Source: Planktothrix agardhii NIES-204 (GTDB lineage: Bacteria; Cyanobacteriota; Cyanobacteriia; Cyanobacteriales; Microcoleaceae). From it: DNA of 64,000 bases. The translations under genes and the position numbers were made by a program. The notes beneath the pieces are model-generated. The model saw only the letters and a list, made by a program, of their open reading frames with translations, ran no database searches and was not told the origin of the DNA. Each line of letters starts with the position of its first letter. Position 1 is the stretch's first letter. The stretch covers positions 2,559,501-2,623,500 of the forward strand of contig AP017991.1 of assembly GCA_003609755.1 (NCBI GenBank). The letters run 5' to 3'. Positions 1-64,000 of the stretch are shown in pieces.

Positions 1-834
1 TTTGTGGGAGGAACTCGTCTACAATTAGAACTGGATTGTTCGGTTCCGAATAATTGTGACGGCCCGATTGATATTGCTCAAGTTCGGGAAGTTTTGGGGA
101 GTCAAGGTTTAGCAAATAGTTCGATTCAACTATTAGATAAAGATTCGGGTAAAAAAGATAAACAAATTGTTTCTATTCGCACGAAAACTTTAAACGTTGA
201 AGAAAGAAGCAATTTACAATCGGCTTTAAGTCAAAAAATTGGAGCATTTGACCCGAAAGGAATTCAAATTGATACCGTTGGCCCCACCGTTGGCCGTCAA
301 ATTTTCATATCGGGATTAACAGCTTTACTGTTGTCTTTTGCCGGAATTACGGTTTATTTAACCTTTCGGTTTAAGTTTGATTATGCCTTTTTTGCCTTTG
401 TTGCTTTATTCCATGATGTTCTAGTTACCGTGGGAATTTTTTCAATTTTAGGCCTAGTTTTAGGCGTGGAAGTTGATAGTTTATTTCTGGTTTCTCTCTT
501 GACAATTGTGGGATTTTCTGTTAATGATACGGTGGTAATTTATGACCGGGTTCGGGAAGTGATTGCCCGAAATCCTGATCTGCATATTAACCAAGTGGTG
601 GATGATGCGGTGGGACAAACTTTAACTCGATCTATTAATACCACTTTAACTACCCTATTGCCCCTAATTTGTATTTTCCTATTTGGCGGTGAAACCCTAA
701 AATATTTTGCCTTAGCTTTATTAGTGGGATTTATTGCTGGAGCTTATTCTAGTATTTTTATTGCTAGTACCATGTTAGCTTGGTGGCGCGATCGCAAATC
801 CGATCCAGTTACCTTAGCTACTGAAAAAGAATAA
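1..834 (+). CDS. secF: Protein translocase subunit SecF (5' end outside window)
   Basis: SecF is the inner (thylakoid/plasma) membrane partner of SecD, using the proton-motive force to assist Sec export. The visible 277 codons begin inside the conserved first periplasmic stretch ([11 protein letters not shown], normally preceded by GIDF), so the GTG at 4 is an internal valine and the gene is cut by the window edge. Several membrane segments follow; the SecF signature [12 protein letters not shown] lies near residues 173-184. The C-terminus is complete and ends in a charged tail after WWRDRKSD. secD is expected just upstream. A short inverted repeat follows the stop. Confidence 0.93.
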
Positions 835-892
835 ATTGATGATTCTTTTCCCAGTATCATTGTCATGCTATTAATATTAGCTTTAAGAAGGG

Positions 893-951
893 ATAGGGAA
901 TAGAAAATAAGGGATAAAACACTTTACCATTTCCCATTGCCTATTCCCTAT
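893..951. repeat. Inverted repeat between secF and aroH 3' ends
   Basis: The 11-mer ATAGGGAATAG at 893-903 is exactly reversed at 941-951, inside a stretch of 'ccctattcccta' type repeats. The same motif family recurs after cysA (20285-20305) and after the first Uma2 gene (about 29442-29477). It lies between convergent genes and could fold as a bidirectional terminator, but there is no clear T-run. Confidence 0.4.
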
Positions 952-958
952 AGCCTAT

Positions 959-1348
959 TTAAGAAGAATGAATTGGGCTTAAATTCCAGTCGGGACGGAG
1001 GTTTTCTGCACCTCTTAAATAGGGGTGATAAACTTGGGTTTTATCGCTGGATAAGTTAACATGAACTAAGAAGCGAATACATTTTTCTAAACTGCCTGCG
1101 ACGTGCATTTGTTGAACATCTAATAAAGGAACATTGTGCCAAAGAGGACGTTCCCTGGCAATGGCAGCGGGAAAAATTACATCTAAATCTTTAGTAACAG
1201 AAAACGTCATACTAATAATTTCATTAGGATCAAGTTGGTTGCGGGTTTCCAATTCGTCTAATAATTCTATGACCGCTTCTCGAATGGCGGTAACTGAATT
1301 TTCTGAAACCGTCGTTGCGCCACGAATTGCTCGAACTCGCCAGTTCAC
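959..1348 (-). CDS. aroH: Chorismate mutase, AroH class
   Basis: Converts chorismate to prephenate for phenylalanine/tyrosine synthesis. At 129 aa it has the full length of the monofunctional trimeric AroH family. Recognisable segments are the N-terminal VRAIRGATT (Arg equivalent to B. subtilis Arg7), KCIRFLVHV (Arg90 region) and the C-terminal VYHPYLRGAENLRPDW. By eye alignment, the segment VPLLDVQQMHV places Asp and Gln where B. subtilis has Cys75 and Glu78. The start is GTG at 1348, with GGAGG 8 nt upstream. It converges on secF. Confidence 0.92.
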   Translation of the reverse strand: MNWRVRAIRGATTVSENSVTAIREAVIELLDELETRNQLDPNEIISMTFSVTKDLDVIFPAAIARERPLWHNVPLLDVQQMHVAGSLEKCIRFLVHVNLSSDKTQVYHPYLRGAENLRPDWNLSPIHSS

Positions 1349-1483
1349 AAATAGAATCCTCCGCGATTAAAATATTGATTTCTCCCAGTTTAGCAATACC
1401 AGGAGACAAGAAGAAAATTTCAACCCAATTCTTTTTGTTTAAACTGGTCTAGGGTCAAACGGATTAATTTTCGTTTCTATCGG

Positions 1484-2806
1484 TTAATCCCCCATGGCCG
1501 TTGAGAGCAATTCCTGAACATTACTGACGGGAAAAATGGGAATTTGCAGTTGTTCAGCGAGTTCTGCCACGGTCATATCATCGAGAAATATGGCTTCTCC
1601 CTGTTTGAGCATCACTGAGGGTAATAAAATTCCATCTCCTAATATTTTTCCGGTTAATTTTTGTCGTAAATCCTGTCCGGTTAATAAACCAGTTACGGTG
1701 ATTTCTTGACCCCAGTATTGACTAGCTAAGGCAACTAAATTTACCGTTAGTCCTGAAATTTCATTTAAGGATTTTACCAGAGGTTGAAAGGCTTTTTCCA
1801 CCGCATTTCCCACCACCCAAGTAAATTGACGGGGGGTAGAACAAGATTGAATTGGATAGTCTTTTACCGTTTGTTCAAATTCTTTGATAAATTTGCGAAT
1901 CGAACCCACACCATTACCAATTTGAGGATAATCTTGATAATGGGATTCGGGGGGTAATTCTGCCCCGGCAATTAAAAAGAGTTCATCGGCAATCCAAACA
2001 CAGGTTGACCCTAATTCCTGTTGAAATTTTTGTTGTAAATTCTGAACTTGGGTAATAATTTCTTGGGCTTTTTCTGGGGTGACGGGAATTAATTCATCTT
2101 GATTTGGACGAAAGCGAGTTAACCCCACCGGAACCACGGCAACGGAGGCAACGGTGGGGATTCTTCCGCGATGAAATTGGGCTAAATCTAAAATCGTTTT
2201 TTCGAGGTGTTTTCCATCATTAATTCCGGGGCAAACGACGACTTGAGCATGAATTTGTAAGCGATTTTTTTTAAACCATTTGAGTTGATCTAAAATCTGT
2301 CCTGCCCGGTTATTTTTTAATAACTTAATTCTGATCTCTGGTTCGGTGGCATGAACGGAAACGTACAGGGGAGAAAGGCGCATTTGAGCAATTCTATCCC
2401 ATTCTTTTGGCGATAAATTAGTTAAGGTTAAATAGGAACCATAGAGAAAACTCAGGCGATAATCGTCATCTTTTAAATATAGTGTTTCCCGTTTTCCTGG
2501 GGGTTGTTGATCGATAAAACAAAAGGGACAGCGATTATTACATTGAATTAATCTATCAAATAAAGCGGATTGAAATTCTAATCCTAAATTCTGATCATAG
2601 TCTTTTTCTATTTCGATTTTATGGGTTTTTCCTTGGGTATCTAATACTTCTAATTCTAAAAATTCATCGGCACACAAAAATTGATAATCAATTAAATCAC
2701 GGGGTTGTTGTCCGTTGATGGAAATAATGGCATCTCCGGCTTCAAAGCCAATTTCTGCGGCGATGGAATCGGGTAATACGGTGGTAATTTTAGCGGGATT
2801 AATCAT
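1484..2806 (-). CDS. Cyanobacterial PDZ/radical-SAM FeS protein (DUF512 family)
   Basis: A 440-aa protein of the cyanobacteria-specific putative FeS oxidoreductase family with a C-terminal DUF512 region. An N-terminal PDZ-like segment (about 1-60, IGFEAGDAIISINGQ) precedes the radical-SAM-like motif CNNRCPFC (CX3CX2C, about residues 90-97) followed by FIDQQPPGKRETLYLKDDD. The reaction is unknown, so only a redox or radical-SAM role can be inferred. ATG start at 2806 without a clear ribosome site. The AATTACG repeats begin 4 nt upstream of it, so the promoter may lie within or beyond them. Confidence 0.88.
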   Translation of the reverse strand: MINPAKITTVLPDSIAAEIGFEAGDAIISINGQQPRDLIDYQFLCADEFLELEVLDTQGKTHKIEIEKDYDQNLGLEFQSALFDRLIQCNNRCPFCFIDQQPPGKRETLYLKDDDYRLSFLYGSYLTLTNLSPKEWDRIAQMRLSPLYVSVHATEPEIRIKLLKNNRAGQILDQLKWFKKNRLQIHAQVVVCPGINDGKHLEKTILDLAQFHRGRIPTVASVAVVPVGLTRFRPNQDELIPVTPEKAQEIITQVQNLQQKFQQELGSTCVWIADELFLIAGAELPPESHYQDYPQIGNGVGSIRKFIKEFEQTVKDYPIQSCSTPRQFTWVVGNAVEKAFQPLVKSLNEISGLTVNLVALASQYWGQEITVTGLLTGQDLRQKLTGKILGDGILLPSVMLKQGEAIFLDDMTVAELAEQLQIPIFPVSNVQELLSTAMGD

Positions 2807-2810
2807 AGGG

Positions 2811-2866
2811 AATTACGAATTACGAATTACGAATTACGAACAGAAAGACGCGCCGTGGCACGTCTC
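2811..2866. repeat. Heptamer tandem repeat plus palindrome
   Basis: Four tandem copies of AATTACG (2811-2838) are followed by an imperfect palindrome (2845-2866, AGACGCGCC/GGCACGTCT). The heptamer recurs as seven copies at 23172-23220. These are short tandemly repeated sequences typical of cyanobacterial intergenic DNA. Here they fill most of the gap between uppP and the DUF512 gene. Confidence 0.8.
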
Positions 2867-2881
2867 TACGGAATTGTGATT

Positions 2882-3826
2882 CTAAATATTTTTTAATGCA
2901 CCTCCTAATACCGCCGTTAGAATAGCAACTCCAAAGGCGAGACGATACCAAACAAAAATCCAGGTGCTTTTGCTTTGTAAATATCGAATTAACCAAGCAA
3001 TTGATAGATAGGAAAAAATCGTGGCGGAAATTAAACCCACCAAAAGAGGAAAGATTTGTATATTTCCAATGCCATCAACCAACACCGCTTTTAATTCTAC
3101 AATTCCGGCTAAGGTAATGGCTGGTATTCCTAATAAAAACGAAAATCTGGCAGCGGTTGCCCGTTCCAAACCCAAGAATAATCCGGCGGTAATGGTAGAA
3201 CCCGAACGAGATACCCCGGGAATTAAGGCTAAGGTTTGTGCTAATCCCATTAATATTCCATCTCGCGGTGTTAGATGTTCAAAATTGCGCTTTCTGGTGC
3301 CTATTTTTTCTGCTAATCCTAATAAAAATGCCATCACAATAGAAGCAGTAGCAATCACTTCCATACTCCGCAGGGGAGAGTTATCATAATCGGGAATAAA
3401 GATTTTAATTAAAAGTCCAAAAAACACAATTGGAATTGTACCCAAACCAATGCCCAAAGCTAAACGAAAGTCTACGGAATCATAATCTTTTTTTTGAATT
3501 GCTCGCCATGAGCCTGTAACAACTTGAGTTAAATCTTGCCAAAAAAACCAAACCACCGCCGCAATACTGCCTAACTGAATAATCGCCGTAAATTCAATAC
3601 CCGGATCTCCCCAACCTAAGATCACGGGAATTACTTTTAAATGGGCGGTACTGCTAATGGGTAAAAATTCCGTTAATCCTTGAATTAATCCCAAAAAAAA
3701 CGCCTGTAAGATATTGATTTGGGTGGCTACTTCTGGAACGGGTGGAGCTTGAATTAGGAGATTGTTTATGGCTAAGTTACGGAATAAATCAGTCAAATAC
3801 TCAGAGGAATCAATTATGCTCAACAT
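2882..3826 (-). CDS. uppP: Undecaprenyl-diphosphatase
   Basis: An integral membrane phosphatase that regenerates the undecaprenyl phosphate carrier for peptidoglycan and exopolysaccharide synthesis. Both family signatures are present: GLTEFLPISSTAHL (residues 50-63, with the catalytic Glu and Ser) and PGVSRSGST (about 204-212). Multiple hydrophobic segments follow. At 314 aa it is longer than the E. coli protein because of a 35-40 residue N-terminal extension before ILQAFFLGLIQG. A downstream start is possible. tsaB and the kinase lie upstream on the same strand. Confidence 0.93.
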   Translation of the reverse strand: MLSIIDSSEYLTDLFRNLAINNLLIQAPPVPEVATQINILQAFFLGLIQGLTEFLPISSTAHLKVIPVILGWGDPGIEFTAIIQLGSIAAVVWFFWQDLTQVVTGSWRAIQKKDYDSVDFRLALGIGLGTIPIVFFGLLIKIFIPDYDNSPLRSMEVIATASIVMAFLLGLAEKIGTRKRNFEHLTPRDGILMGLAQTLALIPGVSRSGSTITAGLFLGLERATAARFSFLLGIPAITLAGIVELKAVLVDGIGNIQIFPLLVGLISATIFSYLSIAWLIRYLQSKSTWIFVWYRLAFGVAILTAVLGGALKNI

Positions 3827-3847
3827 GACATTTTTCCAGAATTTTTT

Positions 3848-4510
3848 TTAGAGGTCTACGGGATGTTGTCCGTAATAGGGTAGAGCTTCTGACCAATGGG
3901 GTTGTTTTCCTGATTTCCAATCTAAATACCCTAATTCTAGTAATTGGATTGCAGTTTCTCCTAACCCTGATTCTATCTGCACCCGATGATAGGAATTGTC
4001 ATAAGAGGCTAAGGTTTGTTCCCACTGTTTAGGGGACATAACCTGATCGGTTAATAGGGGAACTAAACCAGAATCGTTTTCTCTATTTTTACCATAAATT
4101 GCTACAAAAAGTTGACCTCTTTGCGCCCGCATTTCTAAGGCAATGACTGAATGTTTATCTTGATTTTGTATCAAGTTAAGCTGTTCTTTTTGAGCGATCG
4201 CTGCTAAACTAGAAATCGCAAAAACTGGAATTTTCAACTGTTGGGCTAGGGTGCGGGCCGTAACTACCCCAATCCGAGTTCCGGTAAAACTTCCTGGCCC
4301 TTTAGCCACCGCAATCCATCCCAAATCTAACCAAGTTTGAGGCTGAATAAACTCTAACAAATACTGGTGTAGTTGGGTAGATAAATCCCGTCCTAACCCC
4401 CAGGATTGACAGCGTTTAACATCCTTAAAATTACTGATGGCTAATCCCAAATCAGGACTACTGGTATGGATAGCTAAACCGTAACTGGGTTGGGAGGAAA
4501 TAGATGGCAC
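3848..4510 (-). CDS. tsaB: tRNA threonylcarbamoyladenosine biosynthesis protein TsaB
   Basis: TsaB is the scaffold partner of TsaD/TsaE in making t6A37 on ANN-decoding tRNAs. The 220-aa sequence has the ASKHA-like start (YGLAIHTSSPDLGLAI) and the family motif VAKGPGSFTGTRIGV (about residues 68-82). The start is GTG at 4510 and no good ribosome site is seen. It lies 16 nt downstream of the kinase stop and 21 nt upstream of uppP, so the three genes may be co-transcribed. Confidence 0.9.
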   Translation of the reverse strand: MPSISSQPSYGLAIHTSSPDLGLAISNFKDVKRCQSWGLGRDLSTQLHQYLLEFIQPQTWLDLGWIAVAKGPGSFTGTRIGVVTARTLAQQLKIPVFAISSLAAIAQKEQLNLIQNQDKHSVIALEMRAQRGQLFVAIYGKNRENDSGLVPLLTDQVMSPKQWEQTLASYDNSYHRVQIESGLGETAIQLLELGYLDWKSGKQPHWSEALPYYGQHPVDL

Positions 4511-4526
4511 GTTGTTTAAACTTAGG

Positions 4527-6260
4527 TTAAGAGGAATGACGGGAAAAGAAAATAGGCATGGACATAAATAAGCCCGCTAAGATTATACCAAAAGATCCGT
4601 GCACCCAAATTCTTAAGTCTAACCGACCAAACACTAAAAACAAAGTAGTGATCGTAATAAATAGTTGATTGAGATTCAGGGGATGGGTACGATTAACCTG
4701 ATATTTAACCCACCAAAATCCTGCCGCAATTAATAACGAAATGATAGGTTTTAAGATAATAATTTTATCGGTAAAAATAAAAACAATCATTGCCATCATT
4801 AAGGTATCCATCCAAAATTCTCGCCTTTGAATTTGGTCAATCCAAAATAAGGGAGATTTGAGTTGGGATAATTTATATTTAAACAGTGCAATATTATTTT
4901 TAAATCTAATAACTTTATTCTGAAACTTAGTTTTTTTGTCTACTTTTAACCAAAATTCCCATTCAGGAATACCACGATTATTGACTCGTCCCAAAAGTTT
5001 AACTTTCTCAATATTATTTAGTTGAAAATTAGTCAATTCATAACCAATAATAGGGACTAATTTTTGATAATCAATCTCTTTATATTGATCTCTATTTAAA
5101 ACAATTGTTAACTGATTAATCTGGGTTTTATTCACCTGTACTTGAACAATTCCATCGGGTTCTAAACGCTTTTTAATTGCCTCTTGAATTTGAGTGATTT
5201 TATCAATAAATTTTGCTGAAGGAATTTCGGCTATTTCAGGGGTTTTATCAACAGGAATCGCAGGAGAAGGGTTAATTAATTCCGGCTGTTCTAATAAAGG
5301 TTTAAACCCAATTTCAGGATTAATTGTTAATCCGGGCATCGGCTGCACATAATCTGGTTTGGGATTAATTTGTTGTAATATTGCTGCCGCCGAATGGTAA
5401 CGGTGACGGGTTGCACCGTGCAACATTTTATCTAAAATAGAACCTAATTGATCACTAACCGGAGTTTTCAAATAATCTCGCCAAACCCAATTTCCTTCCG
5501 CACTATCAAACAAATCAAAGGGCGGAACATCTGTCAGTAAATGAATACAAGTCACTCCTAAACTATATAAATCACTGGCAAAAACCGCTTTTCCCATTAA
5601 TTGTTCGGGGGCGGTATAGGCGGCACTGCCAATTACAGTTCCAGTTTTTGGCAACATTCCCCCTGTGACTAATTTAGCTGCCCCAAAATCGACTAAAACT
5701 AGATTTCCAGTAGTTTTTTTAATATTAAATCGACGAATAATATTTTCAGGTTTAATATCTCTATGAATAACTTTATGCTCTTGAATAAACTGTAAAACTG
5801 GCAATAAATTCTTTAAAATAATCATAATTTTTTCTTGATCAAAGGCTCCTTTTTCTTGCAACTCCTGAGCTAAATTTTTACCTTCTATAAACTCTTGAAC
5901 TAAATATTGATAGCCTTCTTGTTGAAAATAACCTAAACCCTGGGGAATTTGGGGATGCTGTCCCAAGGTTTGTAATCGTTCGGCTTCCTGTTGAAATAGT
6001 TCTGTAGATTTTGCCGTATTTCTACTTTGGGGGAAAAATTGCTTAATTACACAATCGAAGGTTCCGGTTTGACTCTGATCAACCGCTAAAAATGTCCGAC
6101 CAAATCCCCCCTGTCCAATTAATTTTATCCCTCGATAAATAACCGATTCACCCTGATCAGACACAGAATTAAGTAACAATTTAGATCCACAATCCTGACA
6201 AAATTTGCCATCATCAGAATTCTGTGGATTAGAACAATTGGGATTAAAACAATAACTCAT
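4527..6260 (-). CDS. Membrane-anchored Ser/Thr protein kinase with zinc-ribbon N-terminus
   Basis: A Hanks-type kinase of 577 aa. Four cysteines (C4, C9, C21, C24) form a short zinc-ribbon-like N-terminus common in cyanobacterial kinases. The catalytic domain has GQGGFG (49-54), Lys73, HRDIKPEN (166-173), DFGAAK (191-196) and TAPEQ (216-220), so it looks active. A linker rich in Pro/Ile (about 295-345) leads to an unassigned 90-residue domain, then hydrophobic segments near 485-515 and 540-572 that would anchor it in a membrane. Substrates cannot be predicted. The tsaB/uppP genes follow closely. Confidence 0.9.
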   Translation of the reverse strand: MSYCFNPNCSNPQNSDDGKFCQDCGSKLLLNSVSDQGESVIYRGIKLIGQGGFGRTFLAVDQSQTGTFDCVIKQFFPQSRNTAKSTELFQQEAERLQTLGQHPQIPQGLGYFQQEGYQYLVQEFIEGKNLAQELQEKGAFDQEKIMIILKNLLPVLQFIQEHKVIHRDIKPENIIRRFNIKKTTGNLVLVDFGAAKLVTGGMLPKTGTVIGSAAYTAPEQLMGKAVFASDLYSLGVTCIHLLTDVPPFDLFDSAEGNWVWRDYLKTPVSDQLGSILDKMLHGATRHRYHSAAAILQQINPKPDYVQPMPGLTINPEIGFKPLLEQPELINPSPAIPVDKTPEIAEIPSAKFIDKITQIQEAIKKRLEPDGIVQVQVNKTQINQLTIVLNRDQYKEIDYQKLVPIIGYELTNFQLNNIEKVKLLGRVNNRGIPEWEFWLKVDKKTKFQNKVIRFKNNIALFKYKLSQLKSPLFWIDQIQRREFWMDTLMMAMIVFIFTDKIIILKPIISLLIAAGFWWVKYQVNRTHPLNLNQLFITITTLFLVFGRLDLRIWVHGSFGIILAGLFMSMPIFFSRHSS

Positions 6261-6316
6261 TTACTTTACATGAAAGTTTGACTTGATTTGAAAACCCCTG
6301 TTTTTTACCGAGGTTA

Positions 6317-6393
6317 GATCCCCCTAAATCCCCCTTAATAAGGGGGACTTTGATCTCTAATTCCCCCCTTTTTAAGGGGGGCTAGGGGGGATC
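6317..6393. repeat. G/C-run palindromic repeat upstream of kinase
   Basis: A 77-nt element bounded by GATCCCCCTA and CTAGGGGGGATC, with two inner hairpins (CCCCCTTAATAAGGGGG and CCCCCCTTTTTAAGGGGGG). It sits between ycf34 and the kinase gene. It is related in layout to the CCCCCCGTGCACGGGGGG elements at 10560, 12913, 62863 and 63488. Confidence 0.75.
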
Positions 6394-6402
6394 AAAGACT
6401 GA

Positions 6403-6654
6403 TTAAGTCGGAATTAATTCCCCAGGTCTTAATTTCGCCCATTTACCATTTTCTGCTGTAAAACTCAGACATCCGACTACATCCCATTCTATTTCAATAT
6501 CCTGTTGATTTGGGGTACGAATATTGACGTTAATGGTGGGTTCGGTCGGTTCAAAGCTGGGATTTTCAGTCAAATGACGTTCTTGATGCTGGATTTCTAC
6601 TGCGTGGTAGGTGGTGCAGTCATCAACATAATAACAATTCACACAAATACACAT
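6403..6654 (-). CDS. ycf34: Ycf34 family Fe-S protein
   Basis: An 83-aa protein starting MCICVNCYYVDDCTTYHAVE, the hallmark of Ycf34. This is a small protein conserved in cyanobacteria and some plastids, reported to bind an Fe-S cluster and influence photosynthetic electron transport. Four cysteines lie in the first 13 residues. I place the start at the ATG at 6654 because GAGGAG lies 8 nt upstream; the longer frame from 6690 adds a non-conserved 12 residues. Divergent from the CCA-adding enzyme gene. Confidence 0.88.
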   Translation of the reverse strand: MCICVNCYYVDDCTTYHAVEIQHQERHLTENPSFEPTEPTINVNIRTPNQQDIEIEWDVVGCLSFTAENGKWAKLRPGELIPT

Positions 6655-6766
6655 AATTTTCTCCTCTGTATTTGTCCAGGGCGGAAACAATTGCCCATCC
6701 CTTTGATGTTAATTTAACTTAGGTAGCCTGAAACTGGCTGGATTATGAACGTTGATTTTTATTGCT

Positions 6767-8011
6767 ATGTCTGAAGCTTTACCTGATGTCTTCTCTCCCG
6801 CCCGTTGGCCGTTTGAACTGAGTCAGTTACCCCAACCCGCTTATTTAGTCGGGGGTGCTGTGCGAGATGGGTTAGTCGGTCGCACCGTGACGGATTTGGA
6901 TTTGGATTTTGTCCTGTTACAAGATGCGGTTCAAACAGCACGAACCCTTGCTAAATATTATGGCGCTGGTTTTGTGTTATTGGATGCGGAACGGCAAATT
7001 GCGCGGGTTGTCTTTAAAAACATAACAGTTGACTTTGCTCAAGCTGAAGGCAATAGTTTAGAACAGGATTTACGTCGCCGGGATTTTACGGTCAATGCGA
7101 TCGCTTTTGATCCATTTACAAAAACCTTTATTGATCCTAACAAGGGTCAAGAAGATTTACAACGGCGTTTAATTAAAATGATTTCTCCTGACAATTTGCA
7201 AGATGATCCCTTACGATTATTAAGGGGATATCGTCAAGCGGCTCAATTAGGATTTGAAATTGAGGCTGAAACCAAGGCTGCAATTCAAGTATTTTCCCCG
7301 TTGTTAAGTCAAGTTGCAGTTGAGCGCATTCGCACGGAATTAGTCTATTTATTCAATACTCCTAACGCCACAGACCGGATACAACAAGCCTGGGAAATAG
7401 GTTTGATTTCTCCTTGGTTTAAGAGTGCAAATCAACAGTTTCAGCAATTATTACAGATGGATTTATCGGCGAAAAAATTAGGAAAAATTTATCCCCAATT
7501 ATCCCAGGAATTATCCCAAGGATTACGGAAAAATTTAAAAATATCGCTTTTGGGAATAGCAAAATTAAGTTTTTTATGCAATCAGAATCCGACTCTAGCT
7601 GAAGCGGAATTATTAAAGTTGAAGTTTAGTAAAATAGAATTAAAAAGTGTTTTAGCAATTCTCAAGGGTCGATCACAAATCAATCTGTTAAAAACCAGAG
7701 ATTTATCTTTAAGAGAACAATATTTTTTATTCCAAGGGTTAGGACTCTTATTTCCAGCTTTAATAGTGAAAGCAATGGCGGCTGGGTTTTCCCTTGAAAC
7801 TTTTTCTCCTTTAATTAATCGTTATCTCAATTCTGATGATCCCGTCGCCCATCCGCAATTATTATTAACCGGGAATGAATTAATGGAAGCATTAAACTTA
7901 CGTCCGAGTCCTAAAATTGGAGAACTTTTATTAGAAATTCAGTTAGGACAAATTGAAGGAAAAGTCACAACGATTGAAGAAGCGATCGCTTTTGCTCAAC
8001 AATTATTATAA
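6767..8011 (+). CDS. CCA tRNA nucleotidyltransferase / poly(A) polymerase family
   Basis: A class II nucleotidyltransferase of 414 aa that adds or repairs the 3' CCA of tRNA; cyanobacteria may split A- and CC-adding activities among paralogues. Visible motifs are the head-domain YLVGGAVRDGLVGR with the metal-binding DLDLDF, then RRDFTVNAIAFD and DPLRLLRGYRQAAQLGF. ATG at 6767 is chosen over the in-frame TTG at 6752. A tiny frame starts 1 nt after its stop. Confidence 0.9.
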   Translation: MSEALPDVFSPARWPFELSQLPQPAYLVGGAVRDGLVGRTVTDLDLDFVLLQDAVQTARTLAKYYGAGFVLLDAERQIARVVFKNITVDFAQAEGNSLEQDLRRRDFTVNAIAFDPFTKTFIDPNKGQEDLQRRLIKMISPDNLQDDPLRLLRGYRQAAQLGFEIEAETKAAIQVFSPLLSQVAVERIRTELVYLFNTPNATDRIQQAWEIGLISPWFKSANQQFQQLLQMDLSAKKLGKIYPQLSQELSQGLRKNLKISLLGIAKLSFLCNQNPTLAEAELLKLKFSKIELKSVLAILKGRSQINLLKTRDLSLREQYFLFQGLGLLFPALIVKAMAAGFSLETFSPLINRYLNSDDPVAHPQLLLTGNELMEALNLRPSPKIGELLLEIQLGQIEGKVTTIEEAIAFAQQLL

Positions 8012-8012
8012 G

Positions 8013-8180
8013 ATGGCATCGGACTTTTTCCCCCGTCCTGCTAATCCCCCCACTACGAATAAACTAAATAGTCCAAACCAGCCGAATTTCATGCAATATT
8101 TCACTCAAATAAATCAACCCGAATTCAACAACTTTTTTAATAATCCCGATAATAATGGGTTTCCTGTTTATCCCCGTTAG
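8013..8180 (+). CDS. Small Asn/Pro-rich ORF after the CCA enzyme
   Basis: A 55-codon frame begins at ATG 8013, directly after the CCA-enzyme stop, and would be translationally coupled. The product is rich in Asn, Pro and Phe (PRPANPPTTNKLNSP) with no membrane segment or known motif. Its last 44 nt overlap the 3' end of the convergent wzc-like gene. I do not recognise it and it may not be real. Confidence 0.3.
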   Translation: MASDFFPRPANPPTTNKLNSPNQPNFMQYFTQINQPEFNNFFNNPDNNGFPVYPR

Positions 8181-10413
8181 CAACCATTCCTAATACGGGA
8201 ACCCCGGCGGTGTTAATTTCTCTCAAGGCTAAACTAAAGGCTTCTCGGTCGGTTTTTCCTAAACCTACAACCATCATTAACCCATCGGTATGAGGGGCTA
8301 ATAAATTGGCATCGGCTAACCCTAAAATTGGGGCGGTATCGTAGATAATTAAATCGTAGGATTCCTGCAATTGTTTCATTAACTCCTGCATCGGTTTTGA
8401 GGATAATAACCGAGTCGGGTCGGGATAGAATTGTCCGGCGGTTAACACTGATAAATTCGCCTCTGAAGTGACCTGTTTAATCACGGTTTTAAAATCTAAT
8501 TTTTGAGTTAAAATATTAGTTAATCCCAATTGATTTGTGATTTCTAATAGGGTATGAATCCGAGGACAACGCAGGTCAGCATCGACTAATAAAACCCGTT
8601 GACCCATGGCGGCGGCTCCCTGGGCTAAATTCATAGCAATGGTTGATTTTCCATCGGCGGGAGTGGCGGAAGTAATCACACAAGAGCGCACAGAACCTTC
8701 AGGGTTTAAGAGACGTAAATTAGTATTTAAAGCTCGGAATGCCTCTTGGAATGGACTACAAGCGGGGTAGGTGAGATCAGAAATATCAATAATTGGTGCA
8801 ACTGAACCGGGAAGGATTAAGGCTTCATTACTAGCTGGAATTACCCCTAATAATGGTAAAGAAATCCTATCGGTAACTTCGTGGGTTGTACGATAAACAT
8901 TGTTAAATCGTTCTAGGATTTGAGCCGTAATTACCCCTAAAAATAACCCAGCTAATCCCCCTAGAGCAAGATTTAAAGGAACATTAGGAGAAACCGTAAT
9001 TAATTCTCCATTTGTATTACTGGGAATCCGAGGAGGAGCAATTAATTCCCAAGGTTCCGACTTGACTTTAGGAACAACTTGGAGTTGCATTTCTTGAGAT
9101 TTATTATTCAGTTCTGTTAATTGATTTGTAGTATTTTTTAACTGTTGTTGTAAATCATTATATCGACCCAAAACCTCTGGAAATACTTGAGAATATTGGT
9201 TTAATTGTTGAGTGGCTTTTTCTAAAACTTGATTTCTCACCTTCAGCATTTCAATATTATTCGCCACCAAAATTAACTGCTGAATTAGTCCCATGCGGAT
9301 CGAATCTTGAAACCGAATAATATTAGGATCGACTTGATTGGTATTTGCTCCCAATACATTTTTAGCTTCTTTTTCTAATAAGGGAAGTATTTGCGATCGC
9401 TGATCCAATAAGGCTTGAATTTGCGGTGCTGTTCCTTTAAAACGGGCGGATTCAATCGCTATTTGTGTTTCTAATTTTAATAACTCTTGAAGTAACCCTT
9501 GATATTGGGGAGATTGAGTTAAGGCGGATGCAAGTAACGCTTGTTCTGGTTTCAATCCCAACTGTTTTTGCAAATATTGATATTGAGATTCTTGTTGGAC
9601 AAGTTGGAATTGAGCTTCTAATTTTTGAGCTTGTAATTCACTCTTTTGTTTGAATAAATATTCAGTTTGTAGTTTCGGGTCAATAAAATTATATTGTTGT
9701 TGGAGTTTCTCAATTCCTTGTTTAATTTGGGGTAGTTTTTTCTCTAAGGTAGCAATTTGCGCCTGAATTAATTTTAATTGTTGTTCTTTTTGTTGATCTT
9801 TTACATCTTTAGGATGACTATATTTCAAGTAACCTTCAGCTATTTTTTCTAAAACAAATTGGACTTTTTGAGGTTCGGAATCTTGATAACTGACTTCAAA
9901 AATTCGGGTTTGTTTTAAGGGTTTAATCGCCAGGTTATCATTTCCCCAAAATGTTTGTCCAGTTTTTTGATTAAGTAGAGAATCATAAGTAACTTCAGGA
10001 TAGCGGGTTTGAATCCCTTTGAGAATTCCCGACATTAATTTGGGACTTTGTAAAATTTCCAGTTGGGAATAATAATCGAGGTCTGAATTTTTTTCTGAAT
10101 TCGAGTCTAAGCTCCCCTCGTTTTCGGAGGGTTGGGGGGGGGAAGTTTGGGGATTAGTTTCAACTAAAATTTGAAATGACCCTTTATATTCCGGGGTTTG
10201 ATTAATTGTCCACAGATAAACTCCAGCAGTAACGGCCGTTGTCACCCCTAAAACAGCAATCGCTCGTTTCCATAAAACCTGAAAAAAATTAGATTTTTCT
10301 TCATCATATCCAGGGTATAAATCAGGATCATAATATAAAATTTCTCCCGATGGATGTAAGGTTTTTCTAGTATTTTTATCAACAGAGAGTTGAGATAATT
10401 TTTTATTTTTCAT
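8137..10413 (-). CDS. Wzc-like polysaccharide co-polymerase / tyrosine autokinase
   Basis: A membrane protein controlling exopolysaccharide chain length and export. The N-terminal part has a cytoplasmic leader, TM1 (AIAVLGVTTAVTAGVYLW), a Wzz-type periplasmic domain, long Gln-rich coiled coils and TM2 (LALGGLAGLFLGVITA). The C-terminal BY-kinase domain has Walker A TPADGKST, Walker A' VLLVDADLRCP and Walker B LIIYDTAP. The tail HYYRDY is short and carries few tyrosines. ATG at 10413 (758 aa) is preferred to a TTG at 10491. A palindromic insertion-like segment lies just after TM1. Upstream on the same strand is its outer-membrane partner. Confidence 0.9.
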   Translation of the reverse strand: MKNKKLSQLSVDKNTRKTLHPSGEILYYDPDLYPGYDEEKSNFFQVLWKRAIAVLGVTTAVTAGVYLWTINQTPEYKGSFQILVETNPQTSPPQPSENEGSLDSNSEKNSDLDYYSQLEILQSPKLMSGILKGIQTRYPEVTYDSLLNQKTGQTFWGNDNLAIKPLKQTRIFEVSYQDSEPQKVQFVLEKIAEGYLKYSHPKDVKDQQKEQQLKLIQAQIATLEKKLPQIKQGIEKLQQQYNFIDPKLQTEYLFKQKSELQAQKLEAQFQLVQQESQYQYLQKQLGLKPEQALLASALTQSPQYQGLLQELLKLETQIAIESARFKGTAPQIQALLDQRSQILPLLEKEAKNVLGANTNQVDPNIIRFQDSIRMGLIQQLILVANNIEMLKVRNQVLEKATQQLNQYSQVFPEVLGRYNDLQQQLKNTTNQLTELNNKSQEMQLQVVPKVKSEPWELIAPPRIPSNTNGELITVSPNVPLNLALGGLAGLFLGVITAQILERFNNVYRTTHEVTDRISLPLLGVIPASNEALILPGSVAPIIDISDLTYPACSPFQEAFRALNTNLRLLNPEGSVRSCVITSATPADGKSTIAMNLAQGAAAMGQRVLLVDADLRCPRIHTLLEITNQLGLTNILTQKLDFKTVIKQVTSEANLSVLTAGQFYPDPTRLLSSKPMQELMKQLQESYDLIIYDTAPILGLADANLLAPHTDGLMMVVGLGKTDREAFSLALREINTAGVPVLGMVANGDKQETHYYRDY
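10111..10144. repeat. Palindromic repeat-like segment inside wzc-like gene
   Basis: In coding sense the segment reads CCCTCCGAAAACGAGGGG flanked by a C8 run, a hairpin of the intergenic-repeat type. It lies in frame and encodes the low-complexity PPQPSENEGSL after TM1. That it is an inserted repeat is inference. Confidence 0.4.
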
Positions 10414-10559
10414 ATTAATTTTTGGGGTAATTTCAACAATTTCAGTTTTGTATAGCAGTCGCCATAAGTTTAGAATCTGGATTCTCGCCAAAGCCGGAAT
10501 GACATCCCATTTTCACACCGGATATAATATAGCTTATAAATCTTGTCCTCCTGTTCCCT

Positions 10560-10600
10560 CCCCCCCTAGCCCCCCGTGCACGGGGGGTTTGGGGGGGCTG
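10560..10600. repeat. CCCCCCGTGCACGGGGGG palindromic element
   Basis: Layout is C7-TAG-C6-GTGCAC-G6-TTT-G7, a near-perfect hairpin between the wza-like and wzc-like genes. Similar copies are at 12913-12955, 62863-62910 and 63488-63524. Confidence 0.85.
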
Positions 10601-10612
10601 TTCCCTCTCCTA

Positions 10613-12145
10613 TTAAAAAATATTCACAAATCGAAAAAGCCCTAAAAAGTTGTTAATCGGACTTAACGAATTTAACACAGTTCCTAAACCCTCTCGGAAA
10701 GCCGCCCCCCCAGAACGACCAACGACAATAACATCATTATTTCTCAGGGTTGGGTTAGTTTCCTCATTCACTTGCGCCGATAGATTAATCGCAATTTGGC
10801 GCCGAGAAACCGTCCCATTCGGATGAATACGAATTAATTCCACTTGTTTTTTATTCGCCCGGGATTCATTAAATCCCCCCGCTTCCACCAAAGCTTGATT
10901 CAAAGCAGTATTGGGAGGGAGACTTTTCGCCCCTGGAGACACCACCTCACCCACCAGACTAATTTTTAGGGTATCGGGAGAAAAAGAAGCAGCCAATACC
11001 TCCGCATTTTGTTGACTTTCGGCCGTTGTCGCCGTTGGGACTACAATCGTATCTCCCTGTTGTAACATCGCATCTTGGCTCAAATCTCCTTCTTGTAACA
11101 GTTTCCATAAATCTACAGTAATCTGTTGTTCGGTTCCAGTGCGGGTCAGACGTCGTACCTGGATATTACGGATATCCGCGCCCGGAGTAATTCCCCCCGC
11201 CATTTTCAGGGCTTTCGTCACCGTAAACAGTCCCCCAGTCGCCGCCACTGAACCCTCGATAGGTTGACCGGGTTCAGAGGGAATTCTGGGAACCGTTTCT
11301 AAGGTTAGGGTATGGGTTCCGGGGCGATTAACTGCACCGACCACAGCAACATTTATGGGTTGATTATTATTACTAGCAAAATTAGCGGTAATTAATTGGG
11401 AAGATTCCGCCGCATTGTGTTCGGTATTGGTGGGAATATAAATTGTATCTCCGTCCCGCAGGGTAATATCCTGACGTAAATCTCCCGTTTGTAGGAGTTC
11501 CCACAAATCCAAATTGATAATTTTTTCCCCCCCAGTTCCACTTGATCGCCGAATTTTTACCTGTCGCATATCCGCGCTAGGGGTAATTCCTCCGGCCATT
11601 TGTAATACCCTTGTAATTGTGGGTAAACGTCCCCCTGTACCCGATACTTCTGGGGTTCCAATCATAGGGTTATTCGGGGTCGTAGCTGCGGACGGAGAGA
11701 CAATATAAGACCCCGGACGTTGAACTTCTCCCGTCACCGCCACTTGTAGAGGACGGGCTGCGATTAATTTAAGAGCTAAAATCGGCCGTTGTAAATATTC
11801 TCCATAGCGCTGTTGAATCAGTGCCGTTACTTGGTCTACCGTCATTCCTTGAACTGAAATATTACCAATTAAAGGCAAATTCACAGAACCATCAATCGAG
11901 ACTTGATGATGACCATTATTACCACTATATTCAGGAACATTAAAAATATCGAGTTGGAGCAAATCTCCTGGGCCTAGGGTATAACTCGTATCACTTGGAG
12001 GAATATTAACTATCGGTTGAGTGATGACCTCTTGGGCTTGGGCGATGGGAATATGTCCCAAAATGACCACAACCGGAAGCCAAACCCCCCATAACCCCAG
12101 GAAATTACCAGTTATTTTAAATTTTAAAGATAGAATCTTGACCAT
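10613..12145 (-). CDS. Wza-like polysaccharide export protein with SLBB domains
   Basis: An outer-membrane/periplasmic exopolysaccharide export protein of about 510 aa. It begins with a hydrophobic leader (FLGLWGVWLPVVVILGHIPIAQAQ), giving a likely signal peptide cut after AQA. A Poly_export domain follows (YTLGPGDLLQLDIFNVPEYSG, about 55-130), then three SLBB-type units marked by VAVTGEVQRPGSY, VAVVGAVNRPGTH and ISLVGEVVSPGAK. The first two share near-identical tails (MAGGITP, DLWELLQ/DLWKLLQ). ATG at 12145 is preferred to TTG at 12154. It precedes the wzc-like gene, from which the palindrome at 10560 separates it. Confidence 0.9.
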   Translation of the reverse strand: MVKILSLKFKITGNFLGLWGVWLPVVVILGHIPIAQAQEVITQPIVNIPPSDTSYTLGPGDLLQLDIFNVPEYSGNNGHHQVSIDGSVNLPLIGNISVQGMTVDQVTALIQQRYGEYLQRPILALKLIAARPLQVAVTGEVQRPGSYIVSPSAATTPNNPMIGTPEVSGTGGRLPTITRVLQMAGGITPSADMRQVKIRRSSGTGGEKIINLDLWELLQTGDLRQDITLRDGDTIYIPTNTEHNAAESSQLITANFASNNNQPINVAVVGAVNRPGTHTLTLETVPRIPSEPGQPIEGSVAATGGLFTVTKALKMAGGITPGADIRNIQVRRLTRTGTEQQITVDLWKLLQEGDLSQDAMLQQGDTIVVPTATTAESQQNAEVLAASFSPDTLKISLVGEVVSPGAKSLPPNTALNQALVEAGGFNESRANKKQVELIRIHPNGTVSRRQIAINLSAQVNEETNPTLRNNDVIVVGRSGGAAFREGLGTVLNSLSPINNFLGLFRFVNIF

Positions 12146-12161
12146 TTCATCCAAATAAATA

Positions 12162-12305
12162 TAAAAGTAGTAAGCCCTTCAGGGCCTCTTCCCAAAGTAG
12201 TAAGCCCTTTAGGGCTTCTTCCCAAGGATTATGCAAAAAACATTAGTTAGATAGATGCCGTTGGTAATTACTTTTAGCGGATTAAGCCCTAAAGGGCTTA
12301 CTACT
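12162..12305. repeat. AAGCCCTTTAGGGCTT repeats forming a 22-bp inverted repeat
   Basis: Two direct 30-nt copies built on AAGCCCTTYAGGGCYT (about 12162-12191 and 12192-12221) are followed by a reversed copy. Bases 12196-12217 are the exact reverse complement of 12284-12305, with 66 nt between. Another copy is at 25832-25854. This gives a small MITE-like structure in the divergent promoter region of the wza-like and FAD genes. Confidence 0.75.
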
Positions 12306-12360
12306 GGGTTCTATTTTAACCGATAATTTTTGGATTGTTTTTTTTGTTAACAAATAGCTG

Positions 12361-14175
12361 ATGAATCACTTACAAGCGGATGTTTTAGTTGTTGGAGGCG
12401 GAACTGGAGGGACAGCCGCCGCATTGCAAGCCGCCCGTCGGGGGGCAAAAACTATTTTAGTTAGTCAATGGCCGATGTTAGGAGGAATGTTAACTTCTGC
12501 GGGCGTTGTTGCACCAGATGGTAATGAATTAGCAGCATTTCAAACTGGAATTTGGGGGGCATTTTTACGCGAATTAAACCACCGTCAACCCCAAGGTTTA
12601 GATAATGCTTGGGTGAGTTTCTTTACTTATCATCCCCAAATAGGAGCTAATATTTTTGCCGATTGGGTTAAAGCAGAACCGAATTTATTATGGATACCCG
12701 AACAACAACCTTTAGAAGTTATTAAACAAGGGAATAAAATTACAGAGGTTAGATTTAATTCCTGTACTATTCATGCTAAAATTATATTAGATGGGACGGA
12801 ATTAGGCGACCTTTTAGAACTCGCAGAAATTCCCTATCGTTGGGGATGGGAACCCAAAGACCAATGGCAAGAACCCAGCGCCCCAATTGAGCTATCAACA
12901 TTAATGAAAACTACCCCCCCTAAGCCCCCCGTGCACAGGGGGTTGGGGGGGGGGCAAGCTCCAACCTGGGTTTTTATCATGCAGGATTTTGGAGAAGGTA
13001 ACATAGCACCAGAAATTGATATTCCCCCCATTAATACCCCGGAATTATTTACTAATGCTTGGCAAAATTATGATATAGAATCATTCCTAAATTATGGTAG
13101 ATTACCCGACAATAAGTTTATGATTAACTGGCCGATACAGGGCAATGATTATGATCAAAATTTAGATAGGTTAATCGGTTCAAACTCTGAGCGTTTGCAA
13201 TTCTGGCAAGAAAGTTTTTACCATAGCCTGAGTTTTGCTCGGTTTATTCAAACAAAATTAGGAAGCAGATATGGATTAGCAACGGGAACTTTCCCTATAG
13301 AAAATCGACCTAATTTTAATATTAATCCTGATATTTTATCGGCTTTTGCCCTCCATCCTTACTATCGAGAAAGTCGCCGAATTGAAGGATTAAAAACAAT
13401 TATAGAACAAGATATTTTACCGATTGAAAATGGTTATACTGCTCCCTTACCTTTAAATGAAGCCGGAGAATGTGAAGCGATCGCGATCGGAAATTACGCT
13501 AATGATCATCATTATACCCAATTTCAATTAACCCTACAACCTAAAAGTTTACGTTGGGGTGGACGGTGGACAGGAACCCCTTTTACTATTCCCTATCGAG
13601 CTTCAATTCCGATTAATACCGACAATTTATTAGTCTGTGAAAAAAATATTTGCGTTTCCCATATTGCTAATGGTGCAACCCGTTTACAACCTGTGGTTTT
13701 AGGCATTGGACAAGCCGCGGGAATGGCCGCAGCTTTATGTATTGAACAGGGAATACAACCCCAAGAATTATCAGTGAGAACCTTACAAAATGCCCTATTA
13801 ACTGATATAATTGCCCCCCAAGCAGTAATTCCTTTATTTAATTTACCACCCGATCATCCCGATTGGTTGCACTGGCAATATTATTATTTAGAGCATCCCG
13901 AATTATATCCCATTGATGGTAATTGTCCGGCATCCCCAAACCCTCGTTATCCTGCTAAAAATAGTCACGCCTTCGAGGGTATTTTCCAGCGTCAGAGTCA
14001 CCAAGACTATCGTTTTACCCTAACTCAAGGACAGTTTACAGGTCAAACCTGGAAATTAGTCACCCTATACCCAGAAATCAACGAACAATTACAAAATATT
14101 CCCACTCCTTCCTTCCTAAAAGTTTTCGGGCGTTTAAATTTTTCCGGTAACTGGTTAATTTTAGAGGGGTTATAG
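12361..14175 (+). CDS. FAD-dependent oxidoreductase carrying an in-frame repeat
   Basis: A flavoprotein of 604 aa in the FAD_oxidored family. The dinucleotide-binding motif VLVVGGGTGGTAAALQAA is at residues 9-26. The C-terminal FAD-closing region is NLLVCEKNICVSHIANGA followed by GIGQAAGMAAALC. The substrate is unknown. Residues about 185-199 (TPPKPPVHRGLGGGQ) are encoded by a C/G-run palindromic repeat inserted without breaking the frame. No signal peptide. ATG start at 12361. No operon partner is evident. Confidence 0.85.
   Translation: MNHLQADVLVVGGGTGGTAAALQAARRGAKTILVSQWPMLGGMLTSAGVVAPDGNELAAFQTGIWGAFLRELNHRQPQGLDNAWVSFFTYHPQIGANIFADWVKAEPNLLWIPEQQPLEVIKQGNKITEVRFNSCTIHAKIILDGTELGDLLELAEIPYRWGWEPKDQWQEPSAPIELSTLMKTTPPKPPVHRGLGGGQAPTWVFIMQDFGEGNIAPEIDIPPINTPELFTNAWQNYDIESFLNYGRLPDNKFMINWPIQGNDYDQNLDRLIGSNSERLQFWQESFYHSLSFARFIQTKLGSRYGLATGTFPIENRPNFNINPDILSAFALHPYYRESRRIEGLKTIIEQDILPIENGYTAPLPLNEAGECEAIAIGNYANDHHYTQFQLTLQPKSLRWGGRWTGTPFTIPYRASIPINTDNLLVCEKNICVSHIANGATRLQPVVLGIGQAAGMAAALCIEQGIQPQELSVRTLQNALLTDIIAPQAVIPLFNLPPDHPDWLHWQYYYLEHPELYPIDGNCPASPNPRYPAKNSHAFEGIFQRQSHQDYRFTLTQGQFTGQTWKLVTLYPEINEQLQNIPTPSFLKVFGRLNFSGNWLILEGL
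12913..12955. repeat. Palindromic repeat inserted in the FAD oxidoreductase gene
   Basis: Layout is C7-TAAG-C6-GTGCACA-G5-TT-G10, the same element as the intergenic copies at 10560, 62863 and 63488, but within a reading frame. It adds a Pro/Gly-rich loop. Confidence 0.85.
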
Positions 14176-14266
14176 CCGGATTTAACAAAAACTTTTGACA
14201 GTTATCCCGATCTAAATATTAACGGTTTGTATAAGGAAGTGGACAGACTTAAAGGGACACTTTATT

Positions 14267-14494
14267 ATGCAAACCTATACATCTTTAGTTTTATCAGTTT
14301 GTTTATCCGTTGGTCTTACTACTAACGCTTTAGCCGCTGGTTCTGCTTCTAATAAATTATCAGATGTTCTGAGCACCTCACAATTACTTTCCGCCCGTAC
14401 AGGACTCAATGGCCCCTACGAACCAGACAGAGGCGGCGGACGTCGGGATTTCCAAGATACAACCCACTCTAATGATGTTAATGTTCAACTCTAA
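14267..14494 (+). CDS. patX: PatX-like secreted peptide precursor
   Basis: A 75-aa precursor with a signal peptide (MQTYTSLVLSVCLSVGLTTNALAAG) and a polar C-terminal part containing PYEPDRGGGRRDF. The RGxGR pentapeptide after a signal peptide is the mark of the PatX family, whose RGSGR peptides act with HetR in heterocyst patterning and which also occur in non-heterocystous filamentous cyanobacteria. Here the third residue is Gly. A possible -10 (TATAAG) lies at about 14230, and a GCCGGA sequence resembling the TCCGGA motif of DIF-type promoters lies near 14175. The family call rests on motif and architecture only. Confidence 0.6.
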   Translation: MQTYTSLVLSVCLSVGLTTNALAAGSASNKLSDVLSTSQLLSARTGLNGPYEPDRGGGRRDFQDTTHSNDVNVQL

Positions 14495-14557
14495 TTATTG
14501 ATTATGATTGAATATGATTGAAAATAAGTTCTTTCCTAAGATAGATTGTTATTATTT

Positions 14558-14800
14558 ATGCCTAATGCCCCTGCCATTGTCACCAGTTTTATCCTAGCTT
14601 TCTGGATTAGTACGATTGCCATTCTTGCAGTCCAAAACGCTACACCGATTTCTCTGAGGTTCCTATTTTTCGAGTCTGTGCAACTTCCAGTCGGTGTGAT
14701 TCTTGCCTTTAGTGTTGCCCTCGGACTCCTGGGTGCAGCTCTATTCAAGCCCATTGCACAATTAGGACTCACAACTCAAAACCCAAGAATCAGGAGTTAA
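14558..14800 (+). CDS. LapA-domain (DUF1049) membrane protein
   Basis: A small 80-aa membrane protein with two hydrophobic segments (TSFILAFWISTIAILAV and VGVILAFSVALGLLGAALF) separated by the family motif QNATPISLRFLFF. LapA/DUF1049 proteins sit in the inner membrane, and the E. coli member takes part in regulating LPS assembly; its role in cyanobacteria is unclear. ATG at 14558 is preferred to the TTG at 14546. An antisense open frame covers it but has no support. Confidence 0.8.
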   Translation: MPNAPAIVTSFILAFWISTIAILAVQNATPISLRFLFFESVQLPVGVILAFSVALGLLGAALFKPIAQLGLTTQNPRIRS

Positions 14801-14824
14801 TTATTTCTCTCCCCTAATCCTTAC

Positions 14825-15616
14825 CTACTTCAACGGCCACCACGAAACCTTATCCCGGGTGGCACTATAGGTTTCTTTTAATCCTTCGGGGTCAATAACT
14901 CGAATCGTATCTTCCGAGGAATCACTGGATTTCGCGGCTTCAATTAATTTGACTTTCTGCATTCCTTTGAGAACCTGTTCAACGGTGCGGTGGTTTAACT
15001 GACAGGAACGAGCGATCACATCAATAGGCAAATCGAAGGTATAAACTCCGTCGGACTGGGGTTGATTTCCTAGACTGCGTTCTTGATAGACCAATGCCCT
15101 GAATAGTGCAGCCACGGCTTGAGGAGGATAGGAACTGCAATTAAGTAGATGATACTGAAATTTTTCCCGCAGTTCAAAGAATTTATCATAGCGTTCCCGC
15201 ACCACTGGACTATCCTGATAAATTTCTTTCAGGGTATCCAGGGGCAGTTTAATTATATCGGTGGTTTTGTAGGCTTCGACTAAACTGGGAAACGCCCGAC
15301 TCATCTGGCCAAAACCAAAGGGAAGATTTCTCATCCCAAAACATCCCCCCGGATAACTGATGGCAATAATTCGGTCTAGGGGTGTACTTCGAGTAATAAT
15401 TGGCCCGCCACTAATAATAATATAGAGAACATCTAAAAAGATATTGGGACGAAAGGCTGTATAGACAGGACGGCTAGAATACAGCTTTTCTATAACAAGG
15501 TCGCCTGGAAGGTACTGAGCCAGCCAGTTAATTTCTAAGTCTCGGAAAAGATAGTTAGTCTGAATCAAAAGTTTTGCTAACTCGGCTTCAGGTGATGAAG
15601 GTGCTTGTGCTGCCAT
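14825..15616 (-). CDS. Crp/Fnr-family transcription regulator beside sulfate genes
   Basis: A 263-aa protein with a cyclic-nucleotide-binding-like N-terminal barrel (about 20-150, GDLVIEKLYSSRPVYTAF and SYPGGCFGMRNLPFG). The C-terminal winged helix-turn-helix is seen at LPIDVIARSCQLNHRTVEQVLKGM. The ligand pocket lacks the usual cAMP phosphate-binding RxA motif, so the signal is unknown. ATG at 15616 has GGGAAG 7 nt upstream. It is divergent from sbpA across 321 nt. The sulfate-regulating CysR of Synechococcus is also a Crp-type gene in a sulfate cluster, so control of sbpA-cysTWA is a reasonable inference, not shown. Confidence 0.83.
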   Translation of the reverse strand: MAAQAPSSPEAELAKLLIQTNYLFRDLEINWLAQYLPGDLVIEKLYSSRPVYTAFRPNIFLDVLYIIISGGPIITRSTPLDRIIAISYPGGCFGMRNLPFGFGQMSRAFPSLVEAYKTTDIIKLPLDTLKEIYQDSPVVRERYDKFFELREKFQYHLLNCSSYPPQAVAALFRALVYQERSLGNQPQSDGVYTFDLPIDVIARSCQLNHRTVEQVLKGMQKVKLIEAAKSSDSSEDTIRVIDPEGLKETYSATRDKVSWWPLK

Positions 15617-15844
15617 ATTTTACTTCCCTATTGGGACTCCACCAAATTTATAGTTTATAGCTGGCTTAGGGGTAGCGATGCTGGGAGTGCAGTTCCTAGA
15701 ACCGCATTGCGGGGCTGAACACCAGGGGAGGATAACTGGATTGGACTGCCTCTGACTACATAACTGGGTCAGCCTATATGTATTTTGACATGGTAAAAGC
15801 ATTGATTGATAAATTTAAGTTTTTAATTTTGTAATGCAGATGTA

Positions 15845-15873
15845 TTGAAATTCAAACTAACTTAGTATAGAAT
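15845..15873 (+). promoter_or_regulatory. Predicted sigma70-type promoter of sbpA
   Basis: TTGAAA (15845-15850), a 17-nt spacer and TAGAAT (15868-15873) precede sbpA by about 65 nt. The -35 overlaps a perfect small palindrome, TTGAAATTCAA (15845-15855), a possible operator. The rest of the 15617-15937 spacer shows no gene. Confidence 0.5.
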
Positions 15874-15937
15874 CCAAAGGCAGTCAAAAACAAAAGACTG
15901 TGTAAATAAATTCCAGACGAATTTCAGGAGTATGATA

Positions 15938-17029
15938 ATGCGAATCAGTTCACCGTTACCCCCAAAACGTTCCTCGGCTAAGTTTATTGGTTGTGTCCTC
16001 ACTGGACTGGTGATTAACGCGATGGCGGTTTCTTGCTCCTCACCCAATAACACCGCCAGTAACTCATCGCCCCAAGCCCAACAATCAGATAAACCGATTA
16101 AAGTAACCCTCGTATCCTACGCGGTCACTAAAACGGCTTATGAAAATATCATTCCTAAGTTCGCAGCCCAGTGGAAAGCCCAAACCGGACAGACCGTCGA
16201 GTTTGAACAAAGTTATGGGGGTTCGGGTTCCCAAACCCGCGCCGTTATTGATGGACTTAATGCCGATGTGGTGGCTTTAGCCTTAGCCGGAGATACGGAA
16301 AAAATAGAGCAAGCCGGACTCATCCAACCCGGTTGGGAACAGGAACTTCCCAATGAGTCGATTGTTCATAAATCTGTTGCCGCTTTGGTGCTTAGAGAAG
16401 GCACTACCAATGTCCAGGGGTGGTCTGATTTAACTGGCGATGGTGTTCAGGTGGTGACAGCCAACCCCAAAACCTCTGGCGGAGCGAAGTGGAACATTAT
16501 GGCTTTGTGGGGTGTTATCACCCAGGCTGGAGGAACTGAACAAGAAGCCCAAAGTTTCTTAGAGGCTGTCTTTCGTCAAGTTCCGGTTTTGCCGAAAGAT
16601 GCCCGGGAAGCTAGTGATGTTTTCTTTAAACAGGGACAGGGTAATGTCTTAATTAATTATGAAAACGAGGTAATTTTAGCCCGTCAAAAAGGGGACAAAC
16701 AACCCTATGTTGTGCCAACGGATTATAACATTTCCATTGATAACCCCGTTGCCGTTGTCGATGCTAATGTAGACAAAAATGGAACCCGTCAAGTAGCACA
16801 AGCTTTTACCCAATTTTTATTTACACCAGAAGCTCAAAGAGAGTTCGCTAAGGTGGGATTCCGACCCGTTGAGCCTACGATTCAAGTAGAATTTGCCAGC
16901 CAATTTCCTAAGGTTGAAAAACTATTTACTGTTAAAGATTTAGGGGGTTGGGAAGCGGTAGATACTAAATTTTTTGCTGACGGAGCAATTTTTGATCAAA
17001 TCCAAGCCAAAATTGCCCAATCTAAATAG
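15938..17029 (+). CDS. sbpA: Sulfate-binding lipoprotein SbpA
   Basis: The periplasmic sulfate (possibly thiosulfate) receptor of the CysTWA importer. An N-terminal leader ends in the lipobox-like AMAVSC, followed by a Ser/Asn linker, so it is probably lipid-anchored. Binding-protein landmarks are SYAVTKTAYENIIPKF, EQSYGGSGSQTRAV and NPKTSGGAKWNIMA. ATG at 15938 has GGAG 7 nt upstream; the ATG at 15932 is too close to it. First gene of the sulfate operon, 49 nt before the NIL gene. Confidence 0.93.
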   Translation: MRISSPLPPKRSSAKFIGCVLTGLVINAMAVSCSSPNNTASNSSPQAQQSDKPIKVTLVSYAVTKTAYENIIPKFAAQWKAQTGQTVEFEQSYGGSGSQTRAVIDGLNADVVALALAGDTEKIEQAGLIQPGWEQELPNESIVHKSVAALVLREGTTNVQGWSDLTGDGVQVVTANPKTSGGAKWNIMALWGVITQAGGTEQEAQSFLEAVFRQVPVLPKDAREASDVFFKQGQGNVLINYENEVILARQKGDKQPYVVPTDYNISIDNPVAVVDANVDKNGTRQVAQAFTQFLFTPEAQREFAKVGFRPVEPTIQVEFASQFPKVEKLFTVKDLGGWEAVDTKFFADGAIFDQIQAKIAQSK

Positions 17030-17078
17030 AGATTGATTCAGTCCCTAAAATTCTAGTCATTTATTTGAGGAGATTAAA

Positions 17079-17405
17079 ATGTCTTTGAATTCTCCAAATA
17101 TTGATCAAGAAAATACAGATTTATCTGGATTAAATGCCAGAGAAAAGTATCAATCTGATTCCCGAATTAGAGTCAGAATTCCCAAGGAATACCACCAAGA
17201 ACCCGTGATTTCTCGCCTAGCTTCCGATTATGGTTTACAAGTTAACATTATCGGAGCAATTTTAGGTCAGAATGCCCGGGAAGATGGTTGGTTTGATTTA
17301 CTCCTGAAAGGAACTCCCCAACAAATTGATAGTGCCCTGATTTATCTTGCCGATTTGGACGTTGAAATTTGGCGGGATTCCCAATCAGAAGTAGATGGTT
17401 GGTAA
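17079..17405 (+). CDS. Standalone NIL-domain protein in sulfate operon
   Basis: A 108-aa protein whose core (RIRVRIPKEYHQEPVISRLASD, then VNIIGAILGQNAREDGWFDLLLKG) matches the NIL domain. This ACT-like ligand-binding fold is best known at the C-terminus of the methionine importer ATPase MetN, where methionine binding blocks transport. The leading 28 residues are polar and disordered-looking. A strong GAGGAG lies 7 nt before the ATG. Its place between sbpA and cysT suggests a separate regulatory subunit or sulfur sensor for the transporter (inference). Confidence 0.85.
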   Translation: MSLNSPNIDQENTDLSGLNAREKYQSDSRIRVRIPKEYHQEPVISRLASDYGLQVNIIGAILGQNAREDGWFDLLLKGTPQQIDSALIYLADLDVEIWRDSQSEVDGW

Positions 17406-17448
17406 ACAATCAATTCAATTCCTATTCCCCGTAGAGTATTAAACATTA

Positions 17449-18321
17449 ATGGTGACTTCTGTAGACCAGTTTAAAACCCAGAAACCAGCTTCTAATAACC
17501 CATTAAAAGAACTTTGGGGGAGGCTTTCTTTCCCCTGGGTTTTTACCTTTTCCTATCTGATTTTTATGTTAATTCTGCCCTTTGCAGCATTAATTACAAA
17601 ATCCTTAACGATATCTCCCCAGGAGTTCTGGAAAATCGCCTTTAGTCCTGTTGCCATGAGCGCTTATAACATTACTTTTGTAACCGCTTTAGCTGCGGGT
17701 GCAATTAATGGACTGATGGGAACTTTAATCGCTTGGGTGTTAGTTCGTTATAGCTTTCCTGGGAAAAAATTAATCGATGCTGCGGTTGATTTACCCTTTG
17801 CCTTACCCACTTCGGTTGCTGGTTTAGTCTTAGCAACGGTTTATAGCGATAACGGTTGGATTGGACAATTTTTTACTCCCTTTGGTATTAAAATTGCCTT
17901 CACCCGTGTGGGAGTTTTTATTGCTATGTTGTTTATTTCTTTACCCTTTGTGGTCAGAACTTTACAACCGGTGATGCAAGAAATGGAACGGGAAACGGAG
18001 GAAGCCGCCTGGTCATTAGGTGCATCTCAATTCCAAACTTTTTTTAAGGTTTTGCTGCCCCCCTTAATGCCTCCAATTCTAACCGGAATTGCCCTGGGAT
18101 TTTCCCGAGCAGTAGGAGAATATGGTTCGGTGGTGATTATTTCTTCTAGTATTCCTTTTAAAGATTTAATTGCCCCGATTTTAGTGTTTCAACGCCTAGA
18201 ACAATATGACTATGTGGGGGCGACAGTCGTGGGAACAGTGCTATTAATGGCTTCATTATTCCTATTACTTTTGATTAATGCACTGCAACAGTGGGGCCGC
18301 CGTTATTCTATGAAAAGTTAA
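17449..18321 (+). CDS. cysT: Sulfate ABC transporter permease CysT
   Basis: A 290-aa inner-membrane permease with about six hydrophobic helices. The cytoplasmic EAA loop reads [27 protein letters not shown]. Conserved segments [16 protein letters not shown] and [13 protein letters not shown] are typical of the CysT/CysU subfamily. It pairs with CysW downstream (29 nt gap) and CysA. Order sbpA-NIL-cysT-cysW-cysA. Confidence 0.93.
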
Positions 18322-18350
18322 GATTTTAACCCCTGAATTCCTTACTCTTT

Positions 18351-19187
18351 ATGTCATCTTCGCAAAAAAATTCTGTTCAGTCTGAATCTTTTCCTTGGGT
18401 TCAATGGGTTCTGATTGGTATTGCTTTACTCTATCTGGCTTTGGTTTTATTTATTCCAGCGATCGCTGTTTTTTATGAAGCTTTCCATAAAGGAACCCAA
18501 GAGTTTGTGATTGCTATTAATAGCAGTGACTTTCAACAAGCCATGCAACTGACTTTAATCATTGCTTTGATTGTTGTTCCGATCAACACGGTTTTTGGAC
18601 TCTGTGCTGCTTGGGTAATTGGTCGAAATCAATTTAGAGGTCGTACCTTATTAATTAGTATTATCGACCTGCCCTTTGCTATTTCTCCCGTGGTAGCCGG
18701 GTTAATGATTGTGCTCTTATATGGTCGGAATGGTTGGTTTGGGCCAGTGTTAAAAAACCTGGATATTCAGGTGTTATTTTCCCTCTCCGGAATGGTACTC
18801 GCAACCCTATTTGTTTCTTTACCTTTTGTAGCTAGGGAAGTAATTCCAGTTTTAGAAGAATTGGGTTCAGAACAGGAAGAAGCCGCCCGGATTTTAGGCG
18901 CCAAGGATTTCCAAATTTTCTGGCGTGTGACTCTACCTAATATTAAATGGGGTTTGCTCTATGGTGTGCTATTAACTAATGCTCGAGCTATGGGTGAATT
19001 CGGGGCGGTGGCGGTTGTTTCTGGATTAATTGCTGGCCGAACTTTAACCTTACCAACCTTTGTGGAACAAGCCTACAAAAACTATCAAACGGAGGCTGCT
19101 TTTGGTGCTGCCACTATTTTAGCGTTACTGGCTCTAGTGACTTTAGTTCTTAAAGAAATCTTAGAGAGAAAAACCAGTCATAGTTAA
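18351..19187 (+). CDS. cysW: Sulfate ABC transporter permease CysW
   Basis: The second permease subunit, 278 aa, with six predicted helices. The EAA loop is EEAARILGAKDFQIFWRVTLPNIKWGL. The CysW marks DLPFAISPVVAGLMIVLLYG and ARAMGEFGAVAVVSG are present. It heterodimerises with CysT to form the sulfate channel. 46 nt separate it from cysA. Confidence 0.93.
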   Translation: MSSSQKNSVQSESFPWVQWVLIGIALLYLALVLFIPAIAVFYEAFHKGTQEFVIAINSSDFQQAMQLTLIIALIVVPINTVFGLCAAWVIGRNQFRGRTLLISIIDLPFAISPVVAGLMIVLLYGRNGWFGPVLKNLDIQVLFSLSGMVLATLFVSLPFVAREVIPVLEELGSEQEEAARILGAKDFQIFWRVTLPNIKWGLLYGVLLTNARAMGEFGAVAVVSGLIAGRTLTLPTFVEQAYKNYQTEAAFGAATILALLALVTLVLKEILERKTSHS

Positions 19188-19233
19188 GACATTTTTGACC
19201 GATTCTAATTCAAATCTTTTATTGTGAGGTACT

Positions 19234-20280
19234 ATGGGTATTGTCATTAACAACGTTTCTCAAGTATTCGGTAATTTTCAAGCCTTAGATAACATTAACT
19301 TGGAAATTAAAGATGGAACTTTAGTCGCATTATTAGGGCCTTCGGGTTCAGGAAAGTCTACTTTATTAAGAGCGATAGCTGGATTAGAACCCCCTACCAG
19401 TGGACAAATTATTATCAACGGTCAAGATACCACTTATTTAGATGTCAGAAAGCGCAATATTGGATTTGTCTTCCAACATTATGCCCTGTTTAAACATCTA
19501 AATGTCCGTCAAAATATCGCCTTTGGTTTGGAAATTCGCAAACATCCTCGGCAAAAAATTACAGCCAGAGTTGAGGAATTATTAGACTTAATTCAGTTAA
19601 CCGGATTAGGAAATCGTTATCCCTCCCAACTTTCTGGCGGTCAACGTCAACGGGTGGCTTTAGCCCGAGCTTTAGCCGTGCAACCCCAGGTTTTATTACT
19701 CGATGAACCCTTTGGGGCCTTAGATGCCAAAGTTCGCTTAGAATTACGCAGTTGGTTACGTCAACTACACGATGAAGTTCACGTTACCAGTGTATTTGTC
19801 ACCCATGATCAAGAAGAAGCCATGGCTGTCGCGGATGAAATTGTGGTGATGAATCAGGGCAAAATTGAACAGGTGGGAACCCCCTCAGAAATTTATGATC
19901 ACCCGGCGACCCCCTTTGTTATGCAGTTTATCGGTAGCGTGAATCTGTTACCCCGTCATACAACACTATTTCAAGATTTTGATTTAGATTCTACTGCTAC
20001 TAATATTTTTGTTCGTCCCCATGATCTGGAATTACATACCAGTAATTATCAACAACTTAGTGCTGTTGCAGACGTGAAACGGGTGACTCATTTAGGCTGG
20101 GATATTCAAGTGGATTTAACCCTAGCCGATGGGCGTGAAATTGTTGCCCATTTAAGCAAAGAACAGTTGAACAAACTGGAACTACAAGCGGGTGATCAAG
20201 TTTTTGTTCAACCCAAACGAGGATATAACGGTGATACCTGCGAAATTATATTAGAAGAAACCGCCGTAGCAGTCCGTTAA
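19234..20280 (+). CDS. cysA: Sulfate ABC transporter ATPase CysA
   Basis: A 348-aa ATPase energising sulfate import. Walker [10 protein letters not shown], the Q-loop at FVFQHYALF, signature [15 protein letters not shown], Walker [13 protein letters not shown] and the H-loop [10 protein letters not shown] are all intact. The C-terminal part carries a TOBE-like domain ([11 protein letters not shown]). GAGGT precedes the ATG. A strong terminator follows its stop. Confidence 0.94.
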
Positions 20281-20304
20281 AATCCCTATTCCCTATTCCC
20301 TATT

Positions 20305-20334
20305 CCCTTCTCAGTCCCAGAGAGGGGTTTTTTT
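20305..20334 (+). terminator. Rho-independent terminator after cysA
   Basis: An 8-bp stem (CCCTTCTC / GAGAGGGG, one G-U pair) with a 7-nt loop is followed by seven T. It ends the sulfate operon 25-54 nt after the cysA stop. Confidence 0.8.
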
Positions 20335-20598
20335 ATTCAAGAAAGAATAATCAAAAACCGGAAATTTTACAAAAAGTAACGACAATGGCAAAACCACTTG
20401 CTCAACTGTCACATCCGTTACATAATGGATTTCGTCTTTTGTGTATTGGGAGCAAAGATTTTGGGGACGCGCCAAAAACTGGAACAATCTTCCCTATCAG
20501 AACCGACTTTACCAGAGATAGTAGCAATATCAACATCATTCTAATCCGACTCACACTCAGGAATTCAATGTAATCATTACCCTCAAGGAAAGGTTGAC
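20335..20598. other. Spacer without a convincing gene
   Basis: A 62-codon open frame starts at ATG 20385 but has no ribosome site and an unconvincing composition, so I do not call it. The 3' end holds the AAGGAAAGG ribosome site of the next gene. Confidence 0.5.
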
Positions 20599-20919
20599 AT
20601 GAAAATTATTCAAGGATACAACCCATCAAAAACAATTTCCCCGATGAAGATTCATAAAGTTAAAGGGGTAACAATTGTGGAGAAATACGGAGACAATCTC
20701 TATGTATTACCCGATGAAAATAATAATAAAACTGTACCAGAATTTAATAAAACTGACTCATTTGATATTAATAATTGGGCAGAACAAGCAACGGATTTAG
20801 ATGGATTCTACTTTATTAATGCTATTACTATGACTGGAAACTATTTAGGTTCCGAATGGAATGATATTATTTTAGGGCTTAAATTCAGAGGATTAGCAAC
20901 TTACGTTTCTAATCATTAA
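20599..20919 (+). CDS. Hypothetical protein, 106 aa
   Basis: I do not recognise this protein. It is 106 aa, soluble, rich in Asn/Asp and Thr, with no signal peptide or membrane segment. Its ATG is preceded by AAGGAAAGG at good spacing, which supports translation. It stands alone between the cysA terminator and the convergent matrixin-like gene. Confidence 0.6.
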   Translation: MKIIQGYNPSKTISPMKIHKVKGVTIVEKYGDNLYVLPDENNNKTVPEFNKTDSFDINNWAEQATDLDGFYFINAITMTGNYLGSEWNDIILGLKFRGLATYVSNH

Positions 20920-21019
20920 TTCCTACTACAGTCGCGCTTTTGCTGGTGTTTAATTAAGACTAATCCAGCAAACCCGACTGTAAATTCTTTCCCTCCCAAA
21001 ACCCATTACCCATTACCTA

Positions 21020-21703
21020 CTACAATACAGGCCAGCCTAAACGAGTCGGTTGTTGATAAATCCGTTTTAAAGTATTAATATCTCTAGCAGAAATAGGCGG
21101 GGGTTCTCGAACTTGGGAAAAATACATGACGTCTGTGGGTTCAGGACTATGACCCCAAATTCCTAAAGCATGACCAAATTCATGCAGGACGGCGGCTTGA
21201 ATATATTTTCCGGTTTGGGTGGGACTTAACCAAATTGTAAAGCGGTGGGATAAATAGGGAAACCCTTGGGGGGTATATTTAACCGAAACTTGATAACGGG
21301 TTTCTGCGGAACTAGCGCGTTTTTTCTGGGGGTCTAGGGGAGGATTTTTTCTAATAATTTCAATATCAGCATTTTCAGGTTCTTCAACTAGATTGAAGGG
21401 TAGATAATTATGCCATTTAAAAATAGCCGATGAAATACTTTCTTTCCAGTTTTGCTCGGAAACGGGATTTTCAATATAAACTTTGATCGGAAAGTTTGAA
21501 AAAACTAAATGACCAAAATTAGGAACTTCAATTTTATCAAAATAATCCCCTTGATTGTTTGGATCTTGCCAATGTTCTAAACTTTCTGGTAAAGGGTGGG
21601 GTTGAAATGGAATTTTATCATCGGTGGCAATAGTTGGGATTTGACTGATTAAAACTATAAAAAATGTTGTTAAAACCATCCCTATTAAAGAATGACGCTT
21701 CAT
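21020..21703 (-). CDS. Secreted matrixin-like zinc metalloprotease
   Basis: A 227-aa protein with an N-terminal hydrophobic leader (SLIGMVLTTFFIVLISQIPTIA), so probably exported. The zinc site HEFGHALGIWGH is a complete HExxHxxGxxH signature, followed by a Met-turn-like TDVMYFS. This identifies a metzincin/matrixin family peptidase. No pro-domain cysteine switch is seen. The substrate is unknown. It sits alone, divergent from the broken GGDEF gene. Confidence 0.85.
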   Translation of the reverse strand: MKRHSLIGMVLTTFFIVLISQIPTIATDDKIPFQPHPLPESLEHWQDPNNQGDYFDKIEVPNFGHLVFSNFPIKVYIENPVSEQNWKESISSAIFKWHNYLPFNLVEEPENADIEIIRKNPPLDPQKKRASSAETRYQVSVKYTPQGFPYLSHRFTIWLSPTQTGKYIQAAVLHEFGHALGIWGHSPEPTDVMYFSQVREPPPISARDINTLKRIYQQPTRLGWPVL

Positions 21704-21758
21704 TTGTGCTAATCCAAAGCAGATATAATTGGTAGTTATTCTAGGTTACCTCAAGATA

Positions 21759-22273
21759 TGTCCCCATCTCCGAGTGTTCAGGAAAATCAACGATTAGAAG
21801 CACTTTATCATTATAGTATCCTAGATAGGGCTTGCTGAAGCAGCATTTGACCGAATTACGCTATTCAACAATCAGAACTTTATCATCAGTTACAAATTGT
21901 TAATCATGAATTAAAATATTTGGCAACTTCTGATAGTTTAACCGGAATTGCTAACCGTCGTTATTTTGATGAATATTTACAAAGTCAATGGGATCAATTA
22001 TCTCAAGAACAAGCCCCCTTATCAGTGATTATCTGCGATTTAGATGTCTTTAAACCCTATAATGATACCTATGGACATTTAGCCGGGGATCAGGCTTTGC
22101 GAGAGGTAGCCCAGGCTATTTCTAAAGCCATGAGATATTCTACGGGTCTCGTCGCCCGATATGGGGGGGGGGAAGAATTTGCCATTATTCTACCCAAAAC
22201 TGGGGTAGATGAAGCTATTTTAATCGCCCAAAATATTCAAACCCAGCTTAAATTTTGGATACAACTCAAATAG
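21759..22273 (+). pseudogene. Broken GAF-GGDEF diguanylate cyclase gene
   Basis: The start (ATG 21759, SPSVQENQRLEALYHYSILD) is the usual opening of a cyanobacterial GAF sensor. It then stops at TGA 21836 and continues in another frame as LAEAAFDRIT. Almost the whole GAF domain is missing before IQQSELYHQLQIVNHELKYL and the GGDEF part (SDSLTGIANRRYFDEYL). The active site reads YGGGEEF, with one extra glycine from a G10 run, and the domain stops early where a 23-bp repeat begins. Frameshift, internal deletion and 3' truncation make function unlikely. Confidence 0.82.
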
Positions 22274-22283
22274 GATTGCTATA
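22261..22283. repeat. 23-bp dispersed repeat, copy 1
   Basis: Bases 22261-22283 (acaactcaaatag...) are identical to 63562-63584, and similarity extends about 9 nt upstream with three mismatches. The repeat supplies the stop codons of both the broken GGDEF gene and the opposing aldolase gene. Confidence 0.8.
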
Positions 22284-22868
22284 GTTCAATAATATTTCTC
22301 CTGCTTCATCTAAATCTTTTCCAAAGGTTAAAAATCCATCTTCATGTCCAGCCATCACTAATATTTTTTGCTGACTTAAATTTTCTTGCTCAAACAATCT
22401 AAACATTTCCTTTGTCATTTCTGGGGTTCCATATTGAACTTGTTTCCGGGTAGTCGGAACTTGATATAATAGATCGTGCCAAAGTTGGGGGTGATGAACA
22501 TGAATAATGGCATTAATATCGGGTTGATAACTATAAATTGCAGCATGGGTTAGGGATTCAGAGGAGGCTTGAATTGGCCCGTAACAGGTGAGATGATTGT
22601 GTTGAATATCAAAATCCGTCACAACGGTATAATGTTCGGGTTCTAATTCAGCTAAATGTCCGGTTTGACTCCCAGAAATAATAAATTGTAAAGTATGAGG
22701 AATACGGATACTGATATTTCCAAATCCAATACCATTGTCATAAACCCCAATTAATCCTAATTTATGAATGTGATTTCGCCATTGGATTAAAGATTTGATC
22801 GATTCCAGAGCAACTCTTTCCCCCAAAACCCATTCACAGGAATATTTAACGACACCTTCATCAATCAT
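22266..22868 (-). CDS. Class II aldolase/adducin family protein
   Basis: A 200-aa protein of the fuculose-phosphate-aldolase/adducin fold. Metal-binding histidines are seen in IIHVHHPQLW (about 120-129) and in MAGHEDGFLTFG (about 171-182). GNISIR and ISGSQTG match the phosphate-binding regions. The reaction (aldolase, epimerase or dehydratase type) cannot be fixed from sequence. ATG at 22868. The last codons (NYSNPI, stop) come from the dispersed 23-bp repeat, so the native C-terminus may have been replaced. Confidence 0.83.
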   Translation of the reverse strand: MIDEGVVKYSCEWVLGERVALESIKSLIQWRNHIHKLGLIGVYDNGIGFGNISIRIPHTLQFIISGSQTGHLAELEPEHYTVVTDFDIQHNHLTCYGPIQASSESLTHAAIYSYQPDINAIIHVHHPQLWHDLLYQVPTTRKQVQYGTPEMTKEMFRLFEQENLSQQKILVMAGHEDGFLTFGKDLDEAGEILLNYSNPI

Positions 22869-23171
22869 TGTCCACCTCTGAATGTGAAACTGTAACTGGC
22901 TCGATTATTTTACAGATAATTGTTACCAGGAGCCAGAATACACCCAGCAATTTTAAGACAAATAGACCAATAAGATGTGATTCTATAAGAAAATTTTCAA
23001 CTGGAGTGGCTCTTTACCCAGTCTTTACAGAAATTCCCATAATGATGGTTCAACTGAAGAATTAACTGAAGAATTAAATGACAGTTTCTGTCGCCTGAAA
23101 ATCAAAGTTTCTGTTTTGTCCTTTCGACTCGTCAAGATGATTTAATCTTCATCCGGGCGAGTCTTTTTTTT
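22869..23171 (+). other. Spacer ending in a strong terminator; possible small RNA
   Basis: No convincing protein gene. On the + strand a terminator (GACTCG 23126-23131 / CGAGTC 23158-23163, inner AAGAT/ATCTT pairing, then T9) has no upstream coding gene on that strand. This could mark a small RNA. A tandem aactgaagaatt duplication lies near 23050-23075. On the - strand a 45-codon hydrophobic frame runs into the aldolase start but has no ATG or GTG. Confidence 0.4.
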
Positions 23172-23276
23172 AATTACGAATTACGAATTACGAATTACGA
23201 ATTACGAATTACGAATTACGAATTACCCATTACCCTGTTACTGAGCGAAGTCGAAGTATTACCCATTACCCTCTTA
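23172..23276. repeat. AATTACG tandem array and ATTACCC repeats
   Basis: Seven copies of AATTACG (23172-23220) are followed by ATTACCC-type repeats and a GAGCGAAGTCGAAGT segment, common cyanobacterial intergenic repeats. They run into the 3' end of cofH. Confidence 0.85.
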
Positions 23277-24394
23277 TAAACCGTATCCCGTTGTTGATGA
23301 GGACGCCCCAGGGACGCGATCGCTTTTTTCAAAGTTTCTGGCTCCATGCAAGTGCCACCTTTAGCACCCGCCATGGTAGTGATGTGTTCCTCCATTAAAG
23401 TACCCCCAATATCATTACAACCCCATCGCAGGGCTTCCGTCGCCCCTTCTAACCCTAATTTCACCCAACTGGGTTGGTGGTTAGAGATCCAATTTCCCAG
23501 GAAAATTCGAGCCACCGCCGTTAATAACAAAGTATCCGCTAAAATCGGTTGATCCCGTCCTACCCGTCGCCGCAAAGGGGCTGGAGCCATTTCTCCCACA
23601 AACGGTAAAATAATAAATTCCGTAATTCTAGCCGGATAATTCTGGGCTTTTTGTTGTAGCGATCGCAACTGCTGTAAATGGTGCATTTGCTGTTGGGGTG
23701 TTTCAATATGACCCGATAACATCGTACTCGTAGTCGGAACCCCCAAACCATGGGCTGTTTCAACAATTTCTAACCAAGTGGCAGTATTAATTTTTTCAGG
23801 ACAGATAATATTTCGGACTGAATCTGCTAGAATTTCCGCAGCAGTTCCCGGCATCGAACCCACTCCCCCATCTTTTAAAGCCATAATCACATCCGCGTAA
23901 CTGAGATCATCTTCTCTGGCGATAAATTGGACTTCTTGGGGTGAAAAGCCATGAAAATGCAGGTGAGGAAATTTAGTCTTAATGGCTTGGACTAAATTTA
24001 GATAATAGGGTAAGGATTTTCCTTGAATTTTCGCTTCTAAGTTTAACCCCCCCTGCATACAAATTTCCGTCGCCCCTCTGGTAACTGCATCGGCTGTTTT
24101 TTCCAAAATTTGCTGAATGTCTAACCAAAAAGCTCCTTCCTCCCCCGCATCTCGACGAAAGGCACAAAAACTGCAATGCTGTTCACAAATATTCGTAAAA
24201 TTGATATTGCGATTAATAATATAGGTAACAGTCTCCCCTGCTTGTTGCGATCGCAAGGTATCACTCACCAGCCGAATATTCTCCCGAATCACCGGATCAG
24301 TTTGTTCGAGCAAAATCACCCCATCCTCTGGGGATAGGTCATCACCTGCTACAGCACGGTTAAGAATAGTATCAACAGTTAAATTCAGGAGCAT
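23216..24394 (-). CDS. cofH: FO synthase subunit 2 (CofH)
   Basis: A radical-SAM enzyme joining tyrosine-derived and diaminouracil precursors into 5-deazariboflavin FO, used for F420 or photolyase chromophores. The cluster motif CEQHCSFC (CX3CX2C) is at about residues 56-63, after [12 protein letters not shown]. Other conserved segments are [10 protein letters not shown] and [16 protein letters not shown] at 24394 gives 392 aa; the longer frame from 24451 is less likely. CofG is not in the window. The last about 18 residues (VYKRVMGN...NRVMGNS) are encoded by the downstream repeat, giving a repeat-derived tail. Confidence 0.92.
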
Positions 24395-24526
24395 TTTGAT
24401 CAATATTAATATAGAGGTGAACTTAATCGCGGGTGGGACAGGAGAAATCACCGAATATCAATTCTTTGTGTTTCCCCATTCCGTTATTTTTTCTCTCATA
24501 TCCGGTGTTTATTCTTAAATCTTGCC

Positions 24527-25756
24527 ATGAATAATTGGTTGTTGTTTCAAAAACGGTTATTTTTATTAAAACCCCTGGGTATTCTAACGGTTAATTCGGG
24601 AGTTTTGCCAATTTCCCTCGGCGTAGGAATCAGTTGGTTGTTACTCCATACCCCCCCGTGCAATTTTATCGGAGGACAATCAACAATAGTTCTAGCTCAA
24701 ACCCCAGCCAAACCTGATATTAATGCTTTATTTAAAATCGGGGTTGAACAATTTCGTCAAGGGTTATTTCCTGAAGCCTTAGCCACATTTAAAAAGGTTT
24801 TGGAACAACAACAAAAACAAGGTAAACCCGAAGAAATTGCCGAAACCCTAACTTATATTGGAGAAGTTTATAGTAATTTAGGCAACGATACAGAAGCCTT
24901 AAAAGTCCTACAACAAGCTCTCACGTCCTATCGACAATTAAATCAACAAGCAGAAAATAAAAATCCAGAGTATCAAATAGGAATCAGTCGGAGTTTAAAT
25001 TTAATCGGATTTTCCTATCGCAATCAAAACAAAATCTCAGAAGCCTTGAAACTCCATCAAGAAGCTTTACAAATTGCTCAGTCTATTAATGATCGACCTA
25101 ATATTGCTGAATCTTTACATAATTTAGCCTCCGATTATAGCAGTTTAAAACAATATGATCAAGCCTTAAAATTCTATCAAGACGCCCGAAAAGTTAGGGA
25201 AGAAGTGGGGGATAAACGGGATCTGAGTCGCACCTTAAATAATTTAGGGGCGTTATATTTAGTTCAAGGAGATACCCAAAAAGCCTTAGAAATTTATCAA
25301 CAGGCTTTAGCCCTGCGGCGTCAAATTGGTGATCAAGCCGGAGTCGGACGACTATTAGGTAATATGGCGTTATTATATCGTCAATTAGGAGATGATACCC
25401 AGGCTTTAGTTTATTTAAAACAAGCGTCAGAATTCATGACTCGAATTGCGGATAATACGGGGGCGGCAAAAATTCATAATTTAATCGGAGAAATTCAGGA
25501 AAAATTAAAACAACCAGATCAGGCTTTAAGCTCCTATCAAAAAGCAATTGAATTGGCAAAATTAGCCAATGATCAAAATAATTTAACCGCAGCTTTAAAT
25601 AATTTAGCAACGCTTTATTATGGGCAAGGGGAATATTCCCAAGCCATCCAAACCTGGAAAGAAGCCTTAGCCATTCTGGAAAAAACCGGAAATCAAAAAG
25701 CAGCCCAAGAAACCAAAATCAGAATTGATGAATTAGAGAAAAAACAGGGGGGTTAA
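24527..25756 (+). CDS. Exported/anchored TPR protein
   Basis: A 409-aa protein with an N-terminal hydrophobic leader (GVLPISLGVGISWLLLHT) followed by at least seven tetratricopeptide repeats of the kinesin-light-chain type (for example ALKFYQDARKVREEVGDKR, ALEIYQQALALRRQIGDQA). TPRs bind protein partners, and location outside the cytoplasm is inferred from the leader. The partner is unknown. Divergent from cofH. Confidence 0.82.
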   Translation: MNNWLLFQKRLFLLKPLGILTVNSGVLPISLGVGISWLLLHTPPCNFIGGQSTIVLAQTPAKPDINALFKIGVEQFRQGLFPEALATFKKVLEQQQKQGKPEEIAETLTYIGEVYSNLGNDTEALKVLQQALTSYRQLNQQAENKNPEYQIGISRSLNLIGFSYRNQNKISEALKLHQEALQIAQSINDRPNIAESLHNLASDYSSLKQYDQALKFYQDARKVREEVGDKRDLSRTLNNLGALYLVQGDTQKALEIYQQALALRRQIGDQAGVGRLLGNMALLYRQLGDDTQALVYLKQASEFMTRIADNTGAAKIHNLIGEIQEKLKQPDQALSSYQKAIELAKLANDQNNLTAALNNLATLYYGQGEYSQAIQTWKEALAILEKTGNQKAAQETKIRIDELEKKQGG

Positions 25757-25831
25757 ACTTTGTGTCTTTGTGTCTTTGTGGTTAAATTAAACTTTACTTT
25801 TGTTAAGATACTAAAAATGTCAAAAATCAAT

Positions 25832-25854
25832 GAAGAAGCCCTTTAGGGCTTACT
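25832..25854. repeat. AAGCCCTTTAGGGCTT palindrome
   Basis: The same family as the copies at 12162-12305. It lies between the convergent TPR and tgt genes and may act as a terminator. Confidence 0.7.
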
Positions 25855-25864
25855 AAGAGGGAGG

Positions 25865-27025
25865 TTAATGATCGGAACGTTTGTCGATTTCGTCGTCCTC
25901 TAAGGTGGCTTCCGCATCGGTTGAAGTCAGCCAAAATTGAAACTCCTCCGCAAACCGATGATTTAAAATCGACTCTCGAATTCTTTGGGTAAAACGAATT
26001 AATTCGGTAACATTATGAATGGCAATTAGGGTATAACCCAAAACTTCCTTAGCTCGTACCAAATGACTCAGATAAGCTCGACTAAAATTTTGACAGGTAT
26101 AACAGGGACAAGTGGCATCTAATGGCCGAAAATCCTCCCTAAATTGAGCATTTTTTAAATTCCATCGTTCTCCTTGAACTAACGCCGCCCCATGACGTCC
26201 TAAACGGGTCGGAATTACACAATCAAATAAATCAATCCCGGCGGCGATCGCTTGGGCCATTTCTCGATAGGTTCCGATTCCCATTAAATAACGGGGTTTA
26301 TTAAACGGTAAAATTGGGGTTGTCACCTGAACAATCTTTTCAATTAAAGCCGAAGGTTCCCCCACACTCACCCCACCAATGGCGTATCCGGGGAGATCAA
26401 ATTCCACTAAATCTCGCGCCGCCTGTTGTCGTAAATCCGCATGAACTCCTCCCTGAACAATTCCAAATAGGGCTTGGTCAGGGCGTTTATGGGCCTTAAT
26501 ACAGCGTTCTAACCAGCGTTTAGTCCGTTCCGTGGCCTTGACGACGGCCTCCCGGGTCGCCGGATAGGGAGGACATTCATCAAAGGCCATAATCACATCC
26601 GCCCCTAATTCGTTTTGAATTTGGATTGAAAGTTCTGGGGTAAAGTTAATCAGTCGTCCATCATGGGGAGAACGAAAGGTAACACCTTCTTCGGTAATGG
26701 TGTTAATTTTACTTAAACTAAATACTTGAAACCCCCCAGAGTCCGTCAACATTGGGCCATCCCAGCCCATAAACCGATGGAGTCCCCCCGCCCCAGCGAC
26801 AATTTTTTCTCCGGGTTGTAAATGTAGGTGATAGGTATTAGATAAAACCATCTGGGCGCCCGCATCCTTGAGGTGTGCTGGAGTCAGGGTTTTGACATTG
26901 GCGAGGGTTCCCACGGGCATAAATCGCGGGGTTTCTACCCAACCATGGGGAGTATGAAATAGGCCAACACGGGCTTTAGTTTGACTACAGCGCGCCTGAA
27001 TTTCAAAGGAAAAAGGATGTGACAT
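25865..27025 (-). CDS. tgt: tRNA-guanine transglycosylase
   Basis: Exchanges G34 for preQ1 in GUN-anticodon tRNAs during queuosine synthesis. The 386-aa protein carries the catalytic/substrate segments [11 protein letters not shown] and [28 protein letters not shown], the nucleophile region [17 protein letters not shown], and the zinc site [19 protein letters not shown]-terminal acidic extension of about 20 residues is not part of the core. The gene of unknown function lies just upstream. Confidence 0.95.
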
Positions 27026-27051
27026 AAAACAATAGAAAACGGCTTAATTAC

Positions 27052-27504
27052 TTAGAATGGACAGTCTTCATCATCTAGGGGATTCTCCCAATTTGATGAC
27101 AAAACTTGATCCATAACTGCATCAAGAGCCGCTGTATTAAAATTACGATTAAATTGTTCTTGTAAGGGATTTGTTAAGGGAATTAATCGTAATAATCTCC
27201 CCCCTTCTTGAACTAGATCAAAATAAGTTTCTTGCTCAGAAGATTGCTTGAGTTCTAAGTAATCGAAACTATAAACATTCAAATACAACGAATGATTGGC
27301 AACTAAAGTCGCCTGTTGTGGCTTGGCAAAAACTTCTAGGATGTATCCTTCTGCTTCGCTGCATACCTGTCCGTCTTGAATACTAATATAACGGACACGA
27401 CCCAAATCAACAAGCAGTTTTTGCATATCCCGCTTGTTAACAATGATCCCCGTATCAATAATGCAAGGAGCAGAGACCCTGTAGTCTAGTTGATCATAAC
27501 TCAT
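27052..27504 (-). CDS. Conserved-looking hypothetical protein, 150 aa
   Basis: I do not recognise a named family. The product is soluble, with alternating beta-like segments (VRYISIQDGQVCSEAEGYILEV) and an acidic C-terminus (NPLDDEDCPF). It has no signal peptide. It lies 26 nt upstream of tgt on the same strand, so co-transcription is likely. The composition is that of a real gene. Confidence 0.65.
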   Translation of the reverse strand: MSYDQLDYRVSAPCIIDTGIIVNKRDMQKLLVDLGRVRYISIQDGQVCSEAEGYILEVFAKPQQATLVANHSLYLNVYSFDYLELKQSSEQETYFDLVQEGGRLLRLIPLTNPLQEQFNRNFNTAALDAVMDQVLSSNWENPLDDEDCPF

Positions 27505-27885
27505 GGAACAAAAGCCTCAGATGTAATCTGTGAATTACAGAATGGCAATGATTCTGTTAAATGAAATTTGTAGTTGCGAAGTCTTCCCATCCCTAGGTTT
27601 TGAGGAATTACGAACAAAGGTATCTGGCTGTACAGGTAGCTGACGACTATACACCTTCTAATTAGGGAACCTTAAATCTTTTGTTCCTCTGTTCCTTCTC
27701 TAATCTTTGATGATCGGAAGCAATCAAAAAGGATGGATTTGTTTTTGGAACTGCGATTTAACAACCCTGGAGTTGGTAAACTCCGATTGAAGTGTTTTGA
27801 CTTTCAGACAAAACCTGAGTTGCTATTTCAATTCTGGCATACCCTAGAAAATATTCATACATCTATGCAAATTTAATTTTTTACC
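27505..27885. other. Spacer between unknown gene and cobS
   Basis: No riboswitch is recognised; in particular no cobalamin-box-like sequence is apparent ahead of cobS. The only coding candidate is the 47-codon frame listed at 27733. Confidence 0.5.
27733..27876 (+). CDS. Possible small ORF upstream of cobS
   Basis: A 47-codon frame (MDLFLELRFNNPGVGKLRLK...) ends 9 nt before the cobS start. Its composition is protein-like, and the frame stays open for some codons upstream of the ATG. The ribosome site is poor (AAAAAGG abutting the ATG). It may be a leader peptide, a gene remnant or chance. Confidence 0.28.
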   Translation: MDLFLELRFNNPGVGKLRLKCFDFQTKPELLFQFWHTLENIHTSMQI

Positions 27886-28680
27886 ATGTCAGAGGATTAC
27901 TTTCGATCGCTCTCCAAATTTTTCCAGCGCCAGGGGGCGGCATTAGCAGCAGCGATCGCTTTTTATACCTGTTTTCCCATTCCCCTCTCTTGGACTTTGG
28001 AGTTTCGCGGTATCGCTCGTTTTGCTCCGGTGATTGGGATATTGATTGGGGGTATTTTAGGATTGATGGATGGGGGACTATCTCTATTAGGGTGTCCGGT
28101 CTTGACGCGCTCGGTATTGGTGATTGTGACCGGAATTGGAATTACTGGAGGATTGCATTTAGATGGAGCCATGGATGCGGCTGATGGTTTGGCTGTGGCT
28201 GACCCAAATCGACGCCTGGAAGTGATGGCAGATAGCGTTACGGGAGCCTTTGGGGTAATGGCCGCGATCGCGATCGTTTTGTTGAAGGTGGCGGCTTTAA
28301 GCGATATTACGGCCGACCGGGGATTAATTTTAATGGCCGTAGCGGGTTGGGGACGGTGGGGACAATTGGTGGCGATCGCCCGTTATCCCTATTTGAAAGC
28401 TACAGGAAAAGGGGCTTTTCATAAAGATACCCCCTATTCTTCCTGGGATTTAGTTCCGGGTGTGCTGATGCTGATGGGTTTAAGTGGGATATTAATGATT
28501 CTCCATCCCCAACGTTGGTTAGTGGCTGTGGGTCTGGCTTTGGGGGGAAGTGCGATCGCTATTTTAATTGGGGCTTGGTTTAACGCCCGTTTGGGGGGAC
28601 ACACCGGAGATACTTATGGGGCTGTTGTTGAATGGACAGAAGCCTTTTTATTAGTGTTAGTTGTGGCACTTCAGGGGTAG
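27886..28680 (+). CDS. cobS: Adenosylcobinamide-GDP ribazoletransferase
   Basis: The membrane enzyme joining adenosylcobinamide-GDP and alpha-ribazole in the last steps of cobalamin or pseudocobalamin synthesis. The 264-aa protein has several hydrophobic helices and the CobS signature [15 protein letters not shown], with D and H residues for metal binding, followed by [11 protein letters not shown]. The C-terminal [14 protein letters not shown] is also typical. Three HIP1-type sites lie inside it. Confidence 0.94.
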
Positions 28681-28797
28681 AGGGGCAGGGGATGGCAGGG
28701 CTGTTTCAAAGTCGGGTCAGAAAGAGATTAGAAGTGTGGGATATGTTAGGGTTTTAATAGGTTTAGTTTTAATCACCATTATCAAGGAGATAAAAAC

Positions 28798-29373
28798 ATG
28801 ACAGCATTAATTTTAAACAATCCAGAAACCGTCCCGATTACCGATGAACAATTTTATCAACTTTGTGTCGCTAACCGCGAATTAAAATTAGAACGAACCG
28901 CCAAAGGAGACTTAATTATTATGCCACCGACAGGAGGGGAAACTGGAAAACGTAACTCAGATATTAATTTTGAATTAAATTTATGGAATCGACAAACTAA
29001 GTTAGGAATTGTCTTTGATTCTTCCACTTGTTTTAAACTTCCTAATGGTGGAGATCGTTCCCCCGATGCGGCTTGGATACTGTTAGGAAAATGGGAATCT
29101 CTCACCCCCGAACAGCGAGAGAAATTCCCGCCAATCTGTCCTGATTTTATCATAGAATTGCGTTCTCCTAGTGATTCTTTAAAACCCCTACAAGATAAAA
29201 TGCAGGAATATATTGATAATGGTTCTCGTTTAGGTTGGTTAATTAACCCGAAAAACCGTCAAGTCGAAATTTATCGTCAGGGACAAGAAAAGGAAATTTT
29301 AGAAAATCCCCCAACTTTATCGGAAGAAGATATTTTACCAGGATTTGTTTTAAATCTTCAGTTGATTTGGTAA
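28798..29373 (+). CDS. Uma2-family (DUF820) putative endonuclease
   Basis: A 191-aa member of the Uma2 PD-(D/E)XK-like family, expanded in cyanobacteria and of uncertain function. Motifs: RSPDAAW (metal Asp), PDFIIELRSPSD (Asp...Glu), and GSRLGWLINPKNRQVEIYR with the core beta strands. Strong AAGGAG precedes the ATG. Stands alone. Confidence 0.85.
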   Translation: MTALILNNPETVPITDEQFYQLCVANRELKLERTAKGDLIIMPPTGGETGKRNSDINFELNLWNRQTKLGIVFDSSTCFKLPNGGDRSPDAAWILLGKWESLTPEQREKFPPICPDFIIELRSPSDSLKPLQDKMQEYIDNGSRLGWLINPKNRQVEIYRQGQEKEILENPPTLSEEDILPGFVLNLQLIW

Positions 29374-29441
29374 AACGACTATATCCTATCCTAGATTGCA
29401 ACTTATTGAGTAGGATTGATATATTAACTTCGGAAAAAACG

Positions 29442-29477
29442 TAAATAGGCAATGGGGAATAGGCAATAGGCAATAGG
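29442..29477. repeat. AATAGGCAATAGG-type repeats
   Basis: Degenerate tandem copies of ataggcaat/ggggaat in the convergent spacer 29374-29540. They match the motif after secF and cysA. Confidence 0.6.
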
Positions 29478-29540
29478 TGAAATCTGATAATTAAGGATGT
29501 GATGACTCATAGTATTTCCCTCTTGCCCATTTATTGCCTT

Positions 29541-30764
29541 TTATTTAGCTTCAATCCAAATTTTCATCCCTTCAATCCTTAACCCTTGACCCTTGGTGCC
29601 GCAGTATTCGCCGTTAGTGCAGACGGGAACATCTCCTTTATTTTGGATATGGGCGGTATAGAAGACCGTGTAGTTAGGGGCTTGGGGGCCGATCAATTCA
29701 ATGGCTAATCCTTCGATTTGTCGGTTTTTGCCCCGCTCTCCCACCAGTTCACCTTCGGGAGTTAGGGGTGTGTCACCAATGGCTGCGATATGAGCCATAT
29801 AGCGCAAACTTAAACCCGCAATAGCTGGATCAATATTAATTTGAAAGGCTTCTAAACGCCGTCCCTGTCCCCGGGTTCCTGCGTATTCCCTGGCGGCAAA
29901 AGTGCGATCGCCGAATCCTTGTAAATGGACTAAAATCTTTAAGTTAATATTAGAAAGAGTCGCTTTTTCTTGAGTTTTACCTACTAGGGGAGCATTGCCA
30001 AAAAAGATATTTTTACCATCAATTGTTGGCGGTAATTTCGTAACATCAATACTGGGAACAATAATTAATTCCGGGCCGCGAGATCCTTGAGGTTCATCCA
30101 AAATTACAATATCAGGAATTGCAGGTTTCGGAGCAGTAACAGCAGAAACAACAGTGGTTTTAACAGTAAAATTAATTTTCCCCCTGGAAATTGCCACACC
30201 CAAAGATTTACCAAAAGCACCAGTAATTTGTTCTTCTAAAATCCCCCATTGATTATCGTCTAAACTGTCTTGTTTTTCGACTAAATTAACTAACGCCACC
30301 AAGGGATGATTTCCGGTTGCTAAGGCTTCCGCCCCGGAATGCAGTTGGTTAGTTTGTTGAGAAATTGCGGTTTGCAATTCCCGCGCCTGATTTTGAGCCG
30401 TTTGTAAGGGAGGAAAATCTTTTTGTTCGTTGTGGGTTAAGGATAGGACTCGCTCTAAAATTTGTAACGCCTGTTGGTGCGTCTTGTGATGGGTTGGGGC
30501 AGGTTTTAGATTTGGCAATAAATTCTCTAACTGTTGTACAGAAGTGGCTTGGCTGGCTGTTGGTTGTCCTTGGCTCAGTAGGGTTTGTTGAATCTTGCTA
30601 AAGTCTTGAGAGTAGGCTATCAGTTCATCGACTAAGGTTTTGGCCGCCGGAGTTCCTGCGGTTTTGAGTTTTTGTGCGGTTTCAGCCAGACGGTTGCCTA
30701 AATCGGGATAGCGTTGGGATAGGGCACTCAGTTGTTGTTTTAAGGTTTCGTGAGTCTGTTCCAT
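29541..30764 (-). CDS. Protein with three hydrophobic-W (ChW-like) repeats
   Basis: A 407-aa protein. The N-terminal 200 residues are helical and Gln-rich. The C-terminal 135 residues hold three about 45-residue repeats of the clostridial hydrophobic-W type: ILVHLQGFGD...GTRGQGRRLEAFQI, YMAHIAAIGD...GERGKNRQIEGLAI and YTAHIQNKGD...GTKGQGLRIEGMKI. In all three the Gly-Trp position reads Gly-Asp. ChW repeats are usually found in secreted proteins, yet no signal peptide is present. AGGAGG lies before the ATG. Function unknown. Confidence 0.8.
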   Translation of the reverse strand: MEQTHETLKQQLSALSQRYPDLGNRLAETAQKLKTAGTPAAKTLVDELIAYSQDFSKIQQTLLSQGQPTASQATSVQQLENLLPNLKPAPTHHKTHQQALQILERVLSLTHNEQKDFPPLQTAQNQARELQTAISQQTNQLHSGAEALATGNHPLVALVNLVEKQDSLDDNQWGILEEQITGAFGKSLGVAISRGKINFTVKTTVVSAVTAPKPAIPDIVILDEPQGSRGPELIIVPSIDVTKLPPTIDGKNIFFGNAPLVGKTQEKATLSNINLKILVHLQGFGDRTFAAREYAGTRGQGRRLEAFQINIDPAIAGLSLRYMAHIAAIGDTPLTPEGELVGERGKNRQIEGLAIELIGPQAPNYTVFYTAHIQNKGDVPVCTNGEYCGTKGQGLRIEGMKIWIEAK

Positions 30765-30996
30765 AAATAATAATCCTCCTAGTTCACAAAAAAAATGGGT
30801 CTAAAGCCACTCGGTTATCCTTGGGCTTTTTGTTATTGATATTTATTGTATAATACCATCTAATTAAACTAAAATCGGGTAACATTTTATTATTATAAAC
30901 TCCCTGAGCCGGGGTGAAAAAAAATATTTAACAGCACTTGGTAAGTTATGTTTGAATTTGTTAAAATAAAAGCGATCGCTCATCAATGATACCGTT

Positions 30997-31638
30997 ATGA
31001 GTCCTGTCCAAACTCTACTTCCGACCGATACCTGGGTAACAGCAACCTGGGATGAATACCTCACCGCACTGAATGATCCCATCTATTCTAACGCCAGAGG
31101 TTACTATTTTAATGGACGCATGAGGTTAGAAATGTCACCCCTAGGAAATCCCCATTCCCGTGATCATTTTATTATTTCTTTGGCTGTCGGTTTCTTTGCC
31201 AGTCTGCGAGGCATTGATTTAGATGGCCATGATAACTGCACCTACCGTAAAAGAGGTTTTGACGAAGCCCAACCCGATGCTTCTTTTTATATTGGTGAGA
31301 ATGCAGAAATTATCCCTTGGGAAACCACAATTATTGATTTAGATCAGTTTCCGCCTCCTGATTTAGTCATAGAAGTAGCCTATTCTTCTTTAGCAGATGA
31401 TAAAGGGGAAAAACGTTTACTTTATGAATCTTTAGGGGTGCAAGAATATTGGATTATTGATGTACAAGCGGTTAAAGTTATTGCATTTGAGGTTAAAAAT
31501 CAAGGTAGTTATAGAATTAAACAATCTCAAGTTTTACCCGGGTTAGAAATGGGAATATTAGAGGAAGCATTTCGTCGTAGTCGTCAAACAAATCATGGGA
31601 AAGTTAGCGCTTGGTTGTTATCGCAATTTCAGGGTTAA
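30997..31638 (+). CDS. Uma2-family (DUF820) putative endonuclease
   Basis: A second Uma2 protein, 213 aa, distinct from the one at 28798. Conserved marks: AQPDASFYIG, PDLVIEVAYSSLADDKGEKRLLYESLGVQEYWIID and a C-terminal WLLSQF tail. Possible metal-dependent nuclease, function unproven. A HIP1 site sits in its promoter region at about 30971. Divergent from the ChW-repeat gene across 232 nt of AT-rich sequence. Confidence 0.85.
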   Translation: MSPVQTLLPTDTWVTATWDEYLTALNDPIYSNARGYYFNGRMRLEMSPLGNPHSRDHFIISLAVGFFASLRGIDLDGHDNCTYRKRGFDEAQPDASFYIGENAEIIPWETTIIDLDQFPPPDLVIEVAYSSLADDKGEKRLLYESLGVQEYWIIDVQAVKVIAFEVKNQGSYRIKQSQVLPGLEMGILEEAFRRSRQTNHGKVSAWLLSQFQG

Positions 31639-31653
31639 TATAATAAAGCTATA

Positions 31654-31766
31654 CCCTGAACTAAAGTTCGGGCTAAAAGCTGAAGTCATCTAAAGATGAC
31701 TAAACTCTGATCTTCCTCAACCCGTTTTAACGGGTTTTAGCTTTTAGCCTGAAATTTATTTCAAGG
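31654..31766. repeat. Nested-hairpin repeat element
   Basis: Outer arms 31654-31680 and 31739-31766 pair through GGCTAAAAGCT/AGCTTTTAGCC. Each arm also holds its own small palindrome (GAACTAAAGTTC and TGAAATTTATTTCA). Two more palindromes lie inside (GTCATCTAAAGATGAC and AACCCGTTTTAACGGGTT). It looks like a REP/BIME-type structured element between the Uma2 and mcrB genes. Confidence 0.7.
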
Positions 31767-31887
31767 CTTTTAGTATGATTGTTCACAACAAGTGACTTTC
31801 TAATGTTATATTAGAGAGTATAGTGTGAATTCCTGCACGACCTATTGAATAATCAAGAATAAAACAATTTTAAATATCAACAAATAA

Positions 31888-33426
31888 ATGCTTAATAATT
31901 CTTCTACAAGTAATTTCTTTTCATCTGAAAATTTTGATGATGTCGCTTTATTACAAATTAAAGAAAATTTATCGGAAAATAATACAGATAAAATTAAACA
32001 CTCCTTTCGGAATTTTATATCTTATTTGAATTTAGAGGAGATTGGACGGTTTGTTGCAAAAACAACAAAAGATTCTTATTTATTTAAGATTAAAAGTCAT
32101 TTTGATTTTGACATTGTAGGCTACAATTATAATTTGAAAATTTTTCAACCACCTAGAAGCAGTAATTCTAATGGTATTAGAATTTCATTCAATCCGGCTG
32201 GAATTGATATTCAGTTTATTGTTAAAAATCAAACTGATGATAAAGAGTGTTTAATAAAAAATTGTCAACATTTATTGGTTTCTAGGGTGAAAGAAGATCC
32301 AGTTAATTGTGATTACCGAGAACACTTTTTTGTCAAGGCTAATAAACGACCATTAAGACATCTTCTTAAATTCAGTGACTTATTAACAGATATTGCTTGT
32401 AAAAATCACGAAGATATTGAAATTTTTTGTAGAATTGAAAAAACGAAAATCTTAGAATTTTCAAATAATAGATTACTTGCAAAAGTCAATCGAATCTTAT
32501 TTGCATTTTTACATTTATTAATTTTAGCAAGTTTAGATAATCCAATAGATTCTATTAAGCTATATGAATATTATCGAGATTATCACTTTTTTTATAGTTT
32601 AATAAACTGTTCTGAAGAAACAGGAATTGATGAAACTGAACTTCAGAGATGGGCAAACAATATTAACCGCAAAGGACAAATTATTTTACAAGGGCCACCG
32701 GGAACCGGAAAAACCTTTATTGCTAAACAATTAGCTAAACATTTCACTAGAGGTAGAGATGGTTTTTCAGAAATCATTCAATTTCATCCTTCCTATAGTT
32801 ATGAAGACTTTATTCAAGGAATACGTCCTCGGACTGAAAACGGACAATTAACTTATGATCTCGTCCCTGGTCGGTTTTTAGAATTTTGTAAAAAAGCCGA
32901 AGCTTATGATGATATCTGTGTTTTGATTATTGATGAAATTAATCGGGCAAATTTATCCAATGTGTTTGGGGAATTAATGTATTTATTAGAATATCGAGAT
33001 CAAGAAATCTGTTTAGCGGGTAGTTATGAACCCTTTAAAATTCCTGAAAATGTTAGAATTATTGGAACTATGAACACCGCAGATCGTTCTATTGCGTTAG
33101 TTGATCATGCGTTGCGTCGTCGTTTTGCTTTTATTAAAATTGCTCCAAATTATACTATATTAAAAGACTATTATGATATCCCCATGATAGATCAACTCAT
33201 TCCAGTTCTTCAAGATATCAATAAAATGATTAATGATCCGAATTATGAAATCGGTATATCCTTCTTTATGATAGATAATATTCAGGATGATATTGAAGAT
33301 GTCTGGAGAATGGAAATCGAACCCTATTTAGAAGAATATTTTTATAATGCACTGGATAAAATAGAACAATTTCGATGGAATAAAGTTAAAATTAAACTGA
33401 GTTTAAATGCTGATGAAAATAATTGA
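31888..33426 (+). CDS. mcrB: McrB-type AAA+ GTPase of a restriction system
   Basis: The motor subunit of a modification-dependent restriction system. Walker A GPPGTGKT is at about residues 269-276, FHPSYSYEDFIQGIRP follows, Walker B VLIIDEINRAN is at about 348-358, and the McrB marker MNTADRSIALVD at about 394-405. The first 260 residues would be the target-recognition part. They do not resemble the E. coli McrB DNA-binding domain by eye, and I do not recognise them. The frame overlaps mcrC by 20 nt. Confidence 0.9.
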   Translation: MLNNSSTSNFFSSENFDDVALLQIKENLSENNTDKIKHSFRNFISYLNLEEIGRFVAKTTKDSYLFKIKSHFDFDIVGYNYNLKIFQPPRSSNSNGIRISFNPAGIDIQFIVKNQTDDKECLIKNCQHLLVSRVKEDPVNCDYREHFFVKANKRPLRHLLKFSDLLTDIACKNHEDIEIFCRIEKTKILEFSNNRLLAKVNRILFAFLHLLILASLDNPIDSIKLYEYYRDYHFFYSLINCSEETGIDETELQRWANNINRKGQIILQGPPGTGKTFIAKQLAKHFTRGRDGFSEIIQFHPSYSYEDFIQGIRPRTENGQLTYDLVPGRFLEFCKKAEAYDDICVLIIDEINRANLSNVFGELMYLLEYRDQEICLAGSYEPFKIPENVRIIGTMNTADRSIALVDHALRRRFAFIKIAPNYTILKDYYDIPMIDQLIPVLQDINKMINDPNYEIGISFFMIDNIQDDIEDVWRMEIEPYLEEYFYNALDKIEQFRWNKVKIKLSLNADENN

Positions 33427-34606
33427 ATTGATAGAATATAAACCTAAATTCTTTAAACCAGAGGAATTAGAAGAAGCGATCGCATATCTCATTTATCGTA
33501 ATTATTCTAAATATATTGATATTGAGTATCCATCCCCGAAAACCCAGAAACAATATAAACTCACCGCTAAAAGTTATGTGGGTTTTATTCCCTTAACCCC
33601 TGATATTCAGATTTTACTAAAACCTAAAGTTCCCATTGCTAATTTATTTAGGATGTTGGAATATACCTATAATTTAAAAAGTTTTCAACTGCTAGACGGA
33701 TCTGTTCATTGTGAAACTATCCCAGAATTTTATAATCGACTAGCTGATATTTTGACACAAAAAATATTAAATCAAAGTCGCAAAGGATTTTATCGAACTT
33801 ATCTTAAAAATACTGAACTTTTACCTTATGTTCGGGGAAAGGTTGATTTTCAATATCAATTTAAACATCCTGGAACAGTTAAACTCAATTGCGAATATAA
33901 TCACTATACGGCTGATATTGAAGATAATCAAATCTTGTTATGGACATTATATATTATTGGTCGCAGTGGGTTATGTTCAGAACAGCTATCAACAACCGTT
34001 AGAAAAGCCTATCATACCTTACAAGGTTTAGCGACTCAACGACCTTTTAAGGGGGATAATTGTCTTCATCGATCCTATAATAGATTGAATCAAGATTATC
34101 AGACTTTACACAGTTTATGTCGATTTTTCTTAGATAATTGTGGAGTAGCACATCAAGTCGGAAATTATCAAATGTTTCCTTTTTTAGTTAGAACTGATAT
34201 ACTCTATGAAAAATTTGTTTATGCTTGGTTAAAATCCCATCTTCCCGCTAATTTTGAAATTAAAGCTCAAGAAAATTTTGATCTCGATAAAGTTTTAGAA
34301 TTTAGGATTGATCTAGTAATTTATGATAAAAATACAAAGAAAGTTATCTTTATTCTCGATACTAAATATAAAATTCCTGATTCCAAACCATCAAATCAAG
34401 ACATTTATCAAGCGATCGCCTATGCTACTTTGAAAAATAGCCAAAATGCTATTTTAGTTTATCCAAAACCTTTAAATCAACCTCTAAATGGTCTATTTCC
34501 TAATAGTTCAATCCGTTTACAGAGTCTCACCTTTTCTTTAGAAGATGATTTAGAACAGTCCGGTCAAAGGTTTTTAAAAGCATTGTTAAATCAGTACAAT
34601 AATTAA
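33407..34606 (+). CDS. mcrC: McrC-family nuclease subunit
   Basis: The nuclease partner of McrB, 399 aa. The N-terminal beta domain has GFIPLTPDIQILLKPKVPI; the middle carries GFYRTYLKNTELLPYVRGK. The PD-(D/E)XK active site is visible at FRIDLVIYDKNTKKVIFILDTKYK (Asp, then Asp-Thr-Lys). Two possible starts, ATG 33407 or 33413, both overlap mcrB, implying translational coupling. A truncated antitoxin frame begins 4 nt after the stop. Confidence 0.9.
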   Translation: MLMKIIELIEYKPKFFKPEELEEAIAYLIYRNYSKYIDIEYPSPKTQKQYKLTAKSYVGFIPLTPDIQILLKPKVPIANLFRMLEYTYNLKSFQLLDGSVHCETIPEFYNRLADILTQKILNQSRKGFYRTYLKNTELLPYVRGKVDFQYQFKHPGTVKLNCEYNHYTADIEDNQILLWTLYIIGRSGLCSEQLSTTVRKAYHTLQGLATQRPFKGDNCLHRSYNRLNQDYQTLHSLCRFFLDNCGVAHQVGNYQMFPFLVRTDILYEKFVYAWLKSHLPANFEIKAQENFDLDKVLEFRIDLVIYDKNTKKVIFILDTKYKIPDSKPSNQDIYQAIAYATLKNSQNAILVYPKPLNQPLNGLFPNSSIRLQSLTFSLEDDLEQSGQRFLKALLNQYNN

Positions 34607-34610
34607 TAAA

Positions 34611-34799
34611 ATGCTACCTAATTTGATTAATACAGAAGCAGAAAATGAACAATTTTTAGCTATTGTGGAAGCGCTCTTAGCTTGTCCTAGTCTAACTCCT
34701 GAACAGGAGATATTGCTAGAACTTTTAGTTAAATTAATTGAAGATTTTGAAGAAAAACATTATGGGTTGAATGCTTCAACTCCACAGTCTAAAGTGTAA
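34611..34799 (+). CDS. Truncated HigA-like antitoxin (no HTH)
   Basis: A 62-aa protein resembling the N-terminal segment of HigA-type antitoxins (LINTEAENEQFLAIVEALL, then ELLVKLIEDFEEKHYGL). In full-length relatives an XRE helix-turn-helix follows the EEKHY region. Here the frame ends after NASTPQSKV. It is probably a remnant truncated near the 12-mer element that begins 60 nt later. No HigB toxin is adjacent. It is coupled to mcrC by a 4-nt gap. Confidence 0.55.
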   Translation: MLPNLINTEAENEQFLAIVEALLACPSLTPEQEILLELLVKLIEDFEEKHYGLNASTPQSKV

Positions 34800-34859
34800 A
34801 AACTTACACATCCAAGGGTAGATATCTGCCATAGCACTTCTCTATCGTTTTATTCCTTA

Positions 34860-35371
34860 AGCAGTGCGAGTGTCCTCACTCGCTAGTTATTATTCTAGTT
34901 ATTATTCTGTTTATTATTCTAATTATTATTCTAGTTATTATTCTAATTATTATTCTAATTATTATTCTGTTTATTATTCTAGTTATTATTCTGTTTATTA
35001 TTCTGTTTATTATTCTGTTTATTATTCTAATTATTATTCTGTTTATTATTCTAATTATTATTCTGTTTATTATTCTAATTATTATTCTGTTTATTATTCT
35101 AATTATTATTCTGTTTATTATTCTAATTATTATTCTGTTTATTATTCTGTTTATTATTCTAGTTATTATTCTAATTATTATTCTGTTTATTATTCTAATT
35201 ATTATTCTAGTTATTATTCTAATTATTATTCTAGTTATTATTCTAGTTATTATTCTAGTTATTATTCTAGTTATTATTCTAGTTATTATTCTAGTTATTA
35301 TTCTAATTATTATTCTTCTAGTTATTATTCTAATTATTATTATTCTAGCCAGCGAGGACGCTGGCACTGCT
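34860..35371. mobile_element. 12-mer tandem array flanked by self-folding inverted repeats
   Basis: About 37 near-perfect 12-mers TTATTATTCTNN (NN = AG, GT or AA) fill 34887-35344. The ends are 27-bp inverted repeats (34860-34886 and 35345-35371) differing at four positions. Each end folds on itself: GCGAGTG-TCCT-CACTCGC on the left, GCCAGCG-AGGA-CGCTGGC on the right. The four differences preserve both hairpins. The array is open on both strands only because 12 is a multiple of three, so I do not call a protein. No transposase and no clear target duplication. Confidence 0.8.
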
Positions 35372-35388
35372 ATTAAATTGAATTAATA

Positions 35389-36798
35389 CTATTTCCCAAT
35401 ACAAAAACGACTAAAAATTCTATCTAAAACCGATTCTGTGACTTCCTCTCCCGTGACTTCTCCTAACGCATGAATCGCACCTCGGAGATCAATTGTCCAA
35501 AAATCAAAGGGAAGTTGATCATTAATGGTTGTTTCCACTTGTTCTAAACAAATTTTAGCACGGGTTAGGGCGGCGGCTTGACGTTGGTTAATCGCAAATT
35601 CTAAATTAGCAGCTTGAATATTTTCGCCGTAAACTGAATTTAATATGGCTATTTCTAAATCTGGAATCCCTTGATTGAACCCGGCTGACATAGAAACTAT
35701 CTCAATATTTTCTATCATTAAACTGTCAATTATGGTTTGTTTTAACTCCTCTAATTCCTCTGATTTAACCCGATCTATTTTATTAATTATAACAATAAAA
35801 TGACGATGTTTGACCTGTTGATAAATCTCTAAATCGGCTTCCGTTAAACCCACAACAGCATCTAAGGTAAATAACACTAAATCGGCTGATTGGGCGGCTT
35901 GATGCGATCGCTCAATGCCAATTTTTTCCACCTGATCTTCCGAGTGACGAATTCCCGCCGTATCTAATACTTGAATCGGGATTCCTCCCACAACTAATTG
36001 CGATTCTACCACATCCCGCGTGGTTCCCGGTAAGTCCGTAACAATGGCGCGATCGCTCCGACTCCAAGCATTTAATAAACTCGATTTTCCCACATTGGGA
36101 CGACCCACAATTGCTACTTTTAACCCAGTTCTTAATAGTTCACCCGTGTCAGCAGTTGCTAAGAATTGCGATAATTCTCCTAAAACTTGATGAATTTGGG
36201 CGATAATTTCTGACTCATTTAACGGGGGCAAATCTTCCTCAAAATCTACCCTGGCTTCAATTTCGGCTAAAATATCTAAACAGGTTGCCCGTAATTCTCG
36301 AATCGGATTAGCTAACTTTCCTTGTAATCCTGCTAAAGCCGTTTGTGCCGCCGCAATTGATTGAGATCCGACTAATTCCGCTACACTTTCGGCTTGAGTT
36401 AAATCTAATCTGCCATTTAAAAAAGCCCGTAGGGTAAATTCTCCGGGTTGTGCTAATCTTGCCCCTAATTCTATACACAATTGTAACACTTGTTGAACCG
36501 CAATTATCCCCCCGTGACAGTGAAATTCCACCACATCTTCACGGGTATAGGAACGGGGAGATAACATTAGTAATAACAACGCTTCATCAATGGTTTTTTG
36601 GGTTTGGGGATGGCGAATATAGCCATATAAAATTCGGTGACTTTCCCAAGTTTGTCGTCCTGGGGAATAAAATAACTGTTTGGCAATGGATTGAGCTTCA
36701 CTCCCCGACATCCGAACAATTCCCACACTTCCCTGTTGCGGTACAATAGCCGTGGCGATCGCCACAATTGTCCCCCCAATTCCCAAAAATTCAGCCAT
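35389..36798 (-). CDS. mnmE: tRNA modification GTPase MnmE
   Basis: With MnmG it makes the 5-carboxymethylaminomethyl group on wobble uridine 34. The 469-aa protein has the tetrahydrofolate-binding N-terminal domain ([22 protein letters not shown]), helical domain, and an inserted G domain with [25 protein letters not shown] and NKID. It ends in the required C-terminal FCIGK. Full length. Confidence 0.96.
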
Positions 36799-36852
36799 TT
36801 TTTCCTATTATCATAAAAAAGTTCGTCCGTTGTTGGGCTTTAGCCCTTACTC

Positions 36853-36896
36853 TTAGCGCCCAAGCGCAACAACTTTTAGCGCCCAAGCGCAACAAC
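36853..36896. repeat. Direct repeat of 21 nt
   Basis: TTAGCGCCCAAGCGCAACAA(C) occurs twice, 36853-36873 and 36876-36896, preceded by GGGCTTTAGCCC. It fills the spacer between mnmE and the synthase gene. Confidence 0.75.
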
Positions 36897-36905
36897 AAAC
36901 TCCTA

Positions 36906-37724
36906 TTATTTACCACCACAAACCTGTTCAATCAACTCCACAACGGCACTGCGAGTTAGTTTGTCCTGACCATCTGCTAATACATTTAAAGTAGCATGGG
37001 CCAAAGCTAGAGGAATTCGGCAAAAATCCAAGGCTGGGCCAGAGGGTAAGGCCCCCGTGTAGGCATCTGCTAAGGCTAAATTCCGTTTTGCATAGCTGTG
37101 CATTTGTTCCGATGTCCAACCTTCGGGAAAAAAATCTACCCCTCGACTGCCATCATCTTTATAATTCCGCAGAATATTCACCGCCTGTAACCCTCGACCA
37201 AACCCAATGGCGTAAACTCGGTGCGTTTGTGTACCATCATACCAAGCCCACAAATCCGATAACAACAGCCCCACAGCCCCAGCCACACCGAAGGTATATT
37301 GATCTAACTCAGCCTCCGTTTCAATCCGCCAATTACGTTCGGCCCAAAACGCCATCCGGTCAGCCATCGCCGCCGTTGCATCCCAAATCCGAGGGCCAAT
37401 CCGTTCCGGGGCTAATTTGGCCCATTCTCCCACCCGTAGGGTGACTTCTTCCAAGGTTTCAATATCGGAAAATTCCGCAAACCAATCATCAGCAATAGTT
37501 TCTCGACACACCGCCGCTTGAAAATTTTGGCTCATCCTATGCAGCAATTGCGCTTTTGTGGCATTATCCAAACCGGGATGATCTTCAACTTCATCAATCG
37601 CCCGCATACACAAATACGCAGATGCCACTGCTTCTTGGAGTAAAGGAGGTAAACGACTAATGGGTATATAAAACGTTCGACTTGTATCTTGCAGGACGGA
37701 CAGGGGATCTTTTTGCCAATTCAT
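36906..37724 (-). CDS. Phytoene/squalene synthase family protein
   Basis: A 272-aa prenyl-condensing enzyme fold. The first Asp-rich motif is AIDEVED (about 42-48). The second reads NILRNYKDDGSRGVDFFP, with Asn where many synthases have the first Asp (DxxED). The product (squalene, phytoene or a related C30/C40 compound) cannot be fixed from this. An AGGAG site lies 9 nt before ATG 37724. Divergent from potA. It is shorter than typical CrtB. Confidence 0.8.
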   Translation of the reverse strand: MNWQKDPLSVLQDTSRTFYIPISRLPPLLQEAVASAYLCMRAIDEVEDHPGLDNATKAQLLHRMSQNFQAAVCRETIADDWFAEFSDIETLEEVTLRVGEWAKLAPERIGPRIWDATAAMADRMAFWAERNWRIETEAELDQYTFGVAGAVGLLLSDLWAWYDGTQTHRVYAIGFGRGLQAVNILRNYKDDGSRGVDFFPEGWTSEQMHSYAKRNLALADAYTGALPSGPALDFCRIPLALAHATLNVLADGQDKLTRSAVVELIEQVCGGK

Positions 37725-37903
37725 TCGTTTAACTCCTCATACCAAGTTAGCCCTTTAATTGCTGCGCTTTCGCGCTCGATATTTTACACCGGAATCGGTC
37801 TCATGCTCCAAAGTGCAATCTGGACTTCCCTAGGCTATCATCTTGTCAGTAAGACTGTTGATCGGATAAGCTGTAATCAGGGTAAATCTCCAAACGTAAC
37901 ACT

Positions 37904-39058
37904 ATGCTGCAAGCGGCTACGCAGAATCAAGGTGCTATTAGAGCACCAGCGAAGTTTGATGTTGAACTTCGTAAAGTGTTCAAGGTTTTTAATGGGGAAA
38001 CGGCCGTTCGTGGCGTGGATCTCGATATTCGTCGAGGAGAATTTTTTAGTATTTTGGGGCCATCAGGTTGCGGTAAAACAACAACACTGCGACTGATAGC
38101 TGGGTTTGAAATGCCTTCGGCCGGAGAAGTCTTAATTCGAGGTCAGTCCGTTACCCAAACTCCCGCCTATCTGCGTCCGGTAAATACGGTATTTCAGAGT
38201 TATGCTCTGTTTAACCATTTGACCGTTTGGGAAAATATCGCCTTTGGACTCCGGCTAAAACGTCTGATCAAGCCGGAAGTTGAGGAAAAAGTTCGGGAAG
38301 CGTTAGCTTTGGTCAAGATGGAATCCTTTGCTAACCGTTATCCCTCTCAACTGTCCGGGGGTCAACAGCAACGGGTTGCTTTAGCTAGGGCCTTAGTTAA
38401 TCGTCCAGCCGTATTATTATTGGATGAACCTTTAGGGGCTTTGGATTTAAAACTGCGGAAACAAATGCAGGTGGAACTTACCAATCTCCATCGCAATTTG
38501 GGTTTAACTTTTATTATGGTCACCCACGACCAAGAGGAAGCCATGAGTCTGTCTGATCGAATTGCAGTTATGCACGATGGCAGAATTGAACAAATTGGCA
38601 GTCCTAACGAGATTTATGAATATCCTCAAACTCCTTTTGTCGCCGATTTTATTGGGGATACAAACCTATTTCGGGGGACGGTTGAAAGTGTCGATGCCAG
38701 CCGTTTATTTATTGTTACGGAAACGGGATTGAATATTGAAATTCAACAGATTGAAATTCCGGGTATTCAACTCCCTCAACAGGATTTAAGAAACGGTGCA
38801 TCGGCGGTGGTGAGTGTGCGTCCTGAGAAGGTGATCTTGAGTTTTTATCCTGTTAGTGGTTCTGTGAACTGTTTTGAAGGCCGTTTATTAAATACAATGT
38901 ACTTGGGAACCCATATTCAATATGTTGTGAAATTATTATCCGGGGAAAATGTGATGGTTCGTCAACCCAAAACTGGGGAAAGTTTACCGGATAGCAATAC
39001 CCCCGTTTATGTGTGTTGGGGAACAACAGATTGTTTAGCACTACCCGACCAGAAATAA
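37904..39058 (+). CDS. potA: Spermidine/putrescine-type ABC ATPase (PotA)
   Basis: A 384-aa ATPase with Walker A GPSGCGKTT, signature [16 protein letters not shown], Walker B VLLLDEPLGALD and a C-terminal TOBE-like regulatory domain (VVSVRPEKVIL). Best match is the polyamine importer ATPase family. No permease or binding-protein genes lie next to it, so its partners must be elsewhere or it serves another importer. ATG at 37904. Confidence 0.85.
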   Translation: MLQAATQNQGAIRAPAKFDVELRKVFKVFNGETAVRGVDLDIRRGEFFSILGPSGCGKTTTLRLIAGFEMPSAGEVLIRGQSVTQTPAYLRPVNTVFQSYALFNHLTVWENIAFGLRLKRLIKPEVEEKVREALALVKMESFANRYPSQLSGGQQQRVALARALVNRPAVLLLDEPLGALDLKLRKQMQVELTNLHRNLGLTFIMVTHDQEEAMSLSDRIAVMHDGRIEQIGSPNEIYEYPQTPFVADFIGDTNLFRGTVESVDASRLFIVTETGLNIEIQQIEIPGIQLPQQDLRNGASAVVSVRPEKVILSFYPVSGSVNCFEGRLLNTMYLGTHIQYVVKLLSGENVMVRQPKTGESLPDSNTPVYVCWGTTDCLALPDQK

Positions 39059-39197
39059 ACCCGTAGTGGGGTGTTCACGCCTCTCTCTTTACCAGTTAAA
39101 GCATGAGTTATTATCTGAATACCCGAAAGTGGAAACAAAGATTAGAACTCTCGATATTATTCATTGAATCTCCTTTGTTTTTGGGATTATTAACTAC

Positions 39198-39818
39198 TTA
39201 TGCCTGACCGCCACGCCATTTAAAAATAATCGTCTCATCAGCCTGTTTAAACTCGATATCAAACAAATCAAACACCACCTCTCGTCCTAACAAAACTTCT
39301 TCACAAAAATCGCTTTGTATCCACGCCACAGGAGCGGTAAAACGATGACCTTCTATCTCTATTTCCACCTGTCTTAATAGATATTCAATACTACCACCAA
39401 TTCCCTCACCACTACCCAGGTTTTCTCCCTCTCCTTTGGTATAACCTAAATCTTCCCCCATTTTTTTAGTAATTAAGCTAAAATCTGCCCCTGAGTCTAC
39501 TAGCATTTTTACTTTTTCAGTATGCTCTTGATATTTAAGTAATAATTCATATTTGGGTTGCCAATCATGAGCTTTTAGCGATCGCATTCTCACCGGATAA
39601 AACTTAACAGGCTCAATAAACTCGCTTTCATATATCCGCTCAATTGTATAACTCAATTTAGCTGTATCTGGGGGAATTCCATCTTTCATTTTTCGATAAT
39701 CTCGATCATGACTAATCACGCCTGTATTCGTATAAGCGATCCATTGGCCCCGATATATTTTTAATTTAGGACGATTGGCTTTATACCAATCATTAGTTGT
39801 TGCATATTCCGGTTCCAT
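39198..39818 (-). CDS. Retropepsin-like aspartic protease with DUF5678-like N-terminus
   Basis: A 206-aa protein. The N-terminal segment YRGQWIAYTNTGVISHDRDY resembles the small DUF5678 domain. The C-terminal half carries a retropepsin active site, MLVDSGADFSLI (DSG), and the second-half mark VLLGREVVFDLFDI. It would act as a dimer with one DSG per subunit. Substrate unknown. It lies at the border of the glycan island, and a second DSG protein is inside that island at 47301. Confidence 0.75.
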   Translation of the reverse strand: MEPEYATTNDWYKANRPKLKIYRGQWIAYTNTGVISHDRDYRKMKDGIPPDTAKLSYTIERIYESEFIEPVKFYPVRMRSLKAHDWQPKYELLLKYQEHTEKVKMLVDSGADFSLITKKMGEDLGYTKGEGENLGSGEGIGGSIEYLLRQVEIEIEGHRFTAPVAWIQSDFCEEVLLGREVVFDLFDIEFKQADETIIFKWRGGQA

Positions 39819-40008
39819 TATTAATGCTCTCCCTTGAATAATATCCAGAAAAAATTGAATACTTGAAGATTATAAGCTAAGATTAGCATATAATTAGGTT
39901 AAACTGGCGGGAATCACTTGGTTTCAGACAACTTTGGACTTGAGTAGAGGGATTGACAACAAAACCAATTAATCGTAACCTCAATTTCAGTCACCAGTAA
40001 CGAATACT

Positions 40009-42786
40009 ATGCAGCCGGACACTTCTACAACCTATCTTAAACAAGGTCAGCAGTTACAACGGGAAGGCCGACTGACTGAAGCGGAAGTTGCTTATCGTCA
40101 GGCTATGGAAATAAATCCCATTTTCTATGGTAGTTTTCGATATTTAGGGGAAGTTCTGGCAGTTCAGGGAAAGTTGGATCAGGCGGTTGAGGCGTATCAA
40201 CGGGCTAAGGAACTTAATCCTAAAGCCTTATGGGTGCATCAACGGTTAGGTGAGGTGTTTCTACAACTGAATAAAATAGACGATGCGATCGCTTGTTTTC
40301 AAACTGTTATTGAGATTAACCCCGATTTTAGTTGGGCTTACAATGGTTTAGGGGAATGTTGGAGTTTGAAGGAAAATAGGGAAAATGCGATCGCAGCTTA
40401 TCAAAAAGCGGTTGAGTTGAATCCTGATTCTGAGACGTTTCGCCACAAGTTAGAGAAAGTATTAGCTGAACAAGAATTAGTTTCTGAAGAAGAAATAACA
40501 GAGAAGGTTGAAGATAGTTTGGAGATAGAGAAAACTCCTATAGAACAAAAGACTATAGAAGAAGTGATCGCCGATTGGCGACGTAATGGTGAGTTAAATT
40601 CACAAGCAGATAATAATAGCTTATTAAATAGCTTAGAACCAATATCAACTATCCTCATTTCGCCTGAACAGTTAGCTATTCGTTCAGGTCAACTTGTTGA
40701 GAAAGGCACTAGAAAACAGTTAATTAGTCCCGAGGGAAATCAAGGCTTAGTGTCTTTTGGCCCTTATATTCATGTTCCTGACGGTTTGTATCTGATCAAT
40801 ATAGATTGGGAATTATTAGAAAGCTTAGAAAATTATTTAGAGAATGAAATACCCCAAATTGTATTCAATTTTGATATTGTTTCAGAAGCAGCTATTGTGG
40901 TATGGCACGCCTCAACAGTGAATATAGAGCAAAAAAAATTGGAATTTTTCGTGGAAATTATAGGTGTAGATAATTTAGAAGTTAGATTTTTTGCTAACGG
41001 CATTGGTTTTGCAGTAAATTTTATTCAGTTTACCCTTCTATATCAGCCCACTCCTTCAGACTATCTCAACTTAGGTAGAAGCCTTCAATTGAAAGGTAGA
41101 ATTAATCCTGCTATAACAGCTTACAAAAAAAGTTTTAGTCCCACACAAAAGTTTAACTCTTTAAAAGAATTAGGCGATTTTTTAACTCGAACTGGTTATC
41201 AAGAAGAAGCGAGCATTGTTTATTACAAAATTGCAAACTCTAATGACAGTAATTTAGCAGAAAAAATTTCTGCTTGTGAATCAGCACTAGAAATAAAACC
41301 TCAATGGCTAGAGATGACCTCCAAGTTATCTGAACTCTATGAAAACCTAGGACAGTTAGAGGATGCTATTCAAAATTATCAGAAACAACTAGAAACATCA
41401 CCTGATTGGATAGAAGGCTACTTAAAGTTAGCAGAAATTTATGAAAAAATTGGTCAAATAGACTTGGCCATTCATTCTTATCAGAGAATTTTAGAGATTG
41501 AATGGGATTATCCAGAAGTCTATGCAAGAATTGGAAGGCTAGAAAGACAACAAGGTAAATATAAGAGAGAAATTAGCAGAGAGCCTTTTCCTGATCAGCA
41601 ATTAAAGTTAACTGTTGTTATTCCAACGTATAACCGATCAACAAGACTTAAACACTCCCTAGAAAATAATCTCAAAACGGATCGCTCTGATATTGAATTT
41701 TTAATTATTGACAATAACTCGACTGATAATACTGCTGAAGTGGTACAAAATTTTATGGGAAACGATCAAAGGATTAGATATATAAATAACGTTGCAAACC
41801 TAGGCACTGCAAGGAATATGTTTTTGGGATTGGTCAGTTGTAAAGCTCCATTAGCAATGATCTTAGCAGACGATGACTATGTTACAGAAGGATTCGTTGA
41901 CTTAGTGATTTGGATCTTTGACACTCATCCTACCGTTGGTGGCGTTTTTAATTGCTCGCAAGAAGATATTAAGAAATCTATGTTTTCAACAAATCCACGA
42001 GGAGGGTGTCTTTACAAAAAAGGATTGGAGGGAATAAACATTGCAATGTGGGCTGTTGCTTTATGTGGTAGTGCATTTAGGCAAAGCTTTGTAAATTATC
42101 ATGCGTTTAAATTAGATGCTTCAATCATCCCTCAACAGTGGTTTAGCCTTGATCTAGTTATGCGACATGATGTTTACGGTGTTTTTTCAGAAACAGAATA
42201 TAGTAGGATTAACGCCTACTTAAGCATTACAACAACCGATGGACAGACAGGGGGAAACAATATGTTATACCGAGTCCAAAATGGATTTATGCCTTGGGAT
42301 GTGGGAGCTTATGAAAGAATCAATTTTCATTTATATAGATTAGCAAAATTGGGTCTTAAGGAACTTGTAGGTAGATATGTTGATGGATGGATCTTCGCAC
42401 ATTTTAGGATTTGGCTGGGAGATGGTGATCCAGAAGGTGCTTCGATTCTAATTAGTAGAGTAATTAGAAACCCTTACATAAGATACTCAATCGTCTTTTG
42501 GAATTCATTGATAAACATAGCTTTTTCTAAAGAAGTAGCCTTGCCAATGCCTAACAAACTTTGTCTGGTTCTGCTAGGTTGTTTTATGTTAATTTGGAGA
42601 CTGATTCTTAAATTAAGAGAGTGTACAGACTCAGGGTTAGCAGATATTTATTATGTTGGGGCATGGCCTCGTAAGGATACCCCTGAACTGAAACACTCTA
42701 AACTTGACTGGGAGGCGGAAGGTTCTGCTGATATAGGTTATTCAGCTACTACTGTTATTTTTGACTTAGAGTGCGAGTTGGGCTAA
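40009..42786 (+). CDS. TPR - family 2 glycosyltransferase fusion
   Basis: A 925-aa protein. N-terminal TPRs (1-150), an unassigned beta-rich domain (about 205-350), a second TPR block (about 355-520), and a GT2 domain from LKLTVVIPTYNRSTRLKHSL (about 530). The donor site is FLIIDNNSTDNT and the metal motif MILADDDYV. The C-terminal part (about 700-900) is Trp-rich and unassigned. The role is probably transfer of a sugar onto a surface glycan or protein, with the TPRs binding the target. First gene of the glycan island. Confidence 0.82.
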   Translation: MQPDTSTTYLKQGQQLQREGRLTEAEVAYRQAMEINPIFYGSFRYLGEVLAVQGKLDQAVEAYQRAKELNPKALWVHQRLGEVFLQLNKIDDAIACFQTVIEINPDFSWAYNGLGECWSLKENRENAIAAYQKAVELNPDSETFRHKLEKVLAEQELVSEEEITEKVEDSLEIEKTPIEQKTIEEVIADWRRNGELNSQADNNSLLNSLEPISTILISPEQLAIRSGQLVEKGTRKQLISPEGNQGLVSFGPYIHVPDGLYLINIDWELLESLENYLENEIPQIVFNFDIVSEAAIVVWHASTVNIEQKKLEFFVEIIGVDNLEVRFFANGIGFAVNFIQFTLLYQPTPSDYLNLGRSLQLKGRINPAITAYKKSFSPTQKFNSLKELGDFLTRTGYQEEASIVYYKIANSNDSNLAEKISACESALEIKPQWLEMTSKLSELYENLGQLEDAIQNYQKQLETSPDWIEGYLKLAEIYEKIGQIDLAIHSYQRILEIEWDYPEVYARIGRLERQQGKYKREISREPFPDQQLKLTVVIPTYNRSTRLKHSLENNLKTDRSDIEFLIIDNNSTDNTAEVVQNFMGNDQRIRYINNVANLGTARNMFLGLVSCKAPLAMILADDDYVTEGFVDLVIWIFDTHPTVGGVFNCSQEDIKKSMFSTNPRGGCLYKKGLEGINIAMWAVALCGSAFRQSFVNYHAFKLDASIIPQQWFSLDLVMRHDVYGVFSETEYSRINAYLSITTTDGQTGGNNMLYRVQNGFMPWDVGAYERINFHLYRLAKLGLKELVGRYVDGWIFAHFRIWLGDGDPEGASILISRVIRNPYIRYSIVFWNSLINIAFSKEVALPMPNKLCLVLLGCFMLIWRLILKLRECTDSGLADIYYVGAWPRKDTPELKHSKLDWEAEGSADIGYSATTVIFDLECELG

Positions 42787-42916
42787 GGTAAGTGAACAAT
42801 CTTATGTGATTGAAGCTAGTATCATAGTATCAGGTATATATCTGACCCTAATATTACCGTGTTGATTTCGATAAAAGTCGCAGGGAACAACTACAGTCAT
42901 ATTCGGCAATACCCCC

Positions 42917-43105
42917 TTATGAATCCAACAAATATCGGTTCCATTTAATTGTCCGCTTGATCGCAGTCTCAATATCAACCTTCAAGCTCAAACCCAATGT
43001 TTTCTGAGCTAGGGTAATATCGGGAACAAACTTAGAATGATTTGAGTTAGCATCTTCTGCAACACGGGATATTATCTTAGGTCTGAGGGAGAAATAGAGG
43101 GCATT
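42917..43105 (-). pseudogene. C-terminal remnant of an NDP-sugar epimerase
   Basis: Reading the - strand gives PKIISRVAEDANSNHSKF, then VPDITLAQKTLGLSLKVD and IETAIKRTIKW before a stop. This is the C-terminal end of an NAD-dependent epimerase/dehydratase (compare VPLTNRALLDLG...EDAIKRTI in the gene at 44880). The N-terminal Rossmann part is absent. It lies directly downstream of the transketolase gene and marks a deleted last gene of that operon. The rest of 42787-43113 shows nothing else. Confidence 0.7.
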
Positions 43106-43113
43106 TTTACACC

Positions 43114-44055
43114 CTAATGTAAATTAATATTAGCATCAATCATAGCAGCTTTACACAAAAAAGTCCCTATCTGCTCTAACACTGAATTTGTATCTAAATT
43201 ATGTTCTCCCATAAGATATTCATAACTACCACAGAAATGAGAAAATCTATCCTGAATCCCAATTCTACATATCCATGTGGGAGCATACGTAGTTGCAATT
43301 TCAGCCACCACAGACCCCAAACCCCCATATATTGAATGTTCTTCTAATACTACTACAGTCCGATGCTGTTTACAAATAGTGACAATCTGGTTAACATCTA
43401 TTGGCTTCACTGAAGGTACACTCCATACGGAACTATCATCGAACTTTTGGGCAGTTTGTAATGCAGTTTTAACCATAGAACCAGTAGCAATAAATCCGAT
43501 TTCACCGATTCCTGACTTAATAGGACATAACTGACCCCAACTTAGCTCTGGGAGAGAATTATGAATATCTCCCAAATCAGCTTTACCCATTCGCAAATAT
43601 ACTGGACAATCTGCATTAAGGGCTAAACTCATACATTGAGTCATTTCATAGCCATCGGCTGGTGAAAGAATTGATATATTTGGCAAAGCTCGCAAAACAG
43701 CTATATCTTCAGTGCTTTGGTGGCTTGACCCTAAACTACTGTAAACAACTCCTGCACCATCGCCCATCAGTACCACTGGTAATTGTTGATAACAAATATC
43801 CAACTTAATCTGTTCTAGCACCCGTATGGGAAGAAATGCGCTTAACCCATATACAACAGGTCTAAAGCCAGACTTAGCAAGTCCAGCCGCTACACCAATC
43901 ATATTTTGTTCAGCCACACCTGCATTGATATACTGTTGAGGGCAAACTTGACGAAATTCATCAAATAAGGCGTAGCCATGATCGCCTGTCAACAAAACAA
44001 CTCGATCATCTAATTGAGCCGCTTTGACCAAAGCAGTCGCAAAAGCACTTCTCAT
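43114..44055 (-). CDS. Split transketolase, C-terminal subunit
   Basis: A 313-aa protein with the pyrimidine-binding and C-terminal domains of transketolase. The catalytic Glu lies in NAGVAEQNMIGVAAGL (about residue 49); GSSHQSTEDIAVLRALPNI and SILSPADGYE are family marks. It needs the diphosphate-binding subunit encoded 14 nt upstream. GGAGA precedes the ATG. Being split and inside a CDP-sugar operon argues against a role in central metabolism. Confidence 0.9.
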   Translation of the reverse strand: MRSAFATALVKAAQLDDRVVLLTGDHGYALFDEFRQVCPQQYINAGVAEQNMIGVAAGLAKSGFRPVVYGLSAFLPIRVLEQIKLDICYQQLPVVLMGDGAGVVYSSLGSSHQSTEDIAVLRALPNISILSPADGYEMTQCMSLALNADCPVYLRMGKADLGDIHNSLPELSWGQLCPIKSGIGEIGFIATGSMVKTALQTAQKFDDSSVWSVPSVKPIDVNQIVTICKQHRTVVVLEEHSIYGGLGSVVAEIATTYAPTWICRIGIQDRFSHFCGSYEYLMGEHNLDTNSVLEQIGTFLCKAAMIDANINLH

Positions 44056-44069
44056 CTTAATATCTCCTT

Positions 44070-44876
44070 TTATTGGTTATCTAACTCAGAAATCGCAGAC
44101 GCATAACTATTAGGAGTCAAGCGAGTGTAGTGCCATTGGTTATTTCCTTCCATAAAAGAAATACCTTTTCCCTTAACTGTATGAGCAACAATGGCTCTGG
44201 GTTGATTAGATGATATCTCCATTAACTCTCGAATAGTCGCGTCCAAAGCAAATTCATCATGGCCATCCACATCACGAGTTTCAAACCCAAAAGATTGAAA
44301 TTTATCGCTGATATGGCCTAACCTGATAATCTCTTCCGTCTTTCCCATTGCTTGGTAGCCATTTTCATCAACAATTACTAACAAATTATCAAGTTCAAAA
44401 TGAGATGCAAACATTAATGCTTCCCAAATCGCCCCTTCATTAATTTCACCATCTCCCACAATAGCAAAACACCTCTGTCCCGTCTGCCGGCGTTTTGCTG
44501 CCAAAGCCAATCCCACTCCCACAGAGAGTCCATGACCCAACGACCCTGAAGTTACCTCTAGTCCAGGTACATGAGCATCTGACAAGCCTTTTAAAATTGT
44601 GCCATTGCTAAAGTAATTTTGAATATCGGCATCAGTTAACCAACCTAGTTCCCGCATACAAGCATATTGAGCCATCACACCATGACCCTTGCTCAACACA
44701 AGATAATCTCGCTCAGGTGATTCTGGTTTTCCGTTTCCTAAATTCAAGTGCGAACGGTAAAGAACAGCTAAAATTTCAATAAGAGAAAAAGCACAGGAAA
44801 TATGTACTGTTGATCCGGCATAAGCCATTTCTAAAACAGTCTTACGAAGCTGTTTAGATTCAAATAATAATGACAT
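44070..44876 (-). CDS. Split transketolase, N-terminal (TPP) subunit
   Basis: A 268-aa thiamine-diphosphate subunit: YLVLSKGHGVMAQYA, GSLGHGLSVGVGLALAAK, and the TPP motif GDGEINEG...VIVDENGYQ. Together with the 43114 product it would form a complete transketolase transferring a two-carbon ketol. Start ATG 44876 with GAGAGG upstream, 3 nt from the preceding stop. In this operon the acceptor may be a CDP-4-keto-3,6-dideoxy sugar (inference). Confidence 0.9.
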   Translation of the reverse strand: MSLLFESKQLRKTVLEMAYAGSTVHISCAFSLIEILAVLYRSHLNLGNGKPESPERDYLVLSKGHGVMAQYACMRELGWLTDADIQNYFSNGTILKGLSDAHVPGLEVTSGSLGHGLSVGVGLALAAKRRQTGQRCFAIVGDGEINEGAIWEALMFASHFELDNLLVIVDENGYQAMGKTEEIIRLGHISDKFQSFGFETRDVDGHDEFALDATIRELMEISSNQPRAIVAHTVKGKGISFMEGNNQWHYTRLTPNSYASAISELDNQ

Positions 44877-44879
44877 AAC

Positions 44880-45923
44880 TTACCTCTCCGATATAACCGA
44901 TAAGATCGTTCGTTTAATGGCATCCTCTAAGCCAATCATTGATTTTAACCCCAAGTCTAATAAAGCGCGGTTAGTTAAAGGAACATAGCGTTCAACCTCT
45001 TTGCCTGCTAATGGTTTTTGAGCAATGATTACCTCTACTTGAGGTTGAAAAACTTGGGCTACTAAATGAGCGATACGAGAAATTGACAGATCAAAATCTG
45101 AACCTACATTATAGGGATAACAAGACTGACCTTTCAACAAAATTGTCCATAACCAAATAGCTAAATCGGCGGCGTAAAGGTAAGAACGGTAAGGTGTACC
45201 ATCACCATTAACTAAAATTGGACAGCCTTGAAGCCCATCACGAATAAAATTACCGATCGCGAAATGAGTATCTAAAGGCAAATAAGGACCAACAAAAGCG
45301 AAACAACGGGCAATTTTGGTCTCAAAACCATATTGTTTACCATACAGAGTACAGAACATTTCAGCCGCACGTTTTCCTTCACCATAAGCCGACTGAGCAT
45401 GGGTGAGATCTGGAGCAGCCATATAATCTTCAGGAATATGAGTTAGATCAGATGGTTGCTTACCATACACGGCTCCTGAACTGGTTAACAGAAATTTTTT
45501 CGCTTGACACAGTTTAGCAAATTCTAGCGTATGTCTTGTGCCTTGGACAATTGTCTCAAACATCAATAAAGGATTTTCTTCATTGAGTTTGGCACTGGCT
45601 TCCGTAGCGGCATGAATTACATGGGAAAAATTACCTTCAGGAAAGTTAAATGATGTAACATCGCCGATTATAAACTGAATTGATGGATGGTTAGCTAAAT
45701 GTGGTGCTTTGTTTCTAAAAGCATCATAATTTCTAGTCAAAACTACAACTTCCGCGTTTAACCCCAGTTTATCATTAGCCCAGATCAAGCTCTCTAGTAG
45801 CCAACAACCAAAGAAACCTGTACCTCCGGTAATAAAAATACGCTGGGAGCGTAACTCATCCCATAAATCATCAGTCCGAACAAGAATATCATCTAAATCC
45901 TGAGCTAAAGAATTACTAGCCAT
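44880..45923 (-). CDS. NAD-dependent epimerase/reductase of sugar nucleotide
   Basis: A 347-aa extended SDR. The Rossmann motif ITGGTGFFGCWLLESL is at about 30-45; the catalytic YxxxK is intact in SAYGEGKRAAE, with SSGAVYG before it. It could reduce or epimerise the CDP-linked keto sugar, as abequose/paratose synthases or YerF do in related pathways. AGAGG precedes the ATG. Gaps to neighbours are 3-4 nt. Confidence 0.85.
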   Translation of the reverse strand: MASNSLAQDLDDILVRTDDLWDELRSQRIFITGGTGFFGCWLLESLIWANDKLGLNAEVVVLTRNYDAFRNKAPHLANHPSIQFIIGDVTSFNFPEGNFSHVIHAATEASAKLNEENPLLMFETIVQGTRHTLEFAKLCQAKKFLLTSSGAVYGKQPSDLTHIPEDYMAAPDLTHAQSAYGEGKRAAEMFCTLYGKQYGFETKIARCFAFVGPYLPLDTHFAIGNFIRDGLQGCPILVNGDGTPYRSYLYAADLAIWLWTILLKGQSCYPYNVGSDFDLSISRIAHLVAQVFQPQVEVIIAQKPLAGKEVERYVPLTNRALLDLGLKSMIGLEDAIKRTILSVISER

Positions 45924-45927
45924 ATCT

Positions 45928-47271
45928 TTACCTCTGACAAAAACCTTTAATAGTTGTCACCACATATTCTAACATTTCCTCGGTTAAACCTGGAAATAGA
46001 CCCATCCAAAAAGCACTCTGCATAACTTTATCTGTATTCTTCAACTCCCCGACCACACGATAATTTAATCCTTGATAGAGGGGTTGACGGAGCAAATTTC
46101 CACCAAATAATAATCTAGTACCAATCCGTTTTTCTTCCAAATATTGGACTAACTCATTTCGCGTAAAGGGGGCATTTTCTTTCACAGAAATCAAAAATCC
46201 AAACCAACTGGGTTGTGAATTTAGGCTGGCTTCTGGAAGTTGTAAAATATCTTTTAAATCCTGTAAACCTTGATACAGGAAATTAAAATTTTCTTGTCTT
46301 TTTGTGACAAATTCCGGTAATTTATCCAATTGAGCAACACCGACAGCAGCCTGCATATCAGTTAGTTTTAAGTTATAACCAACGTGGGAATAAGTATATT
46401 TGTGGTCATAGCCCAAAGGTAAATCTCCTAACTGCCAACCAAAGCGTTTATTACAGGTATTGTCAACCCCAGGAGCGCACCAACAATCTCGACCCCAATC
46501 TCTAAAGGATTCTACAATTTTTTTCAGACGAGTATCATTGGTTAAAACCGCGCCTCCCTCACCCATAGTGATATGATGGGCGGGATAAAAACTGACCGTT
46601 GCTAAATGACCAAAACTTCCGGTTTTTTTGCCTTGATAAAGACTCCCTACCGCATCACAGTTATCTTCAATTAACCACAAATCATGTTTCTCGGCAAAAG
46701 CCATCACCGCTTCCAAATTAAAGGGATTTCCCAAGGTATGGGCAATCATAATTGCACGGGTACGAGGCGAAACTGCTAACTCTAATTGATCGATATCAAT
46801 ATCATAAGTAGGCAGTTTCACATCCACAAATACAGGGACTAACTGATTTTGAAAAATCGGGTTAACGGTTGTAGGAAATCCTGCCGCCACCGTAATTACT
46901 TCATCTCCTGGTTTCAGTTGCTTATCCCCTAATTTGGGCGATGTTAAAGCAGATAAGGCAACTAAATTAGCAGAAGACCCGGAGTTAACCAGTAAGCAGT
47001 GTTTAACCCCCATCCACTCTGCAAAACGTTGTTCAAATTCCGCAGCATAGCGTCCTGTAGTTAACCAGAAATCCAGTGAAGCATCAACTAAATGTACCAG
47101 TTCTTGATCATCAAACACTTTACCCGAAGCCGGAATATAGGTTTGACCAGGGATAAAGGTTTTGTGAGTAAATTTATATTCGTAGTAGTCTTTGACCGCA
47201 GCAAAAACTTGTTCTCTGAGTGTTTGTTCTTGCTCGGAGGCACTAGCAGGACGGGGTAAAGATTGAGTCAT
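45928..47271 (-). CDS. rfbH: CDP-4-keto-6-deoxyglucose 3-dehydrase RfbH (E1)
   Basis: A PMP- and Fe-S-dependent enzyme that removes the C3 hydroxyl of CDP-4-keto-6-deoxy-D-glucose. The usual PLP lysine is replaced by His in [16 protein letters not shown], the known feature of RfbH/E1. The Cys-rich segment [17 protein letters not shown] fits its [2Fe-2S] site. ATG 47271 with AGGAAG 6 nt upstream gives 447 aa; the GTG at 47277 is less likely. The reductase partner E3 (RfbI) is not in the window. Confidence 0.93.
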
Positions 47272-47300
47272 GATCACTTCCTAAAATTAGCGATTTCTTT

Positions 47301-47720
47301 TTATTTTAAAGATTTTTTAGCAAAATAAGGACTTGCTGGATTCACAATTAACCGTTGTTGACGAGGATCTATTAATACATCCATATCCTCCAGAGGAATA
47401 GCCCCTAATAAGACCTCAGTATCTCCTGGTAATACCATTGCTCGACAAGTAGTAGAACGATTTTCAAATCGCACTTCCACAGGGCCAACAATCTCTAGTT
47501 TCAACTTTGAACCATCTGCTAATTCAGCAATTTGTTCTTCTAATTTCGGTAAATCTAGCTGGAGTTTAATGCTTTCATTAATAGCTAACATATATGCACC
47601 GCTATCAACTAAAGCTTTTACAGTTATTTTTTTGACATTCTCTGGTAGTATGTAGCCTTTTTGAGCTAAATAAATTTCTCCCGCGTTAGCAATTTCGATT
47701 TCTGCGTAAGTAAGTCCCAT
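47301..47720 (-). CDS. Clan AA (retropepsin-like) aspartic protease in sugar operon
   Basis: A small protein (139 aa from ATG 47720; GTG 47735 is an alternative) beginning MGLTYAEIEIANAG. It has one active-site-like triad VKALVDSGAYMLAI, and the flap/second-half marks VLLGAIPLEDMDVLIDPRQ. The family is common in cyanobacteria, its substrates unknown. It lies between rfbG and rfbH in a tight operon, where no proteolytic role is expected. Confidence 0.78.
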   Translation of the reverse strand: MGLTYAEIEIANAGEIYLAQKGYILPENVKKITVKALVDSGAYMLAINESIKLQLDLPKLEEQIAELADGSKLKLEIVGPVEVRFENRSTTCRAMVLPGDTEVLLGAIPLEDMDVLIDPRQQRLIVNPASPYFAKKSLK

Positions 47721-47742
47721 GAGGTTTAATTTCACTCCTTTT

Positions 47743-48732
47743 TTAATTTAAGCGATCGCGTAAAAAATCTTGATACCATTTTATCGTCTCCTGTAAACAT
47801 TCATCAAGGGAATATTTAGGCTTCCAATTCAATATCTCACGAGCTTTTTTAGCAGAAAGATATTGATGCTTAATTTCATTTTTAGCCTGATTCAAAATAA
47901 TAGGTTCTAAATCTTTCTTATCCATCAAAGCTAGAATTTTCTGCACCAATTCTAACACGGTAATTTGCAGTTCATTACTAAAATTAAACGCCTCGCCCCA
48001 GATTTCTTTTCTGTCCATCTGTTCGGCTAAATGCAGATAGGCTAATACCCCATCCCTAACATAAAAATAATCACGGATATAACTGCCATCACTACGGATA
48101 GTAACGGGTTTATCGCGCAATGCTGAACGAATTGTATCGGGTACAATGCGATTAAAATTTAAGTCCCCACCGCCATAAAAATTACCACAGCGAGTGATAC
48201 AAACTGGCAATCCATAACTAACATAATAAGTGCGACAAATCAAATCTGCACAACTTTTAGACACATCATAGGGGTGTTCCCCTTGTAATGGTGTGGTTTC
48301 ATCGTAGGGTAAAATTTCTTGATCGCCATACGCTTTATCACTAGAAGCCACCACAATTCGACTGACTCCCCCCACACGACGACAGGCTTCTAATAGGTTC
48401 CAAGTTCCTTTAATATTCGCTTCAAAGGTGGCTAAGGGTTCACGGTTGGCTACTCCGACAATAGTTTGAGCCGCTAAGTGAAAAACCGTATCGACTTCAT
48501 ACTCATTAATGGCTCGTTCTAGGGTCGGTAAATCTTCAATACAACCCCGAACAATATTAATTTGATGATGCCAGTTTTCCGCATACAATCGAGACTGGGG
48601 AACACCATCACGGATTAAAGCCGTTACCCTAGCTCCTCGATTCACTAACTCCGCTACTAACCAACTTCCTAATAACCCTGTACCCCCGGTGACAAACACA
48701 GAGCGATCACGCCAAAATTGACTTATTTCCAT
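47743..48732 (-). CDS. rfbG: CDP-glucose 4,6-dehydratase RfbG
   Basis: Makes CDP-4-keto-6-deoxy-D-glucose. A 329-aa extended SDR with the NAD motif [24 protein letters not shown] and the catalytic YxxxK in [26 protein letters not shown] is typical of the family. ATG 48732 is chosen because [13 protein letters not shown] then sits at the usual distance. ATG 48762 would add ten residues. It overlaps the rfbF end by 10 nt, so translation is coupled. Confidence 0.9.
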
Positions 48733-49502
48733 ACTTTCCAAGGAGCTTGTTGAGTTTCCCACATTTTATTGAGTTCAGTATATTCTTTAAAGGTATCCAT
48801 CGCATAAAAAAAGCCATGATGCTGATAACTCATTAACTGACCCTCTGCTGTTAAACGCTCTAAAGGTTCCCGTTCTAATATACAATGCCCTCCCTCTAAA
48901 TAATCAAATACTTTGCGGTTAAAGACAAAATAACCCGCACTCACCCATTTATTATCCTTAATCTTCTCCCCAAACTTCAAAACCCTAGCTTCTCGTTCAT
49001 CAATATCCACAATTCCATAACGAGAAGGCGGTTGTACGGTTGTGACGGTTGCCAATTTCCCATGTTCTTTATGAAAACTGAGTAATTCTCCAATATTGAC
49101 ATCAGCCAGACCATCTCCATAAGTAACCATAAATAGATCATCTTCGATATATTTCTCGATCTGTTTAATTCGTCCTCCGGTTTGGGTTTCAACTCCTGTA
49201 TTTGCTAAGGTAACTCGAAAATTCTGCTCGTCGTGATTATTCAGATAATGAATTTGGTTAGGAACTCCTAAAGCAATGGTAAAGTCATTGTTCATCGCTT
49301 CATAATTAAGGAAATATTCCTTGATCATATTTCCCCGATATCCCAAACAAGCGATAAAGTCTAAAAAACCATAATGAGCATAGAGTTTCATAATATGCCA
49401 AATAATCGGCCGTCCGCCAACTTCAACTAATGGTTTAGGACGATATTCCGTTTCTTCTCGGAGGCGAGTTCCCAGCCCTCCGGCTAAAATTACAACTTGC
49501 AT
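48723..49502 (-). CDS. rfbF: Glucose-1-phosphate cytidylyltransferase RfbF
   Basis: Starts the pathway by making CDP-glucose. A 259-aa nucleotidyltransferase with the pyrophosphorylase motif [20 protein letters not shown] and [11 protein letters not shown]. The C-terminal [13 protein letters not shown] is typical of RfbF. ATG 49502 places VVILAGGLG at the N-terminus. First gene of the leftward operon, divergent from a TPR gene. Confidence 0.94.
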
Positions 49503-49631
49503 CGCTTGCCCCAATATTTAACAAACAAACTTATAATAACCGATTAGAAAGATCAAAATTGATTGAATCGAGCAGAATTACCACTCAATGTTAAACTACT
49601 ACTATCAAAACCAATCCAGCCTAGTGACAAC

Positions 49632-51212
49632 ATGACGGTAAGCATTTTCACCGAAGCCAACCAATTTCTCAGAACAGGTCAACTGGATAAGGCTGTTATA
49701 GCCTATCACCAAGCCATTGATCAGAACCCTAATTTTTATGCTTATTATCAGAATCTCGGAGAAGCTTTAGCTAAAAGAGGAGATTGGCAGGAGTCCGTCG
49801 TGGCTTACCGTCAAGCTGTTAAGCTCAATCCTGGCTCGGCTGGCTGTGTGTATGAGTATGGCACCGCCTTACTGCATACGGGGAACTTTGATGAAGCGGT
49901 GGTGATGCTAGAAAAAGCTATTAGTCTGAACCCGGAATCATCGGATTTGCATTACAGTTTAGGAAAAGCCCTACAACAACAAGGTCAACCCGACAGAGCC
50001 CTAAACTATTTTCAAAAAGCCCTAAATTTAAACCCGCAATTCCCTAAACTTTACGAACAGATTGGCGATATTTTAGTTGCCCAGGGGAAAGGAAACGAAG
50101 CTATTAGCTATTGGCAAAATGCCCTAGAATTGGGGGTTGGGGGTTGGGAACTGTACATGAAATTGGGGGAAACCCGGCAAGAGCAAAAAGACCTAGACAG
50201 TGCCATTAACTATTATCAACAAGCCATTGAGTTAAACCCTAATTCCTACTGGCTACACTATAAGTTAGGAACAGCTTTAGTTACCCAAGGTAAATCCCAG
50301 GAAGCGATCGCAGCTTACAAAAAAGCTATAGAGTTAGAACCAGGGTCAGCAATTATTCATCACTATTTAGGACATACTCTATCTGCTTTGCATCAGTGGG
50401 AAGATGCGATCGCCAGTTATCGCCAAGCCCTGAAATTTGCCCCCGACGCTGCTGTAATTTATCAACATTGGGGAGATGCTTTATCGGCTATGCAACAGTG
50501 GCATGAAGCCGTTGAAAAATATCGCAAATCTGTTGAATTAGAACCCAACTCCCTAGAAGCTCAAGATCATTTGGGGTTTGCTCTAGCTCAACTGGGAGAC
50601 ATAGAGGAAGCGATCGCTTGCTATAACAAAGCCCTTGAACTCAGCCCCAATTCAGATGTTGTCAACTTCCATTTAGGCGAATTGCTTCGGAAAGGGGGAA
50701 CTCCTTTGGATTTAGATGCGGCGTTTAGCTACTATGTAAGGGTGGGTGAAATTAATGAATACAATATTGAGGCTTGCCAAAAAGCCGTTGAATTAAGACC
50801 CCATCATGCTCAGGCTCAGTTACGCATGGGGATAGCCCTAAGCAAACATGGACGTTGGCAAGAAGCAATTGTCGCTTACCACCAAGCTATAGAAATTGAC
50901 CCGCTCAATTTTTGGGGGTTTCATTTGTTAGGAGATGCTTTATCAGCTACCGGTCAAAAACAAGAAGCCATTGCAGCCTATCAAACTGCCATAGAATTAA
51001 ATCCTAATTTTTCTTGGGCTTATCACAATTTAGGTGATCGCTTACAAGAGCAAGGTGAATATCAGGAAGCCATTGCAGCCTATCGTCGTGCCAAGGAGAT
51101 CGAACCTAATGTCGCTAAATTCCATTACGATTTAGGGGATACCTTAGCGAAGATAGGGGAAATCAATGAAGCCAGTTTATGTTATCGTCGGGCTTTAGAA
51201 TTAGAAAGTTAG
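49632..51212 (+). CDS. TPR-only protein of the glycan island
   Basis: A 526-aa cytoplasmic protein made almost wholly of about fourteen 34-residue TPRs (for example AIAAYKKAIELEPGSAIIHH). There is no catalytic domain, unlike the TPR fusions at 40009, 58208 and 60539. ATG 49632 is preferred to TTG 49563. It probably scaffolds or binds glycan enzymes or their targets (inference). It contains several HIP1 sites. Confidence 0.82.
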   Translation: MTVSIFTEANQFLRTGQLDKAVIAYHQAIDQNPNFYAYYQNLGEALAKRGDWQESVVAYRQAVKLNPGSAGCVYEYGTALLHTGNFDEAVVMLEKAISLNPESSDLHYSLGKALQQQGQPDRALNYFQKALNLNPQFPKLYEQIGDILVAQGKGNEAISYWQNALELGVGGWELYMKLGETRQEQKDLDSAINYYQQAIELNPNSYWLHYKLGTALVTQGKSQEAIAAYKKAIELEPGSAIIHHYLGHTLSALHQWEDAIASYRQALKFAPDAAVIYQHWGDALSAMQQWHEAVEKYRKSVELEPNSLEAQDHLGFALAQLGDIEEAIACYNKALELSPNSDVVNFHLGELLRKGGTPLDLDAAFSYYVRVGEINEYNIEACQKAVELRPHHAQAQLRMGIALSKHGRWQEAIVAYHQAIEIDPLNFWGFHLLGDALSATGQKQEAIAAYQTAIELNPNFSWAYHNLGDRLQEQGEYQEAIAAYRRAKEIEPNVAKFHYDLGDTLAKIGEINEASLCYRRALELES

Positions 51213-51351
51213 CTTAACCCGTGAGAATCCCCAAGTCTCACCCTCCCTTATCTGGTGAGATAAATCGCGAGGCAGCAAAGGTAGGTAGTTGCTAAAATTT
51301 CAGTTTGTCCTAAACTAATAATGCTAAAAATGATGGAGGGGAAATTTTAAT

Positions 51352-52221
51352 TTGAATGCTTTGATTTTCGGTGCTAACGGACAAGATGGATATTACTTAA
51401 ACGAGCTTTGCCAAGCCCAAGGAATCAACGCAATGGGAATAGCACGCTCTGGAGATTTTATTCGCGGTGATGTTTCTGATTATGAACTGGTTCAGCAATT
51501 AATCAAAGAATATAATCCAGAATATATATTTCACTTAGCGGCAAAATCAACAACGCGACATGATGCAATGTTTGAAAATCATGGAACAATTTGTACAGGT
51601 ACACTGAATATCCTAGAATCAGTGTACAGGCACTGTCCTCGCTCTAAGGTTTTTATTACTGGCAGTGGCCTTCAATTCTATAATGATGGCACTCCCATTT
51701 CAGAAGATAGTCCCTTTGAAGCAAACAGTGCCTACGCCGTTGCCCGTATCCAGTCTGTCTATGCTGCCCGATACTATAGAACATTGGGGATCAGAACTTA
51801 TGTAGGATATTTATTTCATCATGAAAGTTCCTTGAGAAAGCCTCATCATGTCAGTCAAAAAGTAGTACAAGCTGCTAAACTTATTGTGCATGGTTCTGAG
51901 GAAAAATTGTGCCTGGGTGACATTTCTGTAGAAAAAGAATGGACTTTTGCGGGTGATGTTGCACGAGGTATAATGATTCTTATGCAACAGGAGAATGTTT
52001 TTGAAACAGTCATCGGCTCTGGCAAAACATATACTATTCAAGATTGGATAGAAATATGCTTTTCAATGCTAGGTTTAGATTGGCGGATCTATGTAGATCA
52101 GACTGAAAATTTTCAACCTGAATATAAGCGGTTAGTCTCCAATCCGTCACTCATCCAGAGTCTGGATTGGCAGCCAAGGATAAGTCTGCAAGAACTTGCG
52201 GCAAAAATGATTCATAATTAG
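51352..52221 (+). CDS. GDP-mannose 4,6-dehydratase-like SDR with altered active site
   Basis: A 289-aa protein starting at TTG 51352, which places ALIFGANGQDGYYL at the N-terminus as in GMD; TGGAGG lies about 12 nt upstream. Downstream marks are VGYLFHHESSLRKPHHVSQKVV and KEWTFAGDVARG. The catalytic region reads TGSGLQFYNDG and SAYAVARIQS, so Lys of YxxxK is Arg and the TSE triad is changed. It may be a reductase, an epimerase or a non-classical dehydratase. It is followed at 20 nt by a sugar C-methyltransferase. Confidence 0.8.
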   Translation: MNALIFGANGQDGYYLNELCQAQGINAMGIARSGDFIRGDVSDYELVQQLIKEYNPEYIFHLAAKSTTRHDAMFENHGTICTGTLNILESVYRHCPRSKVFITGSGLQFYNDGTPISEDSPFEANSAYAVARIQSVYAARYYRTLGIRTYVGYLFHHESSLRKPHHVSQKVVQAAKLIVHGSEEKLCLGDISVEKEWTFAGDVARGIMILMQQENVFETVIGSGKTYTIQDWIEICFSMLGLDWRIYVDQTENFQPEYKRLVSNPSLIQSLDWQPRISLQELAAKMIHN

Positions 52222-52241
52222 TTAGGGATTAAAGTAACACT

Positions 52242-53501
52242 ATGCACTTAACACATCGGAAAACCTGTCGGGTATGCGGTTCTTCAGCCCTCACCCCTGT
52301 GATCAATTTGGGAGGGCAATATTTACAAGGTTCTTTTGTAAAACCAGGTAAAGAGGAACCACCGCAGAGAAAAATTCCCCTTTCTTTGGTGCGTTGCGAT
52401 CCCACCCGAGATGAACACGCTTGTGGTTTGCTACAAATGCAACATACCGTTCCGCCGGAGATTTTATATTCCGCTTACTGGTATCGTTCTGGTACTAACC
52501 AAACCATGCGAAATCATTTGCAGGGAATTGCTGAAGATGGGGTATCAATGATCGGCAAAAGTAAAGCTTTGGTGTTGGATATTGGCTGTAATGACGGCAC
52601 TTTGCTGAAGTATTATCCCAAAGATTTTATTAAATTTGGGGTCGATCCTTCTGATGTAGCTCAGGAGGTTGGTGATGATATTACTGTGATCCAAGATATC
52701 TTTCCTTCCCAAGAATTGTTGAAGAGAACTAAAGGCGAAAAGTTTGATGTGATTACATCAATTGCCATGTTCTACGATCTCGAAGATCCTGTAACTTTTT
52801 GTCAAGAAATTAAGGCAGCTTTGGCAGAAAATGGCTTGTGGATTTTTGAAATGTCCTATATGCCATCAATGTTAAAAATGAACTCCTATGACACTATTTG
52901 CCATGAGCATTTAGAGTATTACAGTTTAGCAGTGCTGGATATTATTCTGAAAAAAGCTGACTTGAAGATAGTGGATGCAGTTCTTAATGATATCAATGGT
53001 GGTAGCATTCGCTGTTATGCCACACACATTGATAATTTCACCTTCAAGAAACAAGAAGCTATGCAGCGCCTCCAGCAGTTGCGCCAAGAAGAGTTTGATA
53101 TGGAGCTTGATACTGACAAGCCGTACAAAAACTTCCAAGACAGAATTAATGTCCACAAAGATCAACTAATAGGAATGCTTAAAACCCTCAAAAAAGAAGG
53201 CAAAAGCATTCATATTTACGGTGCTTCGACCAAAGGTAATACAATCTTGCAATGGTGTGACATTGACAACCGCATTATTGATTATGCCGCTGAACGCAAT
53301 CCCGATAAGTATGGAGCTTATACTTTAGGAACTGATATTCCGATTATCAGTGAAGCGGAATCAAGAGCCATGAATCCAGATTATTATTTAGTCTTGCCCT
53401 GGCACTTTAAGGAAGAGTTTCTAAAGCGTGAGGCAGAAACATTAAAAAGTGGTGTGGGAATGATCTTCCCCCTGCCAACAGTTGACATTATCAAATACTA
53501 A
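52242..53501 (+). CDS. NDP-sugar C-methyltransferase
   Basis: A 419-aa methyltransferase of the TylC3/TcaB9 type. An N-terminal zinc-binding segment (CRVCGSSALTPVINLG), a SAM domain (VLDIGCNDGTLLKYYP), the catalytic-region CHEHLEYYS, and a C-terminal domain with IHIYGASTKGNTILQW. Such enzymes methylate C3 of NDP-4-keto sugars. It follows the GMD-like gene and precedes two GT4 genes by 6 nt, so it likely makes a branched sugar for them. Confidence 0.88.
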   Translation: MHLTHRKTCRVCGSSALTPVINLGGQYLQGSFVKPGKEEPPQRKIPLSLVRCDPTRDEHACGLLQMQHTVPPEILYSAYWYRSGTNQTMRNHLQGIAEDGVSMIGKSKALVLDIGCNDGTLLKYYPKDFIKFGVDPSDVAQEVGDDITVIQDIFPSQELLKRTKGEKFDVITSIAMFYDLEDPVTFCQEIKAALAENGLWIFEMSYMPSMLKMNSYDTICHEHLEYYSLAVLDIILKKADLKIVDAVLNDINGGSIRCYATHIDNFTFKKQEAMQRLQQLRQEEFDMELDTDKPYKNFQDRINVHKDQLIGMLKTLKKEGKSIHIYGASTKGNTILQWCDIDNRIIDYAAERNPDKYGAYTLGTDIPIISEAESRAMNPDYYLVLPWHFKEEFLKREAETLKSGVGMIFPLPTVDIIKY

Positions 53502-53507
53502 GTACCT

Positions 53508-54773
53508 ATGGTAGAGTCAGCGATCAAATCACATTTTGGTGTCAACGTCATCGGTTATGCTGCCGGTGAATTTGGGGGGGGAGAAGGTCTGAGATGCACT
53601 CTCAAGGCTGTGGAAGCCGCCGGGATTCCCTTCAATCTTCAAAATATTAGTGTACCCTGGCATCGGAATTTAGATTCTACATACACTAATTTTTCTGACG
53701 ATAACCCTTATCCAATTAACCTTGTACATCTCAACCCAGATTCTTTTTTGCTTGATAATAGCGGTACCCAATATTTGCAAAAACGGTACAATATTGGATT
53801 CTGGGCATGGGAATTACCGAAATTTCCTAGTAATTGGGAGTTTGCCTTTGATTTGTTTGATGAGGTATGGACTTACAGTAATTACGGCACTGAAACTATT
53901 TCAGAAGTCTCGCCGATTCCTGTACTGAAGATAATGCCTAGCATCGAACTTCCACAGCCATCTTTGGATAGGGAATCTTTGGGATTACCAAAAGACAAAT
54001 TTATCTTTCTGTTCATGTTTGACTTTCATAGTGTCGTAGAACGGAAAAATCCGGGAGCGATTATCAAAGCATTTAAAGAAGCTTTTGGGAAGTTAAATGA
54101 AGATGTATTACTCGTTATCAAGTTTTCTAATGCCGAGCATCATCCTCAACAACTAAATCAACTCAATGCACTATCAGAAAATGACTCGTCAATTCACTTT
54201 ATAGATGGGCATTTAACAAAAAACAAAGTAAATGCCTTAATCTACAATTGCGATTGCTATGTATCACTCCATCGAGCCGAAGGTTTTGGCTTGACAATGG
54301 CTGAAGCAATGTTCTACGGTAAACCCGTTATAGCCACTGGTTACTCGTCTAATACTGACTTTATGAATGTTGGCAATAGTTTTCTTGTCAAATATGAATT
54401 GGTAACAACCACTGAGGAGTATTTTCCTTATCCCAAAGGTAGTATTTGGGCAGAGCCAGATATAGCTCATGCTGCGTCTTTGATGCAGTATGTTTTTCAT
54501 AATTATCGAGAAGCTCAAGAAATAGGATCGAGAGCTTCTGAGGAGATTAAATCTTTACTAAGTCCGCATTCGGTAGGGATAAAAATTAAAAATCGCCTCG
54601 AAAATATTATTAGGAAAATTAACCCTTCAGCAGCAAGTCATATCGAAGAGATTAAGACTGAAATAAATTGGCTGGATTCCCAACTCAAAGCTTGGCGACA
54701 AACAGCAGAGCAAGCTCAAATCGAATTGGAAGAATGGCGAAGACAAATTCTTCTAACCCAGTCTCAAAGGTAA
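53508..54773 (+). CDS. GT4-type glycosyltransferase A with C-terminal coil
   Basis: A 421-aa glycosyltransferase of GT-B fold. The acceptor-side loop is GYAAGEFGGGEGLRCTL; the donor-side EX7E motif is HRAEGFGLTMAEAMFYGKPV. The C-terminal 30 residues, starting WLDSQLKAWRQTAEQAQIE, form a predicted coil shared with the next two genes. Close paralogue of the 54861 product (about half identical by eye). Donor and acceptor unknown. Confidence 0.88.
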   Translation: MVESAIKSHFGVNVIGYAAGEFGGGEGLRCTLKAVEAAGIPFNLQNISVPWHRNLDSTYTNFSDDNPYPINLVHLNPDSFLLDNSGTQYLQKRYNIGFWAWELPKFPSNWEFAFDLFDEVWTYSNYGTETISEVSPIPVLKIMPSIELPQPSLDRESLGLPKDKFIFLFMFDFHSVVERKNPGAIIKAFKEAFGKLNEDVLLVIKFSNAEHHPQQLNQLNALSENDSSIHFIDGHLTKNKVNALIYNCDCYVSLHRAEGFGLTMAEAMFYGKPVIATGYSSNTDFMNVGNSFLVKYELVTTTEEYFPYPKGSIWAEPDIAHAASLMQYVFHNYREAQEIGSRASEEIKSLLSPHSVGIKIKNRLENIIRKINPSAASHIEEIKTEINWLDSQLKAWRQTAEQAQIELEEWRRQILLTQSQR

Positions 54774-54860
54774 CAGTCTTGATTGAAATAAATTTAAGAT
54801 GAATAAAATCAGAGGCTTTCAAAAGTTACAAACATTAAAACATTTGGTGTGTTAAACAAG

Positions 54861-56114
54861 ATGGTAAATTCTTCTCTAGGTATTAATATTGCGGGCCATG
54901 TGAAGGGTGACTTTGGACTTGGGGTTGGTGTGAGAGCTAACATTAGAGCTATAGAGGCTGCTGGTATTCCTCATGTCATAAATAATCTTTACTTAAACTT
55001 TAAACCTCCAGAGACAGATACAACTTATACAAATTTCTCTGAAGATAACCCTTACCCAATTAATTTGGTGCAGACTAACCCTAATATGATGGAGCAATCA
55101 ATTAATAAAGATGGCTCACCAGTTTTAACTCCGAAATATTTTCAGGGTCGATATAATATTGCACTATGGCTTTTTGAATTGCCACAAATCCCTCCTGAGT
55201 GGGATTTTGCTTTTGATTGGTTTGATGAGATATGGGTGATGAGTAATTTCTGTGCAGAAATCTTTGCACCATCGTCACCTATTCCTGTGTTTAAGGTAAT
55301 GCCAAGCTTGAATTTTCCCAAGCCATCACTAAACAGAGAATCGCTGGGATGGCCAAAAAATAAATTTATTTTTCTGTTTATGTTTGATTTCACTAGCTGC
55401 TATGAACGCAAAAATCCTATAGCTACAATTAAGGCGTTTAAACAAGCTTTTGGTCAATCATGTAGTGAAGATGTCTTACTCGTTATCAAGTACCGCTCAC
55501 CTCAATACTATCCGCACCTGCGAGATCAAATGGTGGCAGAGGCAGCAGACTGTCCATCGATTCGTTTCATAGACGGAAATTTGAAGCGAGATGAGACGAA
55601 TGCCTTGGTTTATAATTGTGACTGCTATGTATCTCTGCATCGGGCTGAAGGTTTCGGTTTGACAATGGCTGAAGCGATGTTTTACGCTAAACCAGTGATT
55701 GCTACTGCCTATTCCTCGAATCTGGATTTTATGAATGTCAACAATAGTTTTCTAGTAAAATATAAGCTGGTGACAACTACTGAGGCACATCTCCCTTATC
55801 CAGCCGGAAGTATTTGGGCAGACCCCGATATTGACCATGCTGCGTCTTTGATGCGCTATGTTTTTGACAATCAGCAGGCAGCTAGGGACGTTGGGGCTAG
55901 AGCATCTCGCGAGATTAAGTCTTTATTAGGTACTCAGACTGTGGGTCATAAAATTAGGAGTCGCTTAGAGTATATTATGAAAAGGATGGATAAACTCCCT
56001 CGCTCTCATCAATTTCACAAGATTCTAGCAGAGAAACAATGGCTGACATCTCAGTCCAGGGCTTGGCGACAGACAGCACAGCAAACTCTCGTAGAACTAA
56101 AGCAATTGCGGTAA
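54861..56114 (+). CDS. GT4-type glycosyltransferase B with C-terminal coil
   Basis: A paralogue of the preceding gene (417 aa from ATG 54861; GTG 54849 is an alternative). Loop GHVKGDFGLGVGVRANI and EX7E motif HRAEGFGLTMAEAMFYAKPV are intact. The C-terminus repeats the shared coil WLTSQSRAWRQTAQQTLVEL. Tandem duplication followed by divergence suggests two successive sugar additions. Confidence 0.87.
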   Translation: MVNSSLGINIAGHVKGDFGLGVGVRANIRAIEAAGIPHVINNLYLNFKPPETDTTYTNFSEDNPYPINLVQTNPNMMEQSINKDGSPVLTPKYFQGRYNIALWLFELPQIPPEWDFAFDWFDEIWVMSNFCAEIFAPSSPIPVFKVMPSLNFPKPSLNRESLGWPKNKFIFLFMFDFTSCYERKNPIATIKAFKQAFGQSCSEDVLLVIKYRSPQYYPHLRDQMVAEAADCPSIRFIDGNLKRDETNALVYNCDCYVSLHRAEGFGLTMAEAMFYAKPVIATAYSSNLDFMNVNNSFLVKYKLVTTTEAHLPYPAGSIWADPDIDHAASLMRYVFDNQQAARDVGARASREIKSLLGTQTVGHKIRSRLEYIMKRMDKLPRSHQFHKILAEKQWLTSQSRAWRQTAQQTLVELKQLR

Positions 56115-56178
56115 CAAGTTCACATTGAAAAGATAGTTTTGTTATACTACGTTTGAATAAGATTATTTGGTACTACTT

Positions 56179-57081
56179 ATGTATGATTTGACCATTCTTT
56201 CTATTTTTAGACAAAGTGAAAAATATGTAAATCGGTGTGTGCAGCAGGTAACTGAAGCATTCGATCTTAACGGAGGTAAATGCCATGCTGTTTGGTTAGA
56301 GGGTGACAGTACAGATAATACCTGGAAGATGTTAAATGATGCTAAACAAAAACTAGAAGAAACCGGAAATATAGATGTAACACTGATTAAATATGAAAAC
56401 GGTGGGCCTCATTGGGCGAGCATCATAAACCCCGATAGATGGCATCAGATCGCAACCTGCTGGAATAATTGCTTGGCAGGTCTTAAACCTTCCAAAATCA
56501 CAATCTGTGTAGAAAGTGATTTAATATATAATCCTGCTATCATTAAGCAGCTTGCCAGCAAAATAGATGAAAATCATCACGTCATATACCCTATGTTAAT
56601 GATGTACGATGGTAGCTACGAAAAAACTCCTGAATTTGAGTGGTTTCACGATACCTGGGGCATGAGAAGAGGCGAGATCAGATTTAGTAATTTGCCCCCC
56701 TATTGGCCACCGAGCGATTTATTAACAGAAGATGAGGATTTACTGCAAATTACTCGGGGCGGTGGCATGATTGTTAGCACCTATGATTATCAAAAGCGCG
56801 GTCAGTTTGATACCAGTTGCTGTATTATGACATATCCGCCTGATGTCAATTTGTTTATGCACAAAAAGCTTAGGATATATCATCCGATGCCGGAAGAATC
56901 AAGATACTGGACACCATCTATTTTGCTGGAAGACTGGGAGCGTTCACAATTACAAGTGCGTCAGGCTAGGGCAGAGAAAAGATGGTTAGAAGCTCAAGTC
57001 CAAGCTTGGAAAAAGACAGCACAGCAGACTCAGATAGAGTTGGAACGCTATCAAAGGGAATTTAGGATAATCCACTATTAA
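56179..57081 (+). CDS. GT-A type glycosyltransferase-like protein with the same coil
   Basis: A 300-aa protein (ATG 56179). The N-terminus TILSIFRQSEKYVNRCVQQV and AVWLEGDSTDNTWKML resemble GT-A enzymes of the Anp1/Mnn9 (GT62)-like or GT2 type. ICVESDLIYNP may hold the metal site, and QITRGGGMIVSTYDY follows. The C-terminus carries WLEAQVQAWKKTAQQTQIEL, matching the tails of the two GT4 enzymes although the fold differs. Confidence 0.75.
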   Translation: MYDLTILSIFRQSEKYVNRCVQQVTEAFDLNGGKCHAVWLEGDSTDNTWKMLNDAKQKLEETGNIDVTLIKYENGGPHWASIINPDRWHQIATCWNNCLAGLKPSKITICVESDLIYNPAIIKQLASKIDENHHVIYPMLMMYDGSYEKTPEFEWFHDTWGMRRGEIRFSNLPPYWPPSDLLTEDEDLLQITRGGGMIVSTYDYQKRGQFDTSCCIMTYPPDVNLFMHKKLRIYHPMPEESRYWTPSILLEDWERSQLQVRQARAEKRWLEAQVQAWKKTAQQTQIELERYQREFRIIHY

Positions 57082-57265
57082 TTTCCAAAATAAACTTGAC
57101 ATTATTTTGAAAATTTACCTTGATCTTAACTACAAATACAGCAGATTACAGGTGAATGGAGTATACTTTAATCCCAAGCACCTACTAAACTCGTATAGAA
57201 ACTGATGCGACTGTGTTCTATAAACCCGCAATTTGCTGTATCTGCGTAGAATACCTTCAAAAAGG

Positions 57266-58138
57266 CTATAGAGGTATAGCTATTAGATCGAGGTGAATTT
57301 TATCAAATTTTAATTTTTCGCCCAATTCTTTATGGAAATTCATTACAAATGTCGTGTCAGGAGCTTCAGTAATTGCTCCTCCTTCTTCTTCTCTTTGAAG
57401 AGCCGAAGGTTCATGTCCTTCTATATCCATTTTAATTACGTTAATTTGTTTTTCATGTTGAAGCAATTCATCAACTACCATTGAGGGTACAAGGTAACAA
57501 TTTTCTGCCTGAAGTAAGGACGCCTCAAAAACGACACCGTTTGAGCCACCTGTTGTCAAGCTGAGAATCTGCCTAGAATTTGAAGCTGCAAACGGATAGA
57601 TTGTAATATTATCAAACTGGTTTTCAACTATATCTGAATAGATGAGTTGTAAATTATGCGGGTTGGGTTCAAAGGATATTACTTTACCAGCATCTTTAAC
57701 AATGCTTGCTGCTAACAAAGTGAAATAGCCGATATTAGCTCCGATATCAAGAAAAACATCGCCTGGTTTTAAATGCTTGACAATAGCCTTAGTAACATGA
57801 GGTTCATAATTTTTGGTACTAATAATTGTTTGTCCTACAGCAGCATCATTAGACATTGCCCAAATTTTAAACTCAGGTAACTCAACCAATACTCTGCCTG
57901 TCCGGGTAAGGAACTCCCTACCGGAAGGATCAAGCATCTGAAATTCAATTGACTGCATCATTTGATCTATTACGGCATTTCGACTCATGCCACTCTTTAG
58001 CTGATTGTCCCAAAATTTTAACCCATCTGGATCAGCTTCGCGTCCAAGGATTACAAAATATGCCATCCGCAGATAGCATTCGTCATTTTTTGAGAGAATG
58101 GAAAAAATCTCTTCGATGCAGACTTTAATATCCTTCAT
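57266..58138 (-). CDS. DUF4214 - FkbM methyltransferase fusion
   Basis: A 290-aa protein. Residues 15-70 form a DUF4214 domain (AYFVILGREADPDGLKFWDNQL). From about 120 an FkbM methyltransferase follows: DVFLDIGANIGYFTLLAA (SAM motif I), VISFEPNPHN and VIKMDIEGHEPSALQ. The sequence after this is low-complexity (REEEGG) and short compared with relatives, so the C-terminus may be truncated. Probably O-methylates a glycan. Confidence 0.82.
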   Translation of the reverse strand: MKDIKVCIEEIFSILSKNDECYLRMAYFVILGREADPDGLKFWDNQLKSGMSRNAVIDQMMQSIEFQMLDPSGREFLTRTGRVLVELPEFKIWAMSNDAAVGQTIISTKNYEPHVTKAIVKHLKPGDVFLDIGANIGYFTLLAASIVKDAGKVISFEPNPHNLQLIYSDIVENQFDNITIYPFAASNSRQILSLTTGGSNGVVFEASLLQAENCYLVPSMVVDELLQHEKQINVIKMDIEGHEPSALQREEEGGAITEAPDTTFVMNFHKELGEKLKFDKIHLDLIAIPL

Positions 58139-58207
58139 TGTAACAATATTTCTGAATTTAACTCATGATATCATAAAATCTATATTCTTTTAATAGCTTA
58201 GAATAAT

Positions 58208-60400
58208 TTAGATTGATAAAATTTCTTTTGACGTAACATATTCTCTATTTTTATCATCTGGTCTGTGACCCCCACTAATATCTGAACCATATTTAGGAGA
58301 ATTGTAAATCAAAAATATATTATTTGTATCTTTAAAAGAATATTCAATTTGACTTAATATTGAACTCTTTACAAAAAATAGATTGACACCTTGATTTTCG
58401 GCATAAATCAAGGAATATCCTTTACGTTTTCCTAAGTTATACAATGCCCTTATACTAGCACCAAAGTAATTCGTAGTATCCCACATAGCATTCGGATCGT
58501 ATTTAACAACTTTATCTTCCGTTGGTAAGTGGGAAGCATTATGTTCGATAATGACAACACGAGGCTGATAGATTTCATCTAAACTTTTCCAAACATAAAA
58601 ATCATTATAATCAATATCAATAGATAACAAGTCAAATTCTTGAGGTACATTATATTTTCTGAATAGATCGTTGATATTTTCAGCAGTAATAAACTCTTGA
58701 TATAAACCTATTTCTTTATTTTCGTAACCCCCATCCATTAATAATCCAGACCATCCGCAATTTTCTCTCAAATTTCTGGTATTACATTCATTTGCATTTT
58801 CTACTCCAAACTCAACATAATATTTATTAGTGGTTTTTATCACTTCAAATATTTTTTCAATCACACCATCTTCCCCATTTTGGGAAAATATTTTCCTTTC
58901 ATGTTGCTGCAAATTTATAGACAGGTTATAGTTCACATTAGTCATTCTTTCTGTAAGAAGAGGAATTTTCACTAATGATTTATTCACGAATAAAGCATCT
59001 CCAAACCATTTATCGTAGACAGGAATATATTTTTGCAACTCAAAACCCCATTCTTTAAGAAACTCAACTACATCATCGAAAAGACACTGATTCTTATATA
59101 AAGGTTTGACCTCTAACTCAGTAATTATGTATTTAACCCCTTTTAAAAATTCGCCTAATCCATTTAAGGCATTAAGTTCAGCCCCTTGTAAGTCCATACA
59201 TATTAAATCAGGACTTCGTGTTAGATAAGAATCTAATCTAATAGCTTCAACCGATATTTGGTAAGGATTATATTTTTCAAAGGGATAATCACCTGTTTCT
59301 TCAAAACAAGAAGAAGCCCCTATGTTGCCATTAGTTGTCACATAAAAAGATATAGTTTCATTTCGATCCCATACTGCTTTTGTAACCAGATTAATGTTTG
59401 TATATGCCCTTAAATTATTTAAGCATATTTCTATAGATTCAGGATTGCACTCAAAAGCATCGACTTGGCATAGATAATATTTACTAAGATAAACCGCATC
59501 AATGCCATCTCTACTACCTATCTCTAAAATATAATTAATACTATCTGGATCGATTAACTCAGTGAATTTTTTAGATAAATAAGTTGATTGACCACTTAAA
59601 CTTAGGCGTGCTTTTGCCAAAAATGAATCCATTAAATATTTGTACTTCTGGCGAGTTAAATTATCTTTTGATTTTAGTAACTGCTTTGCTTTTTTAAAAC
59701 AATTAATTGCTTGGTCAATTTTCCCTTGTGTATGTAAAGCTATTCCCAGATCATGATAAAACAAAAAATATGAATCGCACTTTAATTCAATCGCTTTTTT
59801 ATATTTCCCTATGGCTTCATTAACATAACCCTTTTTAACTAAAGCATCTCCTAAATTATAATAAGCCCAGGAAAAGTTAGGATTTAATTCAATCGCTCGC
59901 CGATACTCTGCAATGGCTTCTATTAACTTTCCTTCCCGTTTAAGTTGGTTGCCAATCTTGATTAAATTACCCGCAGTTCTAGGTAAAACTTGTACTGTAA
60001 TAGTTTCAGGTTTAGCTCCCTTGTCCTCAAACCAATAACGACCTTCTGCTACTACATCAAATACTAATCTAATTTTTCCTTGCTGTAAGAAATTAGTATC
60101 AATTAGACATTCAAACTCAATAGTTGCACCATCAACAAATTTATCTACACCTAGGGATCTCCTGAATTCTAAACACCCTGGTTTATTTTCTTCATAAACC
60201 TGAATACCTACTTTAATAATTTCCGAATTATCAATAAATATATCCCAATCTCGACCACTAATATTTTTAAGTTTACCTGAAACTTTAAGTAAATCTCCAG
60301 GTTCTAAAAGGGCTGGAGGTTCAGAAATATTTAACTCATACTGATGAGCATCAAGAGCGATCGCGTTCTGTAAATATCCTTCTCGTTTCAGTTGATTCAT
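58208..60400 (-). CDS. TPR protein with two methyltransferase-like domains
   Basis: A 730-aa multidomain protein. Residues 15-140 form a beta-sandwich-like domain (PPALLEPGDLLKVSGKLKNISG); about 145-270 are TPRs (AIAEYRRAIELNPNFSWAYY). About 285-470 is an FkbM-type methyltransferase (YILEIGSRDGIDAVYLSKYY, LICMDLQGAELNAL). About 500-700 is a second SAM-fold-like domain (YYVEFGVENANECNTRN, DLLSIDIDYNDFYVW). Likely modifies surface glycans at two positions. It belongs to the leftward block with the sulfotransferase. Confidence 0.8.
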   Translation of the reverse strand: MNQLKREGYLQNAIALDAHQYELNISEPPALLEPGDLLKVSGKLKNISGRDWDIFIDNSEIIKVGIQVYEENKPGCLEFRRSLGVDKFVDGATIEFECLIDTNFLQQGKIRLVFDVVAEGRYWFEDKGAKPETITVQVLPRTAGNLIKIGNQLKREGKLIEAIAEYRRAIELNPNFSWAYYNLGDALVKKGYVNEAIGKYKKAIELKCDSYFLFYHDLGIALHTQGKIDQAINCFKKAKQLLKSKDNLTRQKYKYLMDSFLAKARLSLSGQSTYLSKKFTELIDPDSINYILEIGSRDGIDAVYLSKYYLCQVDAFECNPESIEICLNNLRAYTNINLVTKAVWDRNETISFYVTTNGNIGASSCFEETGDYPFEKYNPYQISVEAIRLDSYLTRSPDLICMDLQGAELNALNGLGEFLKGVKYIITELEVKPLYKNQCLFDDVVEFLKEWGFELQKYIPVYDKWFGDALFVNKSLVKIPLLTERMTNVNYNLSINLQQHERKIFSQNGEDGVIEKIFEVIKTTNKYYVEFGVENANECNTRNLRENCGWSGLLMDGGYENKEIGLYQEFITAENINDLFRKYNVPQEFDLLSIDIDYNDFYVWKSLDEIYQPRVVIIEHNASHLPTEDKVVKYDPNAMWDTTNYFGASIRALYNLGKRKGYSLIYAENQGVNLFFVKSSILSQIEYSFKDTNNIFLIYNSPKYGSDISGGHRPDDKNREYVTSKEILSI

Positions 60401-60538
60401 TTTTTGATAATTTCCTCTATATTGGCTAAATTACTCATTTGATTCAATCGCTTGTTAATGAACAGTTATAGTTTTGGTCTAATTGAAAACAATATATCCG
60501 TTTAAACTTTAAAAATCAAGCTATTCTGACCAGATTTT

Positions 60539-62152
60539 TTAAAGAATTGAACCGAACTTGTTGAGAGCATAATCATAAAGTTCTATGTCAAGAGCATTTC
60601 GAGAACGGATGACATCAATAACATGACTATCTACCTCTGAGATTTGCTTTCTTTCTATCGTAGCATTTACTCGTTCTAGTTGTTCAGGAAGTTGCCAACC
60701 TTGTTCTTGAAATAGTCTTGCCAAATCAGAATTTAATCGCTCATAGATTCCGACAAAATTAAAATCATCTAAATGTTGTTTTGCCATTTCCAACACCTCT
60801 CGATCTGACCAAATTTCATGAGGACGATTATAAATGTTAAAAGCCAATTGCCAGGTCTGAAGATTGATAAATTCTAAACTTTTTAACACAGGGGCTGCAA
60901 GATGTCGGAGTAAATCTTCTTCCCACGGTAAGTTATAGTCTATGAGTGGGCAAGGATTTCCATTAAAATCTATCGTCATATTACAATTTATATGAATTTT
61001 TCGGTAATAGAAATAGTGAGATAACACCCGATCTATGGGATTTCTAAGGAAAGTAATCTTATAATCAGCATCTATCAAATGACTAAAATCATAGCTCAGA
61101 TGTCCCGCAAAAAATCTTAATTGTTTAAACTGATTCGTTTCCAAACGGCGTTTATATCCATCGTAAAAACCATCATTAAATAAAAATAATAAACATTCTT
61201 CCGGCAAAAAAAGTTGTCCAATTATATGGTTAATCAGCGACCCTGCGTTTTTGGGAATATGGATGAATAAATATTTATTGGGAGAACTAGAAGTACGTCC
61301 CGAGTGATATTTTTTCTTCTTGTAGGTTAAAAATTGATTAGGTATTATTCTTTTTATTTCTGTTATTAGGTTTGGCTGTACTACTATATTAAATAAAATT
61401 TTTAATTGATTAACTGCTGGAACAAATGCAGGATTAATCTCTAAAATTTTACGATAAACTTCAATAGCTTCTTCCCACTTACTTTGAGCTTCTAACGTTT
61501 GTGCTAATTTGTAATAAACTGAGCAGGAATCAGGAACAATATCAAGAGCTTTTTTGTAAATACTGATAACAATTTCTAGTTTAGAAAATCTGGTTATATT
61601 TGCAAATTCATCGGACTTACGAAAATTCAACTGAATCATATCTTTACGACTAATTGGGTGACTTCCTTCTAAACTTTGGAGATGATTTTGAAGACCCTGA
61701 ACATCAGCTTCCCGACCTAAATAAGTCAGATAAATTTGTCTTACAAACTCTTCATTATTAAGGTGCTTTGTTTTTTCTAAAAAAACTTGATCATTGAAGA
61801 ACAGTTGCTCTGTTGCAAAATTAGGTTCAATACAAGATACTATCGCTTGATAATGTTGAAACGGAAGTTCCTGGTTTTGCTGGGTGAGTAGATAGAAGGT
61901 TTGACCTAATCGACAATAACCCGTAAAAAACTGGGGATTGATTTCAATTGCTTGACAATACCAGAGAATAGCCTGATCTAAGCGTCCTTGATCTTCTAAG
62001 GCTTTTCCTAAACAGTAGTGTGACCAATGGAACTTGGGATTATTTTGAATAGCTTGATGATAGGTTGCGATCGCCTCATCTAACTTCCCCATCCGCTTCA
62101 ACTGATTCGCCTGCTTCAGCAACTGACCTGGACTCATAACTTCATTACCCAT
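60539..62152 (-). CDS. TPR - DUF4214 - sulfotransferase fusion
   Basis: A 537-aa protein from ATG 62152. N-terminal TPRs (AIATYHQAIQNNPKFHWSHY), a DUF4214 segment (IYLTYLGREADVQGLQNHL), another TPR, and a C-terminal sulfotransferase domain. The 5'-phosphosulfate loop is LFIHIPKNAGS and the 3'-phosphate site FLRNPIDRVLSHY. It would transfer sulfate from PAPS to a glycan. A TTG at 62209 overlaps the HicB stop as TTGA and could instead couple translation. Confidence 0.85.
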   Translation of the reverse strand: MGNEVMSPGQLLKQANQLKRMGKLDEAIATYHQAIQNNPKFHWSHYCLGKALEDQGRLDQAILWYCQAIEINPQFFTGYCRLGQTFYLLTQQNQELPFQHYQAIVSCIEPNFATEQLFFNDQVFLEKTKHLNNEEFVRQIYLTYLGREADVQGLQNHLQSLEGSHPISRKDMIQLNFRKSDEFANITRFSKLEIVISIYKKALDIVPDSCSVYYKLAQTLEAQSKWEEAIEVYRKILEINPAFVPAVNQLKILFNIVVQPNLITEIKRIIPNQFLTYKKKKYHSGRTSSSPNKYLFIHIPKNAGSLINHIIGQLFLPEECLLFLFNDGFYDGYKRRLETNQFKQLRFFAGHLSYDFSHLIDADYKITFLRNPIDRVLSHYFYYRKIHINCNMTIDFNGNPCPLIDYNLPWEEDLLRHLAAPVLKSLEFINLQTWQLAFNIYNRPHEIWSDREVLEMAKQHLDDFNFVGIYERLNSDLARLFQEQGWQLPEQLERVNATIERKQISEVDSHVIDVIRSRNALDIELYDYALNKFGSIL

Positions 62153-62205
62153 AAAAACCCAACAATCAATCTGCTTAAACAAATTATCATATCCCTGTTC
62201 ACTAA

Positions 62206-62427
62206 TCAAGCGATAATTAGGTTTTCTTCGGGTATTGGTTCTTGATCAGCCAAAAGACTATCAATATATAATTCCATTGCTTCTGTTATATTAACTAATG
62301 CTTCCTCAAAGTTATCCCCTTGACTATGACAACCTTTTAACACAGGACAGAAAGCATGATAACCCCCATCCGGTTCCTTTTCAAAAATAACCGTATAATT
62401 ATAAATCCCTTGAACTGAATTAGTCAT
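62206..62427 (-). CDS. hicB: HicB-family antitoxin, orphan
   Basis: A 73-aa partial-RNase-H-fold antitoxin: YTVIFEKEPDGGYHAFCP, GCHSQGDNFEEALVNITEAMELYID. ATG 62427 has AGGTGAG upstream. No HicA toxin (about 60 aa, dsRNA-binding-like) lies on either side, and the sulfotransferase follows instead. It may act as a stand-alone regulator or antidote. Confidence 0.83.
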   Translation of the reverse strand: MTNSVQGIYNYTVIFEKEPDGGYHAFCPVLKGCHSQGDNFEEALVNITEAMELYIDSLLADQEPIPEENLIIA

Positions 62428-62470
62428 TGTTCTCACCTGTTTAATAATTTAACTTTCAAAGTATTACAAT

Positions 62471-62677
62471 TTAACCTTTTTTGAGTAATTCGGCATAAAT
62501 ATCATCCTCAGCGTTATCCCAAACAGCATTTAATGAAACCTGACTGGTTTGCAGCCAAAACTCAACTTCATTATTAGCAATTAAAGTCACCAATACCTGT
62601 GTTCCTTCTACTAAATCTGTTGAATCAAGCAATTCAATTTTTCCTTGTCTAACAGTACCCAAAAATGTTCTCAGCAT
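62471..62677 (-). CDS. Putative type II antitoxin, orphan
   Basis: A 68-aa protein with an N-terminal swapped-hairpin-like segment (MLRTFLGTVRQGKIELLD, LVEGTQVLVTLI) and a C-terminal AVWDNAEDDIYAELLKKG, the layout of cyanobacterial antitoxins usually paired with PIN toxins. No toxin is adjacent. It lies 44 nt upstream of hicB on the same strand. Confidence 0.6.
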   Translation of the reverse strand: MLRTFLGTVRQGKIELLDSTDLVEGTQVLVTLIANNEVEFWLQTSQVSLNAVWDNAEDDIYAELLKKG

Positions 62678-63138
62678 ATTTACGACTCAACAACTTGTTG
62701 TTACTTAATTATAGATTATAATAGGGGTTTATTTCCCGATTTGAAATATTTGTTCGGCTGTTGAATTGAGTTCTGGGAAAGTAAGCGATCGCATCCCCAC
62801 CCTACAATTGTTCACCGATGCTCCAGGCTGTGGTTATGAGGAATTGGGACGAGAGATGGTTTACCCCCCCTAGCCCCCCGTGCACGGGGGGTTTGGGGGG
62901 AAGGGGGACTTTCGGGGTCTTTAGATTCGGTTTCACAGGATAAAACGTTCGGTTATCCGTACTTGACAAATATTATTTTATGTTTGTTTATCGGTGCGGG
63001 TGCTGCGATGGAGTATCCTAGGATTTAACCGCCGGGTAATTAAAAGGCGATCGCACTTCAACCCGCGCACCATCCGGGTTTTGTTTGTGTAGACGCGGTT
63101 TCAACCGCCTTTGTTTAAATCTTCTCAAGGAGTTAATT
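62678..63138. other. Repeat-rich spacer
   Basis: No gene seen. It contains HIP1-like sites, the palindrome at 62863, ACCCGCGCACCATCCGGGT and GCGGTTTCAACCGC (63095-63108), and the ribosome site of the next gene. Confidence 0.6.
62863..62910. repeat. CCCCCCGTGCACGGGGGG palindromic element
   Basis: C7-TAG-C6-GTGCAC-G6-TTT-G6, nearly the same as the copy at 10560. Confidence 0.85.
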
Positions 63139-63438
63139 ATGCTGATCAAATTTGAAGAAGTTTGTCAAGATATTGACACTTTACCGGAAGAAGCTCAACT
63201 TTTAATACTGGATTTCATTCAGTTACTAAAAAAGCGTTATCCATCAACAGAATTAGAAAATAAAATTAGGGAAAATGATGTACTATCTACTCTAAGTCCA
63301 AAACCACATCCACTAGACACATTCATCGAGAAATATGGTGCTTGGGAAGATGAACTTACAGCAGAAGAAATAGTGAAAGAAATTTATGATAGCCGTACTG
63401 TTAGCAACTATGATATAGCAATCCTAAATAGGTTGTAA
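63139..63438 (+). CDS. Antitoxin-like protein paired with PIN toxin
   Basis: A 99-aa protein with the DUF2281-like core (LPEEAQLLILDFIQLLKKRYP) found in cyanobacterial VapB-type antitoxins. The acidic C-terminal half would bind the toxin. ATG 63139 is supported by AAGGAG 7 nt upstream; the longer frame from 63085 reads through a repeat. The toxin gene is 153 nt away rather than overlapping. Confidence 0.7.
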   Translation: MLIKFEEVCQDIDTLPEEAQLLILDFIQLLKKRYPSTELENKIRENDVLSTLSPKPHPLDTFIEKYGAWEDELTAEEIVKEIYDSRTVSNYDIAILNRL

Positions 63439-63487
63439 CATTTCAATACTGATATGAAACGGCCAGAAGTATTACCCCAGATCCCTA

Positions 63488-63524
63488 CCCCCCAAACCCC
63501 CCGTGCACGGGGGGTTTGGGGGGG
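63488..63524. repeat. Perfect 36-nt palindrome in TA locus
   Basis: C6-AAA-C6-GTGCAC-G6-TTT-G6, the most perfect copy of the element, between antitoxin and toxin genes. Confidence 0.88.
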
Positions 63525-63561
63525 CTGTTCCGGTGTTCCCTTTTGATCAGGGATTTTAAAC

Positions 63562-63584
63562 ACAACTCAAATAGGATTGCTATA
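63562..63584. repeat. 23-bp dispersed repeat, copy 2
   Basis: Identical to 22261-22283; ends 8 nt before the PIN toxin ATG and may supply its 5' flank. Confidence 0.8.
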
Positions 63585-63591
63585 TTAGTTT

Positions 63592-63993
63592 ATGAATTAT
63601 TTATTAGATACCGACATTTGCATTTACTGGATGAAAAATATTAATTCAGTCAGGAGCAAAATTGAGGAGATAGGATGGAGCCAGATTTATATTTGCCATA
63701 TTACTGTGGCTGAATTGTATTTTGGTGCTTATAATTCTCAACGAGTAACAGAAAACTTAAGTCGCGTAGATAACTTTGTTCAAGATATTGAAGTTATATC
63801 TCTAGACGATCGGGCTGGAAAAATGTTTGGAGAATTAAAAGCAAGACTTAGGAAAATAGGACAACCCGTTGCAGATTTTGATTTACTGATTGCGAGTATG
63901 GCTCTGACTAGAAACTATATTTTAGTAACAAATAACACCAGGCATTATAGCCGAATTTCCGCGCTTAAATTAGAAAACTGGATTTCAGCTTAA
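63592..63993 (+). CDS. vapC: PIN-domain toxin (VapC family)
   Basis: A 133-aa ribonuclease toxin. The acidic PIN residues are seen in YLLDTDICIYWM (Asp6), VAELYFGAY (Glu at about 42) and ADFDLLIASMAL with TNNTRHY near the C-terminus. It probably cleaves RNA, often tRNA in this family. No clear ribosome site precedes it because the region is replaced by repeats, so expression may be impaired. Complete within the window. Confidence 0.9.
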   Translation: MNYLLDTDICIYWMKNINSVRSKIEEIGWSQIYICHITVAELYFGAYNSQRVTENLSRVDNFVQDIEVISLDDRAGKMFGELKARLRKIGQPVADFDLLIASMALTRNYILVTNNTRHYSRISALKLENWISA

Positions 63994-64000
63994 TGCAGAA

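Follow-up and report, generated by a model that had tools for sequence, protein, structure and literature searches.

What would the two halves of a transketolase be doing in an operon for a CDP-linked dideoxy sugar? The question is raised by a 64,000-nucleotide stretch of the genome of Planktothrix agardhii NIES-204 (contig AP017991.1, positions 2,559,501 to 2,623,500), here called the window, in whose numbering all coordinates are given. The genes concerned, rfbF-rfbG-(retropepsin)-rfbH-SDR-tktN-tktC in transcription order, and a gene remnant directly downstream of them are the following.

48723..49514, minus strand: rfbF, glucose-1-phosphate cytidylyltransferase (TIGR02623, 331 bits, cut-off 300)
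47743..48762, minus strand: rfbG-like CDP-glucose 4,6-dehydratase, cyanobacterial variant (TIGR02622 best match; SSDKAYG motif)
47301..47735, minus strand: retropepsin-like clan AA aspartic protease (TIGR03698, 62.8 bits, cut-off 57.35)
45928..47277, minus strand: rfbH, 3-dehydrase (E1) (NF011936, 763 bits, cut-off 423; motif [14 protein letters not shown])
44880..45923, minus strand: SDR type A, proposed branch-ketone reductase (PF01370)
44070..44876, minus strand: tktN, ThDP-binding half of a split transketolase-like enzyme (PF00456 Transketolase_N; Leu98 at His100 of E. coli TktA)
43114..44055, minus strand: tktC, pyrimidine-binding half (PF02779 Transket_pyr and PF02780 Transketolase_C)
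42920..43114, minus strand: C-terminal remnant of another SDR, 65 residues, directly downstream of tktC

The operon and its sugar

The original prediction had described one tight leftward operon, and this was confirmed: all seven genes lie on the minus strand, with an overlap of 40 nt between rfbF and rfbG and remaining gaps of 3-23 nt (7, 23, 4, 3 and 14 nt in transcription order). RfbF and RfbH both exceed the curated family cut-offs that mark the CDP-3,6-dideoxyhexose pathway; RfbG does not (230 bits, cut-off 278), though TIGR02622 is its best match, and a copy 71-80% identical to it adjoins rfbH in the loci L055, L060-L063 and L065. In RfbH, His replaces the PLP lysine, which we take as the mark of a 3-dehydrase. 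Ser, Tyr and Lys are unchanged across the 10 SDRs compared. The downstream remnant resembles the second SDR of the cyanobacterial locus L067 (40% identity over 62 residues, E 2e-10).

The E3 reductase RfbI had been described as locally missing, and it gave no match by tblastn at E 1e-8 over the 64-kb window. In the whole genome there were only four partial matches (covering 68-74 residues of the 328-residue query; the frames are 102, 106, 115 and 197 aa long), none of them full-length, and no match over the whole query was found in five further genomes (G334, G261, G346, G426 and G427). Among relatives, an RfbI-like reductase stands directly before rfbF in 8 of the best 80 loci among the matches listed. 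Since RfbI was not found, we propose ferredoxin or another reductase as the source of electrons for RfbH.

Taken together, the operon probably makes a CDP-linked dideoxy sugar that is branched at its C-4 ketone by TktN and TktC, most likely with acetyl from pyruvate, and then reduced by the SDR to a yersiniose-type sugar. RfbF and RfbG would provide CDP-4-keto-6-deoxyglucose, from which RfbH would remove O-3. TktN and TktC would act as one ThDP enzyme, taking a two-carbon unit (most likely acetyl, from decarboxylation of pyruvate) and placing it on the C-4 ketone to give CDP-4-C-acetyl-3,6-dideoxyhexose. Reduction of the branch ketone by the SDR would leave a 1-hydroxyethyl group, on a sugar presumably destined for a surface glycan.

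Conservation of the cassette

The operon is genuine, and many other bacteria share its core. A sample of relatives, the best 80 genome-contig loci among the matches listed, was obtained by searching with tktN alone, without reference to rfbH; some of these repeat a smaller class sample (L077 and L078 resemble L061 and L060). Conservation of rfbFGH with split transketolase genes, proposed as a check, held in this sample: rfbH lies within 6 kb of tktN in 67 of the 80 loci, on the same strand in 66, and the gene grouping across relatives led us to reject a chance neighbourhood. In 40 of the 80, a type A SDR lies no more than 3.5 kb from tktN. Where the flank was long enough (55 of the best 80 loci), 51 loci have rfbH and 47 carry one of the SDR types A, B and C. 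Among the same 80, rfbH was absent within 6 kb in 13, of which L076, L117, L144 and L149 have ample flank; all three SDR types were absent in 17, and 8 of these 17 belong to the 55 well-flanked loci. The rfbH-linked members belong to at least six phyla (Cyanobacteriota, Pseudomonadota, Planctomycetota, Chlorobiota, Bdellovibrionota and Elusimicrobiota). Plasmid records for annotated members gave 89 matches, all at <60% identity and therefore probably outside the split transketolase clade. SDR type C had no match among solved structures at 1e-5.

The original prediction included the retropepsin-like gene in the operon, and there it does lie; among relatives, tblastn at E 1e-8 matched it in none of the loci L036-L073 and L074-L153. 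We rejected it as a pathway component on this ground, and it is probably an insertion.

The claim that the transketolase takes the place of YerE is supported by one cyanobacterial cluster, L067, with the order rfbF-rfbG-rfbH-SDR A-YerE-like-acetaldehyde dehydrogenase-4-hydroxy-2-oxovalerate aldolase. Its SDR A is 68% identical to that of the window and stands beside a YerE-like ThDP gene in the slot of the transketolase. Identity alone does not separate YerE-like from ALS enzymes, and location and curated families were used instead; the search for ALS-type genes used six ALS queries, of which L162 was the best for each reported match and L189 looks like a wrong-strand frame. Among the 22 RfbH-bearing loci of the class sample, several of them on short contigs, 9 had the transketolase pair, 3 a YerE/ALS-type enzyme, and none was seen with both. 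A transketolase pair and an ALS-type gene do share a locus in L139 (where the ALS-type protein was scanned as cut at the tblastn bounds) and L128. L054 combines rfbH with an SDR A of 73% identity, and neither a transketolase nor an ALS-type gene was found there.

The neighbours of the YerE-like gene in L067, together with a 4-hydroxy-2-oxovalerate-type aldolase near the YerE/ALS-type gene of L071, would also suit a longer 2-oxo acid donor, as for ErwE, and a longer, erwiniose-type branch. The type A SDR is common to L067 and the window operon, and the L067 aldolase suggests a longer donor there, so an SDR of type A need not act on an acetyl branch. For the window itself we regard this reading as very unlikely, with neither an aldolase nor an acetaldehyde dehydrogenase among the operon genes.

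Active-site residues and the transferred unit

The split transketolases form one clade separate from the housekeeping enzyme (86 rows, SH-aLRT 100). The clade group has 90 rows, or 88 (86 distinct) once the second transketolase pairs L147_3937 and L149_3433, both with His at position 100, are set aside; the 22 comparison rows represent 21 distinct genes (L033 and L048 being the same gene), and one of them, L031, was seen over a few kb only. Positions in tktN were read from residue tables and a HMMER alignment to 6yak and human transketolase. The positions of TktA His26, His66, Asp155, Asn185, His261, Glu411 and His473, which we take to be the ThDP/Mg residues and the catalytic Glu, are identical in 90/90 clade-group rows (Glu411 being Glu49 of tktC). 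In contrast, the donor and acceptor set of transketolase (EC 2.2.1.1) is not kept: the donor-binding His100 is Leu in 88/88 clade rows and in 0/22 of the others, and His461 and Asp469 are Gly and Leu in 88/88 (Gly100 and Leu108 of tktC). The proposed comparison with the housekeeping enzyme found the cofactor residues kept and these three replaced. Only the Leu at His100 is specific, since Gly and Leu at the other two positions also occur in split transketolases with no rfbH in the fetched stretch (L037, L038, L047, L050 and L053). Against the transketolase family NF004559 (cut-off 488), the halves score 231 and 150 bits, each covering part of the model.

We rejected the halves as the cell's own transketolase, because the genome has a separate full-length one that retains His100, His461 and Asp469. 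That they act on free sugar phosphates and merely share an operon with CDP-sugar genes would agree with the clade members that have no rfbH nearby; the full-length enzyme, the loss of all three residues in the clade and the frequency of rfbH beside tktN make it highly improbable. A 1-deoxyxylulose-5-phosphate synthase was also discarded, as there are two chains instead of one and Leu at the place of His100, where that enzyme has Phe (PMC7661550, partial text).

The original prediction had the pair transfer a ketol from a sugar phosphate to the same acceptor; with a ketose phosphate or hydroxypyruvate as donor, this would give a 4-C-(1,2-dihydroxyethyl) sugar. Both halves do match transketolase, and the clade retains Arg and Lys at TktA Arg358 and Arg520. 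For miharamycin and amipurimycin, keto sugars are proposed to receive a hydroxyacetyl unit (PMC12247030, section 2.3), and the two-subunit transketolase Rif15 passes a C2 keto fragment to a ketone that is not a sugar, a C-O bond being formed (PMC6002545, partial text). A second, more distant rfbFGH-linked transketolase lineage (L039-L043) keeps His100 in 5/5, and there the ketol version is possible. For the window it is not supported, and we consider it unlikely, given the invariant Leu and the yersiniose A reported for a species that carries the cassette. Acetyl transfer fits better, because H100L laboratory transketolases gain pyruvate: the E. coli enzyme with H100L and D469T accepts it (PMC10787763, partial text), and H100L increases its use by the Geobacillus enzyme (PMC7661550, partial text), although such variants carry further changes too and the earliest ones are slow.

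The species in question is Paraburkholderia kururiensis, formerly B. brasilensis (PMC6692535, partial text), of which strain KP23 carries the cassette. Yersiniose A, with a hydroxyethyl and not a dihydroxyethyl branch, was reported for Burkholderia brasiliensis (PMC4153317 and PMC4753412, partial texts). No YerE-type gene was found on contig C35 of the P. kururiensis genome, where the one RfbH to exceed the cut-off is encoded; none of the 9 PF02776 matches in this genome is on C35, and 8 of them reach the curated cut-off of another family (L197 reaches none). The cassette was seen here in KP23; the yersiniose A strain was presumably M130, which is absent from the records searched.

Known branching enzymes

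The yersiniose pathway (DdhA-D, YerE and YerF) is alike in its CDP-4-keto-3,6-dideoxyhexose set and in the expected ThDP enzyme and reductase. However, YerE is a flavoprotein made as a single chain and belongs to the decarboxylase superfamily (PMC12247030; PMC4753412), whereas the window has a split pair of transketolase type. Of the TPP_enzyme N, M and C domains that YerE joins in one chain, PF02776 and PF00205 are in neither half, and PF02775 is matched marginally by tktN (23.7 bits, cut-off 21.9). The α-KADH2 enzymes of aldgamycin, paulomycin and kibdelomycin also place acetyl from pyruvate on a keto sugar, KbDH having α and β subunits (PMC12247030, section 2.2), but they belong to another ThDP superfamily (tktN: Transketolase_N, E 7e-31, versus E1_dh, 1.3e-11). 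The split-gene transketolases of miharamycin and amipurimycin, compared by description only, are likewise proposed to branch a keto sugar; hydroxyacetyl is the proposed unit, and Streptomycetes are the source of all 13 that the review lists (PMC12247030, section 2.3). For both halves, the best match of solved structure is the Carboxydothermus split transketolase 6yak, which retains His100 and does not accept pyruvate (PMC7661550, partial text), in contrast to the Leu of the window pair. The engineered enzymes (E. coli H100L + D469T; Geobacillus H102L/H474S and L191I/D470L) are changed at the His100 and Asp469 positions, as is the natural clade, but are laboratory mutants acting on aldehydes and carrying further changes.

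Literature listings for yersiniose, for branched sugars and for transketolase combined with rfb/ddh genes showed no report of this cassette. According to a 2025 review, no ketone-accepting transketolase has been characterised in vitro, nor has any of the proposed sugar-branching ones been demonstrated to form a C-C bond on a ketone (PMC12247030, section 2.3). On balance, we lean towards a natural split transketolase, changed at the positions that engineers altered (His100 and Asp469), that uses pyruvate, accepts a ketone and branches CDP-4-keto-3,6-dideoxyhexose at C-4, and that introduces the branch in at least one species for which yersiniose A has been reported. If so, a further enzyme type would join the routes to C-branched sugars, a yersiniose A producer with no YerE-type gene found beside its pathway would be accounted for, and the 86 distinct members would be natural candidates for ketone-accepting transketolases.

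Operon and adjoining genes

The seven minus-strand genes of the original description were confirmed in coordinates and strand in the P. agardhii NIES-204 genome (5.08 Mb), with intergenic distances, in operon order, of -40, 7, 23, 4, 3 and 14 nt.

43114-49514, minus strand: rfbF, rfbG, retropepsin-like gene, rfbH, SDR type A, tktN and tktC (the last two being the halves of a split transketolase-like enzyme, the TK pair)
47301-47735, minus strand: clan AA aspartic protease-like gene, in the operon
39198-39818, minus strand: second clan AA aspartic protease-like gene
42920-43114: C-terminal remnant of another SDR, directly past tktC
52242-53501, plus strand: C-methyltransferase (PF08421, PF13489, PF08484)

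Among curated models, RfbF, RfbH and the clan AA protease each scored above the cut-off, and RfbG matched CDP-glucose 4,6-dehydratase best, with a score under it; the SDR and both TK halves were clearly assigned by Pfam. By sequence motif, RfbH carries His at the PLP-lysine position of its aminotransferase family. The second protease-like gene (39198-39818) has an N-terminal DUF5678 domain. The nearest relative of the SDR remnant is the second SDR of L067, another RfbH locus of the class, and given this remnant the operon may have lost a gene. The C-methyltransferase adjoins, on the plus strand, a GMD-like SDR and glycosyltransferase-like ORFs (judged by eye), possibly a second branched-sugar pathway beside the operon.

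Linkage of the TK pair to rfbH

Within the class sample of 291 genomes, 22, counting the window's, encode an RfbH above the NF011936 cut-off. The seven window proteins served as queries against the neighbourhoods of these 22 genes (20 fetched loci plus L042 and the window itself), several of which are on short contigs. rfbH and the TK pair occur together in nine of the 22, the window among them, with halves 63-77% identical to the window's in L055, L060, L061, L062, L063, L065 and L073, and 35-38% identical in L042. The retropepsin gene had no match at E 1e-8 in these neighbourhoods. In L042, an FkbM methyltransferase (10251-11198) lies between an SDR type B and tktN, near an SDR type A fragment.

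A scan of genome contigs by tktN alignment alone, with no rfb information, gave at least 558 stretches encoding a relative, the best 80 of which were analysed. Of these 80, 67 have an rfbH of 45% identity or more no farther than 6 kb away, 66 of them on the same strand. For 55 loci the flanks reach 6 kb or more upstream and 3 kb or more downstream; 51 of these carry rfbH, and 47 carry an SDR of type A, B or C. In the full set of 80, type A is present in 40, type C in 20 and type B in 3, and 17 have none of the three. Four well-flanked loci (L076, L117, L144 and L149) have no rfbH nearby; an RfbH above the cut-off is encoded elsewhere in the L076 genome, G427. An RfbI-like protein (Fer2, FAD_binding_6, NAD_binding_1) immediately precedes rfbF in eight of the 80 (one clipped by the locus end), linking the TK to the complete E1/E3 pathway. 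An RfbI query matched the window's genome over 68-74 residues only, and in five more cyanobacterial genomes with TK pairs of the window's clade (G334, G261, G346, G426, G427) it matched the ferredoxin part or a separate reductase-part piece, never both complete.

Active site and probable donor

In a quick-method tree of 107 distinct concatenated TK rows, 86 form a single clade on a long stem (SH-aLRT 100), in which the window pair groups with cyanobacterial members. According to the titles of their sequence records, rfbH-linked members belong to Cyanobacteriota, Pseudomonadota, Planctomycetota, Chlorobiota, Bdellovibrionota and Elusimicrobiota, many being MAGs. In E. coli TktA numbering, all 90 clade-group rows retain Glu411 and the residues for ThDP and Mg, and His100 is Leu, His461 Gly and Asp469 Leu in 88 of 88 (the 90 minus two second TK pairs). 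The remaining 22 rows, 21 of them distinct, all lack Leu at position 100, and in HMMER alignments the window's Leu98 falls directly on the His that both Carboxydothermus split TK and human TK have there.

PMC10787763 describes E. coli TK H100L plus D469T, in a stabilised background, as accepting pyruvate, which the wild type does not. PMC7661550 gives pyruvate use by a Geobacillus TK as raised by H100L to one third of that of DXS, which has Phe at this position, and states that Carboxydothermus TK retains His and refuses pyruvate; a table in PMC7696235 lists Geobacillus H102L/H474S with 2-oxo acids and L191I/D470L with propanal and hydroxypyruvate. From the clade's active-site changes and these engineered enzymes, we infer that the donor would be an acetyl unit.

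A second lineage with rfbFGH and a TK pair (L042 of the class and, from outside it, L039, L040, L041 and L043; five of 18 TK loci of one fetched set) keeps His100, but position 461 is Gly and position 469 Ala or Leu. Ketol transfer to the proposed CDP-4-keto-3,6-dideoxyhexose acceptor, if it exists, is likelier here. L147 and L149, spirochaete and planctomycete loci, each encode two different split TK pairs, with His versus Leu at position 100.

A YerE-like enzyme in the same slot and a species-level link to yersiniose A

L067 has rfbF-rfbG-rfbH and an SDR that shares 68% identity with the one in the window; next comes a 595-aa ThDP enzyme carrying the three TPP_enzyme domains. Among solved structures this enzyme is closest to 8rph (E 3e-121; acetolactate synthase, 1e-67), presumably the YerE-like JanthE. 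Downstream lie genes for acetaldehyde dehydrogenase and 4-hydroxy-2-oxovalerate aldolase, which suggests a longer, ErwE-like donor. The L067 and L071 rfbFGH clusters, both with a YerE/ALS-type enzyme and this aldolase, look like erwiniose-type pathways. Three of the 22 RfbH loci (L067, L069, L071) were found to have an ALS-type enzyme, and the nine that carry a TK pair gave no such match; outside this set, L128 and L139 have both. In L054, with rfbH and SDR A, no TK or ALS-type gene was found. The three PF02776 matches of the window's genome all lie outside the window.

Paraburkholderia kururiensis KP23 (L097) has rfbF, rfbG, rfbH, SDR A, tktN and tktC in one row. Its only RfbH above the cut-off is on contig C35, which has no PF02776 match; the genome's nine are on other contigs, and eight pass the cut-off of another named family. 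This species was formerly B. brasilensis according to PMC6692535, and in NCBI taxonomy the name starting "Burkholderia brasil" resolves to it. PMC4153317 and PMC4753412 credit yersiniose A in B. brasiliensis to Mattos 2005. The cassette and this sugar are linked at the level of species.

The placing of the TK pair in the YerE role is thus well supported, by the shared slot in L067, the rfbH linkage and the single clade. The hydroxylated two-carbon branch of the original prediction, made by ketol transfer, is less likely given Leu for His100 throughout the clade; as far as chemistry can be read from sequence, an acetyl-derived branch is the more likely product.
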